Shown one piece after another: positions 1 through 64,000 of a DNA stretch of 64,000 bases. Position 1 is the first letter of the stretch. Each line of letters starts with the position of its first letter. The position numbers and the translations under genes were made by a program. The stretch spans positions 1 to 64,000 of the forward strand of contig CAMTIM010000022.1 in the NCBI GenBank assembly GCA_947072565.1. Reading direction: 5' to 3'. The notes under the pieces were generated by a model, which saw only the letters and a program-made list of their open reading frames with translations, made no database searches and was not told the DNA's origin. The DNA comes from an uncultured Peptostreptococcaceae bacterium. GTDB taxonomy: Bacteria > Bacillota > Clostridia > Peptostreptococcales > Peptostreptococcaceae.

Positions 1-37
1 AGCGTTCATCCTGAGCCAGGATCAAACTCTTAAATAA
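1..37 (-). rRNA. 16S ribosomal RNA, 5' end only (partial)
   Basis: The reverse complement of the first 30 bases is the universal 16S 5' sequence (AGAGTTTGATCCTGGCTCAG, then GATGAACGCT). The gene is transcribed leftwards and leaves the window at position 1, so only the first few dozen nucleotides are present. The mature 5' end is placed a few bases before AGAGTTTG by analogy with other Firmicutes; that exact end is an estimate. Confidence 0.97.
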
Positions 38-176
38 AAGTTTATCTAGGGCTCAGATACTGTTATATATCTGGCTTTATGTTTCGTTTGTTTCAAATTC
101 TATAAATTAACCTACTGTTTAATTTTCAAAGTTCATTTTCAATTTCGTTTTGTCCCTTTTCTTAAGGACAAGTATA

Positions 177-205
177 ACTATACCATCATAAATTTATATC
201 GTCAA
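177..205 (-). promoter_or_regulatory. rRNA operon promoter
   Basis: Read on the minus strand there is TTGACG (200-205), a 17-base spacer and TATAGT (177-182), a near-consensus sigma-A promoter. Transcription would start near 170 and give a leader of about 130 nucleotides before 16S. The leader contains GAACTTTGAAAATTAAAC (around 120-137), resembling the antitermination-type leader sequences of clostridial rrn operons. The promoter is seen directly; the antitermination role is inferred. Confidence 0.8.
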
Positions 206-341
206 TACTTTTTTATAGTTTTTTTTAAAAAATATGAAATATATACATTTACAAATACTTACAAATATAGTTAAAGAGCTATACTCAGGACTTTATCCTT
301 TGTATAACTCTTTATTTGTTTTTCTAAACAGTAAATATATT

Positions 342-1118
342 TTATTCTAAATTTAATTTTCTATTTAGAATATAATTAATTAAGCTAAATAAAATTATAA
401 TCACAAATAGATATATTGCTGTATTTATATTTATACCTGTAATTATATGCCCTATACCATATTCCACTTTATAACTTGACATAGTGTTAGATATTAAGTC
501 ATTCGCAAAGTAAAACGCATTACTAATTATTGTATTTAATACGAAAAACGTTATAAGTGCTACAATATTTCTATGTTTATTAAACTTAGGTAACTGACCC
601 ATTGAAAGTGAAACATATACACTGAATATAAATATAGAATACACAGAAATTAAGTTTATAACTGAAGATATAGCTATTATCCACATATCATTTACAAATA
701 AAGATTCCCATGCTACTTTAGATACCTCTAAATATTCTTTAAATCCTTGAGCACTATCAATACTCATTATAATTGCAAAAGATAGTATAGCCACTATACC
801 ACTTAAAAATGTCCATATTATAGTTACTAAGTATTTAGAAAATATTATATTTTTAATACTAACTGGCAATGTAAACATCAAGTATCCTTCATCTTCTAAA
901 AGATTTTTTCTAAAACGTTGTACAGTAACAACTATAGTTAAAACTCCAAGTGCAACAAAAAGAGCGCCTAATACCATTAATGCAATTCCATTTATTTTAA
1001 ACATATCTGTATTTAGAAAAACTCTATTTATAACACTTACTAATAATATTGCTACATACATCGGTATAAAAGTTCTACTAGTAGATTTTAATTCATATTT
1101 TAATAACTTTCCTAACAT
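342..1118 (-). CDS. ABC-2 type transporter permease
   Basis: A 258-residue integral membrane protein with about six hydrophobic segments (near residues 18-35, 45-65, 95-117, 150-175, 185-205 and 235-252). It overlaps the stop of the ATPase gene upstream by 7 bases, so the two are translationally coupled, and a small GntR repressor heads the unit. That GntR-ATPase-permease order matches the Ytr-type ABC systems of Firmicutes, often induced by cell-wall antibiotics. The substrate cannot be told from sequence; an efflux or envelope-stress role is inferred from the regulator type only. Confidence 0.82.
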   Translation of the reverse strand: MLGKLLKYELKSTSRTFIPMYVAILLVSVINRVFLNTDMFKINGIALMVLGALFVALGVLTIVVTVQRFRKNLLEDEGYLMFTLPVSIKNIIFSKYLVTIIWTFLSGIVAILSFAIIMSIDSAQGFKEYLEVSKVAWESLFVNDMWIIAISSVINLISVYSIFIFSVYVSLSMGQLPKFNKHRNIVALITFFVLNTIISNAFYFANDLISNTMSSYKVEYGIGHIITGININTAIYLFVIIILFSLINYILNRKLNLE

Positions 1119-1813
1119 TCAAATTCCTCCCTAAATAATGCATCTATTGATTTTCCTTTTTCTTCTCTTATATCATCTACATCACCTTGAAGTACTATCT
1201 TTCCTTTAGATATAAATATAACTTCATCACATATATTCTCAATTTCACTTATCAAGTGCGTTGCTATTAATAATGTACTATCTTCACTATAGTTTTTTAT
1301 TATTGTTTTTAATATATAAGCTCTTGCTGCTGGATCAACTCCACCAATAGGCTCATCTAATATATATAAATTTGCTTTTCTTGACATAACTAAGATAAGT
1401 TGAACTTTCTCTTTTGTTCCTTTAGACATAGTTTTTAATTTTTCATTTACATCTATATCTAAACTTTTAATCATCTCTTGCGCTTTATCTTTATCAAAGT
1501 CAGAATAAAAATCTTTAAAAAATTCAACCAAATCCTTAACTTTCATCCAATCGTTAAGATAAGTTCTCTCTGGAAGATATGAAACTATTTTTTTAGTTTC
1601 TATAGAAGGCTTCATATTATTTATATTAATTTCGCCCTTATCTTGGTGTAGTAATCCATTTATTAGCTTTATCATTGTGGTTTTTCCACTTCCATTAGGT
1701 CCTAATAATCCAACTATCTTACCTTTAGGAATATCTAAATTCATATCTGTAAAAAGTTCTTTGTTTCCATATTTTTTATATATATTTTTAAATTCTACTA
1801 TATTATCGTTCAT
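1112..1813 (-). CDS. ABC transporter ATP-binding protein
   Basis: A 233-residue nucleotide-binding domain. Walker A GPNGSGKTT is at residues 38-46, Walker B NLYILDEP at 148-155, and the switch histidine is in LIATHL near 186. The signature motif is degenerate: SKGTKEK (130-136) stands where LSGGQ is expected, as is common in the small ABC-2 ATPases of the YtrB/BcrA group. It pairs with the membrane subunit encoded next and is the second gene of a gntR-ATPase-permease operon. Substrate unknown. Confidence 0.9.
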   Translation of the reverse strand: MNDNIVEFKNIYKKYGNKELFTDMNLDIPKGKIVGLLGPNGSGKTTMIKLINGLLHQDKGEININNMKPSIETKKIVSYLPERTYLNDWMKVKDLVEFFKDFYSDFDKDKAQEMIKSLDIDVNEKLKTMSKGTKEKVQLILVMSRKANLYILDEPIGGVDPAARAYILKTIIKNYSEDSTLLIATHLISEIENICDEVIFISKGKIVLQGDVDDIREEKGKSIDALFREEFEC

Positions 1814-1877
1814 TAATTGTTCCCCCTTTTTTATTATAATTTCATATTTTTTTATTTATATCAAAAGCTATATATAA

Positions 1878-2243
1878 CTAGCTATTGGTTAAATTTTCAC
1901 TTATAAGTTCAATTATCTCGTCTTTTACATAACCCAACTTACTTAATTTTTCTTTTAAATTATTTATTTCTGAATCTGCAATCTTTTTTCTCATATCTGC
2001 TGTCTTTTGCTTATCTTCTGTTACAAACCTTCCACTAGTTCTTTGACTATATACTAATTCTTGCCTTTCAAGTTCTGCTAATGCTTTTTGCATCGTATTA
2101 GGATTTACACCAGCTTCTTGTGCCATATCTCTAACAGAACTTAATTTAGATCCTGGCGGCATTTCACTTGATACTATTTTCAGCTTTATTATTTCTACTA
2201 ACTGAATATATATTGGACTATTATTATCCAATTCCCAATCCAT
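1878..2243 (-). CDS. GntR family transcriptional regulator (YtrA subfamily)
   Basis: A 121-residue protein with an N-terminal GntR winged helix (about residues 8-75: SPIYIQLVEIIK, then PPGSKLSSVRDMAQEAGVNP and NTMQKALAELE) and a short helical tail instead of a large effector domain. This is the YtrA layout. It heads the operon with the ABC ATPase and permease and is therefore the probable repressor of all three. A perfect 30-bp palindrome overlaps the -10 of its own promoter 13 bases upstream of the start codon, which makes autorepression very likely. Confidence 0.93.
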   Translation of the reverse strand: MDWELDNNSPIYIQLVEIIKLKIVSSEMPPGSKLSSVRDMAQEAGVNPNTMQKALAELERQELVYSQRTSGRFVTEDKQKTADMRKKIADSEINNLKEKLSKLGYVKDEIIELISENLTNS

Positions 2244-2256
2244 ATTTTTTCACCTC

Positions 2257-2310
2257 ACTATTGTATTAAGTACTTAATACAATAGTATAGTTTTTAATTT
2301 AAACTGTCAA
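2257..2310 (-). promoter_or_regulatory. Promoter and palindromic operator of the gntR-ABC operon
   Basis: On the minus strand TTGACA (2305-2310), a 17-base spacer and TACTAT (2282-2287) form a sigma-A promoter. A perfect 30-bp palindrome at 2257-2286 (half-site ACTATTGTATTAAGT) covers the -10 and the start point, and ends just before the AGGTG ribosome-binding site. Binding there would block transcription. The GntR protein encoded immediately downstream is the obvious ligand (inference). Confidence 0.82.
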
Positions 2311-2367
2311 CTATATTTATAAAATATATTTTTATATTGTATAATTAGTTAAATTTACCAATAAAAA

Positions 2368-2398
2368 AAGCATTAAGTTTAAATTAAACTTAATGCTT
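2368..2398 (-). terminator. Rho-independent terminator after the ABC exporter operon
   Basis: AGCATTAAGTTTA and TAAACTTAATGCT form a 13-bp stem with a tiny loop. On the minus strand the stem is followed by a run of seven T. It lies 20 bases beyond the stop of the exporter gene at 2420. Confidence 0.9.
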
Positions 2399-2419
2399 CT
2401 AGCTTTTTCTATCATATTA

Positions 2420-4267
2420 TTAACAAGCTTCTACTTCTTCAAACTGGCTATTGTAAAGATCAGCATAGAACCCTTTAGCTTTTAATAATTCTTCATGGTT
2501 TCCTTGTTCTACTATATCTCCATCTTTCATTACTAATATTATATCTGCATTTTTTATTGTTGATAATCTATGAGCTATTATAAAGCTAGTTCTATCTTTC
2601 ATAAGATTTTCCATAGCTTGTTGTATTAACACTTCTGTACGAGTATCAACTGAGCTTGTTGCTTCATCTAATATTAATATCTTAGGATTTGCAAGTATAG
2701 CTCTTGCTATTGTTAATAATTGTTTTTGACCTTGAGATATATTGTTTGCTTCTTCGTTTATTTCCATATTATATCCATCTGATAAAGTTTTGATAAAGTG
2801 ATGAGCATGAGCAAGTTTTGCTGCATCTATTACTTCTTCGTCACTAGCATCTAATCTACCATAACGTATATTTTCCATCATACTTCCATTGAATAACCAA
2901 GTATCTTGTAGTACCATACCAAACATTTTTCTTAGGTCATCACGTGTGAATTCTTTAGAATCATGTCCATCAATTAATATACTTCCACTATTTAATTCAT
3001 AGAATCTCATAAGTAATTTAACTATTGTAGTTTTACCAGCACCCGTTGGTCCTACTATTGCTACTTTTTGACCTGGTTTTATATTAATTGAAAAATCATT
3101 TATTATTGTTTTATTTTCGTCATATCCGAAGTTAACATTTTTAAATTCTACTTCACCTTTTGCATCTTTTGTTGAAACTGGGTTTTTAGTTTCTTCTTTT
3201 TCTTCAGTTTCTTCTAAAAATTCGAAAACTCTTTCTGCTGCTGCCGCTGTTGCTTGCATTACATTAGCAATTTGAGCAGTTTGTGCTATTGGTTGCATAA
3301 ATGATCTTGTATATTGTATAAATGATAGTATATCTCCAACTTGTATAGTTTTCTTTATTGTAAGATATCCACCCATTATAGCCACTACTACATATCCTAT
3401 GTTACCTATGAAAGTCATTATAGGCATCATCATTCCTGATAGGAATTGTGATTTCCAAGCTGAGTTATATAAAGTTTCATTTAATTCTTCAAATTCAGCT
3501 ATTGCTTTTTCTTCTCCATTAAATGCTTTCATTATGTTATGTCCACTATATATTTCTTCAACATGACCATTAGTGTGCCCTAGATACTCTTGTTGATTTT
3601 TAAAGTGTACTTGAGATTTTTTAACTACTAACATTATAAATATTAATGATACTGGTATAATTATTAAACTTATAACAGTCATACTTACACTTATAGATAG
3701 CATCATTATAAGAACTCCAATAAGTGTTGTTACTGATGTTATCATTTGTGATAATATTTGATTTAAGTTTTGACTTATAGCATCTACATCATTAGTTACT
3801 CTTGATAATACTTCACCATGCGTACTTTTATCAAAATATTTAAGTGGTAGTTTATTTATCTTTTTTGATATGTCTTTTCTTAGTTTATAAGAAACTTTTT
3901 GTGATATATCAGATGTAACAAAAGTTTGAACAAATGAGAATATCGCACTTATAACATATAAGACTGCCAACATAATAAGTGTACTTGAAATAGAATCAAA
4001 ATCTATTCCATTTCCAGTTCCACTAACTTTGTTAACTAACCCTTTAAATATATCAGTAGTTGCATTTCCTAATATTTTAGGTCCAACTATAGTAAATGCA
4101 GCACTTCCTATTGCAAATATTACAACAAATATCATAGCTAATTTATATGGCTTTAAATGTTGTAATAGTTTTTTCATAGTACCTTTAAAGTCTTTGGCTT
4201 TTTCTCCTGAAGCCATTGCTCCCATAGGTCCACCCATGCCGCCTGGTCCGCTTTTTTTATTACTCAT
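2420..4267 (-). CDS. ABC exporter subunit, catalytically competent half of a heterodimer
   Basis: A 615-residue type IV ABC exporter: a Gly/Met-rich N-terminus, a six-helix transmembrane domain (about 40-335) and a C-terminal nucleotide-binding domain. Walker A GPTGAGKT is at 406-413, the signature ISQGQ near 510 and Walker B ILILDEAT at 530-537 with the catalytic glutamate present. The start overlaps the stop of the partner gene (4260-6479) by 8 bases. The two halves resemble the BmrCD/YheHI or MdlAB class of heterodimeric multidrug exporters. A MarR regulator is divergent, consistent with drug-induced efflux (inference). Confidence 0.92.
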   Translation of the reverse strand: MSNKKSGPGGMGGPMGAMASGEKAKDFKGTMKKLLQHLKPYKLAMIFVVIFAIGSAAFTIVGPKILGNATTDIFKGLVNKVSGTGNGIDFDSISSTLIMLAVLYVISAIFSFVQTFVTSDISQKVSYKLRKDISKKINKLPLKYFDKSTHGEVLSRVTNDVDAISQNLNQILSQMITSVTTLIGVLIMMLSISVSMTVISLIIIPVSLIFIMLVVKKSQVHFKNQQEYLGHTNGHVEEIYSGHNIMKAFNGEEKAIAEFEELNETLYNSAWKSQFLSGMMMPIMTFIGNIGYVVVAIMGGYLTIKKTIQVGDILSFIQYTRSFMQPIAQTAQIANVMQATAAAAERVFEFLEETEEKEETKNPVSTKDAKGEVEFKNVNFGYDENKTIINDFSINIKPGQKVAIVGPTGAGKTTIVKLLMRFYELNSGSILIDGHDSKEFTRDDLRKMFGMVLQDTWLFNGSMMENIRYGRLDASDEEVIDAAKLAHAHHFIKTLSDGYNMEINEEANNISQGQKQLLTIARAILANPKILILDEATSSVDTRTEVLIQQAMENLMKDRTSFIIAHRLSTIKNADIILVMKDGDIVEQGNHEELLKAKGFYADLYNSQFEEVEAC

Positions 4268-6479
4268 GTGCTAACTCCTCCTTTGAAAGTTGAGATAGTG
4301 CAATTTGATTGTATACTTCACAATTTTCTATAAGCTCATTGTGAGTTCCTATACCCACCATTTTACCTTCATCAAGTACTACTATTTGATCCGCATTGAT
4401 TATAGTACTTATTCTTTGCGCTACTATAAGAACTGTTGAATCTGAAACTTCAGATTTTAATTCTTTTCTAAGTTTTGCATCAGTTTTTAAATCTAGTGCT
4501 GAGAAACTATCATCAAATATAAATATTTTAGGAGTTTTAGCTAATGCCCTAGCAATTGAAAGTCTTTGCTTTTGACCACCTGAAACATTTGTACCACCTT
4601 GTGATATTTCAGCTTTGAATTTTTCTGCTTTGTTTTCTATAAACTCCATAGCTTGAGCTATTTTCGAAGCTTTTTCTACTACTTCTACACTAGCATTTTC
4701 AGCTCCATATCTTATATTACTATCTATAGTTCCAGAGAATAAAACACCCTTTTGTGGAACATATCCGATTTTTTCTCTAAGTTCATGTTGGCTTACTTCT
4801 TTTATGTTCTTACCGTTTACTAATACTTCACCTTCTGTTGCATCAAAGAAACGAGGTATTAAGTTTATAAGTGTTGACTTACCACTACCTGTACTTCCTA
4901 TAAATGCAGTTGTTTGACCAGGTTTAGCTATAAAACTTATATCACTTAAAACATTATCTTCTGCATCTGGGTATTTAAATGAAACATTTTTAAATTCTAT
5001 ATATCCATCTTTATCAGATCCTAATTTTGTTGTTTTTTCTGAATCTTTTATCGAACTCTCTGTAGCTAATACCTCATTTATACGAGTAGCTGATACAGAC
5101 GCTCTTGGTAATATAACAGATAACATTGATATCATTAAGAATGCCATTATTATTTGCATAGCATATTGTATAAATGCCATCATGTCCCCTACTTGCATAG
5201 TTCCAGCATCAATATTATGAGCTCCTACCCATACTATTACTATTGTTATAATGTTCATTATAAGCATCATAACAGGCATCATCATCGACATTATACGGTT
5301 AACAAATGTATTTGTTTTTCTAAGAAGTTCATTAGTTTCATCAAATCTTTTCTCTTCTGTCTTTTGAGTACTAAATGCTCTTATAACTAACATACCTGTT
5401 AATGATTCACGTGTTACTAAGTTTAATTTATCTACAAGTTTTTGAACTATTTTAAATCTTGGTATTGCTAATCCAAATAAAATTGATACAAATGATAATA
5501 TTGCAATTACTGCTACTCCTATTATCCATGCCATTGAATTATCTACACTTAATACTTTTATTACTCCACCTATAGCAAGTATTGGCGCATAAAATACCAT
5601 TCTTACTAACATAACCATAAGCGTTTGTATTTGCTGAATATCATTAGTACTACGAGTAATTAATGATGCTGTTGAGAATTTATCAAATTCTATACTTGAG
5701 AATCCTACAACTTTTCTAAATACGTCTTTACGAAGGCTTTTACCCATACCAGCTGCAATTTTTGCTGCTAAGAAACCAACTGTAACTGTTGCTGCCATAC
5801 TTACAAGTGCTACTAAAAGCATTATTGCACCAGATTTAAATATATAATTAGTTTGAAGCTTATCTAAATCTATACCAATTGCTTTGTATTCTTTTTTAAC
5901 AGAGTAAATTGATGACTGAGTTAACATATTTTCATCTAATCCGTTTATCTTTTTATTAATTTCTTCAGTCATTTTATTTATCTGTTCTTTAGGCATTTTA
6001 GGTAATAATGTCCATATATCCATATTTGGTGGAATATTTGGTATTACGCCCTTTTCACTTGCCATTTCTATTCCCGAAACTCTAGCCATAGATTTACTCA
6101 TTATTTTATTAAGAGAATCTATCTTTTCTTCATCTTTAGTATCTAATTTATATAAAGCTTCTTTTTTAAGTACAGGATATTTTTCTACTTCCTTATTGTA
6201 CTCTTCCTTGCTTAACTTATTTTTATCTAACAAGTCATAACTAGCTTCTACTTTATTTTTTTCACTATCAGTCATAAAAATCTTTAATTTACTTAACTCT
6301 TTTTCTCGAATTACAGTAGGAACAGCATTTTCTATACCATTTTGCTGAATACCTATGTTAACAATGTCTGATGTGTAATCTGGTAATGAAAGGTCACACA
6401 CCGCTTGAACTACTAAAAGTGCAACTACTGCAATAATTGACACTACGAACGGCTTTAAATATCTTAATATCTTAAACAT
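4260..6479 (-). CDS. ABC exporter subunit with extracytoplasmic insertion and degenerate catalytic Asp
   Basis: A 739-residue half-transporter. Between the first and second membrane helices sits a charged insertion of about 175 residues (about 36-210), predicted to lie outside the membrane, which makes it longer than the usual 580-600 residues. Walker A GSTGSGKST is at 528-536, the signature VSGGQ at 632-636 and Walker B IFIFDDS at 652-658. Asp replaces the catalytic Glu, as in the non-hydrolysing half of heterodimeric exporters, so the partner downstream supplies the active site. First gene of the operon; the upstream region holds repeats likely bound by the divergent MarR. Confidence 0.92.
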   Translation of the reverse strand: MFKILRYLKPFVVSIIAVVALLVVQAVCDLSLPDYTSDIVNIGIQQNGIENAVPTVIREKELSKLKIFMTDSEKNKVEASYDLLDKNKLSKEEYNKEVEKYPVLKKEALYKLDTKDEEKIDSLNKIMSKSMARVSGIEMASEKGVIPNIPPNMDIWTLLPKMPKEQINKMTEEINKKINGLDENMLTQSSIYSVKKEYKAIGIDLDKLQTNYIFKSGAIMLLVALVSMAATVTVGFLAAKIAAGMGKSLRKDVFRKVVGFSSIEFDKFSTASLITRSTNDIQQIQTLMVMLVRMVFYAPILAIGGVIKVLSVDNSMAWIIGVAVIAILSFVSILFGLAIPRFKIVQKLVDKLNLVTRESLTGMLVIRAFSTQKTEEKRFDETNELLRKTNTFVNRIMSMMMPVMMLIMNIITIVIVWVGAHNIDAGTMQVGDMMAFIQYAMQIIMAFLMISMLSVILPRASVSATRINEVLATESSIKDSEKTTKLGSDKDGYIEFKNVSFKYPDAEDNVLSDISFIAKPGQTTAFIGSTGSGKSTLINLIPRFFDATEGEVLVNGKNIKEVSQHELREKIGYVPQKGVLFSGTIDSNIRYGAENASVEVVEKASKIAQAMEFIENKAEKFKAEISQGGTNVSGGQKQRLSIARALAKTPKIFIFDDSFSALDLKTDAKLRKELKSEVSDSTVLIVAQRISTIINADQIVVLDEGKMVGIGTHNELIENCEVYNQIALSQLSKEELAHE

Positions 6480-6582
6480 TGCTCAATCTCGCCTCCATTT
6501 GATTTAATTTTTAGGTATAATGTGTAAGCATTTGCTTTTGCATTATATTTTGTTACATTTAAATTCTTTTTAGTGTATAATA

Positions 6583-6623
6583 TTAATAGTTATACTAATT
6601 AATAGTTATACTTTTTAACTATT
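6583..6623. promoter_or_regulatory. Repeat cluster between the exporter operon and marR, probable MarR operator
   Basis: TTAATAGTTATACT occurs twice in direct repeat (6583-6596 and 6599-6612, a 16-bp period). The second copy also forms an inverted repeat, AATAGTTA at 6601-6608 with TAACTATT at 6616-6623. The cluster lies about 100 bases upstream of the exporter start and 220 bases upstream of marR. MarR proteins bind such inverted repeats. That this is the site is inferred from position. Confidence 0.6.
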
Positions 6624-6844
6624 CTACTTTTTAAGTATATAGAATTTTATATAAAAGTCAATATTTTATTATATTAAATTTTAAAGTATATTGATTATTA
6701 AATTTCATATGAAAGTAAAACATTATTTGAATACTTTAAATAGTAATTTTATTTAAGTATATATAAGAATTATAGTTGTGCATAATTTTAAATAAATGTA
6801 CTTTCCTACGTGATAAAAAATAATATTTATGGAGGTAATAGGAG

Positions 6845-7297
6845 ATGAGGGATCCTAAACTAGATTCGATAGTTCAAAACTTTGTAACTATCATGCCATT
6901 GTTTCAAAAAAAGCTTATAAGACGTAATTGTAATTCTCAACATGATTCTTTAAACCATTCACATTTTCAAATAATGGTGGTTCTTAAAGATAATGGTAAA
7001 TTACCAATTTCTGATGTAGCTAAAAGACTTTTTATATCTACGCCTAACATGACTAAGCTTCTTGCTAGACTTATAGATGAGGAGATGGTTGAGAGATTTC
7101 CAGATAAAAAGGACCGAAGAATAATAAATATAGCTTTGACACAAAAAGGCGAAAAGCATTTAGAGGGTAAATTTAAGCAAGTTCATTCTTCTATAAAAGA
7201 AAGGTTAGCAACCTTGCCAGATGAGCAACTCAACAAGCTAAATTCATCGCTAGAAAACTTAAGAGAAGTCTTAATGGAAATAAGCTCAGATGAATAA
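6845..7297 (+). CDS. MarR family transcriptional regulator
   Basis: A 150-residue winged-helix protein. The recognition part is DVAKRLFISTPNMTKLLARL (about 58-80) and the wing is RFPDKKDRRIINIALTQKG (about 85-105), including the typical D-x-R-x3-I/V wing signature. The start ATG follows GGAGGTAATAGGAG. It is the only plus-strand gene here and diverges from the two-gene ABC exporter, so it most likely represses that exporter and responds to a small molecule. A terminator hairpin begins within the last codons. Confidence 0.93.
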   Translation: MRDPKLDSIVQNFVTIMPLFQKKLIRRNCNSQHDSLNHSHFQIMVVLKDNGKLPISDVAKRLFISTPNMTKLLARLIDEEMVERFPDKKDRRIINIALTQKGEKHLEGKFKQVHSSIKERLATLPDEQLNKLNSSLENLREVLMEISSDE

Positions 7298-7315
7298 GTC
7301 TGAGCTTTTACTTTT
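7282..7315 (+). terminator. Terminator overlapping the marR stop codon
   Basis: AAGCTCAGA (7282-7290) pairs with TCTGAGCTT (7299-7307), followed by a T-rich tract. The stop codon of marR lies in the loop, so the hairpin is partly coding. Confidence 0.8.
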
Positions 7316-7317
7316 TA

Positions 7318-7620
7318 TTAATTTAATTCTGATGATATTTCTTTAAGCACTGCCTTAGCATTATCTATTACAAACTTTGGCTCTACTTCATAATATTCAC
7401 GATCTATAAATCTTTCTATCTTTTCTATATCTTCTACTTCATAACTTATAACAAATAGCACAGTTGCTGACTCACTTATTTCTTTTGATGAAATTTCATT
7501 TTTTATATTAGACTTATTTTGTATTTCACATTTTATATTAAATCCTAATTCTTTGCCTGATTCTTGTAATGCTTTTGCACTTTCTTCATTTTCACAAACT
7601 GCTACAATGTTTTTATTCAT
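7318..7620 (-). CDS. Small stand-alone protein resembling PTS fructose-type EIIB domain
   Basis: A 100-residue soluble protein with ATG after GAGGTAC. By eye its whole length follows the fructose-class EIIB domain: IVAVCENEESAKALQ, then GKELGFNIKCEIQNKS, NEISSKEISESATVLFVIS, and ERFIDREYYEV near the end. In true EIIB the phosphorylated cysteine lies in an ACPTGIAHT loop; here Cys9 is kept but the loop is shortened. No PTS genes are nearby. It may be a non-transport relative. The family call is from visual similarity only. Confidence 0.6.
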   Translation of the reverse strand: MNKNIVAVCENEESAKALQESGKELGFNIKCEIQNKSNIKNEISSKEISESATVLFVISYEVEDIEKIERFIDREYYEVEPKFVIDNAKAVLKEISSELN

Positions 7621-7696
7621 AATATGTACCTCACTATTTTTTGATTTGTATATTATATTATTAACCTTTCTCCTCTACTGAGTCAATAAAAAAACA

Positions 7697-7715
7697 CATC
7701 AAATAAAATTTGATG
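7697..7715 (-). terminator. Terminator downstream of the glyoxalase gene
   Basis: CATCAAAT and ATTTGATG form an 8-bp stem with a 3-base loop. On the minus strand it is followed by a T run. Confidence 0.8.
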
Positions 7716-7726
7716 CATTTTAATTA

Positions 7727-8098
7727 CTACTTATTCATTGGAAGTATTTCTATCCAATAGTTATCAGGGTCAGCTATAAAATATATTCCCATTTCTTTAT
7801 TTTCATAACATATACAGTCCATTTCTTTATGTAAATTATATGCACCTTCAAAATCTTCTACTCTTAAAGCTAGATGGAATTCATTGTCGCCTAAGTTATA
7901 TGGTTTTTTCCAATCTCTAAGCCATGTTAATTCTAGAGTATGAGTTGTTTGCCCATCACCTAAGTATATCAATATAAAACTTCCATCATCTGCTACTTTT
8001 CTTTTTACTTCTTTTAGACCTAGCGCTTTTTCATAAAACTCTAAACTCTTTTCAAGATCTAATACATTAAAATTATTGTGACAAAATTTAAATTTCAT
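7727..8098 (-). CDS. Glyoxalase/VOC family protein, lactoylglutathione-lyase type
   Basis: A 123-residue VOC-fold protein with two beta-alpha-beta-beta-beta units (about 1-60 and 65-123). The four expected metal ligands are visible: His7 in FCHNNFNV, Glu in HTLELTW, His in NEFHLALRV and Glu in YWIEILP. These match the GloA pattern for isomerising the methylglyoxal-thiol adduct. In an organism without glutathione the natural thiol is uncertain. Single-gene unit with its own terminator. Confidence 0.88.
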   Translation of the reverse strand: MKFKFCHNNFNVLDLEKSLEFYEKALGLKEVKRKVADDGSFILIYLGDGQTTHTLELTWLRDWKKPYNLGDNEFHLALRVEDFEGAYNLHKEMDCICYENKEMGIYFIADPDNYWIEILPMNK

Positions 8099-8184
8099 TT
8101 ATTTCCTCCATAATTTGTTTTATTTTTATTATAAACTATTTTTACTTTCCAATGAACACAAACAATTCTATTAATGATATGTAT

Positions 8185-9285
8185 TTATTTATTATTCAAT
8201 ATACATGGTTCGTCTCCTGATTTGTAGCATTTTCCACAAGAAACACACTTAGGTGATTTTATATCTCCAGTAACCCACTTATTAATTAAATCCGGCTCAC
8301 ATATTAATGGTCTTGCTAAACTAAAATATTGTATATCAGTATTGTTTAATAAATCCTGCATGACATCTAAATGTCTATTTCCTCCTACCAAGATTACGGG
8401 AATATTTATTCGTTTAGATAGTTCGGTTGCATATTCTTTAAAATACGACTCATTTTGTTTTGATATACTACTTCTCCCTGCACCTAAACCATTTTCTCTT
8501 ACTTTCTTTATTGCTCCATTTCCTCCACTTACCTCTATCGCATCTATTCCTAAATCTTCTAGTTTTTTAGCTACATACATACTATCTTCTCTTGTAAGAC
8601 CACCTTCTTTTATTCCGTCTTCAGAATTTAACTTTATAAGTATAGGGAATTCTTTTCCTACAACTCCCCTTATCGCTTCATATATTTCAAATATTATTCT
8701 TCCTCTATTCTCTATATTCCCACCATACTCATCTTCTCTTTTATTATAATAAGGTGATAAAAACTGACTAAGTAAATATCCATGTGCAGCATGTATTTGA
8801 ATACCATCAAAGCCTGCTTTTTTTGCTCTTAAAGCTGAATTTGCAAAATCAATTATTAAAAGTTTTATTTCTTCCTTACTCATTTCTTTAGCCATAGCAC
8901 CAGTTGTCTCACATTTCATAGTTGATGGTCCCCATATAGTCCTTTTTCCAATATTAAAACTACTCATAAATCCACCATAAACTATTTGCATTATTATATT
9001 ACTTTTATTTTTATGAACTATATCAGATAATTCTTTATATTCTACTATAAATGAATCATCATATATTCCCATCATCCCTGGGTTTGGTTGTTCATCCTCT
9101 CTCACAAAAGCATATCCTGTTATTATTGTTGCGACTCCACCTTTAGCTAAATTTTCGTATACTAATTTCAATTTTTCAGTTAAATGGCCTTTTTCATCTG
9201 CTAGATTCTCCCACACAGCACTTCTAAAAAATCTATTTTTCATATTCATATTTAATATATTAGTTTTATCAAAAAAATTTTTCAT
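8185..9285 (-). CDS. Old yellow enzyme family NADH:flavin oxidoreductase
   Basis: An FMN TIM-barrel enzyme of 366 residues. The start at 9285 (MKNFFDKTN) is chosen because GGGAGGT lies 6-7 bases before it; a longer frame from 9324 has no such site. The family signature HAAHGYLLSQFLSPYYNKR is near residues 166-184, followed by EYGGNIENRGR. The C-terminus ends in a cysteine cluster (CVSCGKC, then C) but stops there, so the second flavin domain of the 2,4-dienoyl-CoA-reductase type is absent. Probably reduces activated C=C bonds; substrate unknown. It follows the NhaC-type transporter gene by 16 bases, so the two are likely co-transcribed. Confidence 0.9.
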   Translation of the reverse strand: MKNFFDKTNILNMNMKNRFFRSAVWENLADEKGHLTEKLKLVYENLAKGGVATIITGYAFVREDEQPNPGMMGIYDDSFIVEYKELSDIVHKNKSNIIMQIVYGGFMSSFNIGKRTIWGPSTMKCETTGAMAKEMSKEEIKLLIIDFANSALRAKKAGFDGIQIHAAHGYLLSQFLSPYYNKREDEYGGNIENRGRIIFEIYEAIRGVVGKEFPILIKLNSEDGIKEGGLTREDSMYVAKKLEDLGIDAIEVSGGNGAIKKVRENGLGAGRSSISKQNESYFKEYATELSKRINIPVILVGGNRHLDVMQDLLNNTDIQYFSLARPLICEPDLINKWVTGDIKSPKCVSCGKCYKSGDEPCILNNK

Positions 9286-9301
9286 ATATACCTCCCTAGT
9301 T

Positions 9302-10639
9302 TTAAACTTTACTATTAAATGCAAACAATATTGTTATCATTGGTGCTATAAAACAAAGTATAGCAAACGGTGCATATTCTACACAAGAAATGCCTGTAAC
9401 TAAAGTTATTATTAAAGCATTTATATTCCATGGCATAAGTGGTGCTATTATAGTCCCTGTATCAGATATAGTTCTTGCCAATATATTATTATTTACTCCC
9501 ATTTCTTTATATTTAGATTTTAGCAACCTAGAAGGTATAACTATTCCTATAGTTTGGTCACAAGTTATAAATGTTAAAGCGCTACTAATTATTCCTGTTT
9601 TTAATATTAATTCTTTTCTATTTCCAATTTTATCTATCATTTCTTTTGTTAAATAATTTATAATTCCACTTCCTTGTAATATAGAACTGAGAGCTATTGC
9701 GCCAATAACAATAAGAACTACTGATACCATAGATATAACTCCTCCACTAACTAAAGTTTCATTTAACACTTTAGAATTTGTATTTAAGTTAAATCCAAAA
9801 AAAATATAATTTAATAATTCTAAAATACCAATTTTTTGATAAATAATACTAACAATCCCTCCACCTATAACACCTGAGCACATACAGTATATAGATTGCA
9901 ATCCTACTACAGACAAAACTATTATTAATATAGGCAGTAATAATAGATATGGAGACATAAAAAATTCACTACTCATAGCTTTGGTTAATTCAATCGAAGC
10001 ACTTGCACTTTCTATTTCTTGATACTTTGTACCTATAAAATAATATATAATTGCACATATTATCATCGTTGGTACTATTGTATATATAGCTGACTTTATT
10101 GCTTCTTTATATGTTATTTCAGTTGTTGTTAAAGTTAGATTTAAAAGTCCTGAAATTGGCGATATTTTATCTGCTAAAAATGCACCTGATACAATAACTC
10201 CAACTAATACATGAGTAGGTATTCCAAATCCCTTACCAATTCCAATTATTGCTACACCAATTGTGCTAATAGTTCCCACTGCTGTTCCCATAAAAATTGA
10301 ACTTATAGAAATCATTATAAATGATGCAAACAAAAAATTCATACCTTTCATATATTCTAATCCATAATATATCATAGTTGGTACAACGCCCGATGATAGC
10401 CATACTGATACAGTTGCTCCTATTAATAAAATTACGTTATAAAGACTTTTACATTCATTTATACCACCAAATACCATAGACTTAATATCTTTAAAGCTTA
10501 TGCCATTTTTTATGCACATCAAACATGAAAATGTATTACTTAATAAAAATGCATATACTAATGAGATATCCATAACCACACATATAATTATAGGAACTAT
10601 ACATAAAACCAAAGTCACATATATTTGATTTTTGTGCAT
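9302..10639 (-). CDS. NhaC family Na+/H+ (or malate/lactate-type) antiporter
   Basis: A membrane protein of about 445 residues with 11-12 hydrophobic helices. Family landmarks include SVWLSSGVVPTMIYYGL, MGTAVGTISTIGVAIIGIG, GAFLADKISPISGLLNLT and ISDTGTIIAPLMPWNINAL. The start at 10639 is preferred because GGAGG lies 8 bases upstream; an ATG at 10654 overlaps that same site. NhaC relatives exchange cations for protons or for organic acids. The linked old-yellow-enzyme gene hints that the transported solute could be its substrate (inference). Confidence 0.85.
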   Translation of the reverse strand: MHKNQIYVTLVLCIVPIIICVVMDISLVYAFLLSNTFSCLMCIKNGISFKDIKSMVFGGINECKSLYNVILLIGATVSVWLSSGVVPTMIYYGLEYMKGMNFLFASFIMISISSIFMGTAVGTISTIGVAIIGIGKGFGIPTHVLVGVIVSGAFLADKISPISGLLNLTLTTTEITYKEAIKSAIYTIVPTMIICAIIYYFIGTKYQEIESASASIELTKAMSSEFFMSPYLLLLPILIIVLSVVGLQSIYCMCSGVIGGGIVSIIYQKIGILELLNYIFFGFNLNTNSKVLNETLVSGGVISMVSVVLIVIGAIALSSILQGSGIINYLTKEMIDKIGNRKELILKTGIISSALTFITCDQTIGIVIPSRLLKSKYKEMGVNNNILARTISDTGTIIAPLMPWNINALIITLVTGISCVEYAPFAILCFIAPMITILFAFNSKV

Positions 10640-10729
10640 TTTGCAATCCTCCATATTTTGCCCCCTTTGAAAATGTATTTTTTATATATTCATATCATTT
10701 TATAAACTTTATATGCTATTCATCCTCTC

Positions 10730-10812
10730 TGTGGATAGACTGTTTATATTTTTCACTTTTTTCCACATAGAATTTTATCTTATCCACAAATTCACATTAA
10801 TACCGTGGAAAA
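10730..10812. promoter_or_regulatory. Cluster of four DnaA boxes
   Basis: Within 83 bases there is one perfect DnaA box, TTATCCACA (10780-10788). Two have one mismatch: TTTTCCACA (10759-10767) and, on the minus strand, CTATCCACA (10730-10738). A two-mismatch box, TTTTCCACG, is on the minus strand (10804-10812). A further variant, TTATCAACA, lies at 11078-11086. Flanking DNA is extremely AT-rich. No dnaA, dnaN or rpmH is in the window, so this is more like a DnaA-binding cluster than the origin itself. Binding is inferred from sequence only. Confidence 0.6.
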
Positions 10813-10870
10813 CTTTTTCCTTATCTTTAAATTTTATACAGTTGCCTATTTATTTATGAGTTAATAAAAA

Positions 10871-10918
10871 AGAGTATAAGTAAAATTATATTTAAGAATT
10901 TTACTTATACTCTTTTTT
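10871..10918. terminator. Bidirectional terminator
   Basis: AGAGTATAAGTAAAATT (10871-10887) pairs perfectly with AATTTTACTTATACTCT (10897-10913), a 17-bp stem with A and T runs on opposite sides. It probably ends minus-strand transcription from the small ORF at 11137-11316. Confidence 0.85.
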
Positions 10919-11136
10919 TATCAAACCTAAATTCTATATATAGTTATAAAATTTAAGTTTGTATATTTTTATTTTATATATAAATGTATAAATTAATTAT
11001 TTTTATTGTATTAAAGTAATTACCATTTATTATTTTTAATATTTTTTAGTAAATTAGTTGTTAACAATTAATTAGACTTATCAACACTTTTTTCTGAATA
11101 TTTTAAATTTTTATAATTAATATGTATATATGTTAG

Positions 11137-11316
11137 CTATGCAGATAACACTTTACTTAATTCATTATTTATTAATCTTAATTTTTCTAAGTTATCTATT
11201 TCTTTTTTGTTTATTATATTTTTTATATTATCAATTATTAATTTATTTTCATTTTCTTCTTCAGCTCTCAATTCAATGAGACCTTGTATAATATTTTCTC
11301 TGCTTAACACAATCAT
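11137..11316 (-). CDS. Small charged coiled-coil-like protein (59 aa), unknown
   Basis: A 59-codon frame starts with ATG after AAGGGGG (6-base spacing) and runs to TAG. The product begins MIVLSRENIIQGLIELR and is rich in Glu, Asn, Lys and Ile, with the look of a two-helix bundle. The ending NNELSKVLSA vaguely recalls the tail of Spo0E-like phosphatases, but the SxxxD motif is missing. A good ribosome-binding site and a terminator downstream support expression. Function unknown. Confidence 0.55.
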   Translation of the reverse strand: MIVLSRENIIQGLIELRAEEENENKLIIDNIKNIINKKEIDNLEKLRLINNELSKVLSA

Positions 11317-11405
11317 ATTTTACCCCCTTAAAATTTTTATACTATGATTGTGTACACTTTCAAATAATTTTAATCTATATTTAAATAATTTTCTTTATTT
11401 ATTGT

Positions 11406-13076
11406 TTACCATTTTCCAGTTTCTAAAAATTTCTTTGCTCTATTATCTGCACTTGTTACTATATCTTCATCGTATCCCATAAATCCTAATAACTTTATTG
11501 CATTTCTAGTTTGAGTTCTACCTTTGTGTAATTTATAATCAAACGCAATATCTTTATTAGTTATAGTTTCTTCAAAATGATAATTTTCAAATATTTCATC
11601 TAATAAATGAGTAAGTTCGATATCATGAGTTGCTGCAAAACATATGCAATTACTTCTACCTAAATAACTTAACACTTCACAAGATGATGCTATACGCTCT
11701 ATTGTATTCGTACCCCTTAGTATTTCGTCTACAAAACATAAACAAGGTATATCTCTATTTGCACGATCTATTATTCTTTTTAGCGACTTTATCTCTACTA
11801 TATAATAACTTTCATTACTAAATATATCATCCTTTAAAGCCATTGAAGTGTATATATCAAAGAAAGATGAACTATAATTTTTAGCACAAGCAGTGTATAT
11901 AGTTTGAGATAATATTGCATTTATGGCTATCGTCTTTATAAACGTAGATTTACCAGATGCATTAGAGCCTGTTACTAATATACCATGTGAAAATTCACCA
12001 CTATTTTTTACTGGATTTTTTATTAATGGATGATATATATCTATAAATTCTAATTTATTTTCATTTTTAGAATTACTATTTGATAAACTTGGTTTTGAGT
12101 AACATTTTAAGCTTTCTCTAAAAGATGATACTCCTATAATTGCATCTATACTTCCTACAAAATCATATATAGATTTAAAATTGTCACTTCTTTTTATTAC
12201 AGTGTTTTTTACTTTTTCATAAGTTATTAAATCCCTAAGAAATAGTATCCTAATATACTCACTAAATATGTTTATATCAGCTGTTAAATCATTGGAATTT
12301 GAGCTTACATTTTTTCTTCTTATATGTCTAACTATTTGTAAGTCATTATCTATATTATCCAAATTTTCATTTATTTCTTCTATATCAAGGTTTTTTATTC
12401 TATTTGCAGCGTTAACGATAGATACTATATATGTAAATCCATCTGTGTTATATTTATATTTTTTATTATTTTGACTTAAGTAAACATTATAAGCTAGCGA
12501 TATTACAACTAATATAAAAAAGTATCCATTTAATAATACAAGCATTAAACTTAAAATCGGTAGCAATGATAACAGCCTATATTGCAATAGTTTACTTTTG
12601 CTTAAATCTAATTTATTAAATAAACAATTTGTAGTATACAAATCATTACTTTTTCCAAGCTTTCCTAATATATATTGAATTTCTCTTCTTTCTTTTTCAT
12701 TATTTCTAAAATACTCTATAAGTTTATCTCTTTTATTTAATTTTTCATTTTCATATATTGGATTCCTTAGCATATCATATAAAACTTCCGCTCCTGCGCT
12801 ACTTTGTGTATTATTTATCTTCTTAAAAATATCATCCATACTAAGATCGTTCCAAGTTATATCATCTATTGATGATTTAACTTTTTTATTTCTAAAATAG
12901 CTAGATACACTATCCATTTTTATAATTACATCGTCTAAGTCTATTTCCTTACCATAGTCTTCTATTGTTCTTTTTTTTATGTATTTCATCCTTATCATAT
13001 GATCGTATAATGATATACTAAATGCTAGTAAAAACAGAATTACTAATCCAACTAAAAACATAATTAAATCTTTCAT
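11406..13076 (-). CDS. Membrane-anchored MutS-family ATPase
   Basis: A 556-residue protein whose C-terminal third is a MutS ATPase domain: Walker A TGSNASGKST at 369-378, Walker B CLCFVDEILRGTN at about 445-457, and the conserved ATHDIEL segment near 482. The mismatch-recognition and connector domains of MutS1 and the Smr domain of MutS2 are absent. Instead there is an N-terminal hydrophobic helix (about 4-22) and a pair of membrane helices (about 166-198). Such small membrane MutS-like proteins occur in Firmicutes and have no established role; mismatch repair is unlikely. The preceding YaiI/YqxD gene ends 20 bases away. Confidence 0.85.
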   Translation of the reverse strand: MKDLIMFLVGLVILFLLAFSISLYDHMIRMKYIKKRTIEDYGKEIDLDDVIIKMDSVSSYFRNKKVKSSIDDITWNDLSMDDIFKKINNTQSSAGAEVLYDMLRNPIYENEKLNKRDKLIEYFRNNEKERREIQYILGKLGKSNDLYTTNCLFNKLDLSKSKLLQYRLLSLLPILSLMLVLLNGYFFILVVISLAYNVYLSQNNKKYKYNTDGFTYIVSIVNAANRIKNLDIEEINENLDNIDNDLQIVRHIRRKNVSSNSNDLTADINIFSEYIRILFLRDLITYEKVKNTVIKRSDNFKSIYDFVGSIDAIIGVSSFRESLKCYSKPSLSNSNSKNENKLEFIDIYHPLIKNPVKNSGEFSHGILVTGSNASGKSTFIKTIAINAILSQTIYTACAKNYSSSFFDIYTSMALKDDIFSNESYYIVEIKSLKRIIDRANRDIPCLCFVDEILRGTNTIERIASSCEVLSYLGRSNCICFAATHDIELTHLLDEIFENYHFEETITNKDIAFDYKLHKGRTQTRNAIKLLGFMGYDEDIVTSADNRAKKFLETGKW

Positions 13077-13096
13077 ACTTACTTCACCACCTTATT

Positions 13097-13540
13097 TTAG
13101 CTAACTATAATATTTTCACACAACCTAACTAAACCTTCTTCAAAAGTTCTATCATCTTCTTTAGTTCTTTTCTTAGGACCTTTACTTCTTGCTCCAGCAC
13201 TTCTCATTTTTTTTGAAAGATGTCGTGTAAATAATAATTGGTCTATATTATTATTATCATAAACTCTTCCATTTTGATTTATAGCTTGTCCTCCTTTTGA
13301 AAGCACCATAGCTGCTAATCCATAATCTTGAGTTACAACTATATCTCCTTTATTTACTTTATTAACTAATGCAAAATCAACTGAATCTGCTCCCTTAGAT
13401 AAAATTATAGTTTGCACCCCTTCTTTGTCAAAAGTATGAGACGTATCACACATTATTATCACTTCTATACTATACTTGCTTGCAAGTTTAATAGTCTCAT
13501 CCACAACCGGACATCCATCAGCATCTATTAAAATTTTCAT
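13097..13540 (-). CDS. YaiI/YqxD family protein (UPF0178, DUF188)
   Basis: A 147-residue PIN-like/NYN-type protein recognised by its opening MKILIDADGCPV, VVTQDYGLAAMVL in the middle, and KKMRSAGARSKGPKKRT near the C-terminus, all hallmarks of UPF0178. The aspartates Asp6 and Asp8 sit where a nuclease metal site would be, but no activity is established for the family. Followed by the membrane MutS gene, likely in one transcript. Confidence 0.93.
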   Translation of the reverse strand: MKILIDADGCPVVDETIKLASKYSIEVIIMCDTSHTFDKEGVQTIILSKGADSVDFALVNKVNKGDIVVTQDYGLAAMVLSKGGQAINQNGRVYDNNNIDQLLFTRHLSKKMRSAGARSKGPKKRTKEDDRTFEEGLVRLCENIIVS

Positions 13541-13725
13541 AATATCTCCTTTTATTTCATTTAATACAATTATAACACAAATAATTACGGATATATTTGA
13601 TGATATAAATGTACATATTATTTCATCAAATATTAAAATGTTTCTGTAAATTTATTACAAGACTACTTTTTAGAGCTATAATTATTATGATTGATAAATT
13701 TTTAATAGGTATTGGGGGGCACATT

Positions 13726-14451
13726 ATGATATTTGAATGTTTTTACTATCCAACATTAAACAAGCATGGTGAGGTTTTAAAAAGTAATGAAAATTTAATA
13801 GAATTTAATCTTGGTGATATAGTTCCTACTAAAACACTTTACTACAATTACGGTAAAAATTTTGCTATATACGAAAATAGCCAATTTTTCATTGTAGAAG
13901 ATGGTATATTAAGTAAAGCTACTACAGTTGAAGATTTAAAATTCCCATTAAAAATTGTATTTAATAAAGGGACTCAATTAAAAATATTTTCTTGTGAAGA
14001 TTTATCTTCTATAAGACTTCTTTTAAAAGGTGAGTATGAAAAAGAAAAAGAATTAGGGGAATTATTTTGCTTATCATTTCTGCTAAATAGAAAAATAAAA
14101 AATCTACAATATGATATAATGTCTGATTTAACTAATAGCTCTAGGGACTTTAGTTACATAAATGATGAATTAGATTTAAGAACTAAAAGCTTATTAGAAG
14201 AATTAAAAATAGTAGAAAGAAAATTCTATAATCTTACTATTGAAAACCCAAATTTGAAAAATTCTTATTTAGATTATATGAATTTTAGCAATAAAGAGGA
14301 TATGCTAGAATTATCTATAAGTAAATATTTCAAAGAAGGTACTGAGGAATATCACCATCATCTTCTTAGTAGCTCTGTATGGAAAACTAAACCTATTTAT
14401 CCAAAATTCAAGCTAGATAATCTTATAAGTTCATACAACCTTAGAAAATAA
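13726..14451 (+). CDS. Conserved protein of unknown function (241 aa)
   Basis: The start at 13726 (MIFECFYYPTLNKHGE) is chosen because a GGGGGG tract lies 6 bases upstream; codons further 5' lack a site and would encode an unlikely tail. The protein has no signal peptide or membrane helix. Its N-terminal half looks beta-rich and the middle is helical (about 110-190, with a Glu/Lys-rich stretch). HHH and aromatic residues lie near the end. I do not recognise the family. It stands alone, with a strong terminator downstream. Confidence 0.75.
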   Translation: MIFECFYYPTLNKHGEVLKSNENLIEFNLGDIVPTKTLYYNYGKNFAIYENSQFFIVEDGILSKATTVEDLKFPLKIVFNKGTQLKIFSCEDLSSIRLLLKGEYEKEKELGELFCLSFLLNRKIKNLQYDIMSDLTNSSRDFSYINDELDLRTKSLLEELKIVERKFYNLTIENPNLKNSYLDYMNFSNKEDMLELSISKYFKEGTEEYHHHLLSSSVWKTKPIYPKFKLDNLISSYNLRK

Positions 14452-14490
14452 ATTTTTATGTAATAAGTTAATTCATTATATGTCATGCAA

Positions 14491-14529
14491 AGAAGTAGTT
14501 GTGAAAATTTCACTCTACTTCTTTTTTTT
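14491..14529 (+). terminator. Terminator after the unknown gene
   Basis: AGAAGTAG (14491-14498) pairs with CTACTTCT (14515-14522), with an inner GTGAAA/TTTCAC stem, followed by a run of T. Confidence 0.88.
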
Positions 14530-14657
14530 ATATTTTTATTTACATATTTTTCCTGTTTATTTTATTAATATTTTACATTAAATTTAATAATGTCTATAAA
14601 TTATAAAAAATATAAATTTAAATAGTTTTTATTGTCATTTTTTGTAAAATTTATTCG

Positions 14658-14692
14658 AATATATATAGTGTGCACTATATATATTTAGGAGG
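14658..14692 (+). promoter_or_regulatory. Palindrome abutting the ribosome-binding site of the sigma-factor gene
   Basis: AATATATATAGTG (14658-14670) and CACTATATATATT (14673-14685) form a 13-bp inverted repeat with a 2-base centre. It ends just before the AGGAGG at 14687-14692. It could be an operator, or an mRNA hairpin limiting access to the ribosome-binding site. No factor is assigned. Confidence 0.6.
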
Positions 14693-14702
14693 ATGGTAAA
14701 AT

Positions 14703-15263
14703 TTGGTTTCAGACGTTAAATTATTAAACGCTCTACATAGTCAACCCGAAAAAGGTCTTCATTTAATGATGGATACTTATATGGGGCTTGTATATACTAT
14801 AGTCTACAATCAGCTATATAGCATACTTCCTAATGAAGACATAGAAGAATGTGTCAGCGATGTATTTTTTTATGTATTTAATTATAAAGATAAAATAGAC
14901 CTAGATAAAGGTAGTATCAAGTCTCTTCTATCTGTTATTGCTAAGCGAAAGGCTATAGACGTATACAGAAAATCAAAAAGGTCTGTAGATGTTCAAATAC
15001 CAATAGAATCATTAAATGAAAATTTATTTAACAATTTTGATTCTGTTTCTGATTCTGTTTCAACTAATGAAAGAAATAAATTATTAATTGAAGCTATTAC
15101 ATCCCTAGGGGAACCTGATAGCGAAATAATCATTAGAAAATACTATTTTAAAGAAAGTTCTAAGGACATATCTAAAGTTTTGGGGTTAAAGGTTAATACA
15201 ATAGATAAAAAATCATCTCGATGTATTAATAAATTAAAAAATATTTTAAGGGGGATTTTATAA
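14703..15263 (+). CDS. ECF-type RNA polymerase sigma factor
   Basis: 186 residues with sigma region 2 (about 25-95, including EDIEECVSDVFFYVFN and AKRKAIDVYRKSKR) and region 4 (about 135-183, with KDISKVLGLKVNTIDKKSSR as the helix-turn-helix). The start is TTG: AGGAGG lies 10 bases upstream, and the nearer ATG at 14693 is in another frame and hits a stop at once. The stop is followed directly by a TTG start (see the duplication at 15241). An RsgI-type anti-sigma gene follows, so this factor probably answers an envelope signal and controls the SH3b protein downstream. Confidence 0.9.
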   Translation: MVSDVKLLNALHSQPEKGLHLMMDTYMGLVYTIVYNQLYSILPNEDIEECVSDVFFYVFNYKDKIDLDKGSIKSLLSVIAKRKAIDVYRKSKRSVDVQIPIESLNENLFNNFDSVSDSVSTNERNKLLIEAITSLGEPDSEIIIRKYYFKESSKDISKVLGLKVNTIDKKSSRCINKLKNILRGIL

Positions 15264-15324
15264 TTGGAAGATAAATTATTAGATATTTTAAGGGGGATTT
15301 TGTAATTGGAAGATAAATTATTAG
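15241..15324 (+). repeat. 42-bp tandem duplication across the sigma/anti-sigma junction
   Basis: Positions 15241-15282 and 15283-15324 are identical except for A versus G at 15260/15302; a partial third copy of about 8 bases follows. Each copy carries the end of the sigma gene, an AGGGGG ribosome-binding site and TTGGAAGATAAATTATTAG, the first codons of the anti-sigma gene. The duplication leaves a 13-codon ORF (15264-15305) between the two genes. Confidence 0.95.
15264..15305 (+). CDS. 13-codon coupling ORF made by the tandem duplication
   Basis: It starts with TTG immediately after the sigma stop codon and ends with TAA immediately before the TTG of the anti-sigma gene. It would encode MEDKLLDILRGIL: the anti-sigma N-terminus fused to the sigma C-terminus. 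It keeps stop/start coupling intact across the junction and has the same AGGGGG ribosome-binding site. Whether a stable peptide is made is unknown; a role in passing ribosomes to the anti-sigma gene is the simplest idea. Confidence 0.5.
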   Translation: MEDKLLDILRGIL

Positions 15325-16562
15325 ATATTTTAGATGATTTGAATATATCTGAAACATCATTACTGTTAGAGCAAGACTTTGAGATGCATATAGACAAAAA
15401 TGTAAAAAAGCGAATTATGAATTCTGTAAAATCAAAATCGCAGTTACAATTTGAAAATAATGAAAATATATTACATAAGTTAAAAAATATTTTTAGTTCT
15501 CTATTTGTTAATAGAGGATTCGCAGTAATTATGACTATTTTTATGCTCATAACCGGAACTGTAAGGTATGTATCTACTACTACTCCAGTAGCTTATGTGT
15601 CCCTTGATATAAACCCTAGCATTGAACTAACTATAAACAAATTTAAAAAAGTTATTTCTTACGAAGCATATAATTCAGATGGTGCAATCTTATTAGATAA
15701 TAATGATAAACGTAATATTACTGTTGACAAAGCTATAAGCAATATCATTTCATCTGCCATAAGTAAAAAGTATTTATTAGATAATAATAATTCAATTATT
15801 GCTTTTACTACTATATCTAATAATTTAAATCTTAGAAAAACTCTTCAAGCTGATTTAAAAGATACGGTTAATAATACACTAAAAAATCAGTCTGTTGAAG
15901 CAAATGTTGTATCTTCAAACAATGATTTTAATAAAAGATTAGAAGCAAAAAATTTTGGCTTTACAGTTAGTAAATATACATTAGTTGAAGAACTAAAATT
16001 CTTAGATTCTAGTACTGTAATAAAAGATTATAAGAATGTTTCTATTATAAATATAGAAAAGAAGATTCTAGAGCTTAAAAACAATACTTCTAAAGAAAAT
16101 AATACCAATATTTCAAATTCAAAAAACAAAACTGACAACGTTAATGAAAATTCTAATAAAAATATTAACTCTAAGCCGACTGATAAATCTCCTAACAATA
16201 ATTCCACTACTATTGGAAATAAGGGGAATTTATCTAATAACAATAATAATAGTGGTAAAGGTAATTCATCTAATAACAATAGTAATAGCGGCAATAGTTC
16301 ATCTAATACTAATAGCAATAGTGGTAATAACGGTTCATCTAATAACAATAGTAATAGTGGTGACAACAGTTCATCTAATAACAATAGTAATAAAGGCAAC
16401 AACAATTCATCTAATAGCAATAGTAATAGCGGCAACAATAGTGATAGTGGTAACAATCGTCCAGATAAACACAAAAAACCTGGACATAACCATCATCATC
16501 AACATATAAATTATGGACACAACTACCATAATAAATATAACAATTATAGATACAATTACTAA
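15306..16562 (+). CDS. RsgI-type transmembrane anti-sigma factor
   Basis: 418 residues: a cytoplasmic N-terminal sigma-binding region (1-65), one membrane helix (about 71-88), then an extracytoplasmic domain opening with VAYVSLDINPSIEL (about 96-109), the hallmark of RsgI proteins. In studied RsgI proteins the Asn-Pro bond in this motif (here residues 103-104) is cut autoproteolytically as part of signalling. The C-terminal 120 residues before the tail are an Asn/Ser/Gly linker built from 11-residue repeats; the last 34 residues are rich in His (8) and Tyr (6). TTG start with AGGGGG upstream. Cognate of the sigma factor encoded just before. Confidence 0.88.
   Translation: MEDKLLDILDDLNISETSLLLEQDFEMHIDKNVKKRIMNSVKSKSQLQFENNENILHKLKNIFSSLFVNRGFAVIMTIFMLITGTVRYVSTTTPVAYVSLDINPSIELTINKFKKVISYEAYNSDGAILLDNNDKRNITVDKAISNIISSAISKKYLLDNNNSIIAFTTISNNLNLRKTLQADLKDTVNNTLKNQSVEANVVSSNNDFNKRLEAKNFGFTVSKYTLVEELKFLDSSTVIKDYKNVSIINIEKKILELKNNTSKENNTNISNSKNKTDNVNENSNKNINSKPTDKSPNNNSTTIGNKGNLSNNNNNSGKGNSSNNNSNSGNSSSNTNSNSGNNGSSNNNSNSGDNSSSNNNSNKGNNNSSNSNSNSGNNSDSGNNRPDKHKKPGHNHHHQHINYGHNYHNKYNNYRYNY
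16230..16456 (+). repeat. Coding minisatellite of about 33 bp (Asn/Ser/Gly repeats)
   Basis: Repeated units reading roughly TCATCTAATAACAATAGTAA followed by a variable AGTGGT/AGCGGC part encode SSNNNSNSG plus two variable residues, about seven times. They form the spacer of the anti-sigma factor. Such tracts change length easily by slippage, always in multiples of three bases here. Confidence 0.85.
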
Positions 16563-16598
16563 TAATATAATTTAAAATCATAGATTGGAGAAACAATA

Positions 16599-17771
16599 AT
16601 GAAGAAATCAAAAAAATTATCCCTATGCTCTATTGGAGTTGCAACATTAACTTTAGGTAGTATACTTAACACTCATGCTCAAGGGCTACAGGCTGAGACT
16701 TTGCAAAATCTTAATTTAAGAACTGGCCCAAGTACAAAAAATTCAATAATCTTAACTATATCAAAAGGTAGCACTATTGAAGTCTTGGAAAATTCAGATA
16801 TATGGGCAATTGTTAAATATAAAGGTACTGTTGGGTATGTATCTTCTCAATATATAAAGGAACAATTACCAGTAACTAAACCTTCATCACCTTCATCTCA
16901 AGAAAACAATAATAACAATGCTGAAACTATACTTATGGAATGCAATGTAGATTCATTAAATGTAAGAAAAGGTCCTTCTACTTCTGAATCTATCCTTGGC
17001 AAAATCGATAAAACAGATAGAGTTTACGTTGTTTATAAGACTAATAATGGATGGTCTAGAATAAAGTATAACAATGGATATGGATATGTTAGCTCTCAAT
17101 ATTTAATTAAAGTTAATAATAATTCAAATGAATCATCTCAAACAAAAACAATGATATGTGATACCAATTCTTTAAATATTAGAAAAGGTCCTTCTACTTC
17201 TGAAGCTGTTGTTGGACACTTTAATAAAGGTGATAAAGTATCTGTTGTTGAAAAGTTAAACAACAATTGGTATAAAATAAGTTTTAATAATCAATTTGCT
17301 TATGTTAGTAGCCAATATTTAACTAACAATACTTCTAATGACAATTCTAGCTCAAATGAAGTTTCTGATAAATTAACAACTATGATATGTAATACTACTT
17401 CTCTAAATATTAGAAAAGGAGCGTCTACTTCTCAAAGTATTGTTGGGCACCTTAACAAAGGTGACAAAGTAACTGTTGTTGAGAAGTTAAACAACAACTG
17501 GTCTAAAATAACATTTAATAATCAATTTGGTTATGTTAGTAGCCAGTATTTATCAGCTGCATCTTCAATACCTGTATCTAATAGCTTTATGAAATGCAAT
17601 ACTTATATGTTAAATGTACGAAAAGGACCTTCAGCTTCTGAAAGCATAGTGGGTAATTTAAGCAATGGTGATAAAGTTGAAATAGTATATCATTTAAACT
17701 CTGGATGGACTAGAATAAAATTTAATAATAAATTTGCTTATGTTAGCACTACTTATTTAGCTAATTTATAA
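16599..17771 (+). CDS. Secreted protein with five bacterial SH3 (SH3b) domains
   Basis: 390 residues. A signal peptide (1 to about 28: KKSKK, then a hydrophobic stretch, ending near HAQG) is followed by five SH3b repeats of about 60 residues (starting near 31, 106, 183, 260 and 332). Each contains LN(L/V/I)R(K/T)G.S and ends in (F/Y)xYVS(S/T)xYL. Short Ser/Asn linkers separate them, and there is no catalytic domain. SH3b domains bind peptidoglycan peptides, so this is a cell-wall-binding protein or adaptor. It lies 36 bases after the anti-sigma gene and is probably part of the same regulon. Confidence 0.93.
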   Translation: MKKSKKLSLCSIGVATLTLGSILNTHAQGLQAETLQNLNLRTGPSTKNSIILTISKGSTIEVLENSDIWAIVKYKGTVGYVSSQYIKEQLPVTKPSSPSSQENNNNNAETILMECNVDSLNVRKGPSTSESILGKIDKTDRVYVVYKTNNGWSRIKYNNGYGYVSSQYLIKVNNNSNESSQTKTMICDTNSLNIRKGPSTSEAVVGHFNKGDKVSVVEKLNNNWYKISFNNQFAYVSSQYLTNNTSNDNSSSNEVSDKLTTMICNTTSLNIRKGASTSQSIVGHLNKGDKVTVVEKLNNNWSKITFNNQFGYVSSQYLSAASSIPVSNSFMKCNTYMLNVRKGPSASESIVGNLSNGDKVEIVYHLNSGWTRIKFNNKFAYVSTTYLANL

Positions 17772-17795
17772 TTATATATTAACTAAATAAAAATA

Positions 17796-17841
17796 AATAA
17801 GCCTATGAAAATTAATATTTATCAATTCTCATAGGCTTATT
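17796..17841. terminator. Bidirectional terminator between SH3b gene and tcyP
   Basis: AATAAGCCTATGA (17796-17808) pairs with TCATAGGCTTATT (17829-17841). A and T tracts on the two sides let it serve both convergent genes. Confidence 0.88.
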
Positions 17842-19215
17842 TTATGCACTTTTTATATTATCTTTATCTATTTTATCCAATGAATTCGCTACAGCTATAG
17901 CTGTAGTCATTGTTCCATTTACGTTTAACATAGTACGTCCCATGTCTAATATTGGGTCTATTGCTATGATGCCTCCTACAAGCGGGAAATACGCTCCCAT
18001 TCCCATTCCTGATATAACTACTGATACTGCCATTGTTGCAGTTCCAGGTATTCCAGCAATTCCTAAAGAACTTATAGTTACAACTATTACAAGCATCGCA
18101 TAGAAACTAAAATTCATTTCAATACCTGCCATATTAGCTATAGTAACTGCCATTAATGCTGGGTATATTCCTGCGCACCCATTCATTCCCATATTAGAAC
18201 CTAAACTACCTACGAAACTTGCAGTTCCTGAATCAACTCCAACATTATCTGTTAAAGTCTCTATAGTTACAGGTAATGTTCCTACACTTGAACGAGATGT
18301 AAATGCTAGTATCAATGCTTTTGAAACATTTTTTAGATATGTCTTTGGATTTACTCCATTTATCCAAACTATTGCTAAATGTATAATAAACATTATACCA
18401 ACACTTATATAAAGAGCAATTATAAAATCTACTACTCCAAATATCGACTGTATACCATTCTCTGCTATAGTGTTTGCCATTAATGCTATTACTGCATAAG
18501 GCATAAACTTTATGATAGTTATTGCTACACTTACTATTACTTTATAAAATGCCTCTACTAAGTCTGTAAGTGGTTTTATAATGCTAGAATACTTTTTGTT
18601 AAGTCTTTTTATCGCTAAACCTATAAATGCTGCAAATATTACTATTGCCACTATGTTCGCTTCTGCCATAGCTTTTACAGGATTTGATGGTAATAAACCT
18701 CTTAAAGTATCTACTATGGGTGATATTTCTCTTATTTGTTCTGTAGCTTTTACTACTTGACTACCTGTTCCTAGGTTAAGTAAATTACCAACTACTATTC
18801 CTACTATTGCTGCTATAGCTGTTGTTCCTAATAACATAATTATAGATCTTGATGTTAATTTTGATAAATTTTCACCTTCATTCATATTCATTATAACTCT
18901 TATAATTGACACAAATACTAAAGGTACTACTAACATTTTTAAAAGATCCATAAATCCATATCCAAGTAATCCATACCATTTTGAAACTTCAGTTATCCAA
19001 GCTATTTTAGATGGATCTTGTGGAAATTTTGCTACATATTGAATTATAATTCCTAAACCTATACCTAATAAAGTAGATACTATCATCAACTTTGTAAAAT
19101 TAAGCTTACTTTTTATCTTGCTTGTTAAAAATAATAATCCTATTAATGCGATAATAAATATTACTGTTTTTATATCTGTTATCATTATAAATTGTGAAAA
19201 AAATGTACTGTCCAT
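17842..19215 (-). CDS. tcyP: L-cystine/dicarboxylate-type sodium symporter (TcyP-like, DAACS family)
   Basis: A 457-residue transporter of the dicarboxylate/amino acid:cation symporter family with about eight membrane helices and two re-entrant loops. Diagnostic stretches are LLKMLVVPLVFVSIIRVI (about 90-107), AFTSRSSVGTLPVTIETL (about 300) and GTATMAVSVVISGMG followed by DPILDMGRTMLNVNG. The N-terminal arrangement and length match TcyP of Bacillus, which takes up cystine. An 18-bp inverted repeat covers the region just before its ribosome-binding site. Gene symbol assigned by family resemblance. Confidence 0.85.
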   Translation of the reverse strand: MDSTFFSQFIMITDIKTVIFIIALIGLLFLTSKIKSKLNFTKLMIVSTLLGIGLGIIIQYVAKFPQDPSKIAWITEVSKWYGLLGYGFMDLLKMLVVPLVFVSIIRVIMNMNEGENLSKLTSRSIIMLLGTTAIAAIVGIVVGNLLNLGTGSQVVKATEQIREISPIVDTLRGLLPSNPVKAMAEANIVAIVIFAAFIGLAIKRLNKKYSSIIKPLTDLVEAFYKVIVSVAITIIKFMPYAVIALMANTIAENGIQSIFGVVDFIIALYISVGIMFIIHLAIVWINGVNPKTYLKNVSKALILAFTSRSSVGTLPVTIETLTDNVGVDSGTASFVGSLGSNMGMNGCAGIYPALMAVTIANMAGIEMNFSFYAMLVIVVTISSLGIAGIPGTATMAVSVVISGMGMGAYFPLVGGIIAIDPILDMGRTMLNVNGTMTTAIAVANSLDKIDKDNIKSA

Positions 19216-19232
19216 AAACTTGCCTCCTATTA

Positions 19233-19278
19233 ATTATCATTTTGATAATAACTATTTTACTATTATCAAAATGATAAT
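19233..19278 (-). promoter_or_regulatory. Large inverted repeat upstream of the cystine symporter
   Basis: Positions 19233-19250 and 19261-19278 are perfect 18-bp reverse complements separated by 10 bases. Each arm itself contains an ATTATC/GATAAT inverted repeat, so there are effectively two copies of one palindromic site in opposite orientation. It lies 5 bases upstream of the AGGAGG of the symporter gene. The half-site resembles Fur-family hexamers but in the opposite arrangement. It may be a double operator or an RNA hairpin; the binding factor is not known. Confidence 0.75.
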
Positions 19279-19312
19279 GCAAGCATTTTTTTAATTTACA
19301 CTAATTTTATTA

Positions 19313-20344
19313 TTAATTACCAAGTTCAAATTTTTTATTCATTAATTTAAAATTGTCTTTTAATCCTTTTGTTGTATATACTTTTTTGTCTTTTGTTATA
19401 AAAACTGCATCTACATTTTCTATATCTTCTACTAACTTTAATCCTTCTTTTAACCCTTTTGTAAATATTAAAGTTGATAGTGCATCTGCATCGGTTGATT
19501 TTTGTGCTACTATTGAAACACCTGCTATTTCGGTTTCATAAGGATATCCTGTTTTTGGATTTAATATATGATGATATTTAACTCCATCTTTTTCGATAAA
19601 TCTCTCATAAACACCACTTGTAACAACTGACTTATCAGAAACCTCTATTGATCCAACTACATTTCCTCTACTATCAAATGGGTCTTGAATACCTATATTC
19701 CACTTTTTATTTTCTTCTTTTGAACCCACTGCATATATGTTACCACCCAAATCAACAATAGCCCTCTTTACATTTTCTTCTTTTAATATTCTAGCAACTT
19801 CATCAGTAGCATACCCCTTAGCTATACTTCCTAAGTCTAACATCATTCCTTTTTGAGTTAAAAATGCTTCATGAGTAGAATCATTCATCTGAATCTTAGA
19901 ATAACCAACATATTTTATAGTATCTTCTACCTCTTGTTTAGTTGGTACTTTAGCTTGTGGCAGTCCTATACTCCATAGTTTAACTAAAGGTCCAATAGAA
20001 ATATCATATCCTCCATTAGACAACTTTGAATACTCTAATCCTTTTTTAATAATATCGTAGCTAGTTTCACTAAGCTTCACTTTTTGTATTCCTGCATTTT
20101 CATTTAATTTATCCAGCTCTGTTCCATTTTTATTTATACTAACCAAATTTTCTATCTCACTTATACGTTTGAATACTTTATCTAATATTTTTTGGCTTTC
20201 ATTTTCATATAAAGTAACTTTGATTACTGTTCCCATCATTAATTCAGTTCTCGTTACTGGTTCATTTGACTTTGTAGATTTACACCCAGCTAAGTTTATA
20301 GCTAAAACAAAAATTATAACCATAAAAATCGTCTTTTTTTTCAT
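19313..20344 (-). CDS. apbE: FAD:protein FMN transferase, lipoprotein
   Basis: 343 residues with a lipoprotein signal (hydrophobic stretch, then LAGC, modified Cys21). The ApbE domain fills the rest: MGTVIKVTLY near the start, KGYATDEVARIL mid-protein, HHILNPKTGYP, and the catalytic region DADALSTLIF. ApbE moves FMN from FAD onto a threonine of extracytoplasmic target proteins such as RnfG/NqrC. It is divergent from a NusG_II-domain gene and a Gx-transporter gene, a set often seen with membrane electron-transfer systems. No flavinylation target (D-G-A-T-type protein) is in the window. Confidence 0.95.
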   Translation of the reverse strand: MKKKTIFMVIIFVLAINLAGCKSTKSNEPVTRTELMMGTVIKVTLYENESQKILDKVFKRISEIENLVSINKNGTELDKLNENAGIQKVKLSETSYDIIKKGLEYSKLSNGGYDISIGPLVKLWSIGLPQAKVPTKQEVEDTIKYVGYSKIQMNDSTHEAFLTQKGMMLDLGSIAKGYATDEVARILKEENVKRAIVDLGGNIYAVGSKEENKKWNIGIQDPFDSRGNVVGSIEVSDKSVVTSGVYERFIEKDGVKYHHILNPKTGYPYETEIAGVSIVAQKSTDADALSTLIFTKGLKEGLKLVEDIENVDAVFITKDKKVYTTKGLKDNFKLMNKKFELGN

Positions 20345-20530
20345 AATACTCTCCCTTTTGATAACGTTTTATTATTTATGTAATATATTATACACCTTTT
20401 TTATTATCTTCTATTAGTACTTTTTAAAGCATATATAATTTTTATCTTGCTAAATTGCTTTTAAATAACTTAAACTTTAGTTAGTAAAACTTTTAGTTTT
20501 ATTAATTAAAATATTAAGGAGAACTTTTTA

Positions 20531-20926
20531 ATGAAAACTTTGAAAAAACTTGATATAGTTATCATTTTATTTCTTATAGTTTTATCCTTTATTCCACAGC
20601 TTATATTTTCAAAAACATTATCTGCTGATTTAAGTACAACCTATGCTAACATAACACTCGCAGGTAAATTTTATGATAATATACCTTTATCGTCATTTAA
20701 GGGAGAAAAAACATTTGTTATAAAAACTAAATATGGAAAAAATACCGTCTTAGTAAAAGATGATACAATACAAATAGTGGATGCTGATTGTAAAGATTCT
20801 CTATGTGTTAATCAAGGTATAGCATCTAAAGTGGGTCAAAGCATTGTATGCCTTCCTCATAAATTAATAATAGAAATTAAAGGAGATGAAAAAGATAGTT
20901 CGTCTGATATGATACTGTCGCATTAA
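20531..20926 (+). CDS. NusG domain II-containing membrane-anchored protein
   Basis: 131 residues: one N-terminal membrane helix (about 10-27) and an outward-facing domain of the NusG_II type (about 40-120). Landmarks are IQIVDADCKDSLCVNQG and SIVCLPHKLIIEIKG; the Cys pair DCKDSLC and the cysteine of VCLPHK are conserved in this family. Unrelated in function to transcription factor NusG. ATG follows AAGGAGAA. Adjacent to apbE (divergent) and followed after 4 bases by a Gx-transporter gene, the arrangement of EetA/EetB-like proteins in flavin electron-transfer loci. Confidence 0.85.
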   Translation: MKTLKKLDIVIILFLIVLSFIPQLIFSKTLSADLSTTYANITLAGKFYDNIPLSSFKGEKTFVIKTKYGKNTVLVKDDTIQIVDADCKDSLCVNQGIASKVGQSIVCLPHKLIIEIKGDEKDSSSDMILSH

Positions 20927-20930
20927 TATT

Positions 20931-21473
20931 ATGAAATTAAATAAGACTTCTAAAATGGTTTATATGTCCTTACTCGTATCGATGGCTTTGATACTTTCTT
21001 TAATTGAACGTATGATACCTGTACCATTTATAACTCCTGGTGCTAAACTGGGTTTAGCCAACCTAGTCATAATAATATCAGTTTATACATTAGATAGTTA
21101 TAAAGATTCTTTTACCGTGCTACTTTTAAGACTATTTTTAGCATCTATGCTTGGTGGCAATGTATCTATGCTACTATATAGTGCTACTGGTGGAATTTTA
21201 AGCTTTATGGCTACTCTTATAGTCAAGGAACTTGGAGGCAAGCACGTATCTATAATAGGTGTTAGCGCATCTGCTGCTGTTTTTCATAATGTAGGTCAGC
21301 TACTTGCAGCTTCGTTTATACTAAATAACTTTAATATGTTTTTATACCTTCCTATTTTATCTGGGGTAGGTATTGGTACAGGTATATTCGTGGGATTATC
21401 TGCTAATTATCTATTATCCCACCTTTTAAAATTACCTTATTTTAAAAGCAAATTAGATTTAAAAAGTAATTAA
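20931..21473 (+). CDS. Gx transporter family membrane protein (HepS-like)
   Basis: 180 residues with five or six membrane helices. Signature stretches are ERMIPVPFITPGAKLGLANLV near the N-terminus, LGGNVSMLLYSATGG, and SASAAVFHNVGQLLAASFIL. The family is annotated either as Gx transporter or as heptaprenyl diphosphate synthase component I. It starts 4 bases after the NusG_II gene, so the two are coupled. With ApbE next door, a role in membrane redox (quinone or flavin) metabolism is likely but inferred. Confidence 0.85.
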   Translation: MKLNKTSKMVYMSLLVSMALILSLIERMIPVPFITPGAKLGLANLVIIISVYTLDSYKDSFTVLLLRLFLASMLGGNVSMLLYSATGGILSFMATLIVKELGGKHVSIIGVSASAAVFHNVGQLLAASFILNNFNMFLYLPILSGVGIGTGIFVGLSANYLLSHLLKLPYFKSKLDLKSN

Positions 21474-21483
21474 TCTCAATATA

Positions 21484-21557
21484 AAAACTGAGCTACTTAT
21501 TTGTTATTTTAGTATTATGACTAAATATTATTAACAAACTAGTGCTCAGTTTTTTAT
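21484..21557. terminator. Bidirectional terminator
   Basis: AAAACTGAGC (21484-21493) pairs with GCTCAGTTTT (21544-21553), enclosing a smaller TTGTTA/TAACAA stem. It ends the Gx-transporter transcript and the convergent methyltransferase transcript. Confidence 0.85.
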
Positions 21558-22720
21558 TATATTAAATTATCTTCTTTTAATAAATTATATAAAGTGGGTT
21601 TAAATTTAAATTCATTCATTAAATTATTAACTTCATTCAAAGCTTTTTCTCTTTTTTCGCTAGATATATTTCCTTTAGATGCTCTAATTAATATATTCTT
21701 AGGCGAATGTGCTATATCTATAAATTCTAAAAGTTGTGTCTTATATCCTAAGTGTTCTAATAAATTAGCTCTAACTGCATCTGTCATAAGTGCAGCTACC
21801 CTTTCTTGTACTATTCCATACTTTGTAAGTAAAGATAGAGATTCAGATTGCATTTGAGCATTAAATTCATGTTGGCAACAAGGAACTGAGAAAATCATCT
21901 TAGTATTCCACTTTACTGCATTATATAAAGCATAATCTGTAGCTGTATCACATGCATGTAGTGTTATTACCATATCCACCTTATTGTTATACTTAAATCC
22001 ATTTATATCGCCTAATTCAAATTTTAAATTTTCATAATTATATCTTTTAGCTATTTCATTACACTTTTGAATAACATCTGCCTTTAAATCTAATCCTATC
22101 ATTTTAACATTAATTTTTTTAATCTCCACAAAGTAGTAATAAAGTACAAATGTTAAATAAGATTTTCCACATCCAAAATCTAATATAGTAAGTTCTTTAT
22201 GATCATTCTTTTTAACCTCATCGTCAATAACTTCTATAAATCTGTTTATTTGCTTATATTTATCATATTTTGAATTTACTACTTTACCATCTTTAGTAAA
22301 TACACCTAAGTCTATAAGAGGTTGTATTATCATACCTTCTTTTAAGATATAATTTTTTTCTTTGTTGTGACTTTTGTTAGCAAGTTTTGCATTATCACCC
22401 TTTTTCTTACCTAAAAACACCTTTCCTTTTTTAGATATTTTAAGATCGAATGTAGTACTCTCTGACCAAGCTGCAAGCTGCTTATAATCTTCTTTTATAT
22501 ACCCCATGATTTTTTCTTTTAATTCTTCTTTATCAATATTTTCATGAAATACTTGCTTGTCTGTATATTTTTCTATTTGGTAGTATTGATTTTTATTACT
22601 TTCTTTTAGAGTCGCATTTATTTTGTTGTACTCTACATCTTTACTTTTTTTGTTGCTAATAACTAACTTTATAATTTCCTGTTGTGTTATTTCATCAATT
22701 GCCTTTATTAGTTCTTCCAT
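21557..22720 (-). CDS. SAM-dependent methyltransferase
   Basis: 387 residues. The N-terminal 150 are helical and lysine-rich. A Rossmann methyltransferase domain starts near 175 with motif I LDFGCGKSYLT, then GLDLKADVI, DMVITLHACDTATDYAL and FSVPCCQHEFN. The HACDTATD and PCCQHE motifs place it with the methyltransferase_32-type proteins (relatives of METTL25/GSTCD), thought to act on RNA or protein. Target unknown. Monocistronic. Confidence 0.85.
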   Translation of the reverse strand: MEELIKAIDEITQQEIIKLVISNKKSKDVEYNKINATLKESNKNQYYQIEKYTDKQVFHENIDKEELKEKIMGYIKEDYKQLAAWSESTTFDLKISKKGKVFLGKKKGDNAKLANKSHNKEKNYILKEGMIIQPLIDLGVFTKDGKVVNSKYDKYKQINRFIEVIDDEVKKNDHKELTILDFGCGKSYLTFVLYYYFVEIKKINVKMIGLDLKADVIQKCNEIAKRYNYENLKFELGDINGFKYNNKVDMVITLHACDTATDYALYNAVKWNTKMIFSVPCCQHEFNAQMQSESLSLLTKYGIVQERVAALMTDAVRANLLEHLGYKTQLLEFIDIAHSPKNILIRASKGNISSEKREKALNEVNNLMNEFKFKPTLYNLLKEDNLI

Positions 22721-22837
22721 TTTAATACACCTTACCGTTCTTTTTTATTAAGTTCTATCTACTATATTATTATATATATATGATTAATTCAAACTCATTT
22801 TTATACTATACCTTTTATATTTATATAATAATACAAA

Positions 22838-22865
22838 AAGCATCCAATATAAATATTGGATGCTA
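22838..22865 (-). terminator. Terminator after CPBP protease gene
   Basis: GCATCCAATAT and ATATTGGATGC (about 22840-22863) form an 11-bp stem. On the minus strand a TTTTT tract follows. Confidence 0.88.
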
Positions 22866-22872
22866 TATATAA

Positions 22873-23664
22873 CTATGTTAATTTTCTAGTTTCATTAATA
22901 CTTATGGTCTTATTTTTTTCTTGTTTTATAATTGATATCCATAAAATAGTTCCTACTATAATATTTAAAACTAAAATTAATGAACTAATATTTAATGATT
23001 TATACCCAACTAATACTGAAGATACACCTACAAAGTTCCATAAAGAATGAAATGCTATTATTGGCCATAAATTATTCAACTTAATTGCTAAAGACACAAA
23101 TGAAAACCCTAGTAATCCTGAATATATCATTTGAGCAAATACAGCACCTAAAGGCATTCCCATAAATATATTTACAACATGTATAATCGAAAACCAAAAT
23201 GTACTTAAAATCATTAATTTTAAAATATTGTCTTTTGAATTAACCTTTGTAAGTAATATTCCTCTAAATATAACTTCTTCACAAAATCCTACTAATAAAG
23301 TTGCTATAAAATTTATTCCTAATTTCGCCCACATAATGTTGGTAAATGATTCAGAAGTTGTATAAATATATTTGAAAAAATCAGTTAATATTAATGTTAT
23401 CAATATTAAGTATGGTATAAACCATATTATACTTTTAAAATTTATTTTACTAAACCCTATATTTCTCCATCCATAATATTTTTTTACTATATAAACTATA
23501 GCAAGTGCCCCTATAAGCTGAATTATAAACGAGACTACTAATATTTCAAAATCAGTTCTATTTTTTGATAAAATATTACTGTTTATGTAATTACCAATTC
23601 CCATAGTAATTATGTAAATAATTATAGGAACAAATTTTTTATTTTTATCATTCATCTTTTTCAC
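22873..23664 (-). CDS. CPBP family intramembrane glutamic endopeptidase
   Basis: 263 residues and about eight membrane helices. The three family motifs are present: EEVIFRGIL (about 129-137, with the paired catalytic glutamates), FSIIHVVNIF (about 158-167) and FHSLWNFVG (about 206-214). Related to Rce1 and bacterial Abi proteins; substrates unknown here. Monocistronic, downstream of no obvious partner. Confidence 0.92.
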   Translation of the reverse strand: MKKMNDKNKKFVPIIIYIITMGIGNYINSNILSKNRTDFEILVVSFIIQLIGALAIVYIVKKYYGWRNIGFSKINFKSIIWFIPYLILITLILTDFFKYIYTTSESFTNIMWAKLGINFIATLLVGFCEEVIFRGILLTKVNSKDNILKLMILSTFWFSIIHVVNIFMGMPLGAVFAQMIYSGLLGFSFVSLAIKLNNLWPIIAFHSLWNFVGVSSVLVGYKSLNISSLILVLNIIVGTILWISIIKQEKNKTISINETRKLT

Positions 23665-23779
23665 CTAACATTTAAAAGTTATAAAATATAATTTTCTAAC
23701 AAACTAAAATATTTTCTACTTTATTATTTTTTTATTTGATAAGAACAAACAAATAATATTTTAATAATCAAAATAACTA

Positions 23780-26320
23780 TTAATTATATAATTGTTTTAT
23801 TCTTTCAAATGCATTTTCATTACCATTGCCTCCAACTTGTGTAAGAATCTTTGGTCTTTTAGAAGATAATAATTCTTCTTGCTTTTCATTTAAATTTTTA
23901 CCCACTATTACAACTGGCGATGCCTCTTTAGATGCTAAAACACCTATAGAAAGTGCATCTACAAGATTGTCCTCTTTATTCATTCCATCCTTAGTTACAA
24001 ATATATTATTAAGATTATTATCATTATAAAATTCTTTTATTATAATCGCATTAGTCTCGTTTCTATCATTACCACCTAATCTTTTTGGATTAGGCAATTT
24101 ATTTGCAATCTCATTTGATATAGCACTTTGTTTTCCTATAATATAAGATGTTTTAATATTATTTTCATTTATATACTCATCAAACACCTTAGACCCATCT
24201 CTAGGAGATACAAGTGCTATCGGCATATTTTTAGTAGACGCAACTGGAGCTATTGATACTCCATCAGGAATCCCAGTTTGTCCATTTACAAATGCTATTT
24301 CTGATATATTACCCAATCTTTTTGCAACTTCTAGTGACGTCATATATCTATCATCTCCACTAATTCTATCTACTGTAAGTCCCATAGATTTTAATTCAGA
24401 AGTTACATTATCAGATACTACACTGTTTCCACCTATTATATATACATTTTTAGCTTTTAATCTGCTTATTTCTTTTTTAGTTTCCTCATTTAATTTATTA
24501 CTTTGTGTTAAAAGTATAGGTGCATTCTTAGATTTAGCAAATGGTGTAGAAGAAAGTGCATCTGCCATAGCGCTTGAATTTATAAGTACTATATTGTTAG
24601 CCTCATTCCATCCACTTTGACTTATCTTAGTAGCTGTTTCATATCTAGTACTACCTATAATTTCATTTATACCAACCTTAGAATCTATTATACCTACTGA
24701 TTTCAGTGCATTTTCTACTGTTTCTTTCTCAGCAGCTGTACTAGTTTTAGATACTAAAACTTCAGCTAAATGTTTAAAATCAGATTGAGAATACAGACCT
24801 TCTGTAAGAGCATTGTAGAAAATCTCACCCATTCGTTTTTCTCCAATTCCCTCAATATTCACATTGTTATGATTTCCTCCCTGTGATATTAAATATGCTA
24901 CTTTATCTATTATCTCACTATTATAATGAACATAATTATTATCGCATCTTAAATTATGAGTATGAACTTCATTGCATACTTTCATTTTATCAACAGTATC
25001 TATATTAGGATTACTTAAATCTCTTAAATATCCATTTTTAACCATATCCTCACCTATAATCCAATTCTTATCTATTTTGTAGGTATGTTCTATCAAAGTA
25101 CCAAATATATCTCCATAAGCTTCATCTATAGCCCCTGATTGACCCTCATATTCTAATCCAGCTGTATGTTGTACTATTGAATGAGTATATTCATGCCCTA
25201 CTATATCTATAGAGCCCGATGAATCATAATTTTGTGAATCTCCATTTCCAAACGCTAAAACGTCTATCCCTTTATCTTGAATATAAAATGCATTCCCAGG
25301 ATTATTTACATTTGCAAGCACTACGGGTTTACTTCCGTTTGTATCTATACCATTTCTATTAAGCTTATCATGATAAAAATCATATGCTTTTCCTACATAA
25401 TAGTGTGCATCTACAAACTTACCATCACTTTGTTCTAAATTTTGCGTATAATACTTTATGTCTTTTTCCATAGAATTAATTAAATCATATTGAAAATAAT
25501 ATTGTCCTTTTAAGTCTATTGTTTTTATCGGATTTTTACCTCTAGTATTATCTATAAAGTAATTTCCATCAGCAAAATTTGCTTCTCCTTGTTTATAGGC
25601 TACTTGTATTTCTTTGTCATCACCAAATACGCCCTTTGCATTAGCTGTTTTGGGTTGTACTAGGTTATTTATATTTTCAGTTTGGCGTATTATACTACCA
25701 TCATTTGCATCTATGAATATAGTTTGACTATGTAATTCTTTATCTATCATTTTTAAATCAACTTTATATGCAAGCTTATATTCATCTATATCTTTATATA
25801 CATACAATTGTGTATCTATATTTTTATTTTTACTCTTTGATACTCCAAATTTTTCTATCGCTATGTTTATAGCCTCTTCTTTATTTATTTTAAATGTAGT
25901 TTTAAAGTTCTTCAATGCTTCTTGTGTAGATTCTATATATCCTGATATAGACTTAATTTCTCCATTATAATCTATACAAGCAACTATATCTGAACCATAC
26001 ATAGGTATGTTTTTTATATATTGTTGTAATCTTACTATAACTTGTGAATCTGCTTTGTCGTCTTCTTTAGATTTGAATTTAAACGTAGATGTTGTTTGAA
26101 ATTTATTTAAATATTGAATTATAAGTTGTTCCTCAGATATGTTCTCTTTTTGGGGTTGATTTGGTATCTCCCCTGTAATTACAAATGGTTCTTCTTTATT
26201 TATAGCGTTTTTTATCTCAACATCTTTAACCTCTGGGTTTGCAAATACTAGTCCTGTAGCACTTTCTATTACCAAAAGTGAGGTTATTAAGCTTATTATA
26301 GTTTTATTTGAAATTTTCAT
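23780..26320 (-). CDS. Secreted M4 (thermolysin-like) metalloprotease with three CWB2 repeats
   Basis: About 846 residues from the ATG at 26320, chosen because GGGGG lies 5-6 bases upstream; an in-frame ATG 8 codons earlier lacks a site. Order: signal peptide (1 to about 28), FTP/PepSY propeptide (about 55-225), M4 catalytic domain (about 230-548) and three cell-wall-binding type 2 repeats (about 553-846). The zinc site is visible: HEYTH at 376-380 and the downstream Glu of GAIDEAYGD near 400. CWB2 repeats hold S-layer-associated proteins on clostridial cell walls, so the protease is probably surface-bound after secretion. Paeniclostridium species make a related secreted protease. Confidence 0.94.
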   Translation of the reverse strand: MKISNKTIISLITSLLVIESATGLVFANPEVKDVEIKNAINKEEPFVITGEIPNQPQKENISEEQLIIQYLNKFQTTSTFKFKSKEDDKADSQVIVRLQQYIKNIPMYGSDIVACIDYNGEIKSISGYIESTQEALKNFKTTFKINKEEAINIAIEKFGVSKSKNKNIDTQLYVYKDIDEYKLAYKVDLKMIDKELHSQTIFIDANDGSIIRQTENINNLVQPKTANAKGVFGDDKEIQVAYKQGEANFADGNYFIDNTRGKNPIKTIDLKGQYYFQYDLINSMEKDIKYYTQNLEQSDGKFVDAHYYVGKAYDFYHDKLNRNGIDTNGSKPVVLANVNNPGNAFYIQDKGIDVLAFGNGDSQNYDSSGSIDIVGHEYTHSIVQHTAGLEYEGQSGAIDEAYGDIFGTLIEHTYKIDKNWIIGEDMVKNGYLRDLSNPNIDTVDKMKVCNEVHTHNLRCDNNYVHYNSEIIDKVAYLISQGGNHNNVNIEGIGEKRMGEIFYNALTEGLYSQSDFKHLAEVLVSKTSTAAEKETVENALKSVGIIDSKVGINEIIGSTRYETATKISQSGWNEANNIVLINSSAMADALSSTPFAKSKNAPILLTQSNKLNEETKKEISRLKAKNVYIIGGNSVVSDNVTSELKSMGLTVDRISGDDRYMTSLEVAKRLGNISEIAFVNGQTGIPDGVSIAPVASTKNMPIALVSPRDGSKVFDEYINENNIKTSYIIGKQSAISNEIANKLPNPKRLGGNDRNETNAIIIKEFYNDNNLNNIFVTKDGMNKEDNLVDALSIGVLASKEASPVVIVGKNLNEKQEELLSSKRPKILTQVGGNGNENAFERIKQLYN

Positions 26321-26416
26321 TTGTATCCCCCTTGACATTATCATTTTTTTTACAAATTAATATATGTGATATTTTACCACATTTTGACAAATTACGAAAC
26401 TATTATGAGCATATAA

Positions 26417-26463
26417 AAACACTCTACAAGATAAACTTTTAAAGTCTATTTTATAGAGTGTTT
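26417..26463 (-). terminator. Terminator of the dlt operon
   Basis: AAACACTCTA (26417-26426) pairs with TAGAGTGTTT (26454-26463). On the minus strand a T-rich tract follows. It lies just beyond dltC. Confidence 0.8.
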
Positions 26464-26503
26464 AATTTTATTTTTTATTAAATTATTTTTAACATGATTT
26501 AGT

Positions 26504-26731
26504 CTATTTTGTTTTTAAAAACTTAACTAAATTATTTACTGTTGCCATATCACTTCTTTCTAAATCAGTTGGTTGAAGTGGTATTCCAAGTCTTCCTTCA
26601 ATTTCAAGTAAAACCTCTATTATAGCAAGTGAATCTAAAAGTTCAGTTTCAAATAAGTTCATATCTAAATCATCTCTTATTTCATCACATCCTAAAACAT
26701 CTTCAAATATTTCTATAACTTTCTCTTCCAT
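26504..26731 (-). CDS. dltC: D-alanyl carrier protein
   Basis: A 75-residue acyl-carrier-type protein. The phosphopantetheine attachment serine is Ser34 in ELLDSLAII. It carries D-alanine from DltA towards the membrane machinery for teichoic (or clostridial lipoteichoic) acid D-alanylation. Last gene of a dltD-X-A-B-C operon; 17 bases after dltB. Confidence 0.96.
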   Translation of the reverse strand: MEEKVIEIFEDVLGCDEIRDDLDMNLFETELLDSLAIIEVLLEIEGRLGIPLQPTDLERSDMATVNNLVKFLKTK

Positions 26732-26748
26732 TTTATACTCTCCTTAAA

Positions 26749-27897
26749 TTACGAAAAATATCCTGAGAATATCAATAGTCCAAAACATGCAATATGGAAC
26801 GTTGTTACTATTTGGACAATCTCAAACCATTTTTCTTTTTTGTGTTTTTTATAAAACTTTGAATTTTTTTGATAAATATCTGTTAATACAAGTACTACAC
26901 CTTGATATAATCCGTATACAATATAGAACCAAGTTAATCCATGCCAAAATCCCATAATTGTCATTGTAATCATTTGAGCAACACGACCTGCTGTAGCTCT
27001 TTTCTTAAATCTTTTCTTTCTCATAGATGATATCACAAATCTTGAGAAAATATAATCCCCAAACCATCTTGAAAGACTTATATGCCATCTAGTCCAAAAT
27101 TCCTTCATATCCTTACTTATAAATGGTTTGTCAAAGTTATCCGGTGCCTTTATACCAAATATATAACTTGTCCCTACTGCAAATAAACTGTATCCTCCAA
27201 AATCAAAGAATAAGTATAAACTATATGCATACATATAGCTAAGACCATTAAAGAATGTTTTTTCTGGTGGTATATGCGACATCCAACATAAATCAAGTAA
27301 AAATGCTATTATGAATTTATATCCAATTCCCATAAATATCTTTGTCACACCTGGTATTAAATATTCCTCTAGGTATTCATCTTTAGATATCTTTGTTTCT
27401 AAATCTTTCTCAAATCTTCTTGATCTATCAATAGGTCCCGAACTTAATGTCGGGAAAAATAATACAAAATAAAGCATTTTAGAAATCTTAACTTCTTTTA
27501 TTGCTCCATCATAAATTTCAATAACCATTTGGATAGTTTTGAAATTTAAATAAGATAAACCTATAAATCCAATAGGACCAAATATGTCTGATGGTAAGAG
27601 CTTATTGGCTATAATTGGAGACATTGAAGCTAATAAAAATATCCAATATACATATTTATTATCTGTTTTTTTTCTTATATATTCATATCCTTTAACTACT
27701 ATAATCTGAATTATTATAAAGGCTATTAAGAATGAAAGTTGAACATTTACTCCTATTATTAAAAGTATCATAAATGAACTCGCAATCATTCCATAGTACT
27801 TTATATTTTTACCATTTAAGCCTAAAATAATTGCTGGTATTGATGTTAATAGTAGTATATAAAGATAGAAATAATCTCCATATTGTGAAAACGTCAT
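26749..27897 (-). CDS. dltB: D-alanyl transfer protein DltB (MBOAT family)
   Basis: 382 residues with about eleven membrane helices, of the membrane-bound O-acyltransferase family. Conserved points: LSSGPIDRSRRF (about 148), KEFWTRWHISLSRWFGDYIFSRF (about 264-286; longer motif abbreviated here) and the catalytic histidine in MGFWHGLTWF (about 327). It passes D-alanine across the membrane from DltC. Its start shares one base with the dltA stop codon. Confidence 0.96.
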   Translation of the reverse strand: MTFSQYGDYFYLYILLLTSIPAIILGLNGKNIKYYGMIASSFMILLIIGVNVQLSFLIAFIIIQIIVVKGYEYIRKKTDNKYVYWIFLLASMSPIIANKLLPSDIFGPIGFIGLSYLNFKTIQMVIEIYDGAIKEVKISKMLYFVLFFPTLSSGPIDRSRRFEKDLETKISKDEYLEEYLIPGVTKIFMGIGYKFIIAFLLDLCWMSHIPPEKTFFNGLSYMYAYSLYLFFDFGGYSLFAVGTSYIFGIKAPDNFDKPFISKDMKEFWTRWHISLSRWFGDYIFSRFVISSMRKKRFKKRATAGRVAQMITMTIMGFWHGLTWFYIVYGLYQGVVLVLTDIYQKNSKFYKKHKKEKWFEIVQIVTTFHIACFGLLIFSGYFS

Positions 27898-29414
27898 TAA
27901 TTTTCCTCCATAAGTTTCTTTCTATCTATTTTTCCATTAATATTTAGTGGAAACTCATCTATAATTTTTATATTTCTTGGAATCATATATGAAGGTATGT
28001 ATTTTCCTAGTTCCTTCTTAATTAAAACTCCATTTTTTATATTACCTAAAGAATTGCTCTCTTTTAAGTCTACAATTCCTTTTAAATAAGCAATACTATC
28101 ATTTTTATAAACGGGTAGAACTATTGCATTTTTTACATTATCAACTTTTCTTAAGTTGCTTTCTATATCTTCTATCTCTATTCTAAATCCATTTAATTTA
28201 ATTTGGAAATCTTTTCTTCCAGAATAGTATATATTTCCATCTATCATATACCCCATATCTCCTGTTTTATAAGCTCTCCATTTAACTCCATCAATTTCAT
28301 CATAATAGAAAACTTCATCAGTCTTTTCTTTATTGTTAAAATAACCTTTAGAAACTGATGGTCCTATTATTACAATTTCGCCTTTTTCACCATCGTTAAG
28401 GCTGTTCTCACATTCATCTATAATCTTAATTCTACAATTTTCCATAGGGTATCCAACTGGAAGACTCTTTTCATCATCAATTAAATCCTGTGACATATAA
28501 TTTAAACTAACACCAACAGTTGCTTCTGTTGGACCATATCCATTTATAATTCTTGTTTCAGGGAATCTGTATATAAGTTCCTTAGTTAAGCTCTTTGAAA
28601 GAGTCTCACCTATAAAAATCATCGATTCTAATTTTGTTAGCATATCATTATCAAAACTATTTTCTGTTACGCATACTCTAGCAAATGATGGAGTTGAAAC
28701 CCATACCGCTATATCAGATTTCGAAAATTGATTAAATAATTCTTTATAATCAGCTAATACACTCTTTGACAATGAAAACAATGTAGCACCGTTTACTAGC
28801 CCTGGATATATAGTTGTAACTGAAAGGTCAAATGAATATGCTGCTTGATTCATTATTACTTTTTCACTTCCATCAAGTTTTAAATGAGGACTTACCCAAT
28901 CAACAAAACTATCTAAGTTATCAGAACTTATCTGAACACCCTTAGGTTTTCCTGTGCTTCCTGATGTAAACAGAATATACGCATTCTCATCTTCTTTTAC
29001 CCAACTATCTTTAGATATTTCGTTATCTTTATATTTTTCTATTATCCCTTTAAGCTTTTCTTCATTCACTACTTCTAAATCTCCAAAATCAGATTCATCA
29101 CTAAAATTAAATAATACTTTAGGATTAACTTCTTTAGTTACTTCAAATACTCTGTCTATTGGAAAACTAATATCAAGTGGAACATAAGCTCTACCTGATT
29201 TTAAAGCTCCTATCATACATGGCATTATCATATTTTCTTTATTTCCATATATAACTATCGGAGTATTTATCTGGCCATGTATTTCTTTTAAATATAGCCC
29301 AATTGCTTCTGAATAAATCTCTAATTCTTTATATGAAAGATTTTCTTCATTGCATATTAATGCTACTCTATCTGTTTTTGAATATTTTTTTATACTTTCA
29401 ATAATTTTCATCAT
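27897..29414 (-). CDS. dltA: D-alanine--D-alanyl carrier protein ligase
   Basis: 505 residues of the adenylate-forming family. The ATP-binding motif is YILFTSGSTGKPKGV (about 150-164), with INGYGPTEATVG near 293, YKTGDMGY near 383 and the C-terminal NGKIDRKKL containing the catalytic lysine. It activates D-alanine and loads DltC. The start ATGATG follows AAGGATGGT, 12 bases after the tiny dltX. Confidence 0.97.
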   Translation of the reverse strand: MMKIIESIKKYSKTDRVALICNEENLSYKELEIYSEAIGLYLKEIHGQINTPIVIYGNKENMIMPCMIGALKSGRAYVPLDISFPIDRVFEVTKEVNPKVLFNFSDESDFGDLEVVNEEKLKGIIEKYKDNEISKDSWVKEDENAYILFTSGSTGKPKGVQISSDNLDSFVDWVSPHLKLDGSEKVIMNQAAYSFDLSVTTIYPGLVNGATLFSLSKSVLADYKELFNQFSKSDIAVWVSTPSFARVCVTENSFDNDMLTKLESMIFIGETLSKSLTKELIYRFPETRIINGYGPTEATVGVSLNYMSQDLIDDEKSLPVGYPMENCRIKIIDECENSLNDGEKGEIVIIGPSVSKGYFNNKEKTDEVFYYDEIDGVKWRAYKTGDMGYMIDGNIYYSGRKDFQIKLNGFRIEIEDIESNLRKVDNVKNAIVLPVYKNDSIAYLKGIVDLKESNSLGNIKNGVLIKKELGKYIPSYMIPRNIKIIDEFPLNINGKIDRKKLMEEN

Positions 29415-29426
29415 ATACCATCCTTA

Positions 29427-29528
29427 CTAAAATTCATTATATATAAAGTTTAATTCTTTAAACGATGTAAATGTTAATATCACTATAGCTGCAATTATAA
29501 TTAACGTCAAAATAAAACTAGTCATCAT
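29427..29528 (-). CDS. dltX: DltX-like microprotein (33 aa)
   Basis: A 33-codon frame between dltD and dltA: MMTSFILTLIIIAAIVIL, then TFTSFKELNFIYNEF. One membrane helix is followed by the C-terminal FIYNEF, the conserved tail of DltX proteins, which dock near DltB/DltD. It is shorter than the usual 45-50 residues because the cytoplasmic N-terminus is almost missing. It begins 7 bases after the dltD stop with only a weak ribosome-binding site, so translation is probably coupled. Confidence 0.82.
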   Translation of the reverse strand: MMTSFILTLIIIAAIVILTFTSFKELNFIYNEF

Positions 29529-29535
29529 ATACTTA

Positions 29536-30723
29536 TTACTGGTTAAATTCTTTAAACAATTTCTCACAGACATCCACCCATCCTTTCGTACCAAGATGCA
29601 TTACATCACGTAAATAATATTTTTCTGTTTCTTTTTTTCTAAGGTCCATGACTTTAAACCCTTCATTTTTTGCCATCTTTTCTGCTTTGTCATAAAACGC
29701 ATGTCTTTCTTCTTTGCCTATGCCCACTACATTATAAAATTTATCCATAGATGGTAGCATTACAACTACAGGTTTAATTCCTAAATCTTTACACACATCT
29801 AATGTAAGTTGATAATCATCATATTCTTTTGACTGTAGTAAATCAACATCCTTATATTTACCTTTTACTTCGTCTAAATTACTTCCAAAGTTAGTCTTGT
29901 AATATACTTTATCTATACTTAGATCATTATTTCCCACCCTTTTTTTAGCATCTGCTATAGCTTGTTGCTTTTCTTTATTCCAATCTATAGGTTTAGCTGC
30001 CTTTTGCTTTTTCTTCTCTTCTAATTTTAATAGTTTTTTATATAATTTTCCTTTTTCCTTAAGATACACACAGTATTTCCTTCCTTCAAAATATGGTGTT
30101 AATAAAGCTTTTTCTACCTTTTCAATTGGTGATTTAGAACTATATAGTTTTGCATAAACAGCTTCAGCTTTAAACTGACTGCATCCTACTAATAGTTCGC
30201 TTGCTCTTTTTGTAAATTTAAGTTTATTTTCATCAGAAATATTAGGATTTTCTAAAAATTTATAAAATTGGCTCGGCGAAAATCTAGATTGATAATGATG
30301 GCTTGTAACACCTTCTTTATCCATAAACCACTGCATCGAAACTAATAGAACAACTTTTTTGTCCTTTATAATTGGGTCTACACTTCCCAATATAGTTGCA
30401 TCTTGTAAATTTTGTGTATATGCCCTTCCTATAGGCACTACTCCATTTTTACTCCTATTTGTATTGAAATAATATTTTGGATGTTGTTTTGTTGAATTGC
30501 TTAGTTCTGATGATCCCAACATCATTATATCTTCATTTTTTAAAAAATGATTATTTACAATACTTCCCTTATCTTTTAAATCACTTAGAGTGTCGTTTTT
30601 AATTTGGATTAAATCTTTTTGTTTAATTAAGTCATCAATCTGATAGTCAAGAAATTTATTTAATCCAAATGAAAACATTCCTCCTATCAACAACGGTACA
30701 ATTAAATAAATTAATTTTTTCAT
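29536..30723 (-). CDS. dltD: D-alanyl-lipoteichoic acid biosynthesis protein DltD
   Basis: 395 residues from the ATG at 30723, which follows AGGAGAACACAT; a longer frame to 30750 lacks a site. One N-terminal membrane helix (about 3-20) anchors an extracytoplasmic SGNH-like domain. The catalytic serine is in MLGSSELSNS (about 66-75) and the Asp/His pair in DVMHLG near the C-terminus. DltD performs the last step of D-alanylation outside the membrane. First gene of the operon, the order known from Clostridioides difficile. Confidence 0.95.
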   Translation of the reverse strand: MKKLIYLIVPLLIGGMFSFGLNKFLDYQIDDLIKQKDLIQIKNDTLSDLKDKGSIVNNHFLKNEDIMMLGSSELSNSTKQHPKYYFNTNRSKNGVVPIGRAYTQNLQDATILGSVDPIIKDKKVVLLVSMQWFMDKEGVTSHHYQSRFSPSQFYKFLENPNISDENKLKFTKRASELLVGCSQFKAEAVYAKLYSSKSPIEKVEKALLTPYFEGRKYCVYLKEKGKLYKKLLKLEEKKKQKAAKPIDWNKEKQQAIADAKKRVGNNDLSIDKVYYKTNFGSNLDEVKGKYKDVDLLQSKEYDDYQLTLDVCKDLGIKPVVVMLPSMDKFYNVVGIGKEERHAFYDKAEKMAKNEGFKVMDLRKKETEKYYLRDVMHLGTKGWVDVCEKLFKEFNQ

Positions 30724-30737
30724 ATGTGTTCTCCTAT

Positions 30738-30788
30738 AAAATATTCGCAAAGTAATAATATCAATATATTATTACTTTGTGAATATTT
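30738..30788 (-). promoter_or_regulatory. Long hairpin in the dlt operon leader
   Basis: About 21 paired bases (AATATTCGCAAAGTAATAATA against TATTATTACTTTGTGAATAT, one G-T pair) enclose a 6-base loop and end 4 bases before the AGGAG of dltD. As RNA this would be a stable stem directly against the ribosome-binding site. As DNA it is a large operator-like palindrome. No factor is assigned. Confidence 0.7.
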
Positions 30789-30962
30789 ATTCAAGTACAA
30801 TATTGTAATCTTTTGTGGCTTATACTCGAACCATCCCTTTTATTTACGTATTTGGAATTACTTTTTTATTTATTTTTTTATTCTTTTTTATGTGTTTTTT
30901 ATGTTAATTTCATACTTAAATCTAAAAAATTCATTAAATATATAATCTAAAATAATATCATG

Positions 30963-31561
30963 TTAAGCTTTTACAATTACCCATACATTGTCAATTATAT
31001 TAATAATATAAACTAATATTGGCAATATTTTATATAATTTTTCAGTATTTAAATAGAATTTAAGAAGATTATAAAGCATATAAAAATATATAATACCTAC
31101 AAATATACAATTTACAGAATTCATCATAATTAAAATTTGATGATTTTTAACAACTAAAGCATTTAATATAGTTGCTAATAAAAAAACTATTCTTGGTATT
31201 ATATTAATTACGTATAAAATCTTCTTTAATTTTTTTGTATCTTGAATGGTTTTTTTTCATATCTTATCACTAAATTTTTAATAATAAAATAATAAATATT
31301 AACACTTGCTACTATAACTAACAAATATATAGGTAATGTAAATACCTCAAATATTAAGGTTAAAATTTTTGGTGTTTTAAATACAGATTCTAACAAATAA
31401 TTAATATGACTATTTGATACAATTATACTAATCATTTGAACTACTGAATAAGTTAATATAAGTAATTTTAGCTTTATTGTTTTTTTATTTTCACTTATCT
31501 TGTTTTCACTCTCTAAAAAATATTGTCTAGGATCTAATATTAATGTCTTTAAATTATTCAT
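30963..31561 (-). pseudogene. Membrane protein gene interrupted by a one-base frameshift in an A8 tract
   Basis: The first part (31561 to 31226, 111 residues) has two membrane helices and runs out of frame at a run of eight A (31250-31257, minus-strand sense). In the next frame the reading continues without a stop to 30963, giving a further 97 or so residues (KKTIQDTKKLKKILY, then hydrophobic segments, ending WVIVKA). One extra A would restore a single protein of about 200 residues with four or five membrane helices. The family is not recognised (Yip1-like at best). Could be a true null allele, a phase-variable gene or a sequencing error. Confidence 0.75.
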
Positions 31562-31680
31562 AGTTTTTCTCCTTATTATCTTGCTATTTCTATCGTATTT
31601 AATAATACCATCTTCTTCTAAAGTTTCTCTTAATACTTTAATAAAATTTCTTAAGATTTATTAAGCTTTCTTTAAGAAAT

Positions 31681-31716
31681 AAAAATACTGTAACTAATCT
31701 TAGTTACAGTATTTTT
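31681..31716. terminator. Bidirectional terminator after the two-component system
   Basis: AAAAATACTGTAACTA (31681-31696) pairs with TAGTTACAGTATTTTT (31701-31716), a perfect 16-bp stem with a 4-base loop. Confidence 0.9.
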
Positions 31717-31722
31717 ATTTAG

Positions 31723-33339
31723 CTATTCTTTTGGTAATAATATTTCAAATATAGTCTTAAATATACCTTCATCATTAACAATAAGACTTATACTTCCATT
31801 ATGTTTCTCAATTATATTTTTAGAAATTGCAAGTCCCAATCCTGATCCTTGCTTAGTATTCCTTGAATCATCCCCAACTACAAAAGCATCAAAAATATTT
31901 CCAACTATATCTTTTGGTATTCCAACCCCATTATCTTCAATTATAATTTTATAATATTTTTCTTCTTCTTTTAATGAAATTGCTATTATAGTTCCTTCAT
32001 TATTATGTTTTATGCTGTTACTTACAATATTTTCAAAAACTCTTTTAAGTTGAATTTCATCAAATTTGCTAAAAAGCTGATAATCTGGTATATTAACTTG
32101 TATTTCAAAACCAATATCATATATATATTCATATTTTTCAGCTACATAAGCACGAACAAATTCACTTAAATCTTTTTTAACTAAGTTAAGTTTAAAATCA
32201 ACATGTTCTAATTTGCTATATTCATAAAAAATATTAATAAGCTCTGTTAAATTGTTAGATTTTTGATATATTATATTAAGATATTTCTTTTCTTCTTCTT
32301 TTGATATAAGTCCATCAGACAATGCTTTTGCATATCCTTGAATAATTGTAATAGGCGTTTTTAAGTCATGAGAAATGTCTGCAAGCATTTTTTGTTTTTC
32401 AGATTCTAGCAATTCTTTTTCTTTTTCAATTTCATTTAGTTTTGACACCATAACATTAAAATTGTTGCATATTTGAACAAATTCATAAGGTCCTTTATAA
32501 TTTATAAATTCATTGCTATTGCCTTGTGCTAAAGAAATCATAGCATCATTTAATTTATTAATAGGTTTTTTAACTTTTTTATTTAATAAAATTACAAACA
32601 TACCAATACAGCCTGAATAAATAGCTATAAATAAGATAAATGATGTTTTTAAACCATTAAATAAAACACTTTCTTGCTTATCTTCATTTATTTTTCTGAA
32701 TTTCAAAATTAATGTTCTTTTTTGACCATCTTTATGTTTGAATGAATACTTACTTATTAGATATTTTTTAGATATCGTATCAGTTAAATATCCTATTTCT
32801 TTTTTTGTATATGAACTTTTTTGTTCAATCTCGCCTCCACTATATAAAACATTTAATTTATCATCTAAAATTTGAAATGCTATATCTCCTACCTTATTTT
32901 GTTCATAGTTAGAATATTTTTCTTTTATCAACATAGTTAATTCTTTGTTATTTTTATCTTTATATTTTTTAAGCTTTGTACTAAAAGCATTTTCTTCGTA
33001 ATTTGGAATATATTCAACTTCTTTATCTGTATAACTATTAACTTTTTTCTCAATTTTTCCACTTCTATATATTACCTTATTCTTTTCATCTAATATTTCT
33101 ATATATCCTCGGTTTCCTGCAATCTTATTAACATTTAATTTTTCATAATTTCCACTCTCAAGAATATCTCTTTGACTTGAAGGTTCACTATATGGGTAAT
33201 CTAATGATCTGCTCATAATATAAATTCCCATTACGCATATTGCATAAAGTATTATTATATTTACTATTGTAAATAATACATAATTTTTTATAAGAAGTGA
33301 AAAAAAGCTACTTCCTTTAGTTTTTCTTAAATTTTTCAA
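31723..33339 (-). CDS. Sensor histidine kinase
   Basis: 538 residues. Two membrane helices (about 15-40 and 228-250) flank an extracytoplasmic sensor of about 185 residues with two similar halves (each with a K-x-Y/L-Y-S/R-G-x-I-E segment, near 88 and 165). HAMP follows (about 250-303), then HisKA with HDLKTPITIIQGY and HATPase_c with NSIKHN, DNGVGI and GSGLGLAI. The start lies inside the end of the response regulator gene (23-base overlap). No target is adjacent; neighbours (dlt, VanY-like) suggest envelope control, but that is inference. Confidence 0.93.
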   Translation of the reverse strand: MKNLRKTKGSSFFSLLIKNYVLFTIVNIIILYAICVMGIYIMSRSLDYPYSEPSSQRDILESGNYEKLNVNKIAGNRGYIEILDEKNKVIYRSGKIEKKVNSYTDKEVEYIPNYEENAFSTKLKKYKDKNNKELTMLIKEKYSNYEQNKVGDIAFQILDDKLNVLYSGGEIEQKSSYTKKEIGYLTDTISKKYLISKYSFKHKDGQKRTLILKFRKINEDKQESVLFNGLKTSFILFIAIYSGCIGMFVILLNKKVKKPINKLNDAMISLAQGNSNEFINYKGPYEFVQICNNFNVMVSKLNEIEKEKELLESEKQKMLADISHDLKTPITIIQGYAKALSDGLISKEEEKKYLNIIYQKSNNLTELINIFYEYSKLEHVDFKLNLVKKDLSEFVRAYVAEKYEYIYDIGFEIQVNIPDYQLFSKFDEIQLKRVFENIVSNSIKHNNEGTIIAISLKEEEKYYKIIIEDNGVGIPKDIVGNIFDAFVVGDDSRNTKQGSGLGLAISKNIIEKHNGSISLIVNDEGIFKTIFEILLPKE

Positions 33340-34036
33340 ACTTATATCCTACTCCCCTTATGGTCTTTATATAAATTGGATTTTTAGGGTTATCTTCAAT
33401 TTTTTCTCGCAGCTTAGATATGTGTACCATAATAGTATTATCGTCACTTGTAAAATAATCACCTTTTATTATTTCTCCAATCTGAACTTTTGTATATACT
33501 CTTCCTGGAGACTTCATTAGTGTAACAAGTATCTTATATTCACTAGGAGTCAATATTATCTCTTCTTTATCTTTTGTAACTGTAAAATTTTGAGTGTTCA
33601 AAACTAATTTACCTATCTCTAAAATATTCCCTTTTTCTAAAAATTCATTTTTATATATTTTAACATTAAGGTTATAACATCTTCTTAATAAAGACTTTAT
33701 TCTAGCTATAACCTCTAACGGATTAAAAGGTTTTGCTATATAATCATCAGCACCTAAATCAAGCCCTAATATTTTATCACTATGTAAATTCTTTGCTGAA
33801 AGAATAAGTATTGGCATATTACTATGTTCTCTAATTTTTTTTATAACTTCATATCCATTTAATTTTGGCATCATAATGTCTAAAACCAACAAATCTATAG
33901 CATTATTTTCTACAATATCTAAAGCATCTATTCCATTTGTGGCACAAAACACTTCATATTTTTCATTTTCAAGATAAAGTTTTATAAGTTTTATAATATC
34001 TTCATCATCTTCAGCTATTAAAATTTTATAACCCAT
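33317..34036 (-). CDS. OmpR-family response regulator
   Basis: 239 residues: receiver domain (1-118) with the acidic pocket EDDED (9-13), phospho-acceptor Asp53 in VLDIMMPKLNG and the lysine of AKPFNPLEV near 104. A winged-helix DNA-binding domain follows (about 140-237), ending YIKTIRGVGYKFE. First gene of the pair with the histidine kinase. Between the domains is a longer than usual linker. Confidence 0.95.
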   Translation of the reverse strand: MGYKILIAEDDEDIIKLIKLYLENEKYEVFCATNGIDALDIVENNAIDLLVLDIMMPKLNGYEVIKKIREHSNMPILILSAKNLHSDKILGLDLGADDYIAKPFNPLEVIARIKSLLRRCYNLNVKIYKNEFLEKGNILEIGKLVLNTQNFTVTKDKEEIILTPSEYKILVTLMKSPGRVYTKVQIGEIIKGDYFTSDDNTIMVHISKLREKIEDNPKNPIYIKTIRGVGYKFEKFKKN

Positions 34037-34177
34037 TTAATATCCCTCCATACAATTTTTATTGCTACTTTTATATTTTCATTATTATACTATATCTTTT
34101 CATAACATTTATAATTTTATTTATTTATTTATATGTATTTTTTATTTTTTTAATATATCACTTCAAAATAATACATA

Positions 34178-34209
34178 TAAAAAGCTACTCGTTTGAGTAG
34201 CTTTTTATA
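34178..34209 (-). terminator. Terminator after the TIGR04076 gene
   Basis: AAAAAGCTACTC and GAGTAGCTTTTT form a 12-bp stem around GTTT (about 34181-34207), with T-rich flanks on both strands. Confidence 0.88.
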
Positions 34210-34218
34210 TGTTCATAA

Positions 34219-34530
34219 CTATAGTCTTTCTAATTTATATATAATAGGATGAAGCCCATCATTACAAGAATGTATCGCTACACCATCTTGCTTTACATAA
34301 GGACTATTATCACCTGATGCTAATAACATAACTTTGCTTTCTAAGCCTTTCCACGCTCCTACACAAAATTTCTCTGGCATATCGCAATTCTTTGATATAA
34401 ATTCATCTCCTACTTTACCCTTTGCACAAACTACCGGTAAATTTTCTTTAGCATACTCTTTATGAATATCCTCTACAACTAGTTTTTTTAATATTGTGAT
34501 TTTAACATCAGAATATTTATTTATCTCCAT
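34219..34530 (-). CDS. TIGR04076 family small protein
   Basis: 103 residues from the ATG at 34530, chosen because GGAGG lies 8 bases upstream; a TTG 5 codons earlier overlaps that site. The shape VKITILKKL, then VVCAKGKVGDEF, PEKFCVGAWKGL and SCNDGLHPIIYKLER fits TIGR04076, a family with conserved cysteines seen in anaerobes and tied to no established function. Monocistronic. Confidence 0.82.
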   Translation of the reverse strand: MEINKYSDVKITILKKLVVEDIHKEYAKENLPVVCAKGKVGDEFISKNCDMPEKFCVGAWKGLESKVMLLASGDNSPYVKQDGVAIHSCNDGLHPIIYKLERL

Positions 34531-34672
34531 TACCAATACCTCCAACTTGTAAGCTTTGTATAAGAATAATTATATCAGTATTGATTAAGCTACATATTAA
34601 AAAGTCTATTTTTTTATCAATTATCCTATTTTTTAACTATAAATTGCCATATTGTTTTACTAGTTAATTTAT

Positions 34673-35020
34673 TTAGTATAAATTTTCCTTATTAACCTCA
34701 GATATATATTTTTCTTCAAGGGTCTTTAGTTCTTTCTTAAAGTCAATAATGATCATATCATTTTCCATTTCAATTTCTTCTAAAATTTCAAATTTAAATG
34801 CTTTCGCTCCAAATTCCTTCCAGTCTTTTTGTATTTTTATATTTACACAAGAACCTGTTGATACAGAAAAATTAAAACGATTTTCCATTGATTTAAGATC
34901 CATCTCGCACCTTATTAAACTTTTACCATTAACTATATTAGTTATCTTATATACGCCCCCTGTGGTTTTTCTCTCTTTATATTCATAAATAGCTTCTTTC
35001 TTTTTCTCATCAATTTTCAT
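34673..35020 (-). CDS. Internal start for the GIY-YIG-like domain (115 aa)
   Basis: Within the fused gene, ATG at 35020 follows AAAGGAG by 8 bases in minus-strand sense, a full-strength site for this genome. The product would be exactly the length of the stand-alone GIY-YIG-like family. Two overlapping proteins from one frame are therefore possible. Confidence 0.45.
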   Translation of the reverse strand: MKIDEKKKEAIYEYKERKTTGGVYKITNIVNGKSLIRCEMDLKSMENRFNFSVSTGSCVNIKIQKDWKEFGAKAFKFEILEEIEMENDMIIIDFKKELKTLEEKYISEVNKENLY

Positions 35021-35989
35021 ATTTTTCACTCCTTTTACTTCTCCAATATCATTGTTTGTTAATTTATTTTTTTCTGCAGTTTCATTTTCATTCAAATCCT
35101 TTATAAGTTTTTTCTTATTTCTACTTTTTATAACGTTTATACAGTTTCTACAAGAAGGGGAACAATATTTTTCTCTTTCACTTTTGGCAACAAAAGCTTT
35201 TTTACAATATTCACAACGAGTAATTATAAAACTTTCATCTGTAAGAGCAAACGCATATATGGTTTCTATTGTGCTTTCTAATGAATCAAACTCCCAATTA
35301 ATTTCAGGTTTATCAAACATAGATATAGTAAATCCAATTTTTTCTGCTTTAAATTTACCTACCATAATTGTTACAGGCTCTGTTAAGCTTATGTTTTTAT
35401 ATATTATTAATTGATTTAGATGAATAGAAATATTTTTTGCAAATTCTATAATCCAATTTAACTGTTCTGCATAAAATTTAGAAAATACTATATCTAGTAT
35501 TAAAGGTCTCTTCCCATAAAACTTTGGTGAATCCTCTGCTTTAAATACTGTTAAATGATCATCAAATGTTCTAGTGTATATATCTCCTTCTAATGCAAAT
35601 GGCGTAAATAAACTCACATACTCGCTAGTATCCATTAATTTTTCTTTTGTAATTATGTTATTCTCAGTAAATAGTACTTTTTCCTCACCTATAATGTTTC
35701 TATTATAAACACTTGAACTTATTAACCCTAATAATCCATAATTTCTAGCAAATAATAAAATTTTCTTTTTTATAATATTTTTGTCTGAATCCTTTTTTAG
35801 AGCCTCATCTCCTAAGTCTATTAAATCAAATAATAATTTATCAGAAACTTCAAAGGGGTTATAAATAGTATAATTTGAATCTTTGTTTGGAACTATATAT
35901 TCATTTCCATTATTATCTATATTTATTTGGTAGTCATCATATTTAATCCATTGTGTTTTAAAGTTGTTTAAGTAAAATTTCTTTTTCAT
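34673..35989 (-). CDS. Zinc-ribbon (CGNR/DUF6076-like) protein fused to a GIY-YIG-like domain
   Basis: 438 residues. The N-terminal 320 form a DUF6076/CGNR-type protein with a treble-clef zinc site: CEYCKKAFVAKSEREKYCSP then C near 259-283. The last 115 residues (MKIDEKKKEAIYEYKERK, then GGVYKITNIVNGKSLI and STGSCVNIKIQKDWKEFG) form a clostridial GIY-YIG-like domain normally encoded alone. In frame before that methionine (ATG at 35020) is a ribosome-binding site, AAAGGAGTGAAAAAT. So the second part can be made alone, and the fusion may come from loss of a stop codon. Nuclease activity is uncertain because the YIG half of the motif is not evident. Confidence 0.75.
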   Translation of the reverse strand: MKKKFYLNNFKTQWIKYDDYQINIDNNGNEYIVPNKDSNYTIYNPFEVSDKLLFDLIDLGDEALKKDSDKNIIKKKILLFARNYGLLGLISSSVYNRNIIGEEKVLFTENNIITKEKLMDTSEYVSLFTPFALEGDIYTRTFDDHLTVFKAEDSPKFYGKRPLILDIVFSKFYAEQLNWIIEFAKNISIHLNQLIIYKNISLTEPVTIMVGKFKAEKIGFTISMFDKPEINWEFDSLESTIETIYAFALTDESFIITRCEYCKKAFVAKSEREKYCSPSCRNCINVIKSRNKKKLIKDLNENETAEKNKLTNNDIGEVKGVKNMKIDEKKKEAIYEYKERKTTGGVYKITNIVNGKSLIRCEMDLKSMENRFNFSVSTGSCVNIKIQKDWKEFGAKAFKFEILEEIEMENDMIIIDFKKELKTLEEKYISEVNKENLY

Positions 35990-36044
35990 CGCTGTACTCC
36001 TATCTAGTTTTTGTTAATATATTTAATATATAATCATATTAACA

Positions 36045-36074
36045 AATATATCATATTGATTAATCCACTGTCAA
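36045..36074 (-). promoter_or_regulatory. Promoter of the zinc-ribbon/GIY-YIG gene
   Basis: On the minus strand TTGACA (36069-36074), an 18-base spacer and TATATT (36045-36050). It lies about 55 bases upstream of the start at 35989 and just beyond one copy of the duplicated non-coding element. Confidence 0.7.
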
Positions 36075-36096
36075 TTATATTAATTTTTTTGAACTC

Positions 36097-36202
36097 AATA
36101 TGTATATTTTCTTAAAAAAGTGATAATAATTAAAATATAATCAAATTAAAATTATCTCCCCCAGATAAAAAAAACTACAGTCTCCCCACTGTAGTTTTTT
36201 AT
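36097..36202 (+). repeat. Duplicated non-coding element, copy A (possible small RNA)
   Basis: Aligns end to end with 37162-37274. The first 42 bases (beginning AATATGTATATT and containing AAAAAAGTGATAATA) differ at only four positions. A variable stretch follows, then a small hairpin with a CUCCCCC loop (TATCTCCCCCAGATA), and a terminator hairpin CTACAG/CTGTAG with a TCTCCCCA loop and T6 (36174-36200). On the minus strand the last hairpin also terminates the VanY-like gene. Plus-strand reading suggests a small RNA with two C-rich loops; expression is untested. Confidence 0.65.
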
Positions 36203-36234
36203 TGCAAAATGTTATATATTAATTTTTTTATTAT

Positions 36235-36978
36235 CTATTTACTTTCATTTAAATACTCTTCTAATGTAATTCCTTTTTTGTTTATTTCTGTTGCTACTTG
36301 TTTACCAACATATCTTAAATGCCACGGTTCATATGCATACCCTGTTATATCTTGTTTTCCTTTTGGATATCTAATTATAAATCCATATTCACTTATGTTT
36401 TTTAATAACCATCTATGCGCATTTGTATTTTCAAAACCTTCGTCTAAACTTGCATAATCAGAAGATAATATATCTATAGCTAGTCCTGTTTGATGTTCAC
36501 TAGTTCCAGGTTGTGCCATATATTTATTTGTTTGTATTTCACCTGATTTTCTTATGTTATTTTTGTATAAATTTTTCTGATACTTGTAAGACCTATATCC
36601 AGAAACTCCACGTAAATTTATATTTTCACTGGTAGCCTTATTAAATAGATTTTCTATCTGTACTGCTACATCTTTACTTAAATACTTATTACTAGAATTT
36701 GATCTTAAAAATTTTATATTTGGAATTACTAAGTCCTTTGGATAAAATTTTTCATCTACTTTGTTTTTTCTATTAACTAATACCATATATTTATTATCTA
36801 TGCTTGTATGCTTAATTGGCTTAGCATCTAAGTTACTAACTGTAGCTTTAGATACACTTAAAGTACCAATCAATAATATAGATAATAGTATTAATATTGC
36901 AGTAATCAACACCGCAGCCTTTTTCTTCATCTTCTTCTTTCTCTTTCTAACTTGTTTTCTTGCCGATAAACTACTCAT
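36235..36978 (-). CDS. VanY-type D-alanyl-D-alanine carboxypeptidase (peptidase M15B)
   Basis: 247 residues from ATG 36978, chosen because AGGAG lies 7-8 bases upstream. A very basic N-terminus (RKQVRKRKKKMKKK) precedes one membrane helix (about 21-43), so the enzyme is anchored with its domain outside. The M15 zinc site is complete: SGYRSYKYQ (about 131), SEHQTGLAIDI with the His and Asp ligands (about 160-170) and EPWHLRY with the last His (about 222). It trims the terminal D-Ala of peptidoglycan peptides. No van resistance genes (vanH/A/X-like) are nearby, so this is probably housekeeping. Confidence 0.92.
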   Translation of the reverse strand: MSSLSARKQVRKRKKKMKKKAAVLITAILILLSILLIGTLSVSKATVSNLDAKPIKHTSIDNKYMVLVNRKNKVDEKFYPKDLVIPNIKFLRSNSSNKYLSKDVAVQIENLFNKATSENINLRGVSGYRSYKYQKNLYKNNIRKSGEIQTNKYMAQPGTSEHQTGLAIDILSSDYASLDEGFENTNAHRWLLKNISEYGFIIRYPKGKQDITGYAYEPWHLRYVGKQVATEINKKGITLEEYLNESK

Positions 36979-37106
36979 AAATTTCAACTCCTTTAACAAG
37001 AATTTATATTAGTATTATTTCAACCATTTATATCATCGTTGTTATATCTAAAATTAATATTATCTATGATAAAATTATTATTTTTTATAAATTATACCTT
37101 TAACTT

Positions 37107-37134
37107 ATTATATATGTCTAAAATATAAAGTCAA
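37107..37134 (-). promoter_or_regulatory. Promoter of the VanY-type carboxypeptidase gene
   Basis: On the minus strand TTGACT (37129-37134), a 16-base spacer and TATAAT (37107-37112), with a leader of about 120 bases to the start at 36978. It sits next to copy B of the duplicated element, as the promoter at 36045 sits next to copy A. Confidence 0.72.
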
Positions 37135-37161
37135 CTTAATATTTTATGTGTTTTTTTTAAA

Positions 37162-37274
37162 AATATGTATATTATCGCAAAAAAGTGATAATACTTAAAA
37201 TATGAACGGATAAAACAACCTATCTCCCCTAAGATATAAAAAACCTACAGTTCCCCCAACTGTAGGTTTTTTAT
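37162..37274 (+). repeat. Duplicated non-coding element, copy B (possible small RNA)
   Basis: Second copy of the element at 36097-36202, same orientation, 1,065 bases away. It keeps the 42-base head, a TATCTCCCCTAAGATA hairpin, and a terminator hairpin CCTACAGTT/AACTGTAGG with a CCCCC loop and a T6 tail (37243-37272). The two hairpin stems have different bases but still pair, which suggests the structure rather than the exact sequence is kept. On the minus strand the hairpin would end any transcript from the decayed gene at 37318. Confidence 0.65.
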
Positions 37275-37313
37275 ATAAATTTAATTTATTTTTAAAATCA
37301 CATATTATTTACA

Positions 37314-38060
37314 CTTTATCCATGCAAATTCATAAGGCAATAATCTTATCTCATTATCAACTTCACTATTAGTTAATATATTTATTCCTTTTAAGTTACA
37401 TTTAACTATTTTAGGTTCGTGTGTAACATTTGTAATGGATATTATTTTTTAATCTTCATTCTTACGCTCTAATGCAAATACTTACTTTCCAAAATCAAGA
37501 GCTACTATCTTTTTATAGTAGTTCACATATATCATTATACTCTAGTTTTTCTCTATTTATATGTCTATTTATTCCCTACTCCTTTATAATAATTTTTTGA
37601 ACCTAGTAATGAATGATAATATATCAGTAGTCTAAATTAATACTGTGAAGTGTTTTATATTTATATCTACCTGATCTACAATAATATTGTCCATGCAGTT
37701 TTAACTTTCTTTTTTCATTTATACTCATGTATAATAGGTGATGTTCTAGGTCTTACGACTTTTAAATCATCAAAATTCTCGTCTCTTTTTATAAAATATT
37801 CTTTATACTTTTCATCTCCACTTAGATACCCCTTAAACTACTTGCTACTTTTAGAAATATGATTTGCAACAAAATAAAACATTAAACTATACTAATTAGA
37901 AAAATTTTTTATAGTTTCCTATTCACCAAATTTTTTATCTATCTCCACCTAATCCACAACAGAGAATCCATCATCTGAAGTATACTCAAATATTTGGAAT
38001 ATATGAACATCAGATATAACATTACCTACTTCATAAGCTATATTAACAGTTTAAAACGAA
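37314..38060 (-). pseudogene. Decayed GH13 sucrose-phosphorylase-like gene
   Basis: No intact frame exists, but minus-strand translation gives successive pieces of a sucrose-phosphorylase-type protein. From 38050 leftward: DVHI, then FEYTSDDGFSVVD; LMFYFVANHISKSSK; FKGYLSGDEKYKEYFIKRDE; VVRPRTSPIIHEYK. Then, after an internal deletion, VFALERKNED, KIISITNVTHEPKIVKC and LLPYEFAWIKCK to the end. Stops and frameshifts separate them. The fragment is about 750 bases against roughly 1.5 kb or more for an intact gene; the start is missing too. The family is clear from these motifs; exact substrate is not. Confidence 0.85.
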
Positions 38061-38075
38061 TATTTAATTTTAATA

Positions 38076-39065
38076 TTATATATTCGTATCTGCTTTAAAT
38101 ACTATTCCACTTTTTTGTCTTGCAATTGTTTGTATTTCACTAACTATTAAAGTATGTTCTAAAATTTTATAACATTTTTCTATATTATTATTCTTAATTA
38201 TATCTGCAAATTCAATAAATTCATTAACCATACGATGATCATAGTTATTTTCATCTATTAAAAAACTTGTCCCATCGTTCATTAATAACTCAAGTTTGTC
38301 ACAAGAATTAGTTGGAGTATCTTGATGTATACACCCTTTATCCCCTTGAATATTATTCGAAATAGGTGATTTACAATCTTTTGCTCCAATACAAATACAT
38401 TTAAATGTTTTATAATCTAATACTAATATTCCAGAAGTATCTATTTCTCTTTCAATATTAGCATAATATTCAACATTTTTAGGCTTTCCAAATAACCCAA
38501 CTACATAGTGAATATTATAAATATTTAAATCCATCAATGCTCCACCTGAAAACTCAGTGTCAAATACTGGTAAAATATTACCTTCTTTAAGTTTATCATA
38601 TCTACTAGAGTACTGAGAAAAATTGCATTGAACAATTTTAATATTACCTAATTTTGGAAGTAGCTCTTTGATTTTTTTATAATTAGGAAGATATTGATTA
38701 GTAATTGCTTCAAATATAAACAATCCTTTTTCTTTAGCTAAGTTACTTAAAACTAGTGCTTCTTTATATGTTGATGTTATTGGTTTTTCAACTATAACAT
38801 TTTTATTTGCTTCTATTGCTTTTTTTGCAAATTCAAAGTGTAAATTGTTTGGTAATGCAATATAAATAGTATCTACATCACTATTAAGTAATTCATCATA
38901 GTTATAAAAAACATTCTCAATATTATATTTATTTTTTAACTCATTAATTTTATTTTCACTATGTTTTCTTCCACAAATAGCTATTACTTTTATGTCATTT
39001 AAGTATGAAGTAATTGTCAAAAACTCTTTAACAATCATTCCAGTTCCTATAATACCTAATTTCAT
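38076..39065 (-). CDS. Gfo/Idh/MocA family oxidoreductase
   Basis: 329 residues: N-terminal NAD(P)-binding Rossmann fold with GIIGTGMIVKEFL (3-15) and ALPNNLHFEFAKKAIEANKNVIVEKP (about 70-95, given here only as landmark) ending in the EKP lysine typical of the family. A C-terminal alpha/beta domain has GGALMDLNIYNIHY (about 175-188). Oxidises or reduces a sugar or polyol-like substrate that cannot be named. Just upstream of a decayed sugar-phosphorylase gene, so the pair may once have been a carbohydrate operon. Confidence 0.9.
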   Translation of the reverse strand: MKLGIIGTGMIVKEFLTITSYLNDIKVIAICGRKHSENKINELKNKYNIENVFYNYDELLNSDVDTIYIALPNNLHFEFAKKAIEANKNVIVEKPITSTYKEALVLSNLAKEKGLFIFEAITNQYLPNYKKIKELLPKLGNIKIVQCNFSQYSSRYDKLKEGNILPVFDTEFSGGALMDLNIYNIHYVVGLFGKPKNVEYYANIEREIDTSGILVLDYKTFKCICIGAKDCKSPISNNIQGDKGCIHQDTPTNSCDKLELLMNDGTSFLIDENNYDHRMVNEFIEFADIIKNNNIEKCYKILEHTLIVSEIQTIARQKSGIVFKADTNI

Positions 39066-39101
39066 GATTATCCCCCATATTATAGATTATTATATTTAAC
39101 T

Positions 39102-39737
39102 TTATCTTATGAAGTTCATATATGTTTTATCTTGTCTCTTTGGTGGTTCAATAGTCTCTTTACCTGCCTCAACAATTTTCATAAGCCAAGCCATATTTTT
39201 ACCTAACATACTCATAATTTGGACACCTTCATCATCTTTACTAACCTCACCTGGAGCAGTACCATAAGCTACGTTCCAATAGTTTGATGTTGGCATTAAC
39301 ATCTCTGAATAGTTAATGTAATTGTTTAACTGATCAAATACAGGTACTCCTCCTGATCTTCTAACAGCTACTACACTTGCCCCAACTTTGTGTCTAAGCA
39401 TACCTTTATTTACAGATGACACGTAAAATGCACGATCTAAAAACGACTTCATAGTCCCTGCAATTGCTGAGTAATATACTGGCGATGCTAATATTATGCC
39501 ATCAGCATCTTTCATTTTAGCAATCCACTCATTGACTTCATCATTATCAATCACACATTTTTCATTCATATTTCTGCTACATCCACCACAAGTCAAACAT
39601 CCACGTATAATCTTGTTTCCAACATGAATAATTTCAACTTCAATATTTTCTTTCTCTAACTCTTTAGCTACAATCTCGATTGATGTATAAGTATTACCAT
39701 TTTTTTTAGGACTTCCGTTAAATGCAATTACTTTCAT
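39102..39737 (-). CDS. Flavodoxin-fold NAD(P)H-dependent FMN reductase / iron-sulfur flavoprotein type
   Basis: 211 residues. The FMN-binding loop GSPKKNGNTYTSIEI is at 9-23, and ASPVYYSAIAGTMKSFLDR near 84-102 is the second flavin loop. Between them CLTCGGCSRNMNEKC (about 47-61) has the CxxCxxC...C spacing of archaeal/clostridial iron-sulfur flavoproteins, so a [4Fe-4S] cluster is possible. Likely reduces a small electrophile or oxygen species; unassigned. Possibly co-transcribed with the downstream Gfo/Idh gene (36-base gap). Confidence 0.88.
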   Translation of the reverse strand: MKVIAFNGSPKKNGNTYTSIEIVAKELEKENIEVEIIHVGNKIIRGCLTCGGCSRNMNEKCVIDNDEVNEWIAKMKDADGIILASPVYYSAIAGTMKSFLDRAFYVSSVNKGMLRHKVGASVVAVRRSGGVPVFDQLNNYINYSEMLMPTSNYWNVAYGTAPGEVSKDDEGVQIMSMLGKNMAWLMKIVEAGKETIEPPKRQDKTYMNFIR

Positions 39738-39907
39738 ATAATATTACAACTCCTATTCTCAATATATTTATTATAATCTTTCTTAACATTTATAATACTA
39801 TTGTATATTTACCACCACAAGTACGCACTTTAAGGTAAGTTACGTTAATTAAAATAATATATTTTTATATTAGCCATCTATATTATAAAAAAACAATTAT
39901 TTATATA

Positions 39908-39943
39908 AAAAGACTCATTAGCCAATTTACTAATGAGTCTTTT
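39908..39943 (-). terminator. Terminator after the CcdA-TlpA gene
   Basis: AAAAGACTCATTAG and CTAATGAGTCTTTT form a 14-bp stem around an 8-base loop. On the minus strand it is followed by a T-rich stretch. Confidence 0.88.
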
Positions 39944-39950
39944 AAATTTG

Positions 39951-41126
39951 TTAATTTTCTATAATTTGTTTCATAGTTTCTTTATCCATAGCACCTGGAA
40001 CATATTGTTTTATATATCCATCTTTGTCTATTACAAATGTTGATGGGAATGAATTAATTCCATATTGATATGTTAAGCTTCCATCTTCGTCAAACATTAC
40101 AGGAAAAGTATAATTTTCATCTTTTAAAAATTTTTCTATATCGCTTTGACTTACTTCATTTCCTAAGTTTGGAGATGCTAGTCCAAGTATTATTACATCA
40201 TCATTGTTTTTGTTATATTCACTATACAATTGTTCTATATAAGGCATTTCTTCTTTACATGGAGGACACCATGTAGCCCAAAAATTCAAAAATATAGTTT
40301 TACCTTTATAGTCACTTAGTTTATGTTCTTTCCCATATTGATCATATAGCATAAAGTCTAACGCTTTTGTTTTTTCATTGCCTTTTGCTTCATTTAAGCT
40401 TTGATTATTCTCTATTTCATTTTTAGGAGGATTTTCAAAATAATTCAATTTATCTTCAAAACCATTCATAAACATAATTACTCCAGATACGATAAGTATT
40501 ATTCCTCCAATTTTTTTAATCTTATCCATATGATTTTTTATTTTATCTATTTTACTAAATAATTTATTGTAAAATAGTGCAACTAATATAAAAGGTAATA
40601 CAAAGCCTAAAGTATAAACGATTATAAGTAAACTCGACATTATTATATCGTCCGAACTTGATGACATAATAAGTACAGATGCAAGTATCGGACCTATACA
40701 AGGTGTCCATCCAAAGCTAAATGTAAATCCTAATATAAATGATGATATACAATTCATTTCTTTAGCTTTCATATTGAATCTTTTTTCTCTATTTAATATA
40801 GATGACTTTATAATTCCCATATAAAATAACCCCATAAATATTATAATAAATCCACCGATTATCATTATTAAAGATTTGTTTGTATTAAAAAATGAACTTA
40901 ATGCGTTTACTGATGATCCTAATATAAAGAATGTTGTTGATATCCCAATTGTAAAGAATAGCGTGTTCTTAAATAAATAACTTGGTATGAATTTTCCACT
41001 TTTAAGATTTTCTATATTACTATTTGATAGCATACTCAAATATATTGGTAATATCGGTAATATACATGGGGAAAAAAATGATAAAATACCTTCTAAAAAC
41101 ACAACTACTAAATTTAATTTTTCCAT
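39951..41126 (-). CDS. CcdA-type membrane thiol transporter fused to a TlpA/ResA thioredoxin domain
   Basis: 391 residues. The N-terminal 225 form a six-helix CcdA/DsbD-beta membrane domain with its paired cysteines (FFSPCILPILPIYLSML near 16-32 and FSFGWTPCIGPILASVL near 134-150). The C-terminal 145 are a TlpA-like domain with active site WATWCPPCKEEMPYI (about 282-296). One polypeptide thus carries electrons from cytoplasmic thioredoxin to an outward thioredoxin-like domain. The cytoplasmic partner, trxA, lies 98 bases upstream on the same strand. Targets could be c-type cytochromes (none here) or other exported thiol proteins. Confidence 0.9.
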   Translation of the reverse strand: MEKLNLVVVFLEGILSFFSPCILPILPIYLSMLSNSNIENLKSGKFIPSYLFKNTLFFTIGISTTFFILGSSVNALSSFFNTNKSLIMIIGGFIIIFMGLFYMGIIKSSILNREKRFNMKAKEMNCISSFILGFTFSFGWTPCIGPILASVLIMSSSSDDIIMSSLLIIVYTLGFVLPFILVALFYNKLFSKIDKIKNHMDKIKKIGGIILIVSGVIMFMNGFEDKLNYFENPPKNEIENNQSLNEAKGNEKTKALDFMLYDQYGKEHKLSDYKGKTIFLNFWATWCPPCKEEMPYIEQLYSEYNKNNDDVIILGLASPNLGNEVSQSDIEKFLKDENYTFPVMFDEDGSLTYQYGINSFPSTFVIDKDGYIKQYVPGAMDKETMKQIIEN

Positions 41127-41171
41127 AAAATACTCTCCCTTATATTTTTTATCAAATTAATTATGTTATAA

Positions 41172-41206
41172 AATACAAAAAACGTAGAATATTCTACGCT
41201 TTTTAT
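41172..41206 (-). terminator. Terminator after trxA
   Basis: AAAAAACGTAGAAT and ATTCTACGCTTTTT make an imperfect stem just beyond the trxA stop, with T-rich DNA following on the minus strand. Confidence 0.75.
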
Positions 41207-41224
41207 ATCAATTAAAATTTTAGT

Positions 41225-41542
41225 TTATAAATAAGATTCAACCTTTTCTTTCAAACTTGCTTTAGGTATAAATCCTACTAATCTATCCATTTCTTGTCCA
41301 TTTTTAAATATTACCACCGTTGGTACTGTACTTACTCTAAACTTTTGTGCTAATTCCATACTTTTATCTATATCTACTTTTAAAAACTGTGCTTTATCTT
41401 TAACTTCTTCGCCTATAGAACTGAATACTGGCGATAACATTTTACATGGACCACACCAAGTTGCAAAAAAATCAACTACAACTATTCCATCTTTATTTTC
41501 TACTTCACTTACAAATTCATCTGTTTTTATTATTTGTGCCAT
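41225..41542 (-). CDS. trxA: Thioredoxin
   Basis: 105 residues with the canonical active site FFATWCGPCKMLSP (about 26-39), the cis-proline in VSTVPTVVIFKNG (about 74) and no signal peptide. A cytoplasmic dithiol reductant. Its position before the CcdA-TlpA fusion suggests it supplies that protein with electrons. A terminator separates the two, so transcription may be independent. Confidence 0.97.
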   Translation of the reverse strand: MAQIIKTDEFVSEVENKDGIVVVDFFATWCGPCKMLSPVFSSIGEEVKDKAQFLKVDIDKSMELAQKFRVSTVPTVVIFKNGQEMDRLVGFIPKASLKEKVESYL

Positions 41543-41729
41543 AATTTAATGCTCCTTTTTTATATAGTACATACTTTTTAGAGTATGTGTTTATTTTGTT
41601 TGTACAATTAATATAACAAACAATTTTATTAATCTCAATTAGGCACTTTTTTGTAACCACAACAATTATTCTATTTAATATACAATCAAATATTTTGGTT
41701 TTAAATATAAATTTAACAATATAATTTTT

Positions 41730-42263
41730 TTAATCTTTATATCCATATACCACCATTATTTCATCAATTTTTATGCGCTCTTTTTTATAACCCTCTTCAA
41801 ATAATGGTCTGCACCTTTCTATGGTAGTCTTTCCAGTAAGCAATTTCCCTGAAAACGCAAGACAACCAACTTCCCCGCACTTCTTACAATTAAGTTTTGG
41901 CAAAATATTATAAATATCAATATAAGATGGCATTTCTGCTACAGTAAAGTCCGGCTCTATTTCATTTCTTTTTGAATCTAAGTCGTTAATCATATCTTTT
42001 ATATAATCTAGAGTTTCATATGCATCAGTTTCACTAATTAAATAAGCTCCCTTTAGTGATCTATCATATAATGTTATAATTCTTTGTCTAATGCGTAAAG
42101 ATATCCAACCTTGCTCTTTATTATATACTGCAGTTGGATTGACAGCATTAATATAAGGCATAATATCTGTTATACTATCTGTAAAACCTGCAATAATTCC
42201 AAATCGTGCATCTACTGTTGAACATGGCTGAATCTCCTGTAATGAAATTAAATTTAAATACAT
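41730..42263 (-). CDS. Small [4Fe-4S]-binding protein
   Basis: 177 residues. The C-terminal part YNILPKLNCKKCGEVGCLAF, then about 16 residues and ERCRP, has the C-x2-C-x4-C-x16-C arrangement of the Fe-S domain found in corrinoid Fe-S proteins and related electron carriers. The N-terminal 110 residues are not recognised. It lies 45 bases downstream of a cysteine-desulfurase-like gene in the same direction. The pair recurs in clostridia and suggests work on sulfur or selenium transfer, but no function is established. Confidence 0.75.
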   Translation of the reverse strand: MYLNLISLQEIQPCSTVDARFGIIAGFTDSITDIMPYINAVNPTAVYNKEQGWISLRIRQRIITLYDRSLKGAYLISETDAYETLDYIKDMINDLDSKRNEIEPDFTVAEMPSYIDIYNILPKLNCKKCGEVGCLAFSGKLLTGKTTIERCRPLFEEGYKKERIKIDEIMVVYGYKD

Positions 42264-42308
42264 TATTCTTATTTTCCCCCCCTCTATTGTTTAATACTGA
42301 TATAAATA

Positions 42309-43505
42309 TTAGGCTAACTCACTTTTTAATAACTCTTTTAATGCATATATAAGATAATCTATTTCTTCTTTAGTTGTAGCATAACCAATTCCTATACGAA
42401 TTGCCCCATTTTTATCAGTCCCCATAATCTTATGTAACATAGGTGCACAATGAATTCCCGACCTTACCATTATATTATATCTTTTATCCAGTAACGATCC
42501 ACCTTTTCCTGAATCTATTCCATCTATAGTAAATGCAATAGATCCAACCATTTTTTTAGGATCTTTAGTTCCAAATACTCTAATTCCATCTATAGATTCA
42601 AGTTTTTCTAAAGCATAAGAAATTACTTCTCTTTCATTACTATGAATCTTATCTACTCCCACATCTAATAAATAACGAATACTAGCATGAAGTCCAGATA
42701 TACCAACCATATTCATAGTTCCAGCTTCATATTTATTTGGTGTAATCTCTGGCATGTAAGGGTCTGCTGAATTTCCACCAGTTCCACCAGATTTCCACGC
42801 TTTAATATCTCCGTCCCAGTTCAATATAAAGCCTCCAGTTCCACTAGGCCCAAGTAATCCTTTGTGTCCTGTAAATGCTAATATGCTAATATTATCATCT
42901 TCCATGTCAATAGGTAACATTCCCGCACTTTGAGCCGCATCTACTAAGAAAGGAATCCCATGTTTTTTTGCAATTCTCCCGATTTCTCTTATAGGTTGAA
43001 TCGTTCCAATTACATTAGATGCATGATTAAATACAATTAACTTTGTATTTTGTTGGATGCTTTTTTCTACATCATCAGGATTTGTAATCCCTTCTTTCGT
43101 GCTTTCTACATTTGTAATTGAAATATTTCTCTCTCTCTCTAAAGTTTTTAAACATCTCCATACTGCATTATGTTCTATACTACTTGTTACAACATGATCT
43201 CCTTCTTTCAACATACCGCACATTATTCCATTAAGTGCCTCTGTTATTCCAGAGGTAAAAACAATATCTGATGCTTTTTTATGGTTAAAAATTTCGCCAA
43301 TCCATTTTCTAGTCTCATAAACCATATAATCTGCTTCCATTGCTTTTTTGTATGCTCCCCTTGATGAACTAACCCCATTATATAAAATATAATCATTAAT
43401 CGACTTAATAACACATTGTGGTTTAGGATAAGAAGTTGCTGCATTATCTAAATAAACACCATTTTTGTAGAAATTCTCAAATTGCGGATAGCCTTTAAAC
43501 ATCAT
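42309..43505 (-). CDS. Cysteine desulfurase / aminotransferase class V family protein
   Basis: 398 residues. The fold-type I PLP pattern is complete: YLDNAATSYPKP (18-29), TSGITEALN, DAAQSAGMLPIDM with the PLP-binding Asp, and the Schiff-base lysine in FTGHKGLLGPSGTGG (about 208). It has RSGIHCAPM near 352-360, the position of the sulfur-accepting cysteine in SufS/NifS relatives. Likely removes sulfur or selenium from cysteine or selenocysteine. ATGATG follows AGGGGAGA. Probably co-transcribed with the Fe-S protein downstream. Confidence 0.88.
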   Translation of the reverse strand: MMFKGYPQFENFYKNGVYLDNAATSYPKPQCVIKSINDYILYNGVSSSRGAYKKAMEADYMVYETRKWIGEIFNHKKASDIVFTSGITEALNGIMCGMLKEGDHVVTSSIEHNAVWRCLKTLERERNISITNVESTKEGITNPDDVEKSIQQNTKLIVFNHASNVIGTIQPIREIGRIAKKHGIPFLVDAAQSAGMLPIDMEDDNISILAFTGHKGLLGPSGTGGFILNWDGDIKAWKSGGTGGNSADPYMPEITPNKYEAGTMNMVGISGLHASIRYLLDVGVDKIHSNEREVISYALEKLESIDGIRVFGTKDPKKMVGSIAFTIDGIDSGKGGSLLDKRYNIMVRSGIHCAPMLHKIMGTDKNGAIRIGIGYATTKEEIDYLIYALKELLKSELA

Positions 43506-43615
43506 TGTCTCCCCTTTTTCGTTTTAATGTCGTATATTTTTTATTGTAGGACAAGTAAATAAAAACCGCAATCTTTTAAATAAACATTTAGACTACTTAT
43601 GATAAATTAATGCGT

Positions 43616-44563
43616 TTAATTTTTTAAAAAATATATAACACTTAAGATTACTACAATTATAATTATACCTGACAACTTATCTGATAATAATCCTGAATTT
43701 ATATATATATATGGATTTATAATAAACTTTAATCTTTTTTCATTATCATACTCTTTATCATATTCTCTTTCATCCTCTTTTTTTACCACTTCTATAACTG
43801 ACATTTTAACTATAATTTCAGTTTCAGAAAGTACACCCTTTTTAGCCATCTCTTTTACATCACCAATTGCCTTAGCTAGTACTAATTGTTTCTCTTCAGG
43901 TGTTTTACAACTTTTTAATTTTTCTTTTAAATCCACTTTATCATTTATTGATTGATCTGTTATTTCTTTGATATCAGGGTACTTTTTATTTATAAAGTTC
44001 TCTTCTTTAGTAGTTAATTTATCTCCTTTAACTATTTTTATAGCTATTAGTTCTGCTTTTTTTACTTCTTTTTCAATATTTTTTAGGAATTTTTCAACTT
44101 CTTCTATTCCTGAGTTTTTAATTCTAGCTTGAATTTCAGAAATTGCCCCTTTTTTAGTCATATCTTTTATATTACTAATTCCTTTAAACAATACTTGTTG
44201 TCTTTCTTCGCCCGTTTTACAATTACTTATTTTTTCTTTTAACTCTGCACATTCACTTATTGATTGATTTGCCACTTGTTTCATATCAAGGTATCTTTTA
44301 TTTATAAAGTTTTGTTCGTTAGTTGTCACTGTTTCTTGTTTAACTATTTTTATAGCTATTAGTTCTGCTTTTTTAGTATCTTCTTGAATTTTTGTTAAGT
44401 TTTTTATAATATCTGTGTTTTGAAGATTATTTAATTTTCCCAAGCCTTGTTTTGGCATCTCTTTTGTATCTATTTCAGATAATAAATTATTTTGTATTTG
44501 CTTACTTTCACTGCCAAGCTTTATAGCAGTTTTTCCATATAAATTATTATTTATGTTATTCAT
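43616..44563 (-). CDS. Tail-anchored protein with an internal duplication, unknown
   Basis: 315 residues and no signal peptide. Two homologous blocks begin KKAELIAIKIVK (residues 64 and 168, offset 104). Each continues with TT.E.NFINK.Y.D.K, QSI, LKEK...CKT.EE.Q.VL.K.I and KKG..SE. A Lys/Glu-rich linker follows, and the last 20 residues are a membrane helix (about 294-313), so the bulk is cytoplasmic and tail-anchored. I do not recognise the family. The gene stands alone between a desulfurase and a chemoreceptor. Confidence 0.75.
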   Translation of the reverse strand: MNNINNNLYGKTAIKLGSESKQIQNNLLSEIDTKEMPKQGLGKLNNLQNTDIIKNLTKIQEDTKKAELIAIKIVKQETVTTNEQNFINKRYLDMKQVANQSISECAELKEKISNCKTGEERQQVLFKGISNIKDMTKKGAISEIQARIKNSGIEEVEKFLKNIEKEVKKAELIAIKIVKGDKLTTKEENFINKKYPDIKEITDQSINDKVDLKEKLKSCKTPEEKQLVLAKAIGDVKEMAKKGVLSETEIIVKMSVIEVVKKEDEREYDKEYDNEKRLKFIINPYIYINSGLLSDKLSGIIIIVVILSVIYFLKN

Positions 44564-44650
44564 AATCTTTTATTCCCCTTAGATACTATCTCTATTTTTA
44601 TTTATTATACAACTTTATTAATATTAATAGATTTTTATATTTATAAAAAT

Positions 44651-44684
44651 AAAAGTATTATCACTATTTCATGATAATACTTTT
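44651..44684 (-). terminator. Terminator after the chemoreceptor gene
   Basis: AAAAGTATTATCA (44651-44663) pairs with TGATAATACTTTT (44672-44684). On the minus strand ATTTTTA follows. Confidence 0.88.
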
Positions 44685-44703
44685 ATGAATTTTAATTATA
44701 ATT

Positions 44704-46770
44704 TTATATTTCTTCACTATCAAATAGCATAGCTCCATCATAATATTTGGCTTTTTCATCTTTTAAGTTAAACTTTCCAATAAGCTGTTTTAACATATGA
44801 GCTTGGCTTGATAACTCTTCACTTGCTGCTGCACTCTCTTCAGCAGTTGCTGAATTGGTTTGGACAACTAAAGATATTTGTTCAACACCGATATTTACTT
44901 GGTTTATATGTTGTGCTTGCTCGTTACTTGCATCTGCAATTTCTTGTATAACTTCTGCTGATTTCTGTGCACCATGAACAACTTCTTCAAGAGATTTTGC
45001 AGTTTCTGATACAATAACTGTACCATTTTCTATTGCTCTAAGTGATTTTTCAATTAGCTGAGCTGTATCCTTAGCACTTTGTGCAGATTTTGCAGCAAGG
45101 TTTCTAACTTCATCAGCAACAACTGCAAATCCTTTCCCAGACTCTCCAGCTCGTGCTGCTTCTACAGCTGCATTTAGCGCTAAAATATTTGTTTGGAATG
45201 CTATCCCATCAATAGTTTTTATTATATTTCCAATTTCATTTGATGTATTACTAATCTCATCCATTGCACAAATCATTTGCTGCATTTGTTCTTTTCCTTT
45301 ATCTGTAGCAATACTTGATTGTTCAGATATTTCCTTTGCTTTTGCTGCATTTTGTGCCGTTTGCTTTATTTGAGCTGAAACATCATTTATAGTTGATGAA
45401 AGTTCTTCAACTGAACTTGCTTGTTCTGTCGCACCTTGAGAAAGTACTTGTGCACCTTCTGACACCTGTTCTGATCCAATTGCAACATGTTCACCCGAAA
45501 CATTTATTTGTGTCAAAGTACTATTTAACCCATCAATAATTTTATTAACAGCAACTAATATTGGCTCAAAATCATTAACAAATAAATCATTGAATCTATC
45601 ATTATCTACATTAATGTCTAAGTTTCCATCACTAATTTGAGTTAATATACTCGTTAGTTCATTTATCATTTCTCTAAAATCACTAACTATTTTGCTTGTA
45701 GCTTCTGCTACCATACCTATTTCATTATCTTGATCTATCTTTATAGCTTCTGAATTTAAATCTCCATCTGCTAATTTTTTTAACCTCTCACTACATCCTT
45801 TTAATGGATTTGCTATTTTATTAGAAAATTTCACAGCTACAATAAATGCTACAATTGTAAACAATGTAGCTACTGTAATTGTAATCATAATTGAAGTATA
45901 CATTTGATCTAGGAAGTAGCCTTTATCTGCCATTATTCCTATACCCCATCCATTACCATGTTTTACTGGTGCATATCCTAAAATCCAGTCATGCCCATTA
46001 AATTTTGCATCTGTATATCCTATATTACCTGAGATAAGTTTCTTATCTGCTTCTGCAAAAGGTATTAAGCTTTTATCTGTCTTAGATTCTTTTATAGAGT
46101 TCGCTACAGCAATACGGCTAGTATCTTTATGCCCAATTATAGTTCCTTCATTGTCTACAAGATAAGCATAACTATTTTCACTTATTTTTATATCTTTAAT
46201 AATATCATTTAAAAGGTTTTTATCTGGATCAAAGGTTACAACACCTACTATTTTACTGCCTTGTACTCCATTTTCCCAAATAGGTGCAGATACTACAAGC
46301 GTAAGTTTTCCAGTTACTTTACTAATAACAGGGCTACTAATATATTCTTTTCCTGTCATAGAAATTTTAAAATACTCTCTATCTGAATAATCATTACCAC
46401 TAAAAAGGTCTTTACCATTTACATCTAAAATTTGACCTAATGATAATCCATATAATTTTTCTTGATTAGTTAAAATATTTTGTTTTTCTTCTTTACTTAT
46501 TTTAGGATTTGAAATTTCTTTAATAATACCAGTTTGAATTGCTGCATTTTGAATATTTCTTATTTTCTGAGAAGTATTTTCAGCAGCTTGTTTAGTTGTT
46601 TCTACAATTGTTTTTGATAAAACGTGGTTGGCAGTCTTATAATTTAAAATACTTGTTATTACTCCTAAAAACAAACTACAAATAACTACTAATAACACAA
46701 TTATTAATATAAGCTTAGTTTTTATACTTTTGTTTTTGTCCTTAATCTTATACCTTAACTTAAATTTCAT
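44704..46770 (-). CDS. Methyl-accepting chemotaxis protein with dCACHE sensor
   Basis: 688 residues. Membrane helices at about 19-42 and 292-316 flank a double-CACHE sensor (about 45-285: [36 protein letters not shown]). HAMP follows (about 317-370), then a second HAMP-like linker and the signalling domain, whose hairpin tip is [20 protein letters not shown] with [12 protein letters not shown] replaced by [15 protein letters not shown]. The sensor type usually binds amino acids or small organic acids. Its mRNA carries a cyclic-dinucleotide riboswitch (46873-46992), so expression answers a second messenger. motAB lies 7 kb away. Confidence 0.94.
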
Positions 46771-46872
46771 TTTTTTATCTCCCTTTTCATTTTAATATTT
46801 CTATTTTCTCATATAGTGTAAGTATTTTCCCTTTAATTTGTATAACACATATTTACTTATTATAAAAATAAA

Positions 46873-46992
46873 AGAGCATTAACATAAACCAGTTAACACT
46901 CTTATCTAATAAGACAAATTTATGCAACTGGCTAACTTAAAGAAGTCCCTATAGCTTTGCGTCACCGGATCACTCCGGGTTTGCTAATTTAA
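46873..46992 (-). ncRNA. GEMM-I cyclic-dinucleotide riboswitch with terminator expression platform
   Basis: On the minus strand the aptamer runs from about 46992 to 46915: AGCAAACC, a CCGGA-GTGA-TCCGG hairpin with a GNRA loop, TGACGCAAAGCTATAGGG, then GTTAGCCAGTTGC. These are the GEMM-I core elements. After it an 11-bp stem, AGAGTGTTAAC/GTTAATGCTCT (46873-46902), followed by TTTTATTTTT forms a terminator. The aptamer segment CCAGTT can pair with AACTGG inside the terminator, giving a plausible switch. It controls the chemoreceptor starting at 46770. The position equal to G20 of the Vibrio Vc2 aptamer appears to be A. Confidence 0.88.
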
Positions 46993-47019
46993 TTTAATTT
47001 TTATTTAAACATACATTTT

Positions 47020-47048
47020 ATATTAACATTTTTGGAATATTTTGTAAA
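47020..47048 (-). promoter_or_regulatory. Promoter for the riboswitch-chemoreceptor transcript
   Basis: On the minus strand TTTACA (47043-47048), a 17-base spacer and TAATAT (47020-47025). Transcription would begin about 20 bases before the aptamer. No sigma-D-type sequence was seen here. Confidence 0.65.
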
Positions 47049-47140
47049 TATTTTGTATAATTTGCATGTTTTTGTTAAAATTTACATACATTAATAATAT
47101 ATGATTCTCTTTTTTGTGTGAAATTTTATAAAAATATATA

Positions 47141-47169
47141 TTGACAAATTTTTTTTTTAATTATACTAT
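47141..47169 (+). promoter_or_regulatory. Promoter for the T-box/trpP transcript
   Basis: TTGACA (47141-47146), a 17-base spacer containing a T run, and TACTAT (47164-47169). Confidence 0.7.
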
Positions 47170-47194
47170 TGATTATAACATCAACGAAAAAATA

Positions 47195-47477
47195 AAATTT
47201 TAAATAATAATCCATTGATAAGGGATAGTAGTTAAGTTCAGATTCATAGCAGAGAGCTAGGGACGGTGAAAGCCTAGCGTGATGGAATTTAGTGAATGGG
47301 CCTTAGAGGAGTAAAGGGAAATTCTTAAGAAAAGTACCAGATATCGTGGTCTGCGCGTTATAGCGGATAGAGTATAGTAGTACTCGAATTTTTGAGTGGC
47401 ATGTTTATATATAGTGCAATTTAGGTGGTATCGCGGATAATAACTCCGTCCTATTTATTTAGGACGGAGTTTTTTTA
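47195..47477 (+). ncRNA. T-box leader upstream of trpP
   Basis: Stem I carries AGTA (about 47227), AGAGAGCTAGGGACGG and GGTGAAAGCC (the AG bulge and distal loop), then GAATGGGCC, in which TGG (47297-47299) is the likely tryptophan specifier. The T-box core AGGTGGTATCGCGG lies at 47423-47436, followed by the terminator AACTCCGTCCT/AGGACGGAGTT (47442-47471) with a T7 tail. Uncharged tRNA would favour readthrough into the transporter. The base after TGG in the T-box is T, which predicts a tRNA with discriminator A; bacterial tRNA-Trp usually has G. Confidence 0.9.
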
Positions 47478-47511
47478 TTTTATAAATTATCCAAAATAAA
47501 ATTTGTAAGGA

Positions 47512-47529
47512 GGTGGTCACCATGTCATG
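47512..47529 (+). other. Two-codon start-stop ORF behind a near-perfect Shine-Dalgarno
   Basis: AAGGAGGTGGTCACC is followed by ATG TCA TGA. The ribosome-binding site is the strongest possible match to the 16S 3' end, yet the frame stops after two codons, 79 bases before the trpP start. It may be a ribosome stand-by or stalling site, or a remnant of a deleted leader gene. No function can be assigned. Confidence 0.5.
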
Positions 47530-47608
47530 AACTATAGATTCTAATAAAAATGATATTGAACATTGGTTTAAAAATATAATAATTATAAAATTTAGGAGAA
47601 TCAAAACT

Positions 47609-48154
47609 ATGAATACAAAAAAACTAACTATGAATTCAATACTTCTAGCCATCGGTGCTTTACTTCATCAAATTACACCTACACTAGGATTACCTATGCA
47701 ACCAGATTTCGCATTAGCTATGCTGTTTGTAATAATGGTATTAAACAAGAAAGATTACAAAACAACTATTGTAGCTGCTTTAATTACAGGAATATTTACA
47801 GCTATGACAACAAAATTCCCAGGTGGGCAACTTCCAAATATCATAGATAAGGTATTTACTGCTAACTGTATATATGCATTGATGTTTATTATTTATAAAA
47901 TAAAACCATTTAATAAATTAAGTGAATCCAAGCAAAATAGCATAATAGCATCAATAATATTACCTATAGGTACTTTTATTAGTGGCGTTATATTTTTAAT
48001 ATCTGCTCAAGTAATAATAGGTCTTCCAGCATCTTTTATAACTTTGTTTTTTACTGTAGTAGCACCATCTATTGTTATAAATTTAATAGCAGGTATGTTT
48101 TTATATAAAACTGTCAACTTATCAATTAAAAGGTCTCTACCATCTAGAAGGTAG
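47609..48154 (+). CDS. trpP: Tryptophan transporter TrpP family protein
   Basis: 181 residues and five or six membrane helices. The family is recognised from IGALLHQITPTLGLPMQPDFALAM near the N-terminus (landmark only) and especially FTAMTTKFPGGQLPNIIDK (about 70-88), which matches TrpP/YhaG. It imports tryptophan. ATG follows AGGAGAATCAAAACT. A T-box leader with a probable Trp specifier controls it, so import rises when charged tRNA-Trp is short. Confidence 0.88.
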   Translation: MNTKKLTMNSILLAIGALLHQITPTLGLPMQPDFALAMLFVIMVLNKKDYKTTIVAALITGIFTAMTTKFPGGQLPNIIDKVFTANCIYALMFIIYKIKPFNKLSESKQNSIIASIILPIGTFISGVIFLISAQVIIGLPASFITLFFTVVAPSIVINLIAGMFLYKTVNLSIKRSLPSRR

Positions 48155-48243
48155 CATTTAGTTGAGTACTTATTACCTATACTTTGAAAACTAAAAATAT
48201 ATTATCATAAACTCTTATTAGAATATATTTTTAGTTAAATAAA

Positions 48244-48284
48244 ATAGACTACACTGAATATTAATTCAATGTAGTCTATATAAA
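48244..48284. terminator. Bidirectional terminator between trpP and hypA
   Basis: TAGACTACACTGAAT (about 48244-48258) pairs with ATTCAATGTAGTCTA (about 48265-48279). A/T tracts flank both sides. Confidence 0.85.
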
Positions 48285-48301
48285 AAATACTAGAATAAAT
48301 C

Positions 48302-48643
48302 TTAGCAAGCAATTATTTCCTTAATCATAAATTCTCTTCCACATAATAATTCCCACTTTTCACTTTCACAATTTGGACATACTCCATTGTTTTCCATAAT
48401 ATTAAAAACTTTATTACAATCTTTACAAATACCATTACCTGGTAATACTTCAATTTTCAATTTGGTATCTTGTAATATTGTTCCATCCACTGCAGCTGGA
48501 TAGCATTGTTCTATATATTTTGGAATCATTGATGAAAGCTCTCCTATTTGTAATACCAATGTATCAACTTTATTTAATTGTTGCTCTACTATGATTTTTT
48601 TTACTGTATTTACAACTTCAATTACAACCCCTAATTCATGCAA
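48302..48643 (-). CDS. hypA: Hydrogenase/nickel metallochaperone HypA
   Basis: The start is placed at the TTG at 48643, giving a 113-residue protein beginning M-H-E-L. HypA needs this exact N-terminus because His2 binds nickel, and AGGTG sits 6 bases upstream of the TTG. The GTG three codons earlier lies inside that ribosome-binding site and would bury the histidine. The zinc site is CKDC ... CPNC (about 73-92). HypA hands nickel to NiFe enzymes with HypB, which is encoded just upstream on the same strand. No NiFe hydrogenase or urease genes are in the window. Confidence 0.92.
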   Translation of the reverse strand: MHELGVVIEVVNTVKKIIVEQQLNKVDTLVLQIGELSSMIPKYIEQCYPAAVDGTILQDTKLKIEVLPGNGICKDCNKVFNIMENNGVCPNCESEKWELLCGREFMIKEIIAC

Positions 48644-48702
48644 ATTTATCACCTTTCCTTTTTATTTATATGTATAAATTTAATCCCTTAATTATATTTT
48701 TA

Positions 48703-49374
48703 TTAGTTTGAATTCCAATTTTTTACTTCTTTACGTATCCACTCTGCCCATTCTTCAATTCCTTCACCAGTTCTAGCAGAAATAGGAATGATTTTAATAT
48801 TAGGATTTAATTTTTTTACATGTTGTGTAACTGCTTCTAAATCAAAATCAAAATACTCTATTACGTCCATCTTATTTATTAATAAAACATCAACTATAGA
48901 AAACATTAATGGATATTTTAAAGATTTATCATGTCCTTCTGGTACACTTAAGATCATAGCACTCTTTGATGCACCAGTATCAAATTCAGCTGGACACACT
49001 AAATTACCTACATTTTCCAATATGACAAAATCAACATCTTCAGTTCCCATCCCTAATAAACCTTGCTTAGTCATATCTGCATCAAGATGGCACATCCCAC
49101 CTGTATGTAATTGTATTACTTTTGTACCAGTTTTTGAAACAGTGTTAGCATCCACATCTGAGTCTATATCTGCTTCTAAAATCCCTATTTTTATTTCATC
49201 TTTTAAAGCTTCAATTGTTCTTAAAACAGTTGTTGTTTTACCTGAACCTGGTGATGACATTAAATTCAGTAAAAAAGTTTTTTCTTTTTTTAAATCTTCT
49301 CTAAGTAAATCAGCTTGCCTATCGTTATTTTGAAAAACACTTTGCTTAATTTCAAGCACTTTGTATGTATCCAT
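48703..49374 (-). CDS. hypB: Hydrogenase nickel incorporation GTPase HypB
   Basis: 223 residues of the SIMIBI GTPase class. Walker A SSPGSGKTT is at about 40-48, NKMD at 167-170, and the G-domain metal site C95-H96 in GGMCHLDADM with a further Cys127 in LVCPAEFD. The histidine-rich nickel-storage tail found in some HypB proteins is absent. It powers nickel transfer together with HypA. hypA follows after 59 bases. Confidence 0.96.
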   Translation of the reverse strand: MDTYKVLEIKQSVFQNNDRQADLLREDLKKEKTFLLNLMSSPGSGKTTTVLRTIEALKDEIKIGILEADIDSDVDANTVSKTGTKVIQLHTGGMCHLDADMTKQGLLGMGTEDVDFVILENVGNLVCPAEFDTGASKSAMILSVPEGHDKSLKYPLMFSIVDVLLINKMDVIEYFDFDLEAVTQHVKKLNPNIKIIPISARTGEGIEEWAEWIRKEVKNWNSN

Positions 49375-49413
49375 ATAATATGACCCCCTATTTATGTTAA
49401 TTTTAATTTTACC

Positions 49414-51396
49414 TTATACTAGTACCTGATAAATATCAGATAATTCAAGTTCTATATTGTAATTATTTATATCATACACTTTAAAATCTAAAGATTCTAA
49501 ACGTTTATTAGGTAATAATATTTTTAAAATGCTACCTTTATTTACCTCACTATCTACATATATATCTCCCTCATGAAGATTAATTATAGATTTAACAATA
49601 CTAAGGCCTATCCCACTTCCTTCATTCATACGAGTAAAAGATTTGTCCGCTTGTATAAATTTTTCAAATATAATTTGCTGAGCATTTTTTGAAATACCCA
49701 TTCCTTCATCCTGTACATCTATTTGAATCCATTCATCAGTTATAAAAACTCTAACATATATGTTTTTATTTTCTTGTGAAAATTTAATTGCATTTGACAA
49801 TAGATTAAGCATCATTCTCTCAATCATTGATGAATCACATTTAATAATATGTTCTTCCTTATTAGTATCAAACTGTATATTTATAGATTTTAATAACGCA
49901 TAATTTACAACAGACAAAGTTACCTCTTCTACAATAGAAACGATATTATAATTTTCAAAGTTAGCTTTTAAAAGCCCTATGTCTATCTTTGATATATCTA
50001 TAACATTATTTATCAATTTTAACATTCTTTTGCAGTTTAAATGTAGTGTTTTTTTATATTTCGCATATGTTAATTTAAAATCTAATTCTTCTTTTATACT
50101 CAACTTGTCTAATAACTGTATGGTCGAATAAAATATATTTAAAGGAGTTCTTAGTTCATGAGAAATATTAGATATAAACTCACTTTTTTCTTTATCATAA
50201 ACCTTTAACTTTTCTAATTCTAATTCTATACTTATTTCATCTGAAATATCCATGTAGTTAATAGCTATTGCTCTTTTATTTTTATTCATATTAATTGATT
50301 GGATAGAACAATCAATAGTTTTATTATTTATTTCATTTTTTATTATCCCTCTCCAAACTCCATTTTTATCTAAGGAACTCATAATTTCCTCTTTTCTACC
50401 TATTGAATTTATTTTTTCTTTTAAAATAAATTCAAGTTTGTTCGTATCTAAATTTTCAGATTTAAAATAGTACTCTTTTACCTTTTTATTAGCATACAAA
50501 AGTTCTTCATCTTCACTAATAATAAACATAAAATTATGCTTATTATTATCAGTCAAGTTGTAAAATACACTTAAATTCTCATTTAATAACTTTGTTTTAC
50601 ATATATACATATATAATTCGAAAAATGCTCCTAAAATAACTATCAGTAAGCAAATATATGTTATTGATACAGATGTTAATTTAACATAAAAAGATACTAT
50701 ATTTATTCCGTATATGGCATAAATAGCTTTTATTGCAAGCATAAATATACTTGAACTTAAAATTATAAATAAATAATCCTTTTCTTTTATACCTTTTGTG
50801 AATAGTTTTACTGAACATGTAACATAAATAATCATTAAAAATATATTGTATAATATAAAAAACTGACTACTATCATATAGTTTACTATGTCCTAATCTAT
50901 TTTCTAAAAAACCAAATACTATTGAATATATTATTACAAATAATATTGAAGCTTCTTTATTTTTAACAATTAAAGGTCTTAATTTATTCTTTGGTGAAAT
51001 GGCAACTATAAGTATAAAAATTCTTAATAATGATGTCGATACAGTAATATAATTTGATATAGTAAATTCGTCATAATAAAAACTAAAATAGTCAATATGC
51101 CCTAATAATATCCCCATAGCTAAACCTAAATACATTAGTGAGATAATAAATATGCTATCTTTTTTCAATCTATTATATGATATTAAACAAGTTCCAAAAG
51201 CTAACATAGAAAGAACAGAGTTGAAAAATTTAATAAAACCTAATGTTGATTCTAAATATGAACCATTAACATCTTTTTTTAAAAAAATATTGCTAATTAA
51301 AACAAGAGATATTAACAGTACGATTGTAACTATGTATATAAATATTTTTTTTTCTTTTCCTATTAAAATTTCATTTTCTATTTGCTGTGTCATCAT
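49414..51396 (-). CDS. Orphan sensor histidine kinase with multi-helix membrane sensor
   Basis: 660 residues. The N-terminal 270 hold seven or eight membrane helices in a MASE3-like arrangement. A PAS-like domain comes next (about 285-385), then HisKA with FISNISHELRTPLNIFYSTI (about 408-427) and HATPase_c with LLSNAIKFSQ, DEGMGI and GSGIGLSIV (about 520-630). No response regulator is adjacent, so its partner lies elsewhere, as is usual for kinases that feed Spo0A in clostridia; that link is inference only. Confidence 0.88.
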   Translation of the reverse strand: MMTQQIENEILIGKEKKIFIYIVTIVLLISLVLISNIFLKKDVNGSYLESTLGFIKFFNSVLSMLAFGTCLISYNRLKKDSIFIISLMYLGLAMGILLGHIDYFSFYYDEFTISNYITVSTSLLRIFILIVAISPKNKLRPLIVKNKEASILFVIIYSIVFGFLENRLGHSKLYDSSQFFILYNIFLMIIYVTCSVKLFTKGIKEKDYLFIILSSSIFMLAIKAIYAIYGINIVSFYVKLTSVSITYICLLIVILGAFFELYMYICKTKLLNENLSVFYNLTDNNKHNFMFIISEDEELLYANKKVKEYYFKSENLDTNKLEFILKEKINSIGRKEEIMSSLDKNGVWRGIIKNEINNKTIDCSIQSINMNKNKRAIAINYMDISDEISIELELEKLKVYDKEKSEFISNISHELRTPLNIFYSTIQLLDKLSIKEELDFKLTYAKYKKTLHLNCKRMLKLINNVIDISKIDIGLLKANFENYNIVSIVEEVTLSVVNYALLKSINIQFDTNKEEHIIKCDSSMIERMMLNLLSNAIKFSQENKNIYVRVFITDEWIQIDVQDEGMGISKNAQQIIFEKFIQADKSFTRMNEGSGIGLSIVKSIINLHEGDIYVDSEVNKGSILKILLPNKRLESLDFKVYDINNYNIELELSDIYQVLV

Positions 51397-51500
51397 AGTT
51401 TACATCCCCTTTACTTATAACAAATAGTAACATATTTTCTATATTTTTTTTGTCACTTTTTGTAACATTCAAAAGAATAAATTATATTTTTATATAATAA

Positions 51501-51537
51501 AAAGATATTATCATAATTTTATGACAATATCTTTTTA
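51501..51537 (-). terminator. Terminator after the XRE-cupin regulator gene
   Basis: AAAAAGATATTATCATAA and TTATGACAATATCTTTTT form a long imperfect stem, with T-rich DNA following on the minus strand. Confidence 0.75.
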
Positions 51538-51591
51538 TTAACATTTAATTTTTATGATTATAATCTATAAATAATTATTTGCTGCATAAAT

Positions 51592-52146
51592 CTAGAAAGA
51601 AGGCGGTGTTACTGCAAATATAATCTCGCAATCACAATCATTTATATTTTCCCATTTATGAACTGTATGTGGTAGTATTTTAATACTATCTCCACAATTT
51701 AATTTAATTACATTATTCATTATATAAAGATTTACAGACCCTTTCATAACATAAGCAACTTCTTCACCTTTATGACTAAAAAGATCCTTAGAAGAAGATT
51801 TTTTAGATGGTATTTTCATAAGCATAAATTCTATAGAACCCTGTAAATTTGGTGTTAACAATTCATAAGCAAAACTATCTTCTTCAGAAAGAATTATTTT
51901 CTTACGACTATCCTTTCTAACCACTAAACTTTCGGTTTTATCATCATTTATAAAAAAATTAAACAATGGTACATCTAATGCACTTGAAATTTGTTTTAGC
52001 GTATTAATAGATGGATTTGCACTACCTTTTTCTATCTGACTAAGTAAAGAAGGTGTTACTCCTGTTAAATTAGCCAATTCTTTAATAGTTAATTTTTTTC
52101 TTTTTCTATGCTCCGTAATATTTTTTGATATTTCTACTTCGCTCAT
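51592..52146 (-). CDS. XRE-cupin transcriptional regulator
   Basis: 184 residues: an N-terminal XRE helix-turn-helix (about 12-65, LTIKELANLTGVTPSLLSQIEK and NPSINTLKQIS as landmarks) and a C-terminal cupin (about 110-180, HKGEEVAYVMKGSVNLYI and HTVHKWENI). This family usually senses a small metabolite in the cupin. It diverges from the D-serine ammonia-lyase gene, and palindromic repeats lie between them, so it probably controls that gene. ATG follows AGAGGTAGT. Confidence 0.92.
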   Translation of the reverse strand: MSEVEISKNITEHRKRKKLTIKELANLTGVTPSLLSQIEKGSANPSINTLKQISSALDVPLFNFFINDDKTESLVVRKDSRKKIILSEEDSFAYELLTPNLQGSIEFMLMKIPSKKSSSKDLFSHKGEEVAYVMKGSVNLYIMNNVIKLNCGDSIKILPHTVHKWENINDCDCEIIFAVTPPSF

Positions 52147-52251
52147 TTACAACTACCTCTTTTGTGTATATTTTTAGAAATTTTATTACATAATTATATC
52201 AATATAGCTTATTTTACGCAATCAAATTAAATTTTATTTATTTTTTTAGCA

Positions 52252-52334
52252 TTTAATTAAATTGTATTGACTATATATATCAAACATGTTACGATTTATT
52301 AAATCACATTTAATTAAATTAATTTTAATTAAAT
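52252..52334 (+). promoter_or_regulatory. dsdA promoter flanked by three copies of a palindrome
   Basis: TTGACT (52267-52272), a 17-base spacer and TACGAT (52290-52295) form the promoter. The 11-bp palindrome TTTAATTAAAT occurs at 52252-52262 (upstream of -35), 52309-52319 and 52324-52334 (downstream of the start point). The upstream and downstream sites could support a repression loop by the XRE-cupin protein. The factor is inferred from the divergent gene. Confidence 0.72.
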
Positions 52335-52378
52335 AAGGTTTAATAATTATAATATATTAAAACAAGGATGGTTAAATT

Positions 52379-53740
52379 ATGGTTAATTCAAAAATATTAA
52401 ATAAAGAAATTTCAACTTGGATAAAAGAGTATCCACTATTACAAGAAATAATAAATCTAAAAGAGTCATTATGGATAAATCCTAATTATAGCAAATTTGA
52501 AGAAAATATAAAAAATATATCCTTATGTGATGATGATGTATTAGATGCTGAAAATAGACTAAATAGATTTGCTCCATATATAGCGCAAGTATTTCCTGAA
52601 ACCAAATCAGAAAATGGAATTATAGAATCTCCAATAATTAAAATAGATAATATGAAAGCTAAATTAGAATATACATGTGGTGAAAAACTTATAGGAAATC
52701 TTTTGTTAAAATGTGATAGTCATCTTAAAGTATCAGGGTCCATAAAAGCTAGGGGTGGTATATATGAAGTTTTAAAACATGCTGAAGATTTAGCTTTGCA
52801 AAATAATATAATTAAATTAGATGATAACTATAAAAAATTAGATACCGATGAAGTTAGAGGTTTCTTCTCTAATTATTCTGTAGTAGTAGGTTCAACTGGA
52901 AACTTAGGTTTAAGTATAGGAATAATGAGTGCTAAATTAGGATTCAAAGTTACTGTTCATATGTCAGCTGATGCTAGGAAATGGAAAAAAGACCTTTTAA
53001 GAAGTAAAGGTGTAGAAGTCATAGAGTATAAGTCTGATTACAGTAAAGCTGTTGAAGAAGGCAGAAAACAAGCAGACAATGATACTAATAGCTATTTTGT
53101 AGATGATGAAAACTCTAAAAATTTATTTTTAGGATATTCAGTTGCTGCTAGACGATTGGAAAAACAATTAAAAGACCTGAATATAAAAGTAGATAACAAT
53201 AATCCATTATTTGTATACCTTCCATGTGGAGTTGGTGGAGGCCCTGGTGGCGTTGCCTTTGGACTTAAGCTTTTATTTAAAGATAATGTACATTTCTTCT
53301 TTGCTGAACCAACACATTCGCCATGCATGATGATAGGCTGTATGACTGAAGAACATGATAATGTATGTGTTCAGGATTTTGGAATAGATAACATAACTGC
53401 TGCAGACGGTTTAGCTGTTGGTAGAGCCTCTGGATTTGTTGGTAAAACTTTAGAAAAATTAATGAGCGGATGTTATTCAGTTACAGATGAAAATATGTAC
53501 AGATTATTAGCTACTATGGCTGATAGCGAGAATATATTCTTAGAACCTTCAGCGCTTGTTGGTGTTTGTGGTATTATAAACATACTTACATCTAAAGAAG
53601 GTAAAAAATACTTAAAAGATAACAACCTTGAGGATAAGATAAAAAATATAAATCATGTTGCATGGGCTACTGGTGGAAGTATGGTCCCAAAAGACATTAT
53701 GGATGAGTATTATAATAAAGGCATCTCATTACTTAAATAG
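52379..53740 (+). CDS. dsdA: D-serine ammonia-lyase
   Basis: 453 residues, a fold-type II PLP enzyme. The Schiff-base lysine is Lys123 in [14 protein letters not shown]. The PLP-phosphate loop is the glycine-rich [13 protein letters not shown] (about 282-294), and [11 protein letters not shown] is near 173-183. It converts D-serine to pyruvate and ammonia. The protein is close to the length of E. coli DsdA (442). Unlike in enterobacteria, no dsdC or dsdX is adjacent; an XRE-cupin regulator is divergent. Start ATG after AAGGATGG. Confidence 0.96.
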
Positions 53741-53758
53741 TTAAAAATATAATACAAA

Positions 53759-53803
53759 AGCGATAGATACTCTATATACAGTAAAGTAATCTATCGCTAA
53801 TTT
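53759..53803. terminator. Bidirectional terminator between dsdA and motB
   Basis: AGCGATAGAT and ATCTATCGCT (about 53759-53768 and 53791-53800) form a stem with a loop of about 22 bases and A/T tracts on either side. Confidence 0.8.
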
Positions 53804-53807
53804 TTTA

Positions 53808-54539
53808 CTATTTATTATTTTCAAGTTCATTAAACTTTGAATTCATAATTAATATATCTACTCTTCTATTTGCAGACTTTCCTTCGTCAGTATTATTATC
53901 AGCCTTTGGTCTATATTCACCATATCCTGTTGCCGATACCTTTTCTGCTTTTACACCCGCTTTATTAATTAGAATTTGTGCTACATTACTCGACCTCATA
54001 ACAGATAGATCCCAGTTGGATTTATATAACTCATTATTCATAGGAACAGAGTCTGTATGACCTTCCACCCTTATATAGCTGTCTTTTACTGTTGACTCTT
54101 TTATAATTTCCCCTATCTTAGTAAATTTATCAATTTGTTCTGGCTTTATATCAGCCTTTCCACTATCAAAGAATAAATTATCATTAAAACTTAATACTAA
54201 TCCCCTTTTTTCTATGGTAGTACTGATGCTATCAGAAAGAGAACTTTCCTTTAGATATTTATCCACTTCCTTTTTTACTTTTTCCAATTTTTCATATTCA
54301 TATGTCCCTGTACCTACATCTCCACCTACTTTAGTTCCGCTATGAGCAATAGCACTTCCATCGCCCATAGCTTGATTTAATCCTGCTGTAAGTTGTTCAT
54401 ATTTACCTTTATCTAAATTACTCATAGCATACATTATTATAAAAAATATCATTAATAGAGTTATAAAATCTGCATAAGATAGTAGCCATCGTTCATGATT
54501 TTCATGTTCTTCTTCTTCATGCTTCTTTTTCCTACCCAT
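53808..54539 (-). CDS. motB: Flagellar stator protein MotB
   Basis: 243 residues. A charged N-terminus rich in His/Glu precedes one membrane helix that contains the proton-carrying Asp24 in LLSYADFITLLM. A periplasmic-type OmpA/MotB peptidoglycan-binding domain follows (about 115-235, VEGHTDSVPM and SNWDLSVMRSSNVAQIL). The start overlaps the motA stop by 8 bases. The aspartate indicates a proton-driven rather than an aberrant stator. Confidence 0.96.
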   Translation of the reverse strand: MGRKKKHEEEEHENHERWLLSYADFITLLMIFFIIMYAMSNLDKGKYEQLTAGLNQAMGDGSAIAHSGTKVGGDVGTGTYEYEKLEKVKKEVDKYLKESSLSDSISTTIEKRGLVLSFNDNLFFDSGKADIKPEQIDKFTKIGEIIKESTVKDSYIRVEGHTDSVPMNNELYKSNWDLSVMRSSNVAQILINKAGVKAEKVSATGYGEYRPKADNNTDEGKSANRRVDILIMNSKFNELENNK

Positions 54540-55347
54540 TTGTTACCTCCTCAAGTTTTACCTCCTCAAAATATCTAGAATCTAATTTACTTTGTTCTTT
54601 TTTATCTATGAAGCCTTTCAGTGTGTCTAGTAAAATAGTTGAACTTACTTTTTCTTGAACTAACATAATACCCTCTATTATAAGTTCTTTCTCTAGTTGT
54701 TCTTGTCTTGCTAAAGTTTTAAGTCTAGATCCTATTGGAAGGAATATTAAATTTGCGCTTCCAAGGCCATAAAGTGTAGCTAAGAATGCGGCAGATATAC
54801 TTGCTCCTAATGCTCCCATATCTGCTTTAGCAAGTCCTCCAAGAACATGCACTAATCCTAATACCGTACCAACAATACCCATAGTTGGAGCTGTTCCTCC
54901 AGCAGAATAAAACATTTCCGATCCAATTTTATGCCTTCTTGCAGTCATTTCTAATTCTAGTTCTAAAGTATTTCTAATGTCCTCTGGTTTAACTCCATCA
55001 ATTGCTAATTGAAGTCCCTTTTTCATAAATGGGTTTATATTTTCATCTGATTCTAACTCTGATTCAAATTCTAAAAATCCTTCCTTTTTTACTTTATCAA
55101 GTACATAGTTAAAGTAAAAAATCAATTCCGGTAAATCTGCTGATTTTGTTGTAAAAGCTACACGCAATAACTTTCCTATTTTTTTCACATGTTTCATAGG
55201 AAAGGATGTTCCCAAAGAACCAATTGTTCCTCCAAAAACAATCACAAATGATGTCCATGAAACAAGCGCTTCTACGTGACCGCCTTCTCCCATGAAACCA
55301 ATTATCAAACAAGCTAAACCTAGCATTAAAGCAATTAAACCACCCAT
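54532..55347 (-). CDS. motA: Flagellar stator protein MotA
   Basis: 271 residues with four membrane helices (about 3-22, 30-50, 150-172 and 182-205). The conserved proline-glycine region AGGTAPTMGIVGTVLGLVHVLGGL (about 148-171; landmark) and the cytoplasmic loop with charged residues that contact the rotor are present. It forms the ion channel with MotB. The flagellar genes themselves are not here; a sigma-D-type promoter lies upstream. Confidence 0.96.
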   Translation of the reverse strand: MGGLIALMLGLACLIIGFMGEGGHVEALVSWTSFVIVFGGTIGSLGTSFPMKHVKKIGKLLRVAFTTKSADLPELIFYFNYVLDKVKKEGFLEFESELESDENINPFMKKGLQLAIDGVKPEDIRNTLELELEMTARRHKIGSEMFYSAGGTAPTMGIVGTVLGLVHVLGGLAKADMGALGASISAAFLATLYGLGSANLIFLPIGSRLKTLARQEQLEKELIIEGIMLVQEKVSSTILLDTLKGFIDKKEQSKLDSRYFEEVKLEEVTNG

Positions 55348-55508
55348 AATTTATTATTCCTCCTCGATTATATGTTGTAGAATTTTATTGTTTAGAACAA
55401 AACATAAAAGCAAAATTGTTATGCTCTATAATTAAACAACCCATACATCTTTTTTAATTTTATAAACACAAATATACTAGTTCTTTGAAAAAATATTTTT
55501 ACTTTATA

Positions 55509-55535
55509 TTATCGACGTTTTTCTTTATATATTTA
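55509..55535 (-). promoter_or_regulatory. Sigma-D (sigma-28)-type promoter for motAB
   Basis: On the minus strand TAAA (55532-55535), exactly 15 bases, then GTCGATAA (55509-55516). The sigma-28 consensus is TAAA-N15-GCCGATAA, so only one base differs. It lies about 160 bases upstream of motA and would tie the stator to the flagellar regulon. Confidence 0.72.
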
Positions 55536-55590
55536 GTATTTTCTTATTAATATTTTAAATAATATTTTTTTATTTGTTAGGAGGCATACT

Positions 55591-55624
55591 AAAAATACTC
55601 ATATTCAATGAATATGAGTATTTT
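55591..55624 (-). terminator. Terminator after the iron-sulfur flavoprotein gene
   Basis: AAAATACTCATATTCA and TGAATATGAGTATTTT form a 16-bp stem with almost no loop, about 80 bases beyond the stop at 55708. Confidence 0.85.
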
Positions 55625-55707
55625 AGAGTTTAAATATTTTTTATTATTTATAAATTATTAAATTTTTTATTCATACAAAATTACCTACTTTAGCTATAAT
55701 TTTATAT

Positions 55708-58398
55708 TTAAGAATTTTTCACAAATATTTTCTTGAATTTTCTAGCAGCTATTACACCTTTACGTCTAATAGTAGCTTTAACAATTATTGGTTTAAGTTC
55801 TTCAATCGGAACACTTTTTGCATCATATTTTCTATGAAGTGTAATAGCATCAAACTTACATCTAGTTGTACATGCACCACATCCTATGCACTGATATTCA
55901 TCTGTAGTTGTAGCACCACATCCAAGACAACGTTCTGTCTCTTTTTTTATTTGATCTGGTGTAAATGTAGAACGTAAGTCTCTAAATGTTTCTTTTGACT
56001 TAGCTCCTTCTACATGATCTATTTTTTCTCTTGTAATATGATCATATCCTTCTAAAGTTAAGTTTTCTTTATCAAATGCATGATATGATTTTCTATCACG
56101 TCCATAAACTAAACTCTGTCCAGGATGGACAAAGCGATGGATTGATATAGCAGCTTCTTTACCTGAAGCAATCGCATCTATAGCAAATCTTGGACCTGTA
56201 AAAGCATCTCCTCCTGCAAATACATCCGGCTCTCCTGTTTGTAAAGTAAATGAATCTGCTTTTATTGTATTGTTAGGATTTAGTTCTGCTTTACTGTCTT
56301 CTAACAAACTGCTCCAATCCATACCTTGGCCTACTGAAATTAGAACATGGTTTGCCTTTACAATTTTAGTTTCATTTTCGTCAAATACAGGACTAAATCT
56401 TCCATCTTTATCTAAAACTGAAATACATTTTTTAAATTCTATACCTACAACAGAACCATTTTCTTTAAGTATTCTTTTAGGTCCCCAAGAATTATTAATT
56501 ATAATATCTTCGCCTAGTGCTTCTTCAATTTCTTCTTCAAGTGCTGGCATTTCTTTTTTGCTTTCAAGGCAGAACATATCAACTTTTGAAGCTCCTACTC
56601 TTGTAGCTGTTCTTGCAACATCTATGGCAACATTACCTCCACCAATTACAACTACATCCCCCTCAAGTTTCATTTCATTTCCTAAATTTACTTCACGTAA
56701 GAAATCAACACCTGTAATAACTCCTTTTGAATCTTCACCTTCTATACCAAGCTTTCTACCTAACTGAGCTCCAATTGCAACATAGAACGCTTCATATCCT
56801 TCACCTCGTAATTCATTAAGGCTTACATCTTTGCCAACTTCAACATTAGTTTTAAATTCTACTCCAAGTTCTCTTAGAATATCTATTTCTGCATTTATAA
56901 CTTCTTTTTCTAATCTATATGATGGTATTCCAAGTGTTAACATTCCACCAAGTACTTTCTGTTTTTCAAAAACTGTTACCTTATAACCATCTATAGCTAA
57001 GTAAAAAGCACATGATAACCCTGATGGTCCTCCACCAATAACAGCAATTTTTTTCCCATATTCGTGCATTAATTTTGGTACATAACGGCTATCTGTATTT
57101 AAATCTTGCTCTGCAATAAATTTTTTAATTTCATCTATAGCCACTGGTTCATCAATATCCCCTCTTGTACATTCAGATTCGCATTTTCTTGGGCAAATAC
57201 GACCACATACTGCTGGGAATGGATTTTCTCGTTTGATAAGTTCAAGTGCCTCTTTATACTTACCTTGAGAAGCCAATTTAATATACCCTTGAACTGATAT
57301 ATGAGCCGGACAATTTGTTTTACAAGGACTAGTTCCAGTCTCTACAACGTTTTCTCTATTTGTACGATAATCAATATTCCACTTATCTTCGCCCCACTCT
57401 GTGTTGTATGCAAAGTCTACTCTTTTTTTCTCAACAATTGGTGTTTTAGTACATAATTTTTGACCTAATTTTAGTGCATTAACGGGACAAACACTTACAC
57501 ATTCTCCACAAGCAACACACTTATCTTTATCTACCTTAGAAACATAGTTTGAACGTACCATATCATTATTATTGAACAGTCCTGCGATTCTAGTAGCGTA
57601 GCATGAACAACCACAACAGTTGCAAATAGCGTGAGTTTTTCCTGGACCATCTGTATTTGGTATTTGATGCATTAACCCATTTTCTTCAGCTCTTTTAATA
57701 ATATCAAAAGCTTCTTCACGAGTAATTTTTCTACCTCTACCTGTACGTATATAGTATTCAGCCGCATGACCAAGTTGTATACACATATCTTCCTTTAAGT
57801 GACCGCAACCTTCGCCCATAGCCTCTCTTGATGTACGGCAAGAACAATCTGAAACAGAGAATAAAGTATTTTCATTCAAATAAGTAGAAACTTCCTCATA
57901 TGATGCTCTTCTTGTTTCTCCTTCAATTGCTGTTTCAATAGGTATGACACGCATAGCACCAGTTCCTACAGGAAAAACACCAGCTGTTATTGGAGCTTTT
58001 TTCCATCCATACCCCTCAAAAGCTTCTGCAATTTGTTTAAAATCTTTAATATTTTCTCTGTTTGGATGATTGACTATGGTTTCCATATGTCCAGGCACCC
58101 AAATCTCATACCAATATTTATCTACACCATCAATTTCATTAACAAAAGCTATTCCATCAATCGCTAATTGCCATAATACTTTAGATGTTTCTTCTACAGA
58201 TTTGCCACACTTAGATGCAACTTCCTCTGCTGACATTGGCTTGCGAAACTCTAAATAAAGTGCTATTTCTGCCATTTCTTCTGTAACAACAGGCTCTAAA
58301 ACTTTATATTCCCAGTCATTAGGCTTAATTTCTTTTTTTGAACCACGTTTTACTTTACTAATTTTATTTGCCAGTTCCAATACCTTTTCATTAACCAT
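55708..58398 (-). CDS. Large iron-sulfur flavoprotein (GltD-like FAD/NAD(P) oxidoreductase with extra Fe-S domains)
   Basis: 896 residues from ATG 58398 (GGGGG 8 bases upstream; an ATG 5 codons earlier overlaps that site). Numbers here count from the earlier ATG. A winged-helix-like region (about 40-100) leads to cysteine clusters CSCRTSREAMGEGC and CNCCGCSCYATR (190-272). Next are a ferredoxin motif CVACGECVSVCP (299-310), a GltD-type Fe-S adaptor (364-416), a FAD site VIGGGPSGLSCAF (458-470), an NAD(P) site VIGGGNVAIDVA (589-600), and a final ferredoxin domain (about 840-870). Together a soluble electron hub; acceptor unknown. Operon with the membrane protein upstream, under the TetR operator. 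Confidence 0.85.
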   Translation of the reverse strand: MVNEKVLELANKISKVKRGSKKEIKPNDWEYKVLEPVVTEEMAEIALYLEFRKPMSAEEVASKCGKSVEETSKVLWQLAIDGIAFVNEIDGVDKYWYEIWVPGHMETIVNHPNRENIKDFKQIAEAFEGYGWKKAPITAGVFPVGTGAMRVIPIETAIEGETRRASYEEVSTYLNENTLFSVSDCSCRTSREAMGEGCGHLKEDMCIQLGHAAEYYIRTGRGRKITREEAFDIIKRAEENGLMHQIPNTDGPGKTHAICNCCGCSCYATRIAGLFNNNDMVRSNYVSKVDKDKCVACGECVSVCPVNALKLGQKLCTKTPIVEKKRVDFAYNTEWGEDKWNIDYRTNRENVVETGTSPCKTNCPAHISVQGYIKLASQGKYKEALELIKRENPFPAVCGRICPRKCESECTRGDIDEPVAIDEIKKFIAEQDLNTDSRYVPKLMHEYGKKIAVIGGGPSGLSCAFYLAIDGYKVTVFEKQKVLGGMLTLGIPSYRLEKEVINAEIDILRELGVEFKTNVEVGKDVSLNELRGEGYEAFYVAIGAQLGRKLGIEGEDSKGVITGVDFLREVNLGNEMKLEGDVVVIGGGNVAIDVARTATRVGASKVDMFCLESKKEMPALEEEIEEALGEDIIINNSWGPKRILKENGSVVGIEFKKCISVLDKDGRFSPVFDENETKIVKANHVLISVGQGMDWSSLLEDSKAELNPNNTIKADSFTLQTGEPDVFAGGDAFTGPRFAIDAIASGKEAAISIHRFVHPGQSLVYGRDRKSYHAFDKENLTLEGYDHITREKIDHVEGAKSKETFRDLRSTFTPDQIKKETERCLGCGATTTDEYQCIGCGACTTRCKFDAITLHRKYDAKSVPIEELKPIIVKATIRRKGVIAARKFKKIFVKNS

Positions 58399-58528
58399 AG
58401 AGACTTCCCCCATTTAAATTTGATTTAGGTTGTTGCTTATAAACTAAAATACTTTAGTTTCCAATATTATCTATTATTAAAAAATATATATAATTATTAA
58501 TAATCATATATATCTTTTAATTTATATA

Positions 58529-59362
58529 TTAAGTTGTACTTGGCTTAGTTCTACGGAAACTCTCATTAGCTTTCCCAGTATGAAGTTGCCACATATGCCA
58601 AAATACAAATGGAATTATTAAAACAAGATTTACTACTCCCCATATTGATAAAACATTAGGACTAAACCATGCTGTTGAATCCATAAGTTTTAAAATAACT
58701 CCACCAAAGCAAGATCTAAGTATCATATGAGTAGCTAATGTATATACCCTAGCTGTAATATACAACTCATGTCTTCTTTTAAATAATGGATATAATTCAG
58801 CTGCTAATAATATACACACTGAACTTGCAAAATAATTTGGACTTTCACCATATACAAAACAAAGATTCCATGTCGTATATAAGAAGTTCCATGCAAAACT
58901 AGTATAAACTATTAAATCACCTTTACCTGATTTTTCATATTCCCAAAACTTTGGAGCAAAAGGAATCGTAACACATAATAGGAATCCACATGCAGCATTT
59001 GCATAATTTCCCAAATCAACATCCTTCATAGTTGCTTCAAATATATTTAGGAATAAAATACAATAAACAAACCATAGAATCCAAGGCTTTTGGAAGAATT
59101 CCCACGTTTTTCCCTTTCTATCTTCAACGTTAGAAACCCTGCAAAATCCTACAATGATAGTTGGAAGAATTACACTAAGTATCTTAGCCCAACGAAACCA
59201 ACCTTCCACTCCCCCCATTATCCATAGCGGAAATGTTAATAATGATAATACCCAAATAACACTAGCTGCACGATGCTTAGTACGCATAAATTCAACAATT
59301 AAAATAAGTACGGTAAAATAAACAAGCATCGATACAGCACATTTTATAACACTAGTATCCAT
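58529..59362 (-). CDS. Multi-pass membrane protein, probably DUF5692 family
   Basis: 277 residues from ATG 59362, chosen because GGGGAGAAA precedes it; the frame extends further but without a site. Eight or nine membrane helices are rich in Trp and Phe (WFRWAKIL, FLYTTWNLCFVYGESPNYFAS, FVFWHMWQLHTG). Several histidines and cysteines lie in or next to helices (HELYITARVYTLATHMILRSC landmark), which could bind a cofactor, but no known haem or quinone motif is certain. The DUF5692 assignment is from memory of this family. First gene of a TetR-controlled pair with the large Fe-S flavoprotein. Confidence 0.65.
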   Translation of the reverse strand: MDTSVIKCAVSMLVYFTVLILIVEFMRTKHRAASVIWVLSLLTFPLWIMGGVEGWFRWAKILSVILPTIIVGFCRVSNVEDRKGKTWEFFQKPWILWFVYCILFLNIFEATMKDVDLGNYANAACGFLLCVTIPFAPKFWEYEKSGKGDLIVYTSFAWNFLYTTWNLCFVYGESPNYFASSVCILLAAELYPLFKRRHELYITARVYTLATHMILRSCFGGVILKLMDSTAWFSPNVLSIWGVVNLVLIIPFVFWHMWQLHTGKANESFRRTKPSTT

Positions 59363-59393
59363 AATTTCTCCCCTTTTCTGTTTACTTTTTAAC

Positions 59394-59452
59394 AAAACAT
59401 AACATGCGTTATGTTTTAATAAAAGTATAGAATGTTACACAGCACTTGTCAA
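59394..59452 (-). promoter_or_regulatory. Promoter and TetR operator of the flavoprotein operon
   Basis: On the minus strand TTGACA (59447-59452), a 17-base spacer and TATACT (59424-59429). Right after it lies a perfect inverted repeat, AAAACATAAC (59394-59403) and GTTATGTTTT (59408-59417), centred over the expected start point. A related half-site, ACATTCGTTATAAT (59455-59468), lies towards tetR. The arrangement fits repression by the TetR protein encoded divergently. Confidence 0.82.
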
Positions 59453-59554
59453 TTACATTCGTTATAATAAAGGATGATTAAATTGACTATAGCAATCCAA
59501 TTGAGTATATTTATTAGTGTATATAAATTAATGTATAATAGGATGTGACAGTTA

Positions 59555-60160
59555 ATGAATCTTAAAGGTAAAGATAGAATTTTAAAATCTGCAAAAGAAT
59601 TAATAAGTGAAAAGGGTCTACAACAAGCTTCTGTAAGGGAAATAAGCAAGCTTGCAGGTGTAACTACTGGGTCTATATATCACCATTATAAAAATAAAGA
59701 AGAAATATTATATGAAGTTATGGATACATCTCTTAACGAGTCACATAAAATACTAGAAGAATATATTCATGATAAAACTGTAAATTGTGAAACTATGAAT
59801 TCCGATATTTTAGATAATGTATTGAAAAGTTTTATCAACAGGTTTGAAAAAGACTCAGAAAATAAGATACAGTTGTACTTAACAGTTCTAGGTATAGAAG
59901 GAAATGAAGAAATTAAAAATAAGATGATCGTTAAATATAATACATGGATAGTAGATGTTGCTCAATTATTAACTTTAACTTATAAAGATATTACAATATC
60001 TAAGGTAAATGCTTTGAGTTGTGTATTGTTGGCAACTATAGATGGGCTTATTTTGCAAAATTTAATTGGAGTAGATATAGCTAATAATGATGATATTTTA
60101 GAAATTTATACTTTGTTGTTAAAAAGAGCAATCCCTGAGGTTATTAATAGTATTAAGTAA
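59555..60160 (+). CDS. TetR/AcrR family transcriptional regulator
   Basis: 201 residues. The N-terminal DNA-binding domain (about 5-52) reads ILKSAKELISEKGLQQASVREI then GVTTGSIYHHYKNKEEIL, the classic TetR pattern; the C-terminal ligand domain is unassigned. It diverges from the membrane-protein/flavoprotein operon, and a matching palindrome overlaps that operon's promoter. The ribosome-binding site is weak (GATGTGACAG), so it is probably made at a low level. Confidence 0.93.
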   Translation: MNLKGKDRILKSAKELISEKGLQQASVREISKLAGVTTGSIYHHYKNKEEILYEVMDTSLNESHKILEEYIHDKTVNCETMNSDILDNVLKSFINRFEKDSENKIQLYLTVLGIEGNEEIKNKMIVKYNTWIVDVAQLLTLTYKDITISKVNALSCVLLATIDGLILQNLIGVDIANNDDILEIYTLLLKRAIPEVINSIK

Positions 60161-60180
60161 AGTTATATAAATAACATAAT

Positions 60181-60236
60181 AAAAAAAGATATAGTCAGGT
60201 TTGTATTTAAACAAACTTACCTATATCTTTTTTATT
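60181..60236. terminator. Bidirectional terminator
   Basis: AAAAAAAGATATAG...AGGTTTGT and ACAAACTTACCTATATCTTTTTTT pair over about 20 bases with a small bulge. It ends tetR and the convergent gene at 60254. Confidence 0.85.
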
Positions 60237-60253
60237 ATTACTGTTTAAAATTA

Positions 60254-61339
60254 CTATTCTAAGTTATCAGCTAATCTCTGTAAGAAATCTTGTGCATTTG
60301 CTATCATTGTTCTAACAGTTAAACTACCCCTATCTCTTAATTTGTTAACTGCAAACTCCGAAGTATCTATCGTATAAAAGTATAACGGTCTTACTTTACC
60401 ATCAACAACCCTAAATGAAGGAGTCATATTTCCAGTAGCTATTGTATGTAGCTGAGTTGCCATACAAATAACTGTAGTAGCCTTCCTTATATGCTTTCTC
60501 ATCTCTTCTTGAGCCTCATATACATTAGGTATAACTATTGGAAGTGGTCCATCATCTCTTATTGATCCTCCTAATACAATAGGTACATTGTTAGCTATAC
60601 AAGAATGTATTAGTCCAGAAGTAATATTTTCTTCTTCTATTAATTTTTCTATTGAATCATATTTTCTTGCTTTGTTTAATAAATCTAAGTGATTGTAATG
60701 ACCATCTTTCACTGAGTGTTGAGTATATATATCTTGTCCTAGAGCAGTGTGATATATCCCTGCTTCTAAGTCATGAGTTGCTACTGCGTTCCCTCCTAAA
60801 AATGCGCTAACATATCCAGAATTTATTAACTTAGTTAACGAATCTCTAGCACCTTGTGAAAATACTGCAGCTGGTCCCATTACCCAAACTACATAGCCAT
60901 TTTCTTTTTCATGTTTTAAAAGTTCAAATAAATTATCATAATCCATAGTTTGAGAAGTTTCTCTTGATCTTACTCCTCTAAATGAAAATGCTTCTTTTTC
61001 TACCTTATCGTCCTTAAATCCGCTAACGTGTAAATATACACCTTCACTACCATCTTCAGTTCTTCCTACTATAATATTGTCCCCTACTCTTAAATGTCTA
61101 AATTCTACGATTTCTATTTTTCCCTTATTATTTAACCTTGCAACACAGTCCATTCTTGTTTCTTGTGCTAAAACCCATTCTCCATTTATTTTGAAGTACT
61201 CTGGGTAGATCGACATTGCATGATAATTGTCTGGTGCAACACAATCTTTTTCAACTACCTTACATTTTACATTTGGTGCACATTTAAATATTTCTGTGTC
61301 AAAATTTGGATGAGTGTATTTAGGTATTTTAAATCTCAT
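60254..61339 (-). CDS. LOR/SDH bifunctional-enzyme-domain protein (TIGR00300; ornithine cyclodeaminase-like)
   Basis: 361 residues. The N-terminal part (ETRMDCVARLN, VEFRHLRVGDNIIVGRTEDG) and the C-terminal Rossmann-like part (VVWVMGPAAVFSQGARDSL, AFLGGNAVATHDLEAGIYHTALG, GGSIRDDGPLPIVIPNVY, MATQLHTIATGN) match TIGR00300. The same domain occurs in cyanobacterial ArgZ/AgrE and in an archaeal ornithine cyclodeaminase, where it turns ornithine into proline with NAD. That reaction is the best guess here. Monocistronic; no arginine or proline genes adjoin it. Confidence 0.8.
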   Translation of the reverse strand: MRFKIPKYTHPNFDTEIFKCAPNVKCKVVEKDCVAPDNYHAMSIYPEYFKINGEWVLAQETRMDCVARLNNKGKIEIVEFRHLRVGDNIIVGRTEDGSEGVYLHVSGFKDDKVEKEAFSFRGVRSRETSQTMDYDNLFELLKHEKENGYVVWVMGPAAVFSQGARDSLTKLINSGYVSAFLGGNAVATHDLEAGIYHTALGQDIYTQHSVKDGHYNHLDLLNKARKYDSIEKLIEEENITSGLIHSCIANNVPIVLGGSIRDDGPLPIVIPNVYEAQEEMRKHIRKATTVICMATQLHTIATGNMTPSFRVVDGKVRPLYFYTIDTSEFAVNKLRDRGSLTVRTMIANAQDFLQRLADNLE

Positions 61340-61556
61340 ATGTCTATTCCTCTTTCTTAAAATACTTAATTTTATTTTCCTATATTATAACATATTTCTT
61401 CTAATTTCGCATTTTTGAGTAAACATTTTTAAATTTTAATTCAATGATTATATAATTTTCTCTAAATTTTTTAATCTGCATATATAAATTTAAATTTATA
61501 TTCACTATCTATTCTAGCTTGTATTTATATATAGCTAAAACTTATTTCCTAGTAAC

Positions 61557-62528
61557 TTAAACTATAAAATCCTCATCTTCTAATTCTTCATAAATTCCCT
61601 TTTGATATCCATTGCCTTTAGTTGAAAAGAAATCATGATTTTTAGTTTCTGTACTTAATCCATTTAATACTATTGGATTTATATTTTCTATATGATAAAG
61701 TTCCTCAAACCCTAAATTCTCTAAAGCTCGATTTGCATTATATTGTAAAAAGTTAATAACTTCTTCCTCTAATATGCTTTCTTTATATATACATTTAGTG
61801 TATTCTATTTCATTTTCCATAAGGCTACATAAAATCTCATACATTTTATTCTTTAACCTTAACTTACCCTCTTTATCAAATGAATTATATATTTCTTGTG
61901 ATAGGAGCCCTATATACTTACCATGTAAAGATTCGTCTCTAAGTATAAGAGATATAATCTCTCCACTGGCAATCATTTTGCCTTGTCCTGCTAAATACAA
62001 GGGATAGAAAAATCCCGAATAGAATAAGAAACTCTCTAAAAATACACTAACAACCATTGATAAATACAAATTTTCTTCATCTTCAGTGTTTTCATAATGC
62101 TTTAATATTAGATCAGCTTTTCTTTGCAATGTAGGTTCTGTTTCAATCCACTTAAATAATTCATCTATTTCATTGTTTGAAAGCAATGTCATAAATATAG
62201 ATGAATAACTTTTAGCATGTATTTCTTCCATAGTTCCCATAAATGATAATACAGCTTTTCTTTGAAGATTGTCTGTTAAACTCATCATAGATGGTATTCC
62301 ATTATTTCCTTGCTTTGTATCTAATAATGTTAGCCCTGCCAGTACTTTTTTATATAATTCTTTTTCTTTACTGCTTAGTTCATTCCATACTTTAATATCC
62401 TTAGAAACAGATATCTCCTCAGGTAACCAAAACTGCTTTACATTTTGTTCCCAAAAAGCCTGTGTAAAGTTATCATCTTCTTTATTCCAGTTAACAGCTT
62501 TATGTATTTTATTTAATACAAATGTCAT
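61557..62528 (-). CDS. nrdF: Class Ib ribonucleotide reductase, small subunit
   Basis: 323 residues of the ferritin-like radical-carrying subunit. Metal ligands appear in MGTMEEIHAKSYSSIF (about 95-110, E and H), MVVSVFLESFLFYSG (about 157-171) and LILRDESLHGKYIGLL (about 190-205, E and H). The C-terminus ends GIYEELEDEDFIV, the acidic tail that docks on NrdE. The dinuclear site is likely di-manganese or di-iron. It starts 12 bases after nrdE. nrdI and nrdH are not in the visible part. Confidence 0.93.
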   Translation of the reverse strand: MTFVLNKIHKAVNWNKEDDNFTQAFWEQNVKQFWLPEEISVSKDIKVWNELSSKEKELYKKVLAGLTLLDTKQGNNGIPSMMSLTDNLQRKAVLSFMGTMEEIHAKSYSSIFMTLLSNNEIDELFKWIETEPTLQRKADLILKHYENTEDEENLYLSMVVSVFLESFLFYSGFFYPLYLAGQGKMIASGEIISLILRDESLHGKYIGLLSQEIYNSFDKEGKLRLKNKMYEILCSLMENEIEYTKCIYKESILEEEVINFLQYNANRALENLGFEELYHIENINPIVLNGLSTETKNHDFFSTKGNGYQKGIYEELEDEDFIV

Positions 62529-62540
62529 ATATCTCTCCTC

Positions 62541-64000
62541 CTATACTGAACACACTAAGCACTCATTATTGTCTCTAGTCATTTTTGTTCTAGTGTAATA
62601 TAAACTTTTCAAACCTTTTTTGTACGCATATATATAAAGCCTAGCTATATCTCTAGTAGTTTTTTCATCCGTAACAAATAATGTTGTTGATATCCCTTGG
62701 TCTATATGTTGTTGAACAACTGCTACTATATCTATAACCTTCCTCATATCCATTCGGTATGCTGATTGGTAATATAACATGTTTTCATTAGTTAAAAATG
62801 GCATTGGATAAATAGTAGTTGAGTCTCCATATGTTCTAACTTCAACAATATCTGTTATTGGCATTATACTTGATGTTGCATTTTGAACATAACTTATACT
62901 TTGTGTTGGTGCTATTGCTGTTAAATATGCATTATATATACCATTTTCTTTTACCTCATATAGCAAATTAGACCAATCCTCATTTGTAGGTATATAAATA
63001 CTATCAAACATTTTCTTCACTTTTTCTGATTTTGGCAAATAAGACTCTTTATAATACTTTGAAAGTACACTACTTTCTTTACCTTTAGCGTATTCCGATT
63101 TTTCAAACCCTTCAAAGGTTTTATTTTTTTCTATAGCTATATTCATAGATGATTTAATTGAATAATATCTAATCATAGCAAAAAATACATTACAAAAATC
63201 TATAGCCTCATCTGATGTATATAATATGCCTTCTCTTACTAAGTATCCATGTAAGTTCATTGCTCCTAGACCTATAGCATGTGACTTTTCATTTCCTATT
63301 TTAACTGTTGGAACTTCTTTTATATTAGTTTCATCTGATACAAAAGATAATGCTCTTATAGCTATATCTACTGTATTTTCTATATCTTTATTGTCCATAA
63401 CATTAGCTATATTTAATGACCCTAAGTTACAACTTATATCTTGACCCCAATTATTTATTCCACCATATCCTTCTATTTGGGAAGGTTTTTGATATTGCAA
63501 AATTTCACAGCATAAATTAGACATTTTGATTGTTCCAAAGTCTTTTAATAAATGTTCTCTATTAGCTGTATCTATAAACAAAACATATGGATATCCACTT
63601 TCTTGTTGCATTTGTGCTATATTCGTTAACATTTTTCTTGGGTTTATTTTTTTCTTTTTTATATCGTTATCCAGTACTAGCTTTTCATACCAATCATCCA
63701 TATTTATTTCATCAATATTAACTTTATATTTTTTATATACTGAATTAGGATAAAATGCATATGCTACTTCGTTTTTTTGGGCTATTTCCATAAACTTATC
63801 AGGTATAATAGCACCTAAAGCCAATGTAGCTAGTCTTATTTTATCATCTGCATTTATCTTTTTTGTATCTAAAAAATTCTCAAAGTCAGGATGAAACACT
63901 GATAAATACACAGCTCCAGATCCTTGTCTTGCTCCCATTTGGTTGAAGTAACTAAATGACTGTTCTAGCATTTTTGCTACTCCAATCACTCCACCTGCTG
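62541..64000 (-). CDS. nrdE: Class Ib ribonucleotide reductase, large subunit (partial, 5' end outside window)
   Basis: About 486 residues of the C-terminal part are visible; the frame stays open to position 64000 (AGGVIGVAKMLE at the edge), so the start is beyond the window. Landmarks: FNQMGARQGSGAVYLSVFHPD, CCEILQYQKPSQ, CNLGSLNIANV with an active-site cysteine, ATSSIMPITDIVEVRTYG and the C-terminal NNECLVCSV, whose Cys pair is re-reduced by a NrdH- or thioredoxin-type protein. It converts ribonucleoside diphosphates to deoxy forms with NrdF. Confidence 0.94.
   Translation of the reverse strand, partial: AGGVIGVAKMLEQSFSYFNQMGARQGSGAVYLSVFHPDFENFLDTKKINADDKIRLATLALGAIIPDKFMEIAQKNEVAYAFYPNSVYKKYKVNIDEINMDDWYEKLVLDNDIKKKKINPRKMLTNIAQMQQESGYPYVLFIDTANREHLLKDFGTIKMSNLCCEILQYQKPSQIEGYGGINNWGQDISCNLGSLNIANVMDNKDIENTVDIAIRALSFVSDETNIKEVPTVKIGNEKSHAIGLGAMNLHGYLVREGILYTSDEAIDFCNVFFAMIRYYSIKSSMNIAIEKNKTFEGFEKSEYAKGKESSVLSKYYKESYLPKSEKVKKMFDSIYIPTNEDWSNLLYEVKENGIYNAYLTAIAPTQSISYVQNATSSIMPITDIVEVRTYGDSTTIYPMPFLTNENMLYYQSAYRMDMRKVIDIVAVVQQHIDQGISTTLFVTDEKTTRDIARLYIYAYKKGLKSLYYTRTKMTRDNNECLVCSV

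Follow-up and report, generated by a model that had tools for sequence, protein, structure and literature searches.

Two similar elements in the window

The window, i.e. the whole stretch of 64,000 nucleotides that was analyzed, contained two similar elements, copy A (36097-36202) and copy B (37162-37274), flanked by a VanY-type gene and a gene for a 438-aa protein. No Pfam domain was found in the latter protein, leaving the zinc-ribbon/GIY-YIG label of the preliminary description without Pfam support. The two copies aligned on the plus strand with 81% identity; the same orientation, and heads of 42 bases differing at four positions, had been described previously and were both reproduced. A BLAST search of the whole genome with copy B retrieved copy A (81% identity, E = 3.9e-19), and the copies were mutual best matches in the genome. 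The pattern CTCCCC-N(10-40)-CCCC was found three times in the window (0.05 expected by shuffling), and two of the three were copies A and B. The features of the copies were as follows.

36101-36106, plus strand: -35 box TGTATA of copy A, invariant in homologues
36122-36130, plus strand: extended -10 region of copy A, GATAATAAT (conserved G, then AATAAT), after a spacer of 18 bp
36137-36203, plus strand: predicted small RNA of copy A, ~67 nt, with a putative start ~7 nt past the -10 region
36153-36163, plus strand: near-invariant C-rich stretch of copy A, TATCTCCCCCA, predicted pairing seed
36170-36200, plus strand: terminator hairpin of copy A, with CTCCCC loop and T-run
37166-37171, plus strand: -35 box TGTATA of copy B
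37187-37195, plus strand: extended -10 region of copy B, GATAATACT, after a spacer of 18 bp
37202-37275, plus strand: predicted small RNA of copy B, ~74 nt, with a putative start
37219-37229, plus strand: C-rich stretch of copy B, CCTATCTCCCC, predicted pairing seed
37235-37275, plus strand: terminator hairpin of copy B, with CCCCC loop and T-run

Next to copy B (37504-37999, minus strand), an alpha-amylase-family (GH13) gene persisted as remnants spread over several frames; R. sedimentorum retained a longer open frame of this gene. Elsewhere in the window, a c-di-GMP-I riboswitch (46920-46995, minus strand) and a T-box leader (47206-47456, plus strand) were arranged divergently, ~210 bp apart.

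Distribution among Peptostreptococcaceae

A covariance-model search of the genome and its relatives, as proposed in the preliminary description, was performed with a model built from 18 copies (R1), and matches to the family were found in 45 of 71 Peptostreptococcaceae genomes; BLAST, too, retrieved the element from many Peptostreptococcaceae. Forty-four of the 54 genomes with spoIVA, which encodes the spore-coat ATPase, were positive versus none of the 16 without this gene; the 45th positive genome, G065, was 75% complete. The association between spoIVA and the RNA (Fisher p = 2e-9) was uncorrected for kinship, and this value overstates independence because the genomes are related. Among ~120 genomes from other families of the order, no R1 element was found; a match in Lutispora from the collection scan was located inside coding sequence and was rejected as chance. 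The element was conserved across five genera, and the species carrying it included Romboutsia sedimentorum, R. timonensis, R. lituseburensis, Peptostreptococcaceae bacterium VA2, and Clostridioides difficile. The two C. difficile loci, in genome G017, were C1:851131-851250 (minus strand) and C1:3220565-3220671 (plus strand). The pattern TGTATA-N(18,19)-ATAMT-N(15,45)-CTCCCC gave 146 matches in the genomes with spoIVA versus 10 for the reversed pattern (the former count takes in G065, and some pattern matches were chance occurrences inside coding sequence), and 0 matches in the 16 genomes without spoIVA. As judged from these searches, the family is present in nearly all sampled spore-forming Peptostreptococcaceae and in no sampled non-sporulating relative. 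This restriction, the large number of members, and the forespore-type promoter in the head (see below) go beyond what had been described previously.

The neighboring genes varied. In another Romboutsia group they were an antiporter gene and folD; R. lituseburensis had genes of the CAAX protease-like and XRE types, and C. difficile had genes for an ABC transporter and a BglG-type antiterminator (names by inspection). The main alternative in the preliminary description was a cis-regulatory module, an operator or leader, shared by the leftward genes next to the copies, and each copy in the window indeed precedes such a gene. Since the neighbors differed in every genus, and the conserved promoter is directed away from the leftward genes, this alternative was contradicted and is considered very improbable.

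Paralogues and subfamilies

At least seven members were found in this genome: C22:36101, C22:37166, C22:274062 (minus strand), C27:65442, C29:93150, C36:95390, and C44:124666. With a model of the body only (R2), which holds no promoter information, two of the copies other than A and B were retrieved from this genome (E = 7.7e-9 and 1e-5), and the promoter was present at both. Weaker matches were members with other bodies and an unchanged layout; examples of subfamilies were TTTAACTCAATCTCCCCCAATTTGAGCTTTCGTTCCCCCAACGAAAGCTC, GAGAGCGGAAATTATATATCTCTCCCCC..., GGGATATTTACTCCCCCAAATA..., and CAAACATACTCAATCTCCCCC..., the last of which was present in most sampled genera.

Several candidates showed particular arrangements. 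Tandem clusters of two to three C-rich small RNA candidates of different subfamilies were found at L097 827-1321 (minus), L101 861-1396 (minus), L106 895-1125 (plus), L103 962-1190 (minus), and L109 798-1045 (plus); in a second type within these clusters, TGTATA was replaced by a conserved upstream stretch, TTTCTCTTAAAGAATA...CTCCTGTTAATATTC. In two genera (L131 1501-1901, minus; L100 653-1014, plus), a 5S rRNA gene was directly followed by a member of one subfamily. In another subfamily (L134 1442-1580, plus; L094 951-1065, plus; L248, L104, and L257), the first hairpin was long (AGGAGATATTTACTCCCCCAAATAATAAATATCTCCT) and bore a C-run in its loop, the second C-run followed this hairpin, and the terminator loop had no C-run.

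Probable promoter of the forespore type

The homologues shared a single layout: TGTATA, 17-18 bases, nATAmT, a short leader often containing CGGA, CCTATCTCCCCC, a hairpin whose loop holds a C-run, and a T-run. The conserved head corresponded to a promoter and the first few transcribed bases, an assignment based on the distance between TGTATA and nATAmT, which varied by no more than one base among all genera. A consensus drawn from 91 distinct sites read TGTATA-N14-G-nnn-ATAmT; the G three bases 5' of the -10 hexamer was found in 82 of the 91, without being required by the pattern. The possibility of Fur or Rex boxes in the head was assessed by eye and dropped because the constant spacing of 17-18 bp and the two boxes fit a promoter. 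When loci were matched by body only, 24 of 33 carried the promoter versus 1.6-2.2% in the background, the loci themselves having been retrieved with a model that contained the promoter.

In these genomes, the forespore gene spoVT carried TG(T/C)ATA-N14-GGTAAAAAT, in the same register as the small RNA promoters, and a SASP gene also carried TGTATA. The motif was found at none of 12 promoters of spoIVA, which we take to be a sigmaE-dependent (SigE-type) gene. These comparisons suggested that the promoter of the family is probably of the forespore type (sigmaF/sigmaG). The consensus sequences of SigF and SigG overlap in C. difficile (PMC7438776), so that sigmaF and sigmaG are indistinguishable from the motif here.

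A different reading is that the RNAs are C-rich antisense regulators of vegetative or starving cells, with the spore-former pattern reflecting shared ancestry. The -10 region is close to that of sigmaA, and the genomes without spoIVA belonged to few genera (g4, g6, g16, g19, and g23), so that the correlation with sporulation rests on few independent losses. TGTATA, the G before the -10 region, and the 17-18 bp spacing nevertheless matched forespore promoters and not TTGACA, and subfamilies with unrelated bodies shared the promoter; expression outside the forespore is therefore regarded as improbable.

Terminator hairpin and exposed C-runs

The terminator hairpin covaried among relatives: 98.5% of pair cells were kept, four of 11 pairs were changed on both sides, and the covariation score was 0.285 versus 0.10 in shuffles. 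The earlier observation that the stems altered while still paired was thus confirmed for the terminator stem. Of the two C-loop hairpins proposed at the same time, the terminator hairpin stood, whereas the first (UAUCU-CCCC-AGAUA) was not conserved: it was unpaired in the consensus fold, relatives had none or another one, and at this site the sequence CCUAUCUCCCCC, not the fold, was conserved. A small conserved peptide was ruled out, as neither start codon nor frame was conserved.

Could the copies be merely two similar intrinsic terminators? Given their symmetry, the hairpins could act as terminators in both directions. However, a promoter-like head and the CCUAUCUCCCCC stretch, both needless for terminators, were kept across genera, and non-sporulators lacked the element, making this the least probable reading of all, hardly credible; the remark in the preliminary description that terminators alone leave the conserved head unexplained was borne out, the head being a promoter. 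The preferred reading there, paralogous small RNAs with C-rich loops that might pair with G-rich ribosome-binding sites, gained support from the conservation over five genera, the varied neighborhoods, the covariation of the terminator, the promoter at a fixed distance, and the further paralogues. On this comparative evidence, the elements are very probably small RNA genes.

The predicted RNAs (64 distinct; median ~71 nt) contained two C-runs of at least four in 58 cases; the terminator loop held a C-run in 52, and no G-run occurred in any of the 64. The C-runs were 97% unpaired, compared with 90% in shuffled controls; the latter value indicates that much of their exposure stems from the lack of G. 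Exposed runs of this kind would suit pairing with ribosome-binding sites rich in G. Conservation in subfamily I extended to the CCUAU next to the C-run and to the A following it.

Comparison with known small RNAs

No Rfam family reached its threshold at the elements. Judged against Rfam, the family appears to be previously uncatalogued, and the C. difficile copies may already stand in published tables of start sites. C-rich single-stranded regions of FsrA and RoxS/RsaE pair with Shine-Dalgarno sequences, and the regulators of these RNAs differ from those of the family here. The covariance model of FsrA (RF02273) gave a weak, partial match limited to positions 45-83 (3' half), with 19.5 bits versus a gathering score of 80; there was no match to RoxS/RsaE at the elements. 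LhrC1-5, which carry C-rich motifs, resemble the family here by description: several paralogues, exposed C-runs, and a promoter and terminator of their own were found. LhrC1-5 of Listeria monocytogenes are a multicopy family directed at ribosome-binding regions (PMC4132741); they differ in their induction by envelope stress via LisRK, not by a sporulation promoter.

CsfG of Bacillus subtilis is expressed in the forespore under sigmaF and sigmaG, is conserved in spore formers, and keeps CU-rich stretches both in loops and between its helices (PMC9147052, PMC3574147). The family here was similar in its conservation in spore formers and in its CU-rich stretches, likewise conserved in loops and between helices; its predicted sigmaF/sigmaG motif would fit transcription of the CsfG type, as far as sequence alone can tell. 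The differences were as follows: CsfG is 136 nt in B. subtilis (PMC3574147) versus ~70 nt for the family; the bodies were diverse and the copies numbered at least seven in this genome; no Rfam model matched; and csfG is located between ylbG and ylbH, whereas the neighbors here were different and variable. Rfam scans for weak matches listed neither CsfG nor ylbH, and csfG was compared by description. The family may work like CsfG and LhrC, an analogy from description that claims membership in neither.

SpoY (nc020) of C. difficile prefers a G-rich motif resembling a ribosome-binding site and blocks the spo0A site and its translation, and hence provides a precedent for blocking at such a motif (PMC10267692). 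It is derived from a 5'UTR, shares its start with CDIF630_00827, and is highest in exponential growth (PMC10267692); it was rejected as the C. difficile homologue because the element of G017 faces a convergent gene and has no co-directional gene downstream. SpoZ, which is 528 nt and activated by RgaR (PMC10602386), was also rejected.

Predicted pairing and proposed mode of action

Of 55 genes in the window, 13 had GGGG, and eight GGGGG, just before the start. The prediction of pairing with ribosome-binding sites, also suggested in the preliminary description, showed that the seed of copy A paired at <-12 kcal/mol with 30% of these sites versus 2% of random 40-mers. Since G-rich sites are common in this genome, complementarity alone names no targets. 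The best predicted pairing was with the ribosome-binding site of sigH (-21.1 kcal/mol), whose UGGGGGAGAU is perfectly complementary to the near-invariant AUCUCCCCCA. This site was unusually conserved in Peptostreptococcaceae, in most sampled genera (sigH loci L172-L189), and was also kept in G039, a genome without spoIVA and without the RNA. Co-evolution of seed and site, suggested by g12, in which both were changed, is not claimed because G039 keeps the site without the RNA. The sigH mRNA is the strongest candidate target found.

The explanation that we favor, with fair confidence, is that these are paralogous RNAs expressed in the forespore, where they pair with ribosome-binding sites rich in G and so prevent translation. 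The gene family, its terminator, the promoter motif, the limitation to spore formers, and the exposed C-runs are evident from sequence; we infer their transcription, timing, pairing, targets, and outcome as follows. Each copy would be a free-standing gene for an RNA of ~70 nt, in a family of at least seven in the genome, transcribed by the forespore RNA polymerase (sigmaF and/or sigmaG) from TGTATA-17/18-nATAmT and ended at the C-loop terminator hairpin. The RNA would keep two runs of C4-6 unpaired, one in the CCUAUCUCCCCC-type stretch (single-stranded or weakly paired) and one in the terminator loop; by pairing with ribosome-binding sites of the form GGGG(G)A(G), these would keep selected mRNAs from being translated in the developing forespore, that of the early sporulation sigma factor SigH being the foremost candidate. 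As to mode, antisense action at ribosome-binding sites is reasonably likely.

Alternatively, the forespore RNAs may titrate, acting as sponges for other RNAs or binding Hfq or a different RNA-binding protein while the spore matures. The bodies of the RNAs otherwise differ, and the C-runs that recur in 58 of the 64 could bind protein or RNA; the targets named for the family are candidates, and CsfG of Bacillus, which has no known mRNA target (PMC9147052), co-purifies with Hfq (PMC3574147). Conservation of CCUAU and A beside the C-run in subfamily I, more than a bare C-run needs, and the strong predicted pairing of ribosome-binding regions argue against titration, which we regard as rather unlikely.

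A broader version of antisense action is put forward tentatively: a fleet of partly redundant forespore RNAs may jointly shut translation from G-rich ribosome-binding sites, with sigH as the conserved core target. If so, the forespore would use RNA to switch off the vegetative and early sporulation programme within its own compartment ahead of dormancy, and the sites concerned would be those of ~15-25% of genes here. Post-transcriptional control in the developing spore is poorly known, and its best known RNA, CsfG, is without an identified target (PMC9147052); a many-member family common to C. difficile and Romboutsia, with a predicted promoter, seed, and candidate target sigH, makes forespore control testable in organisms with sigF and sigG mutants.

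Over the whole genome, sites of GGGGAGATA were only slightly commoner than those of the reversed control (24 versus 16), and included the ribosome-binding sites of sigH and of spoIIIAD-like, flagellar hook-like, and MATE-type transporter genes (names by inspection, except sigH).
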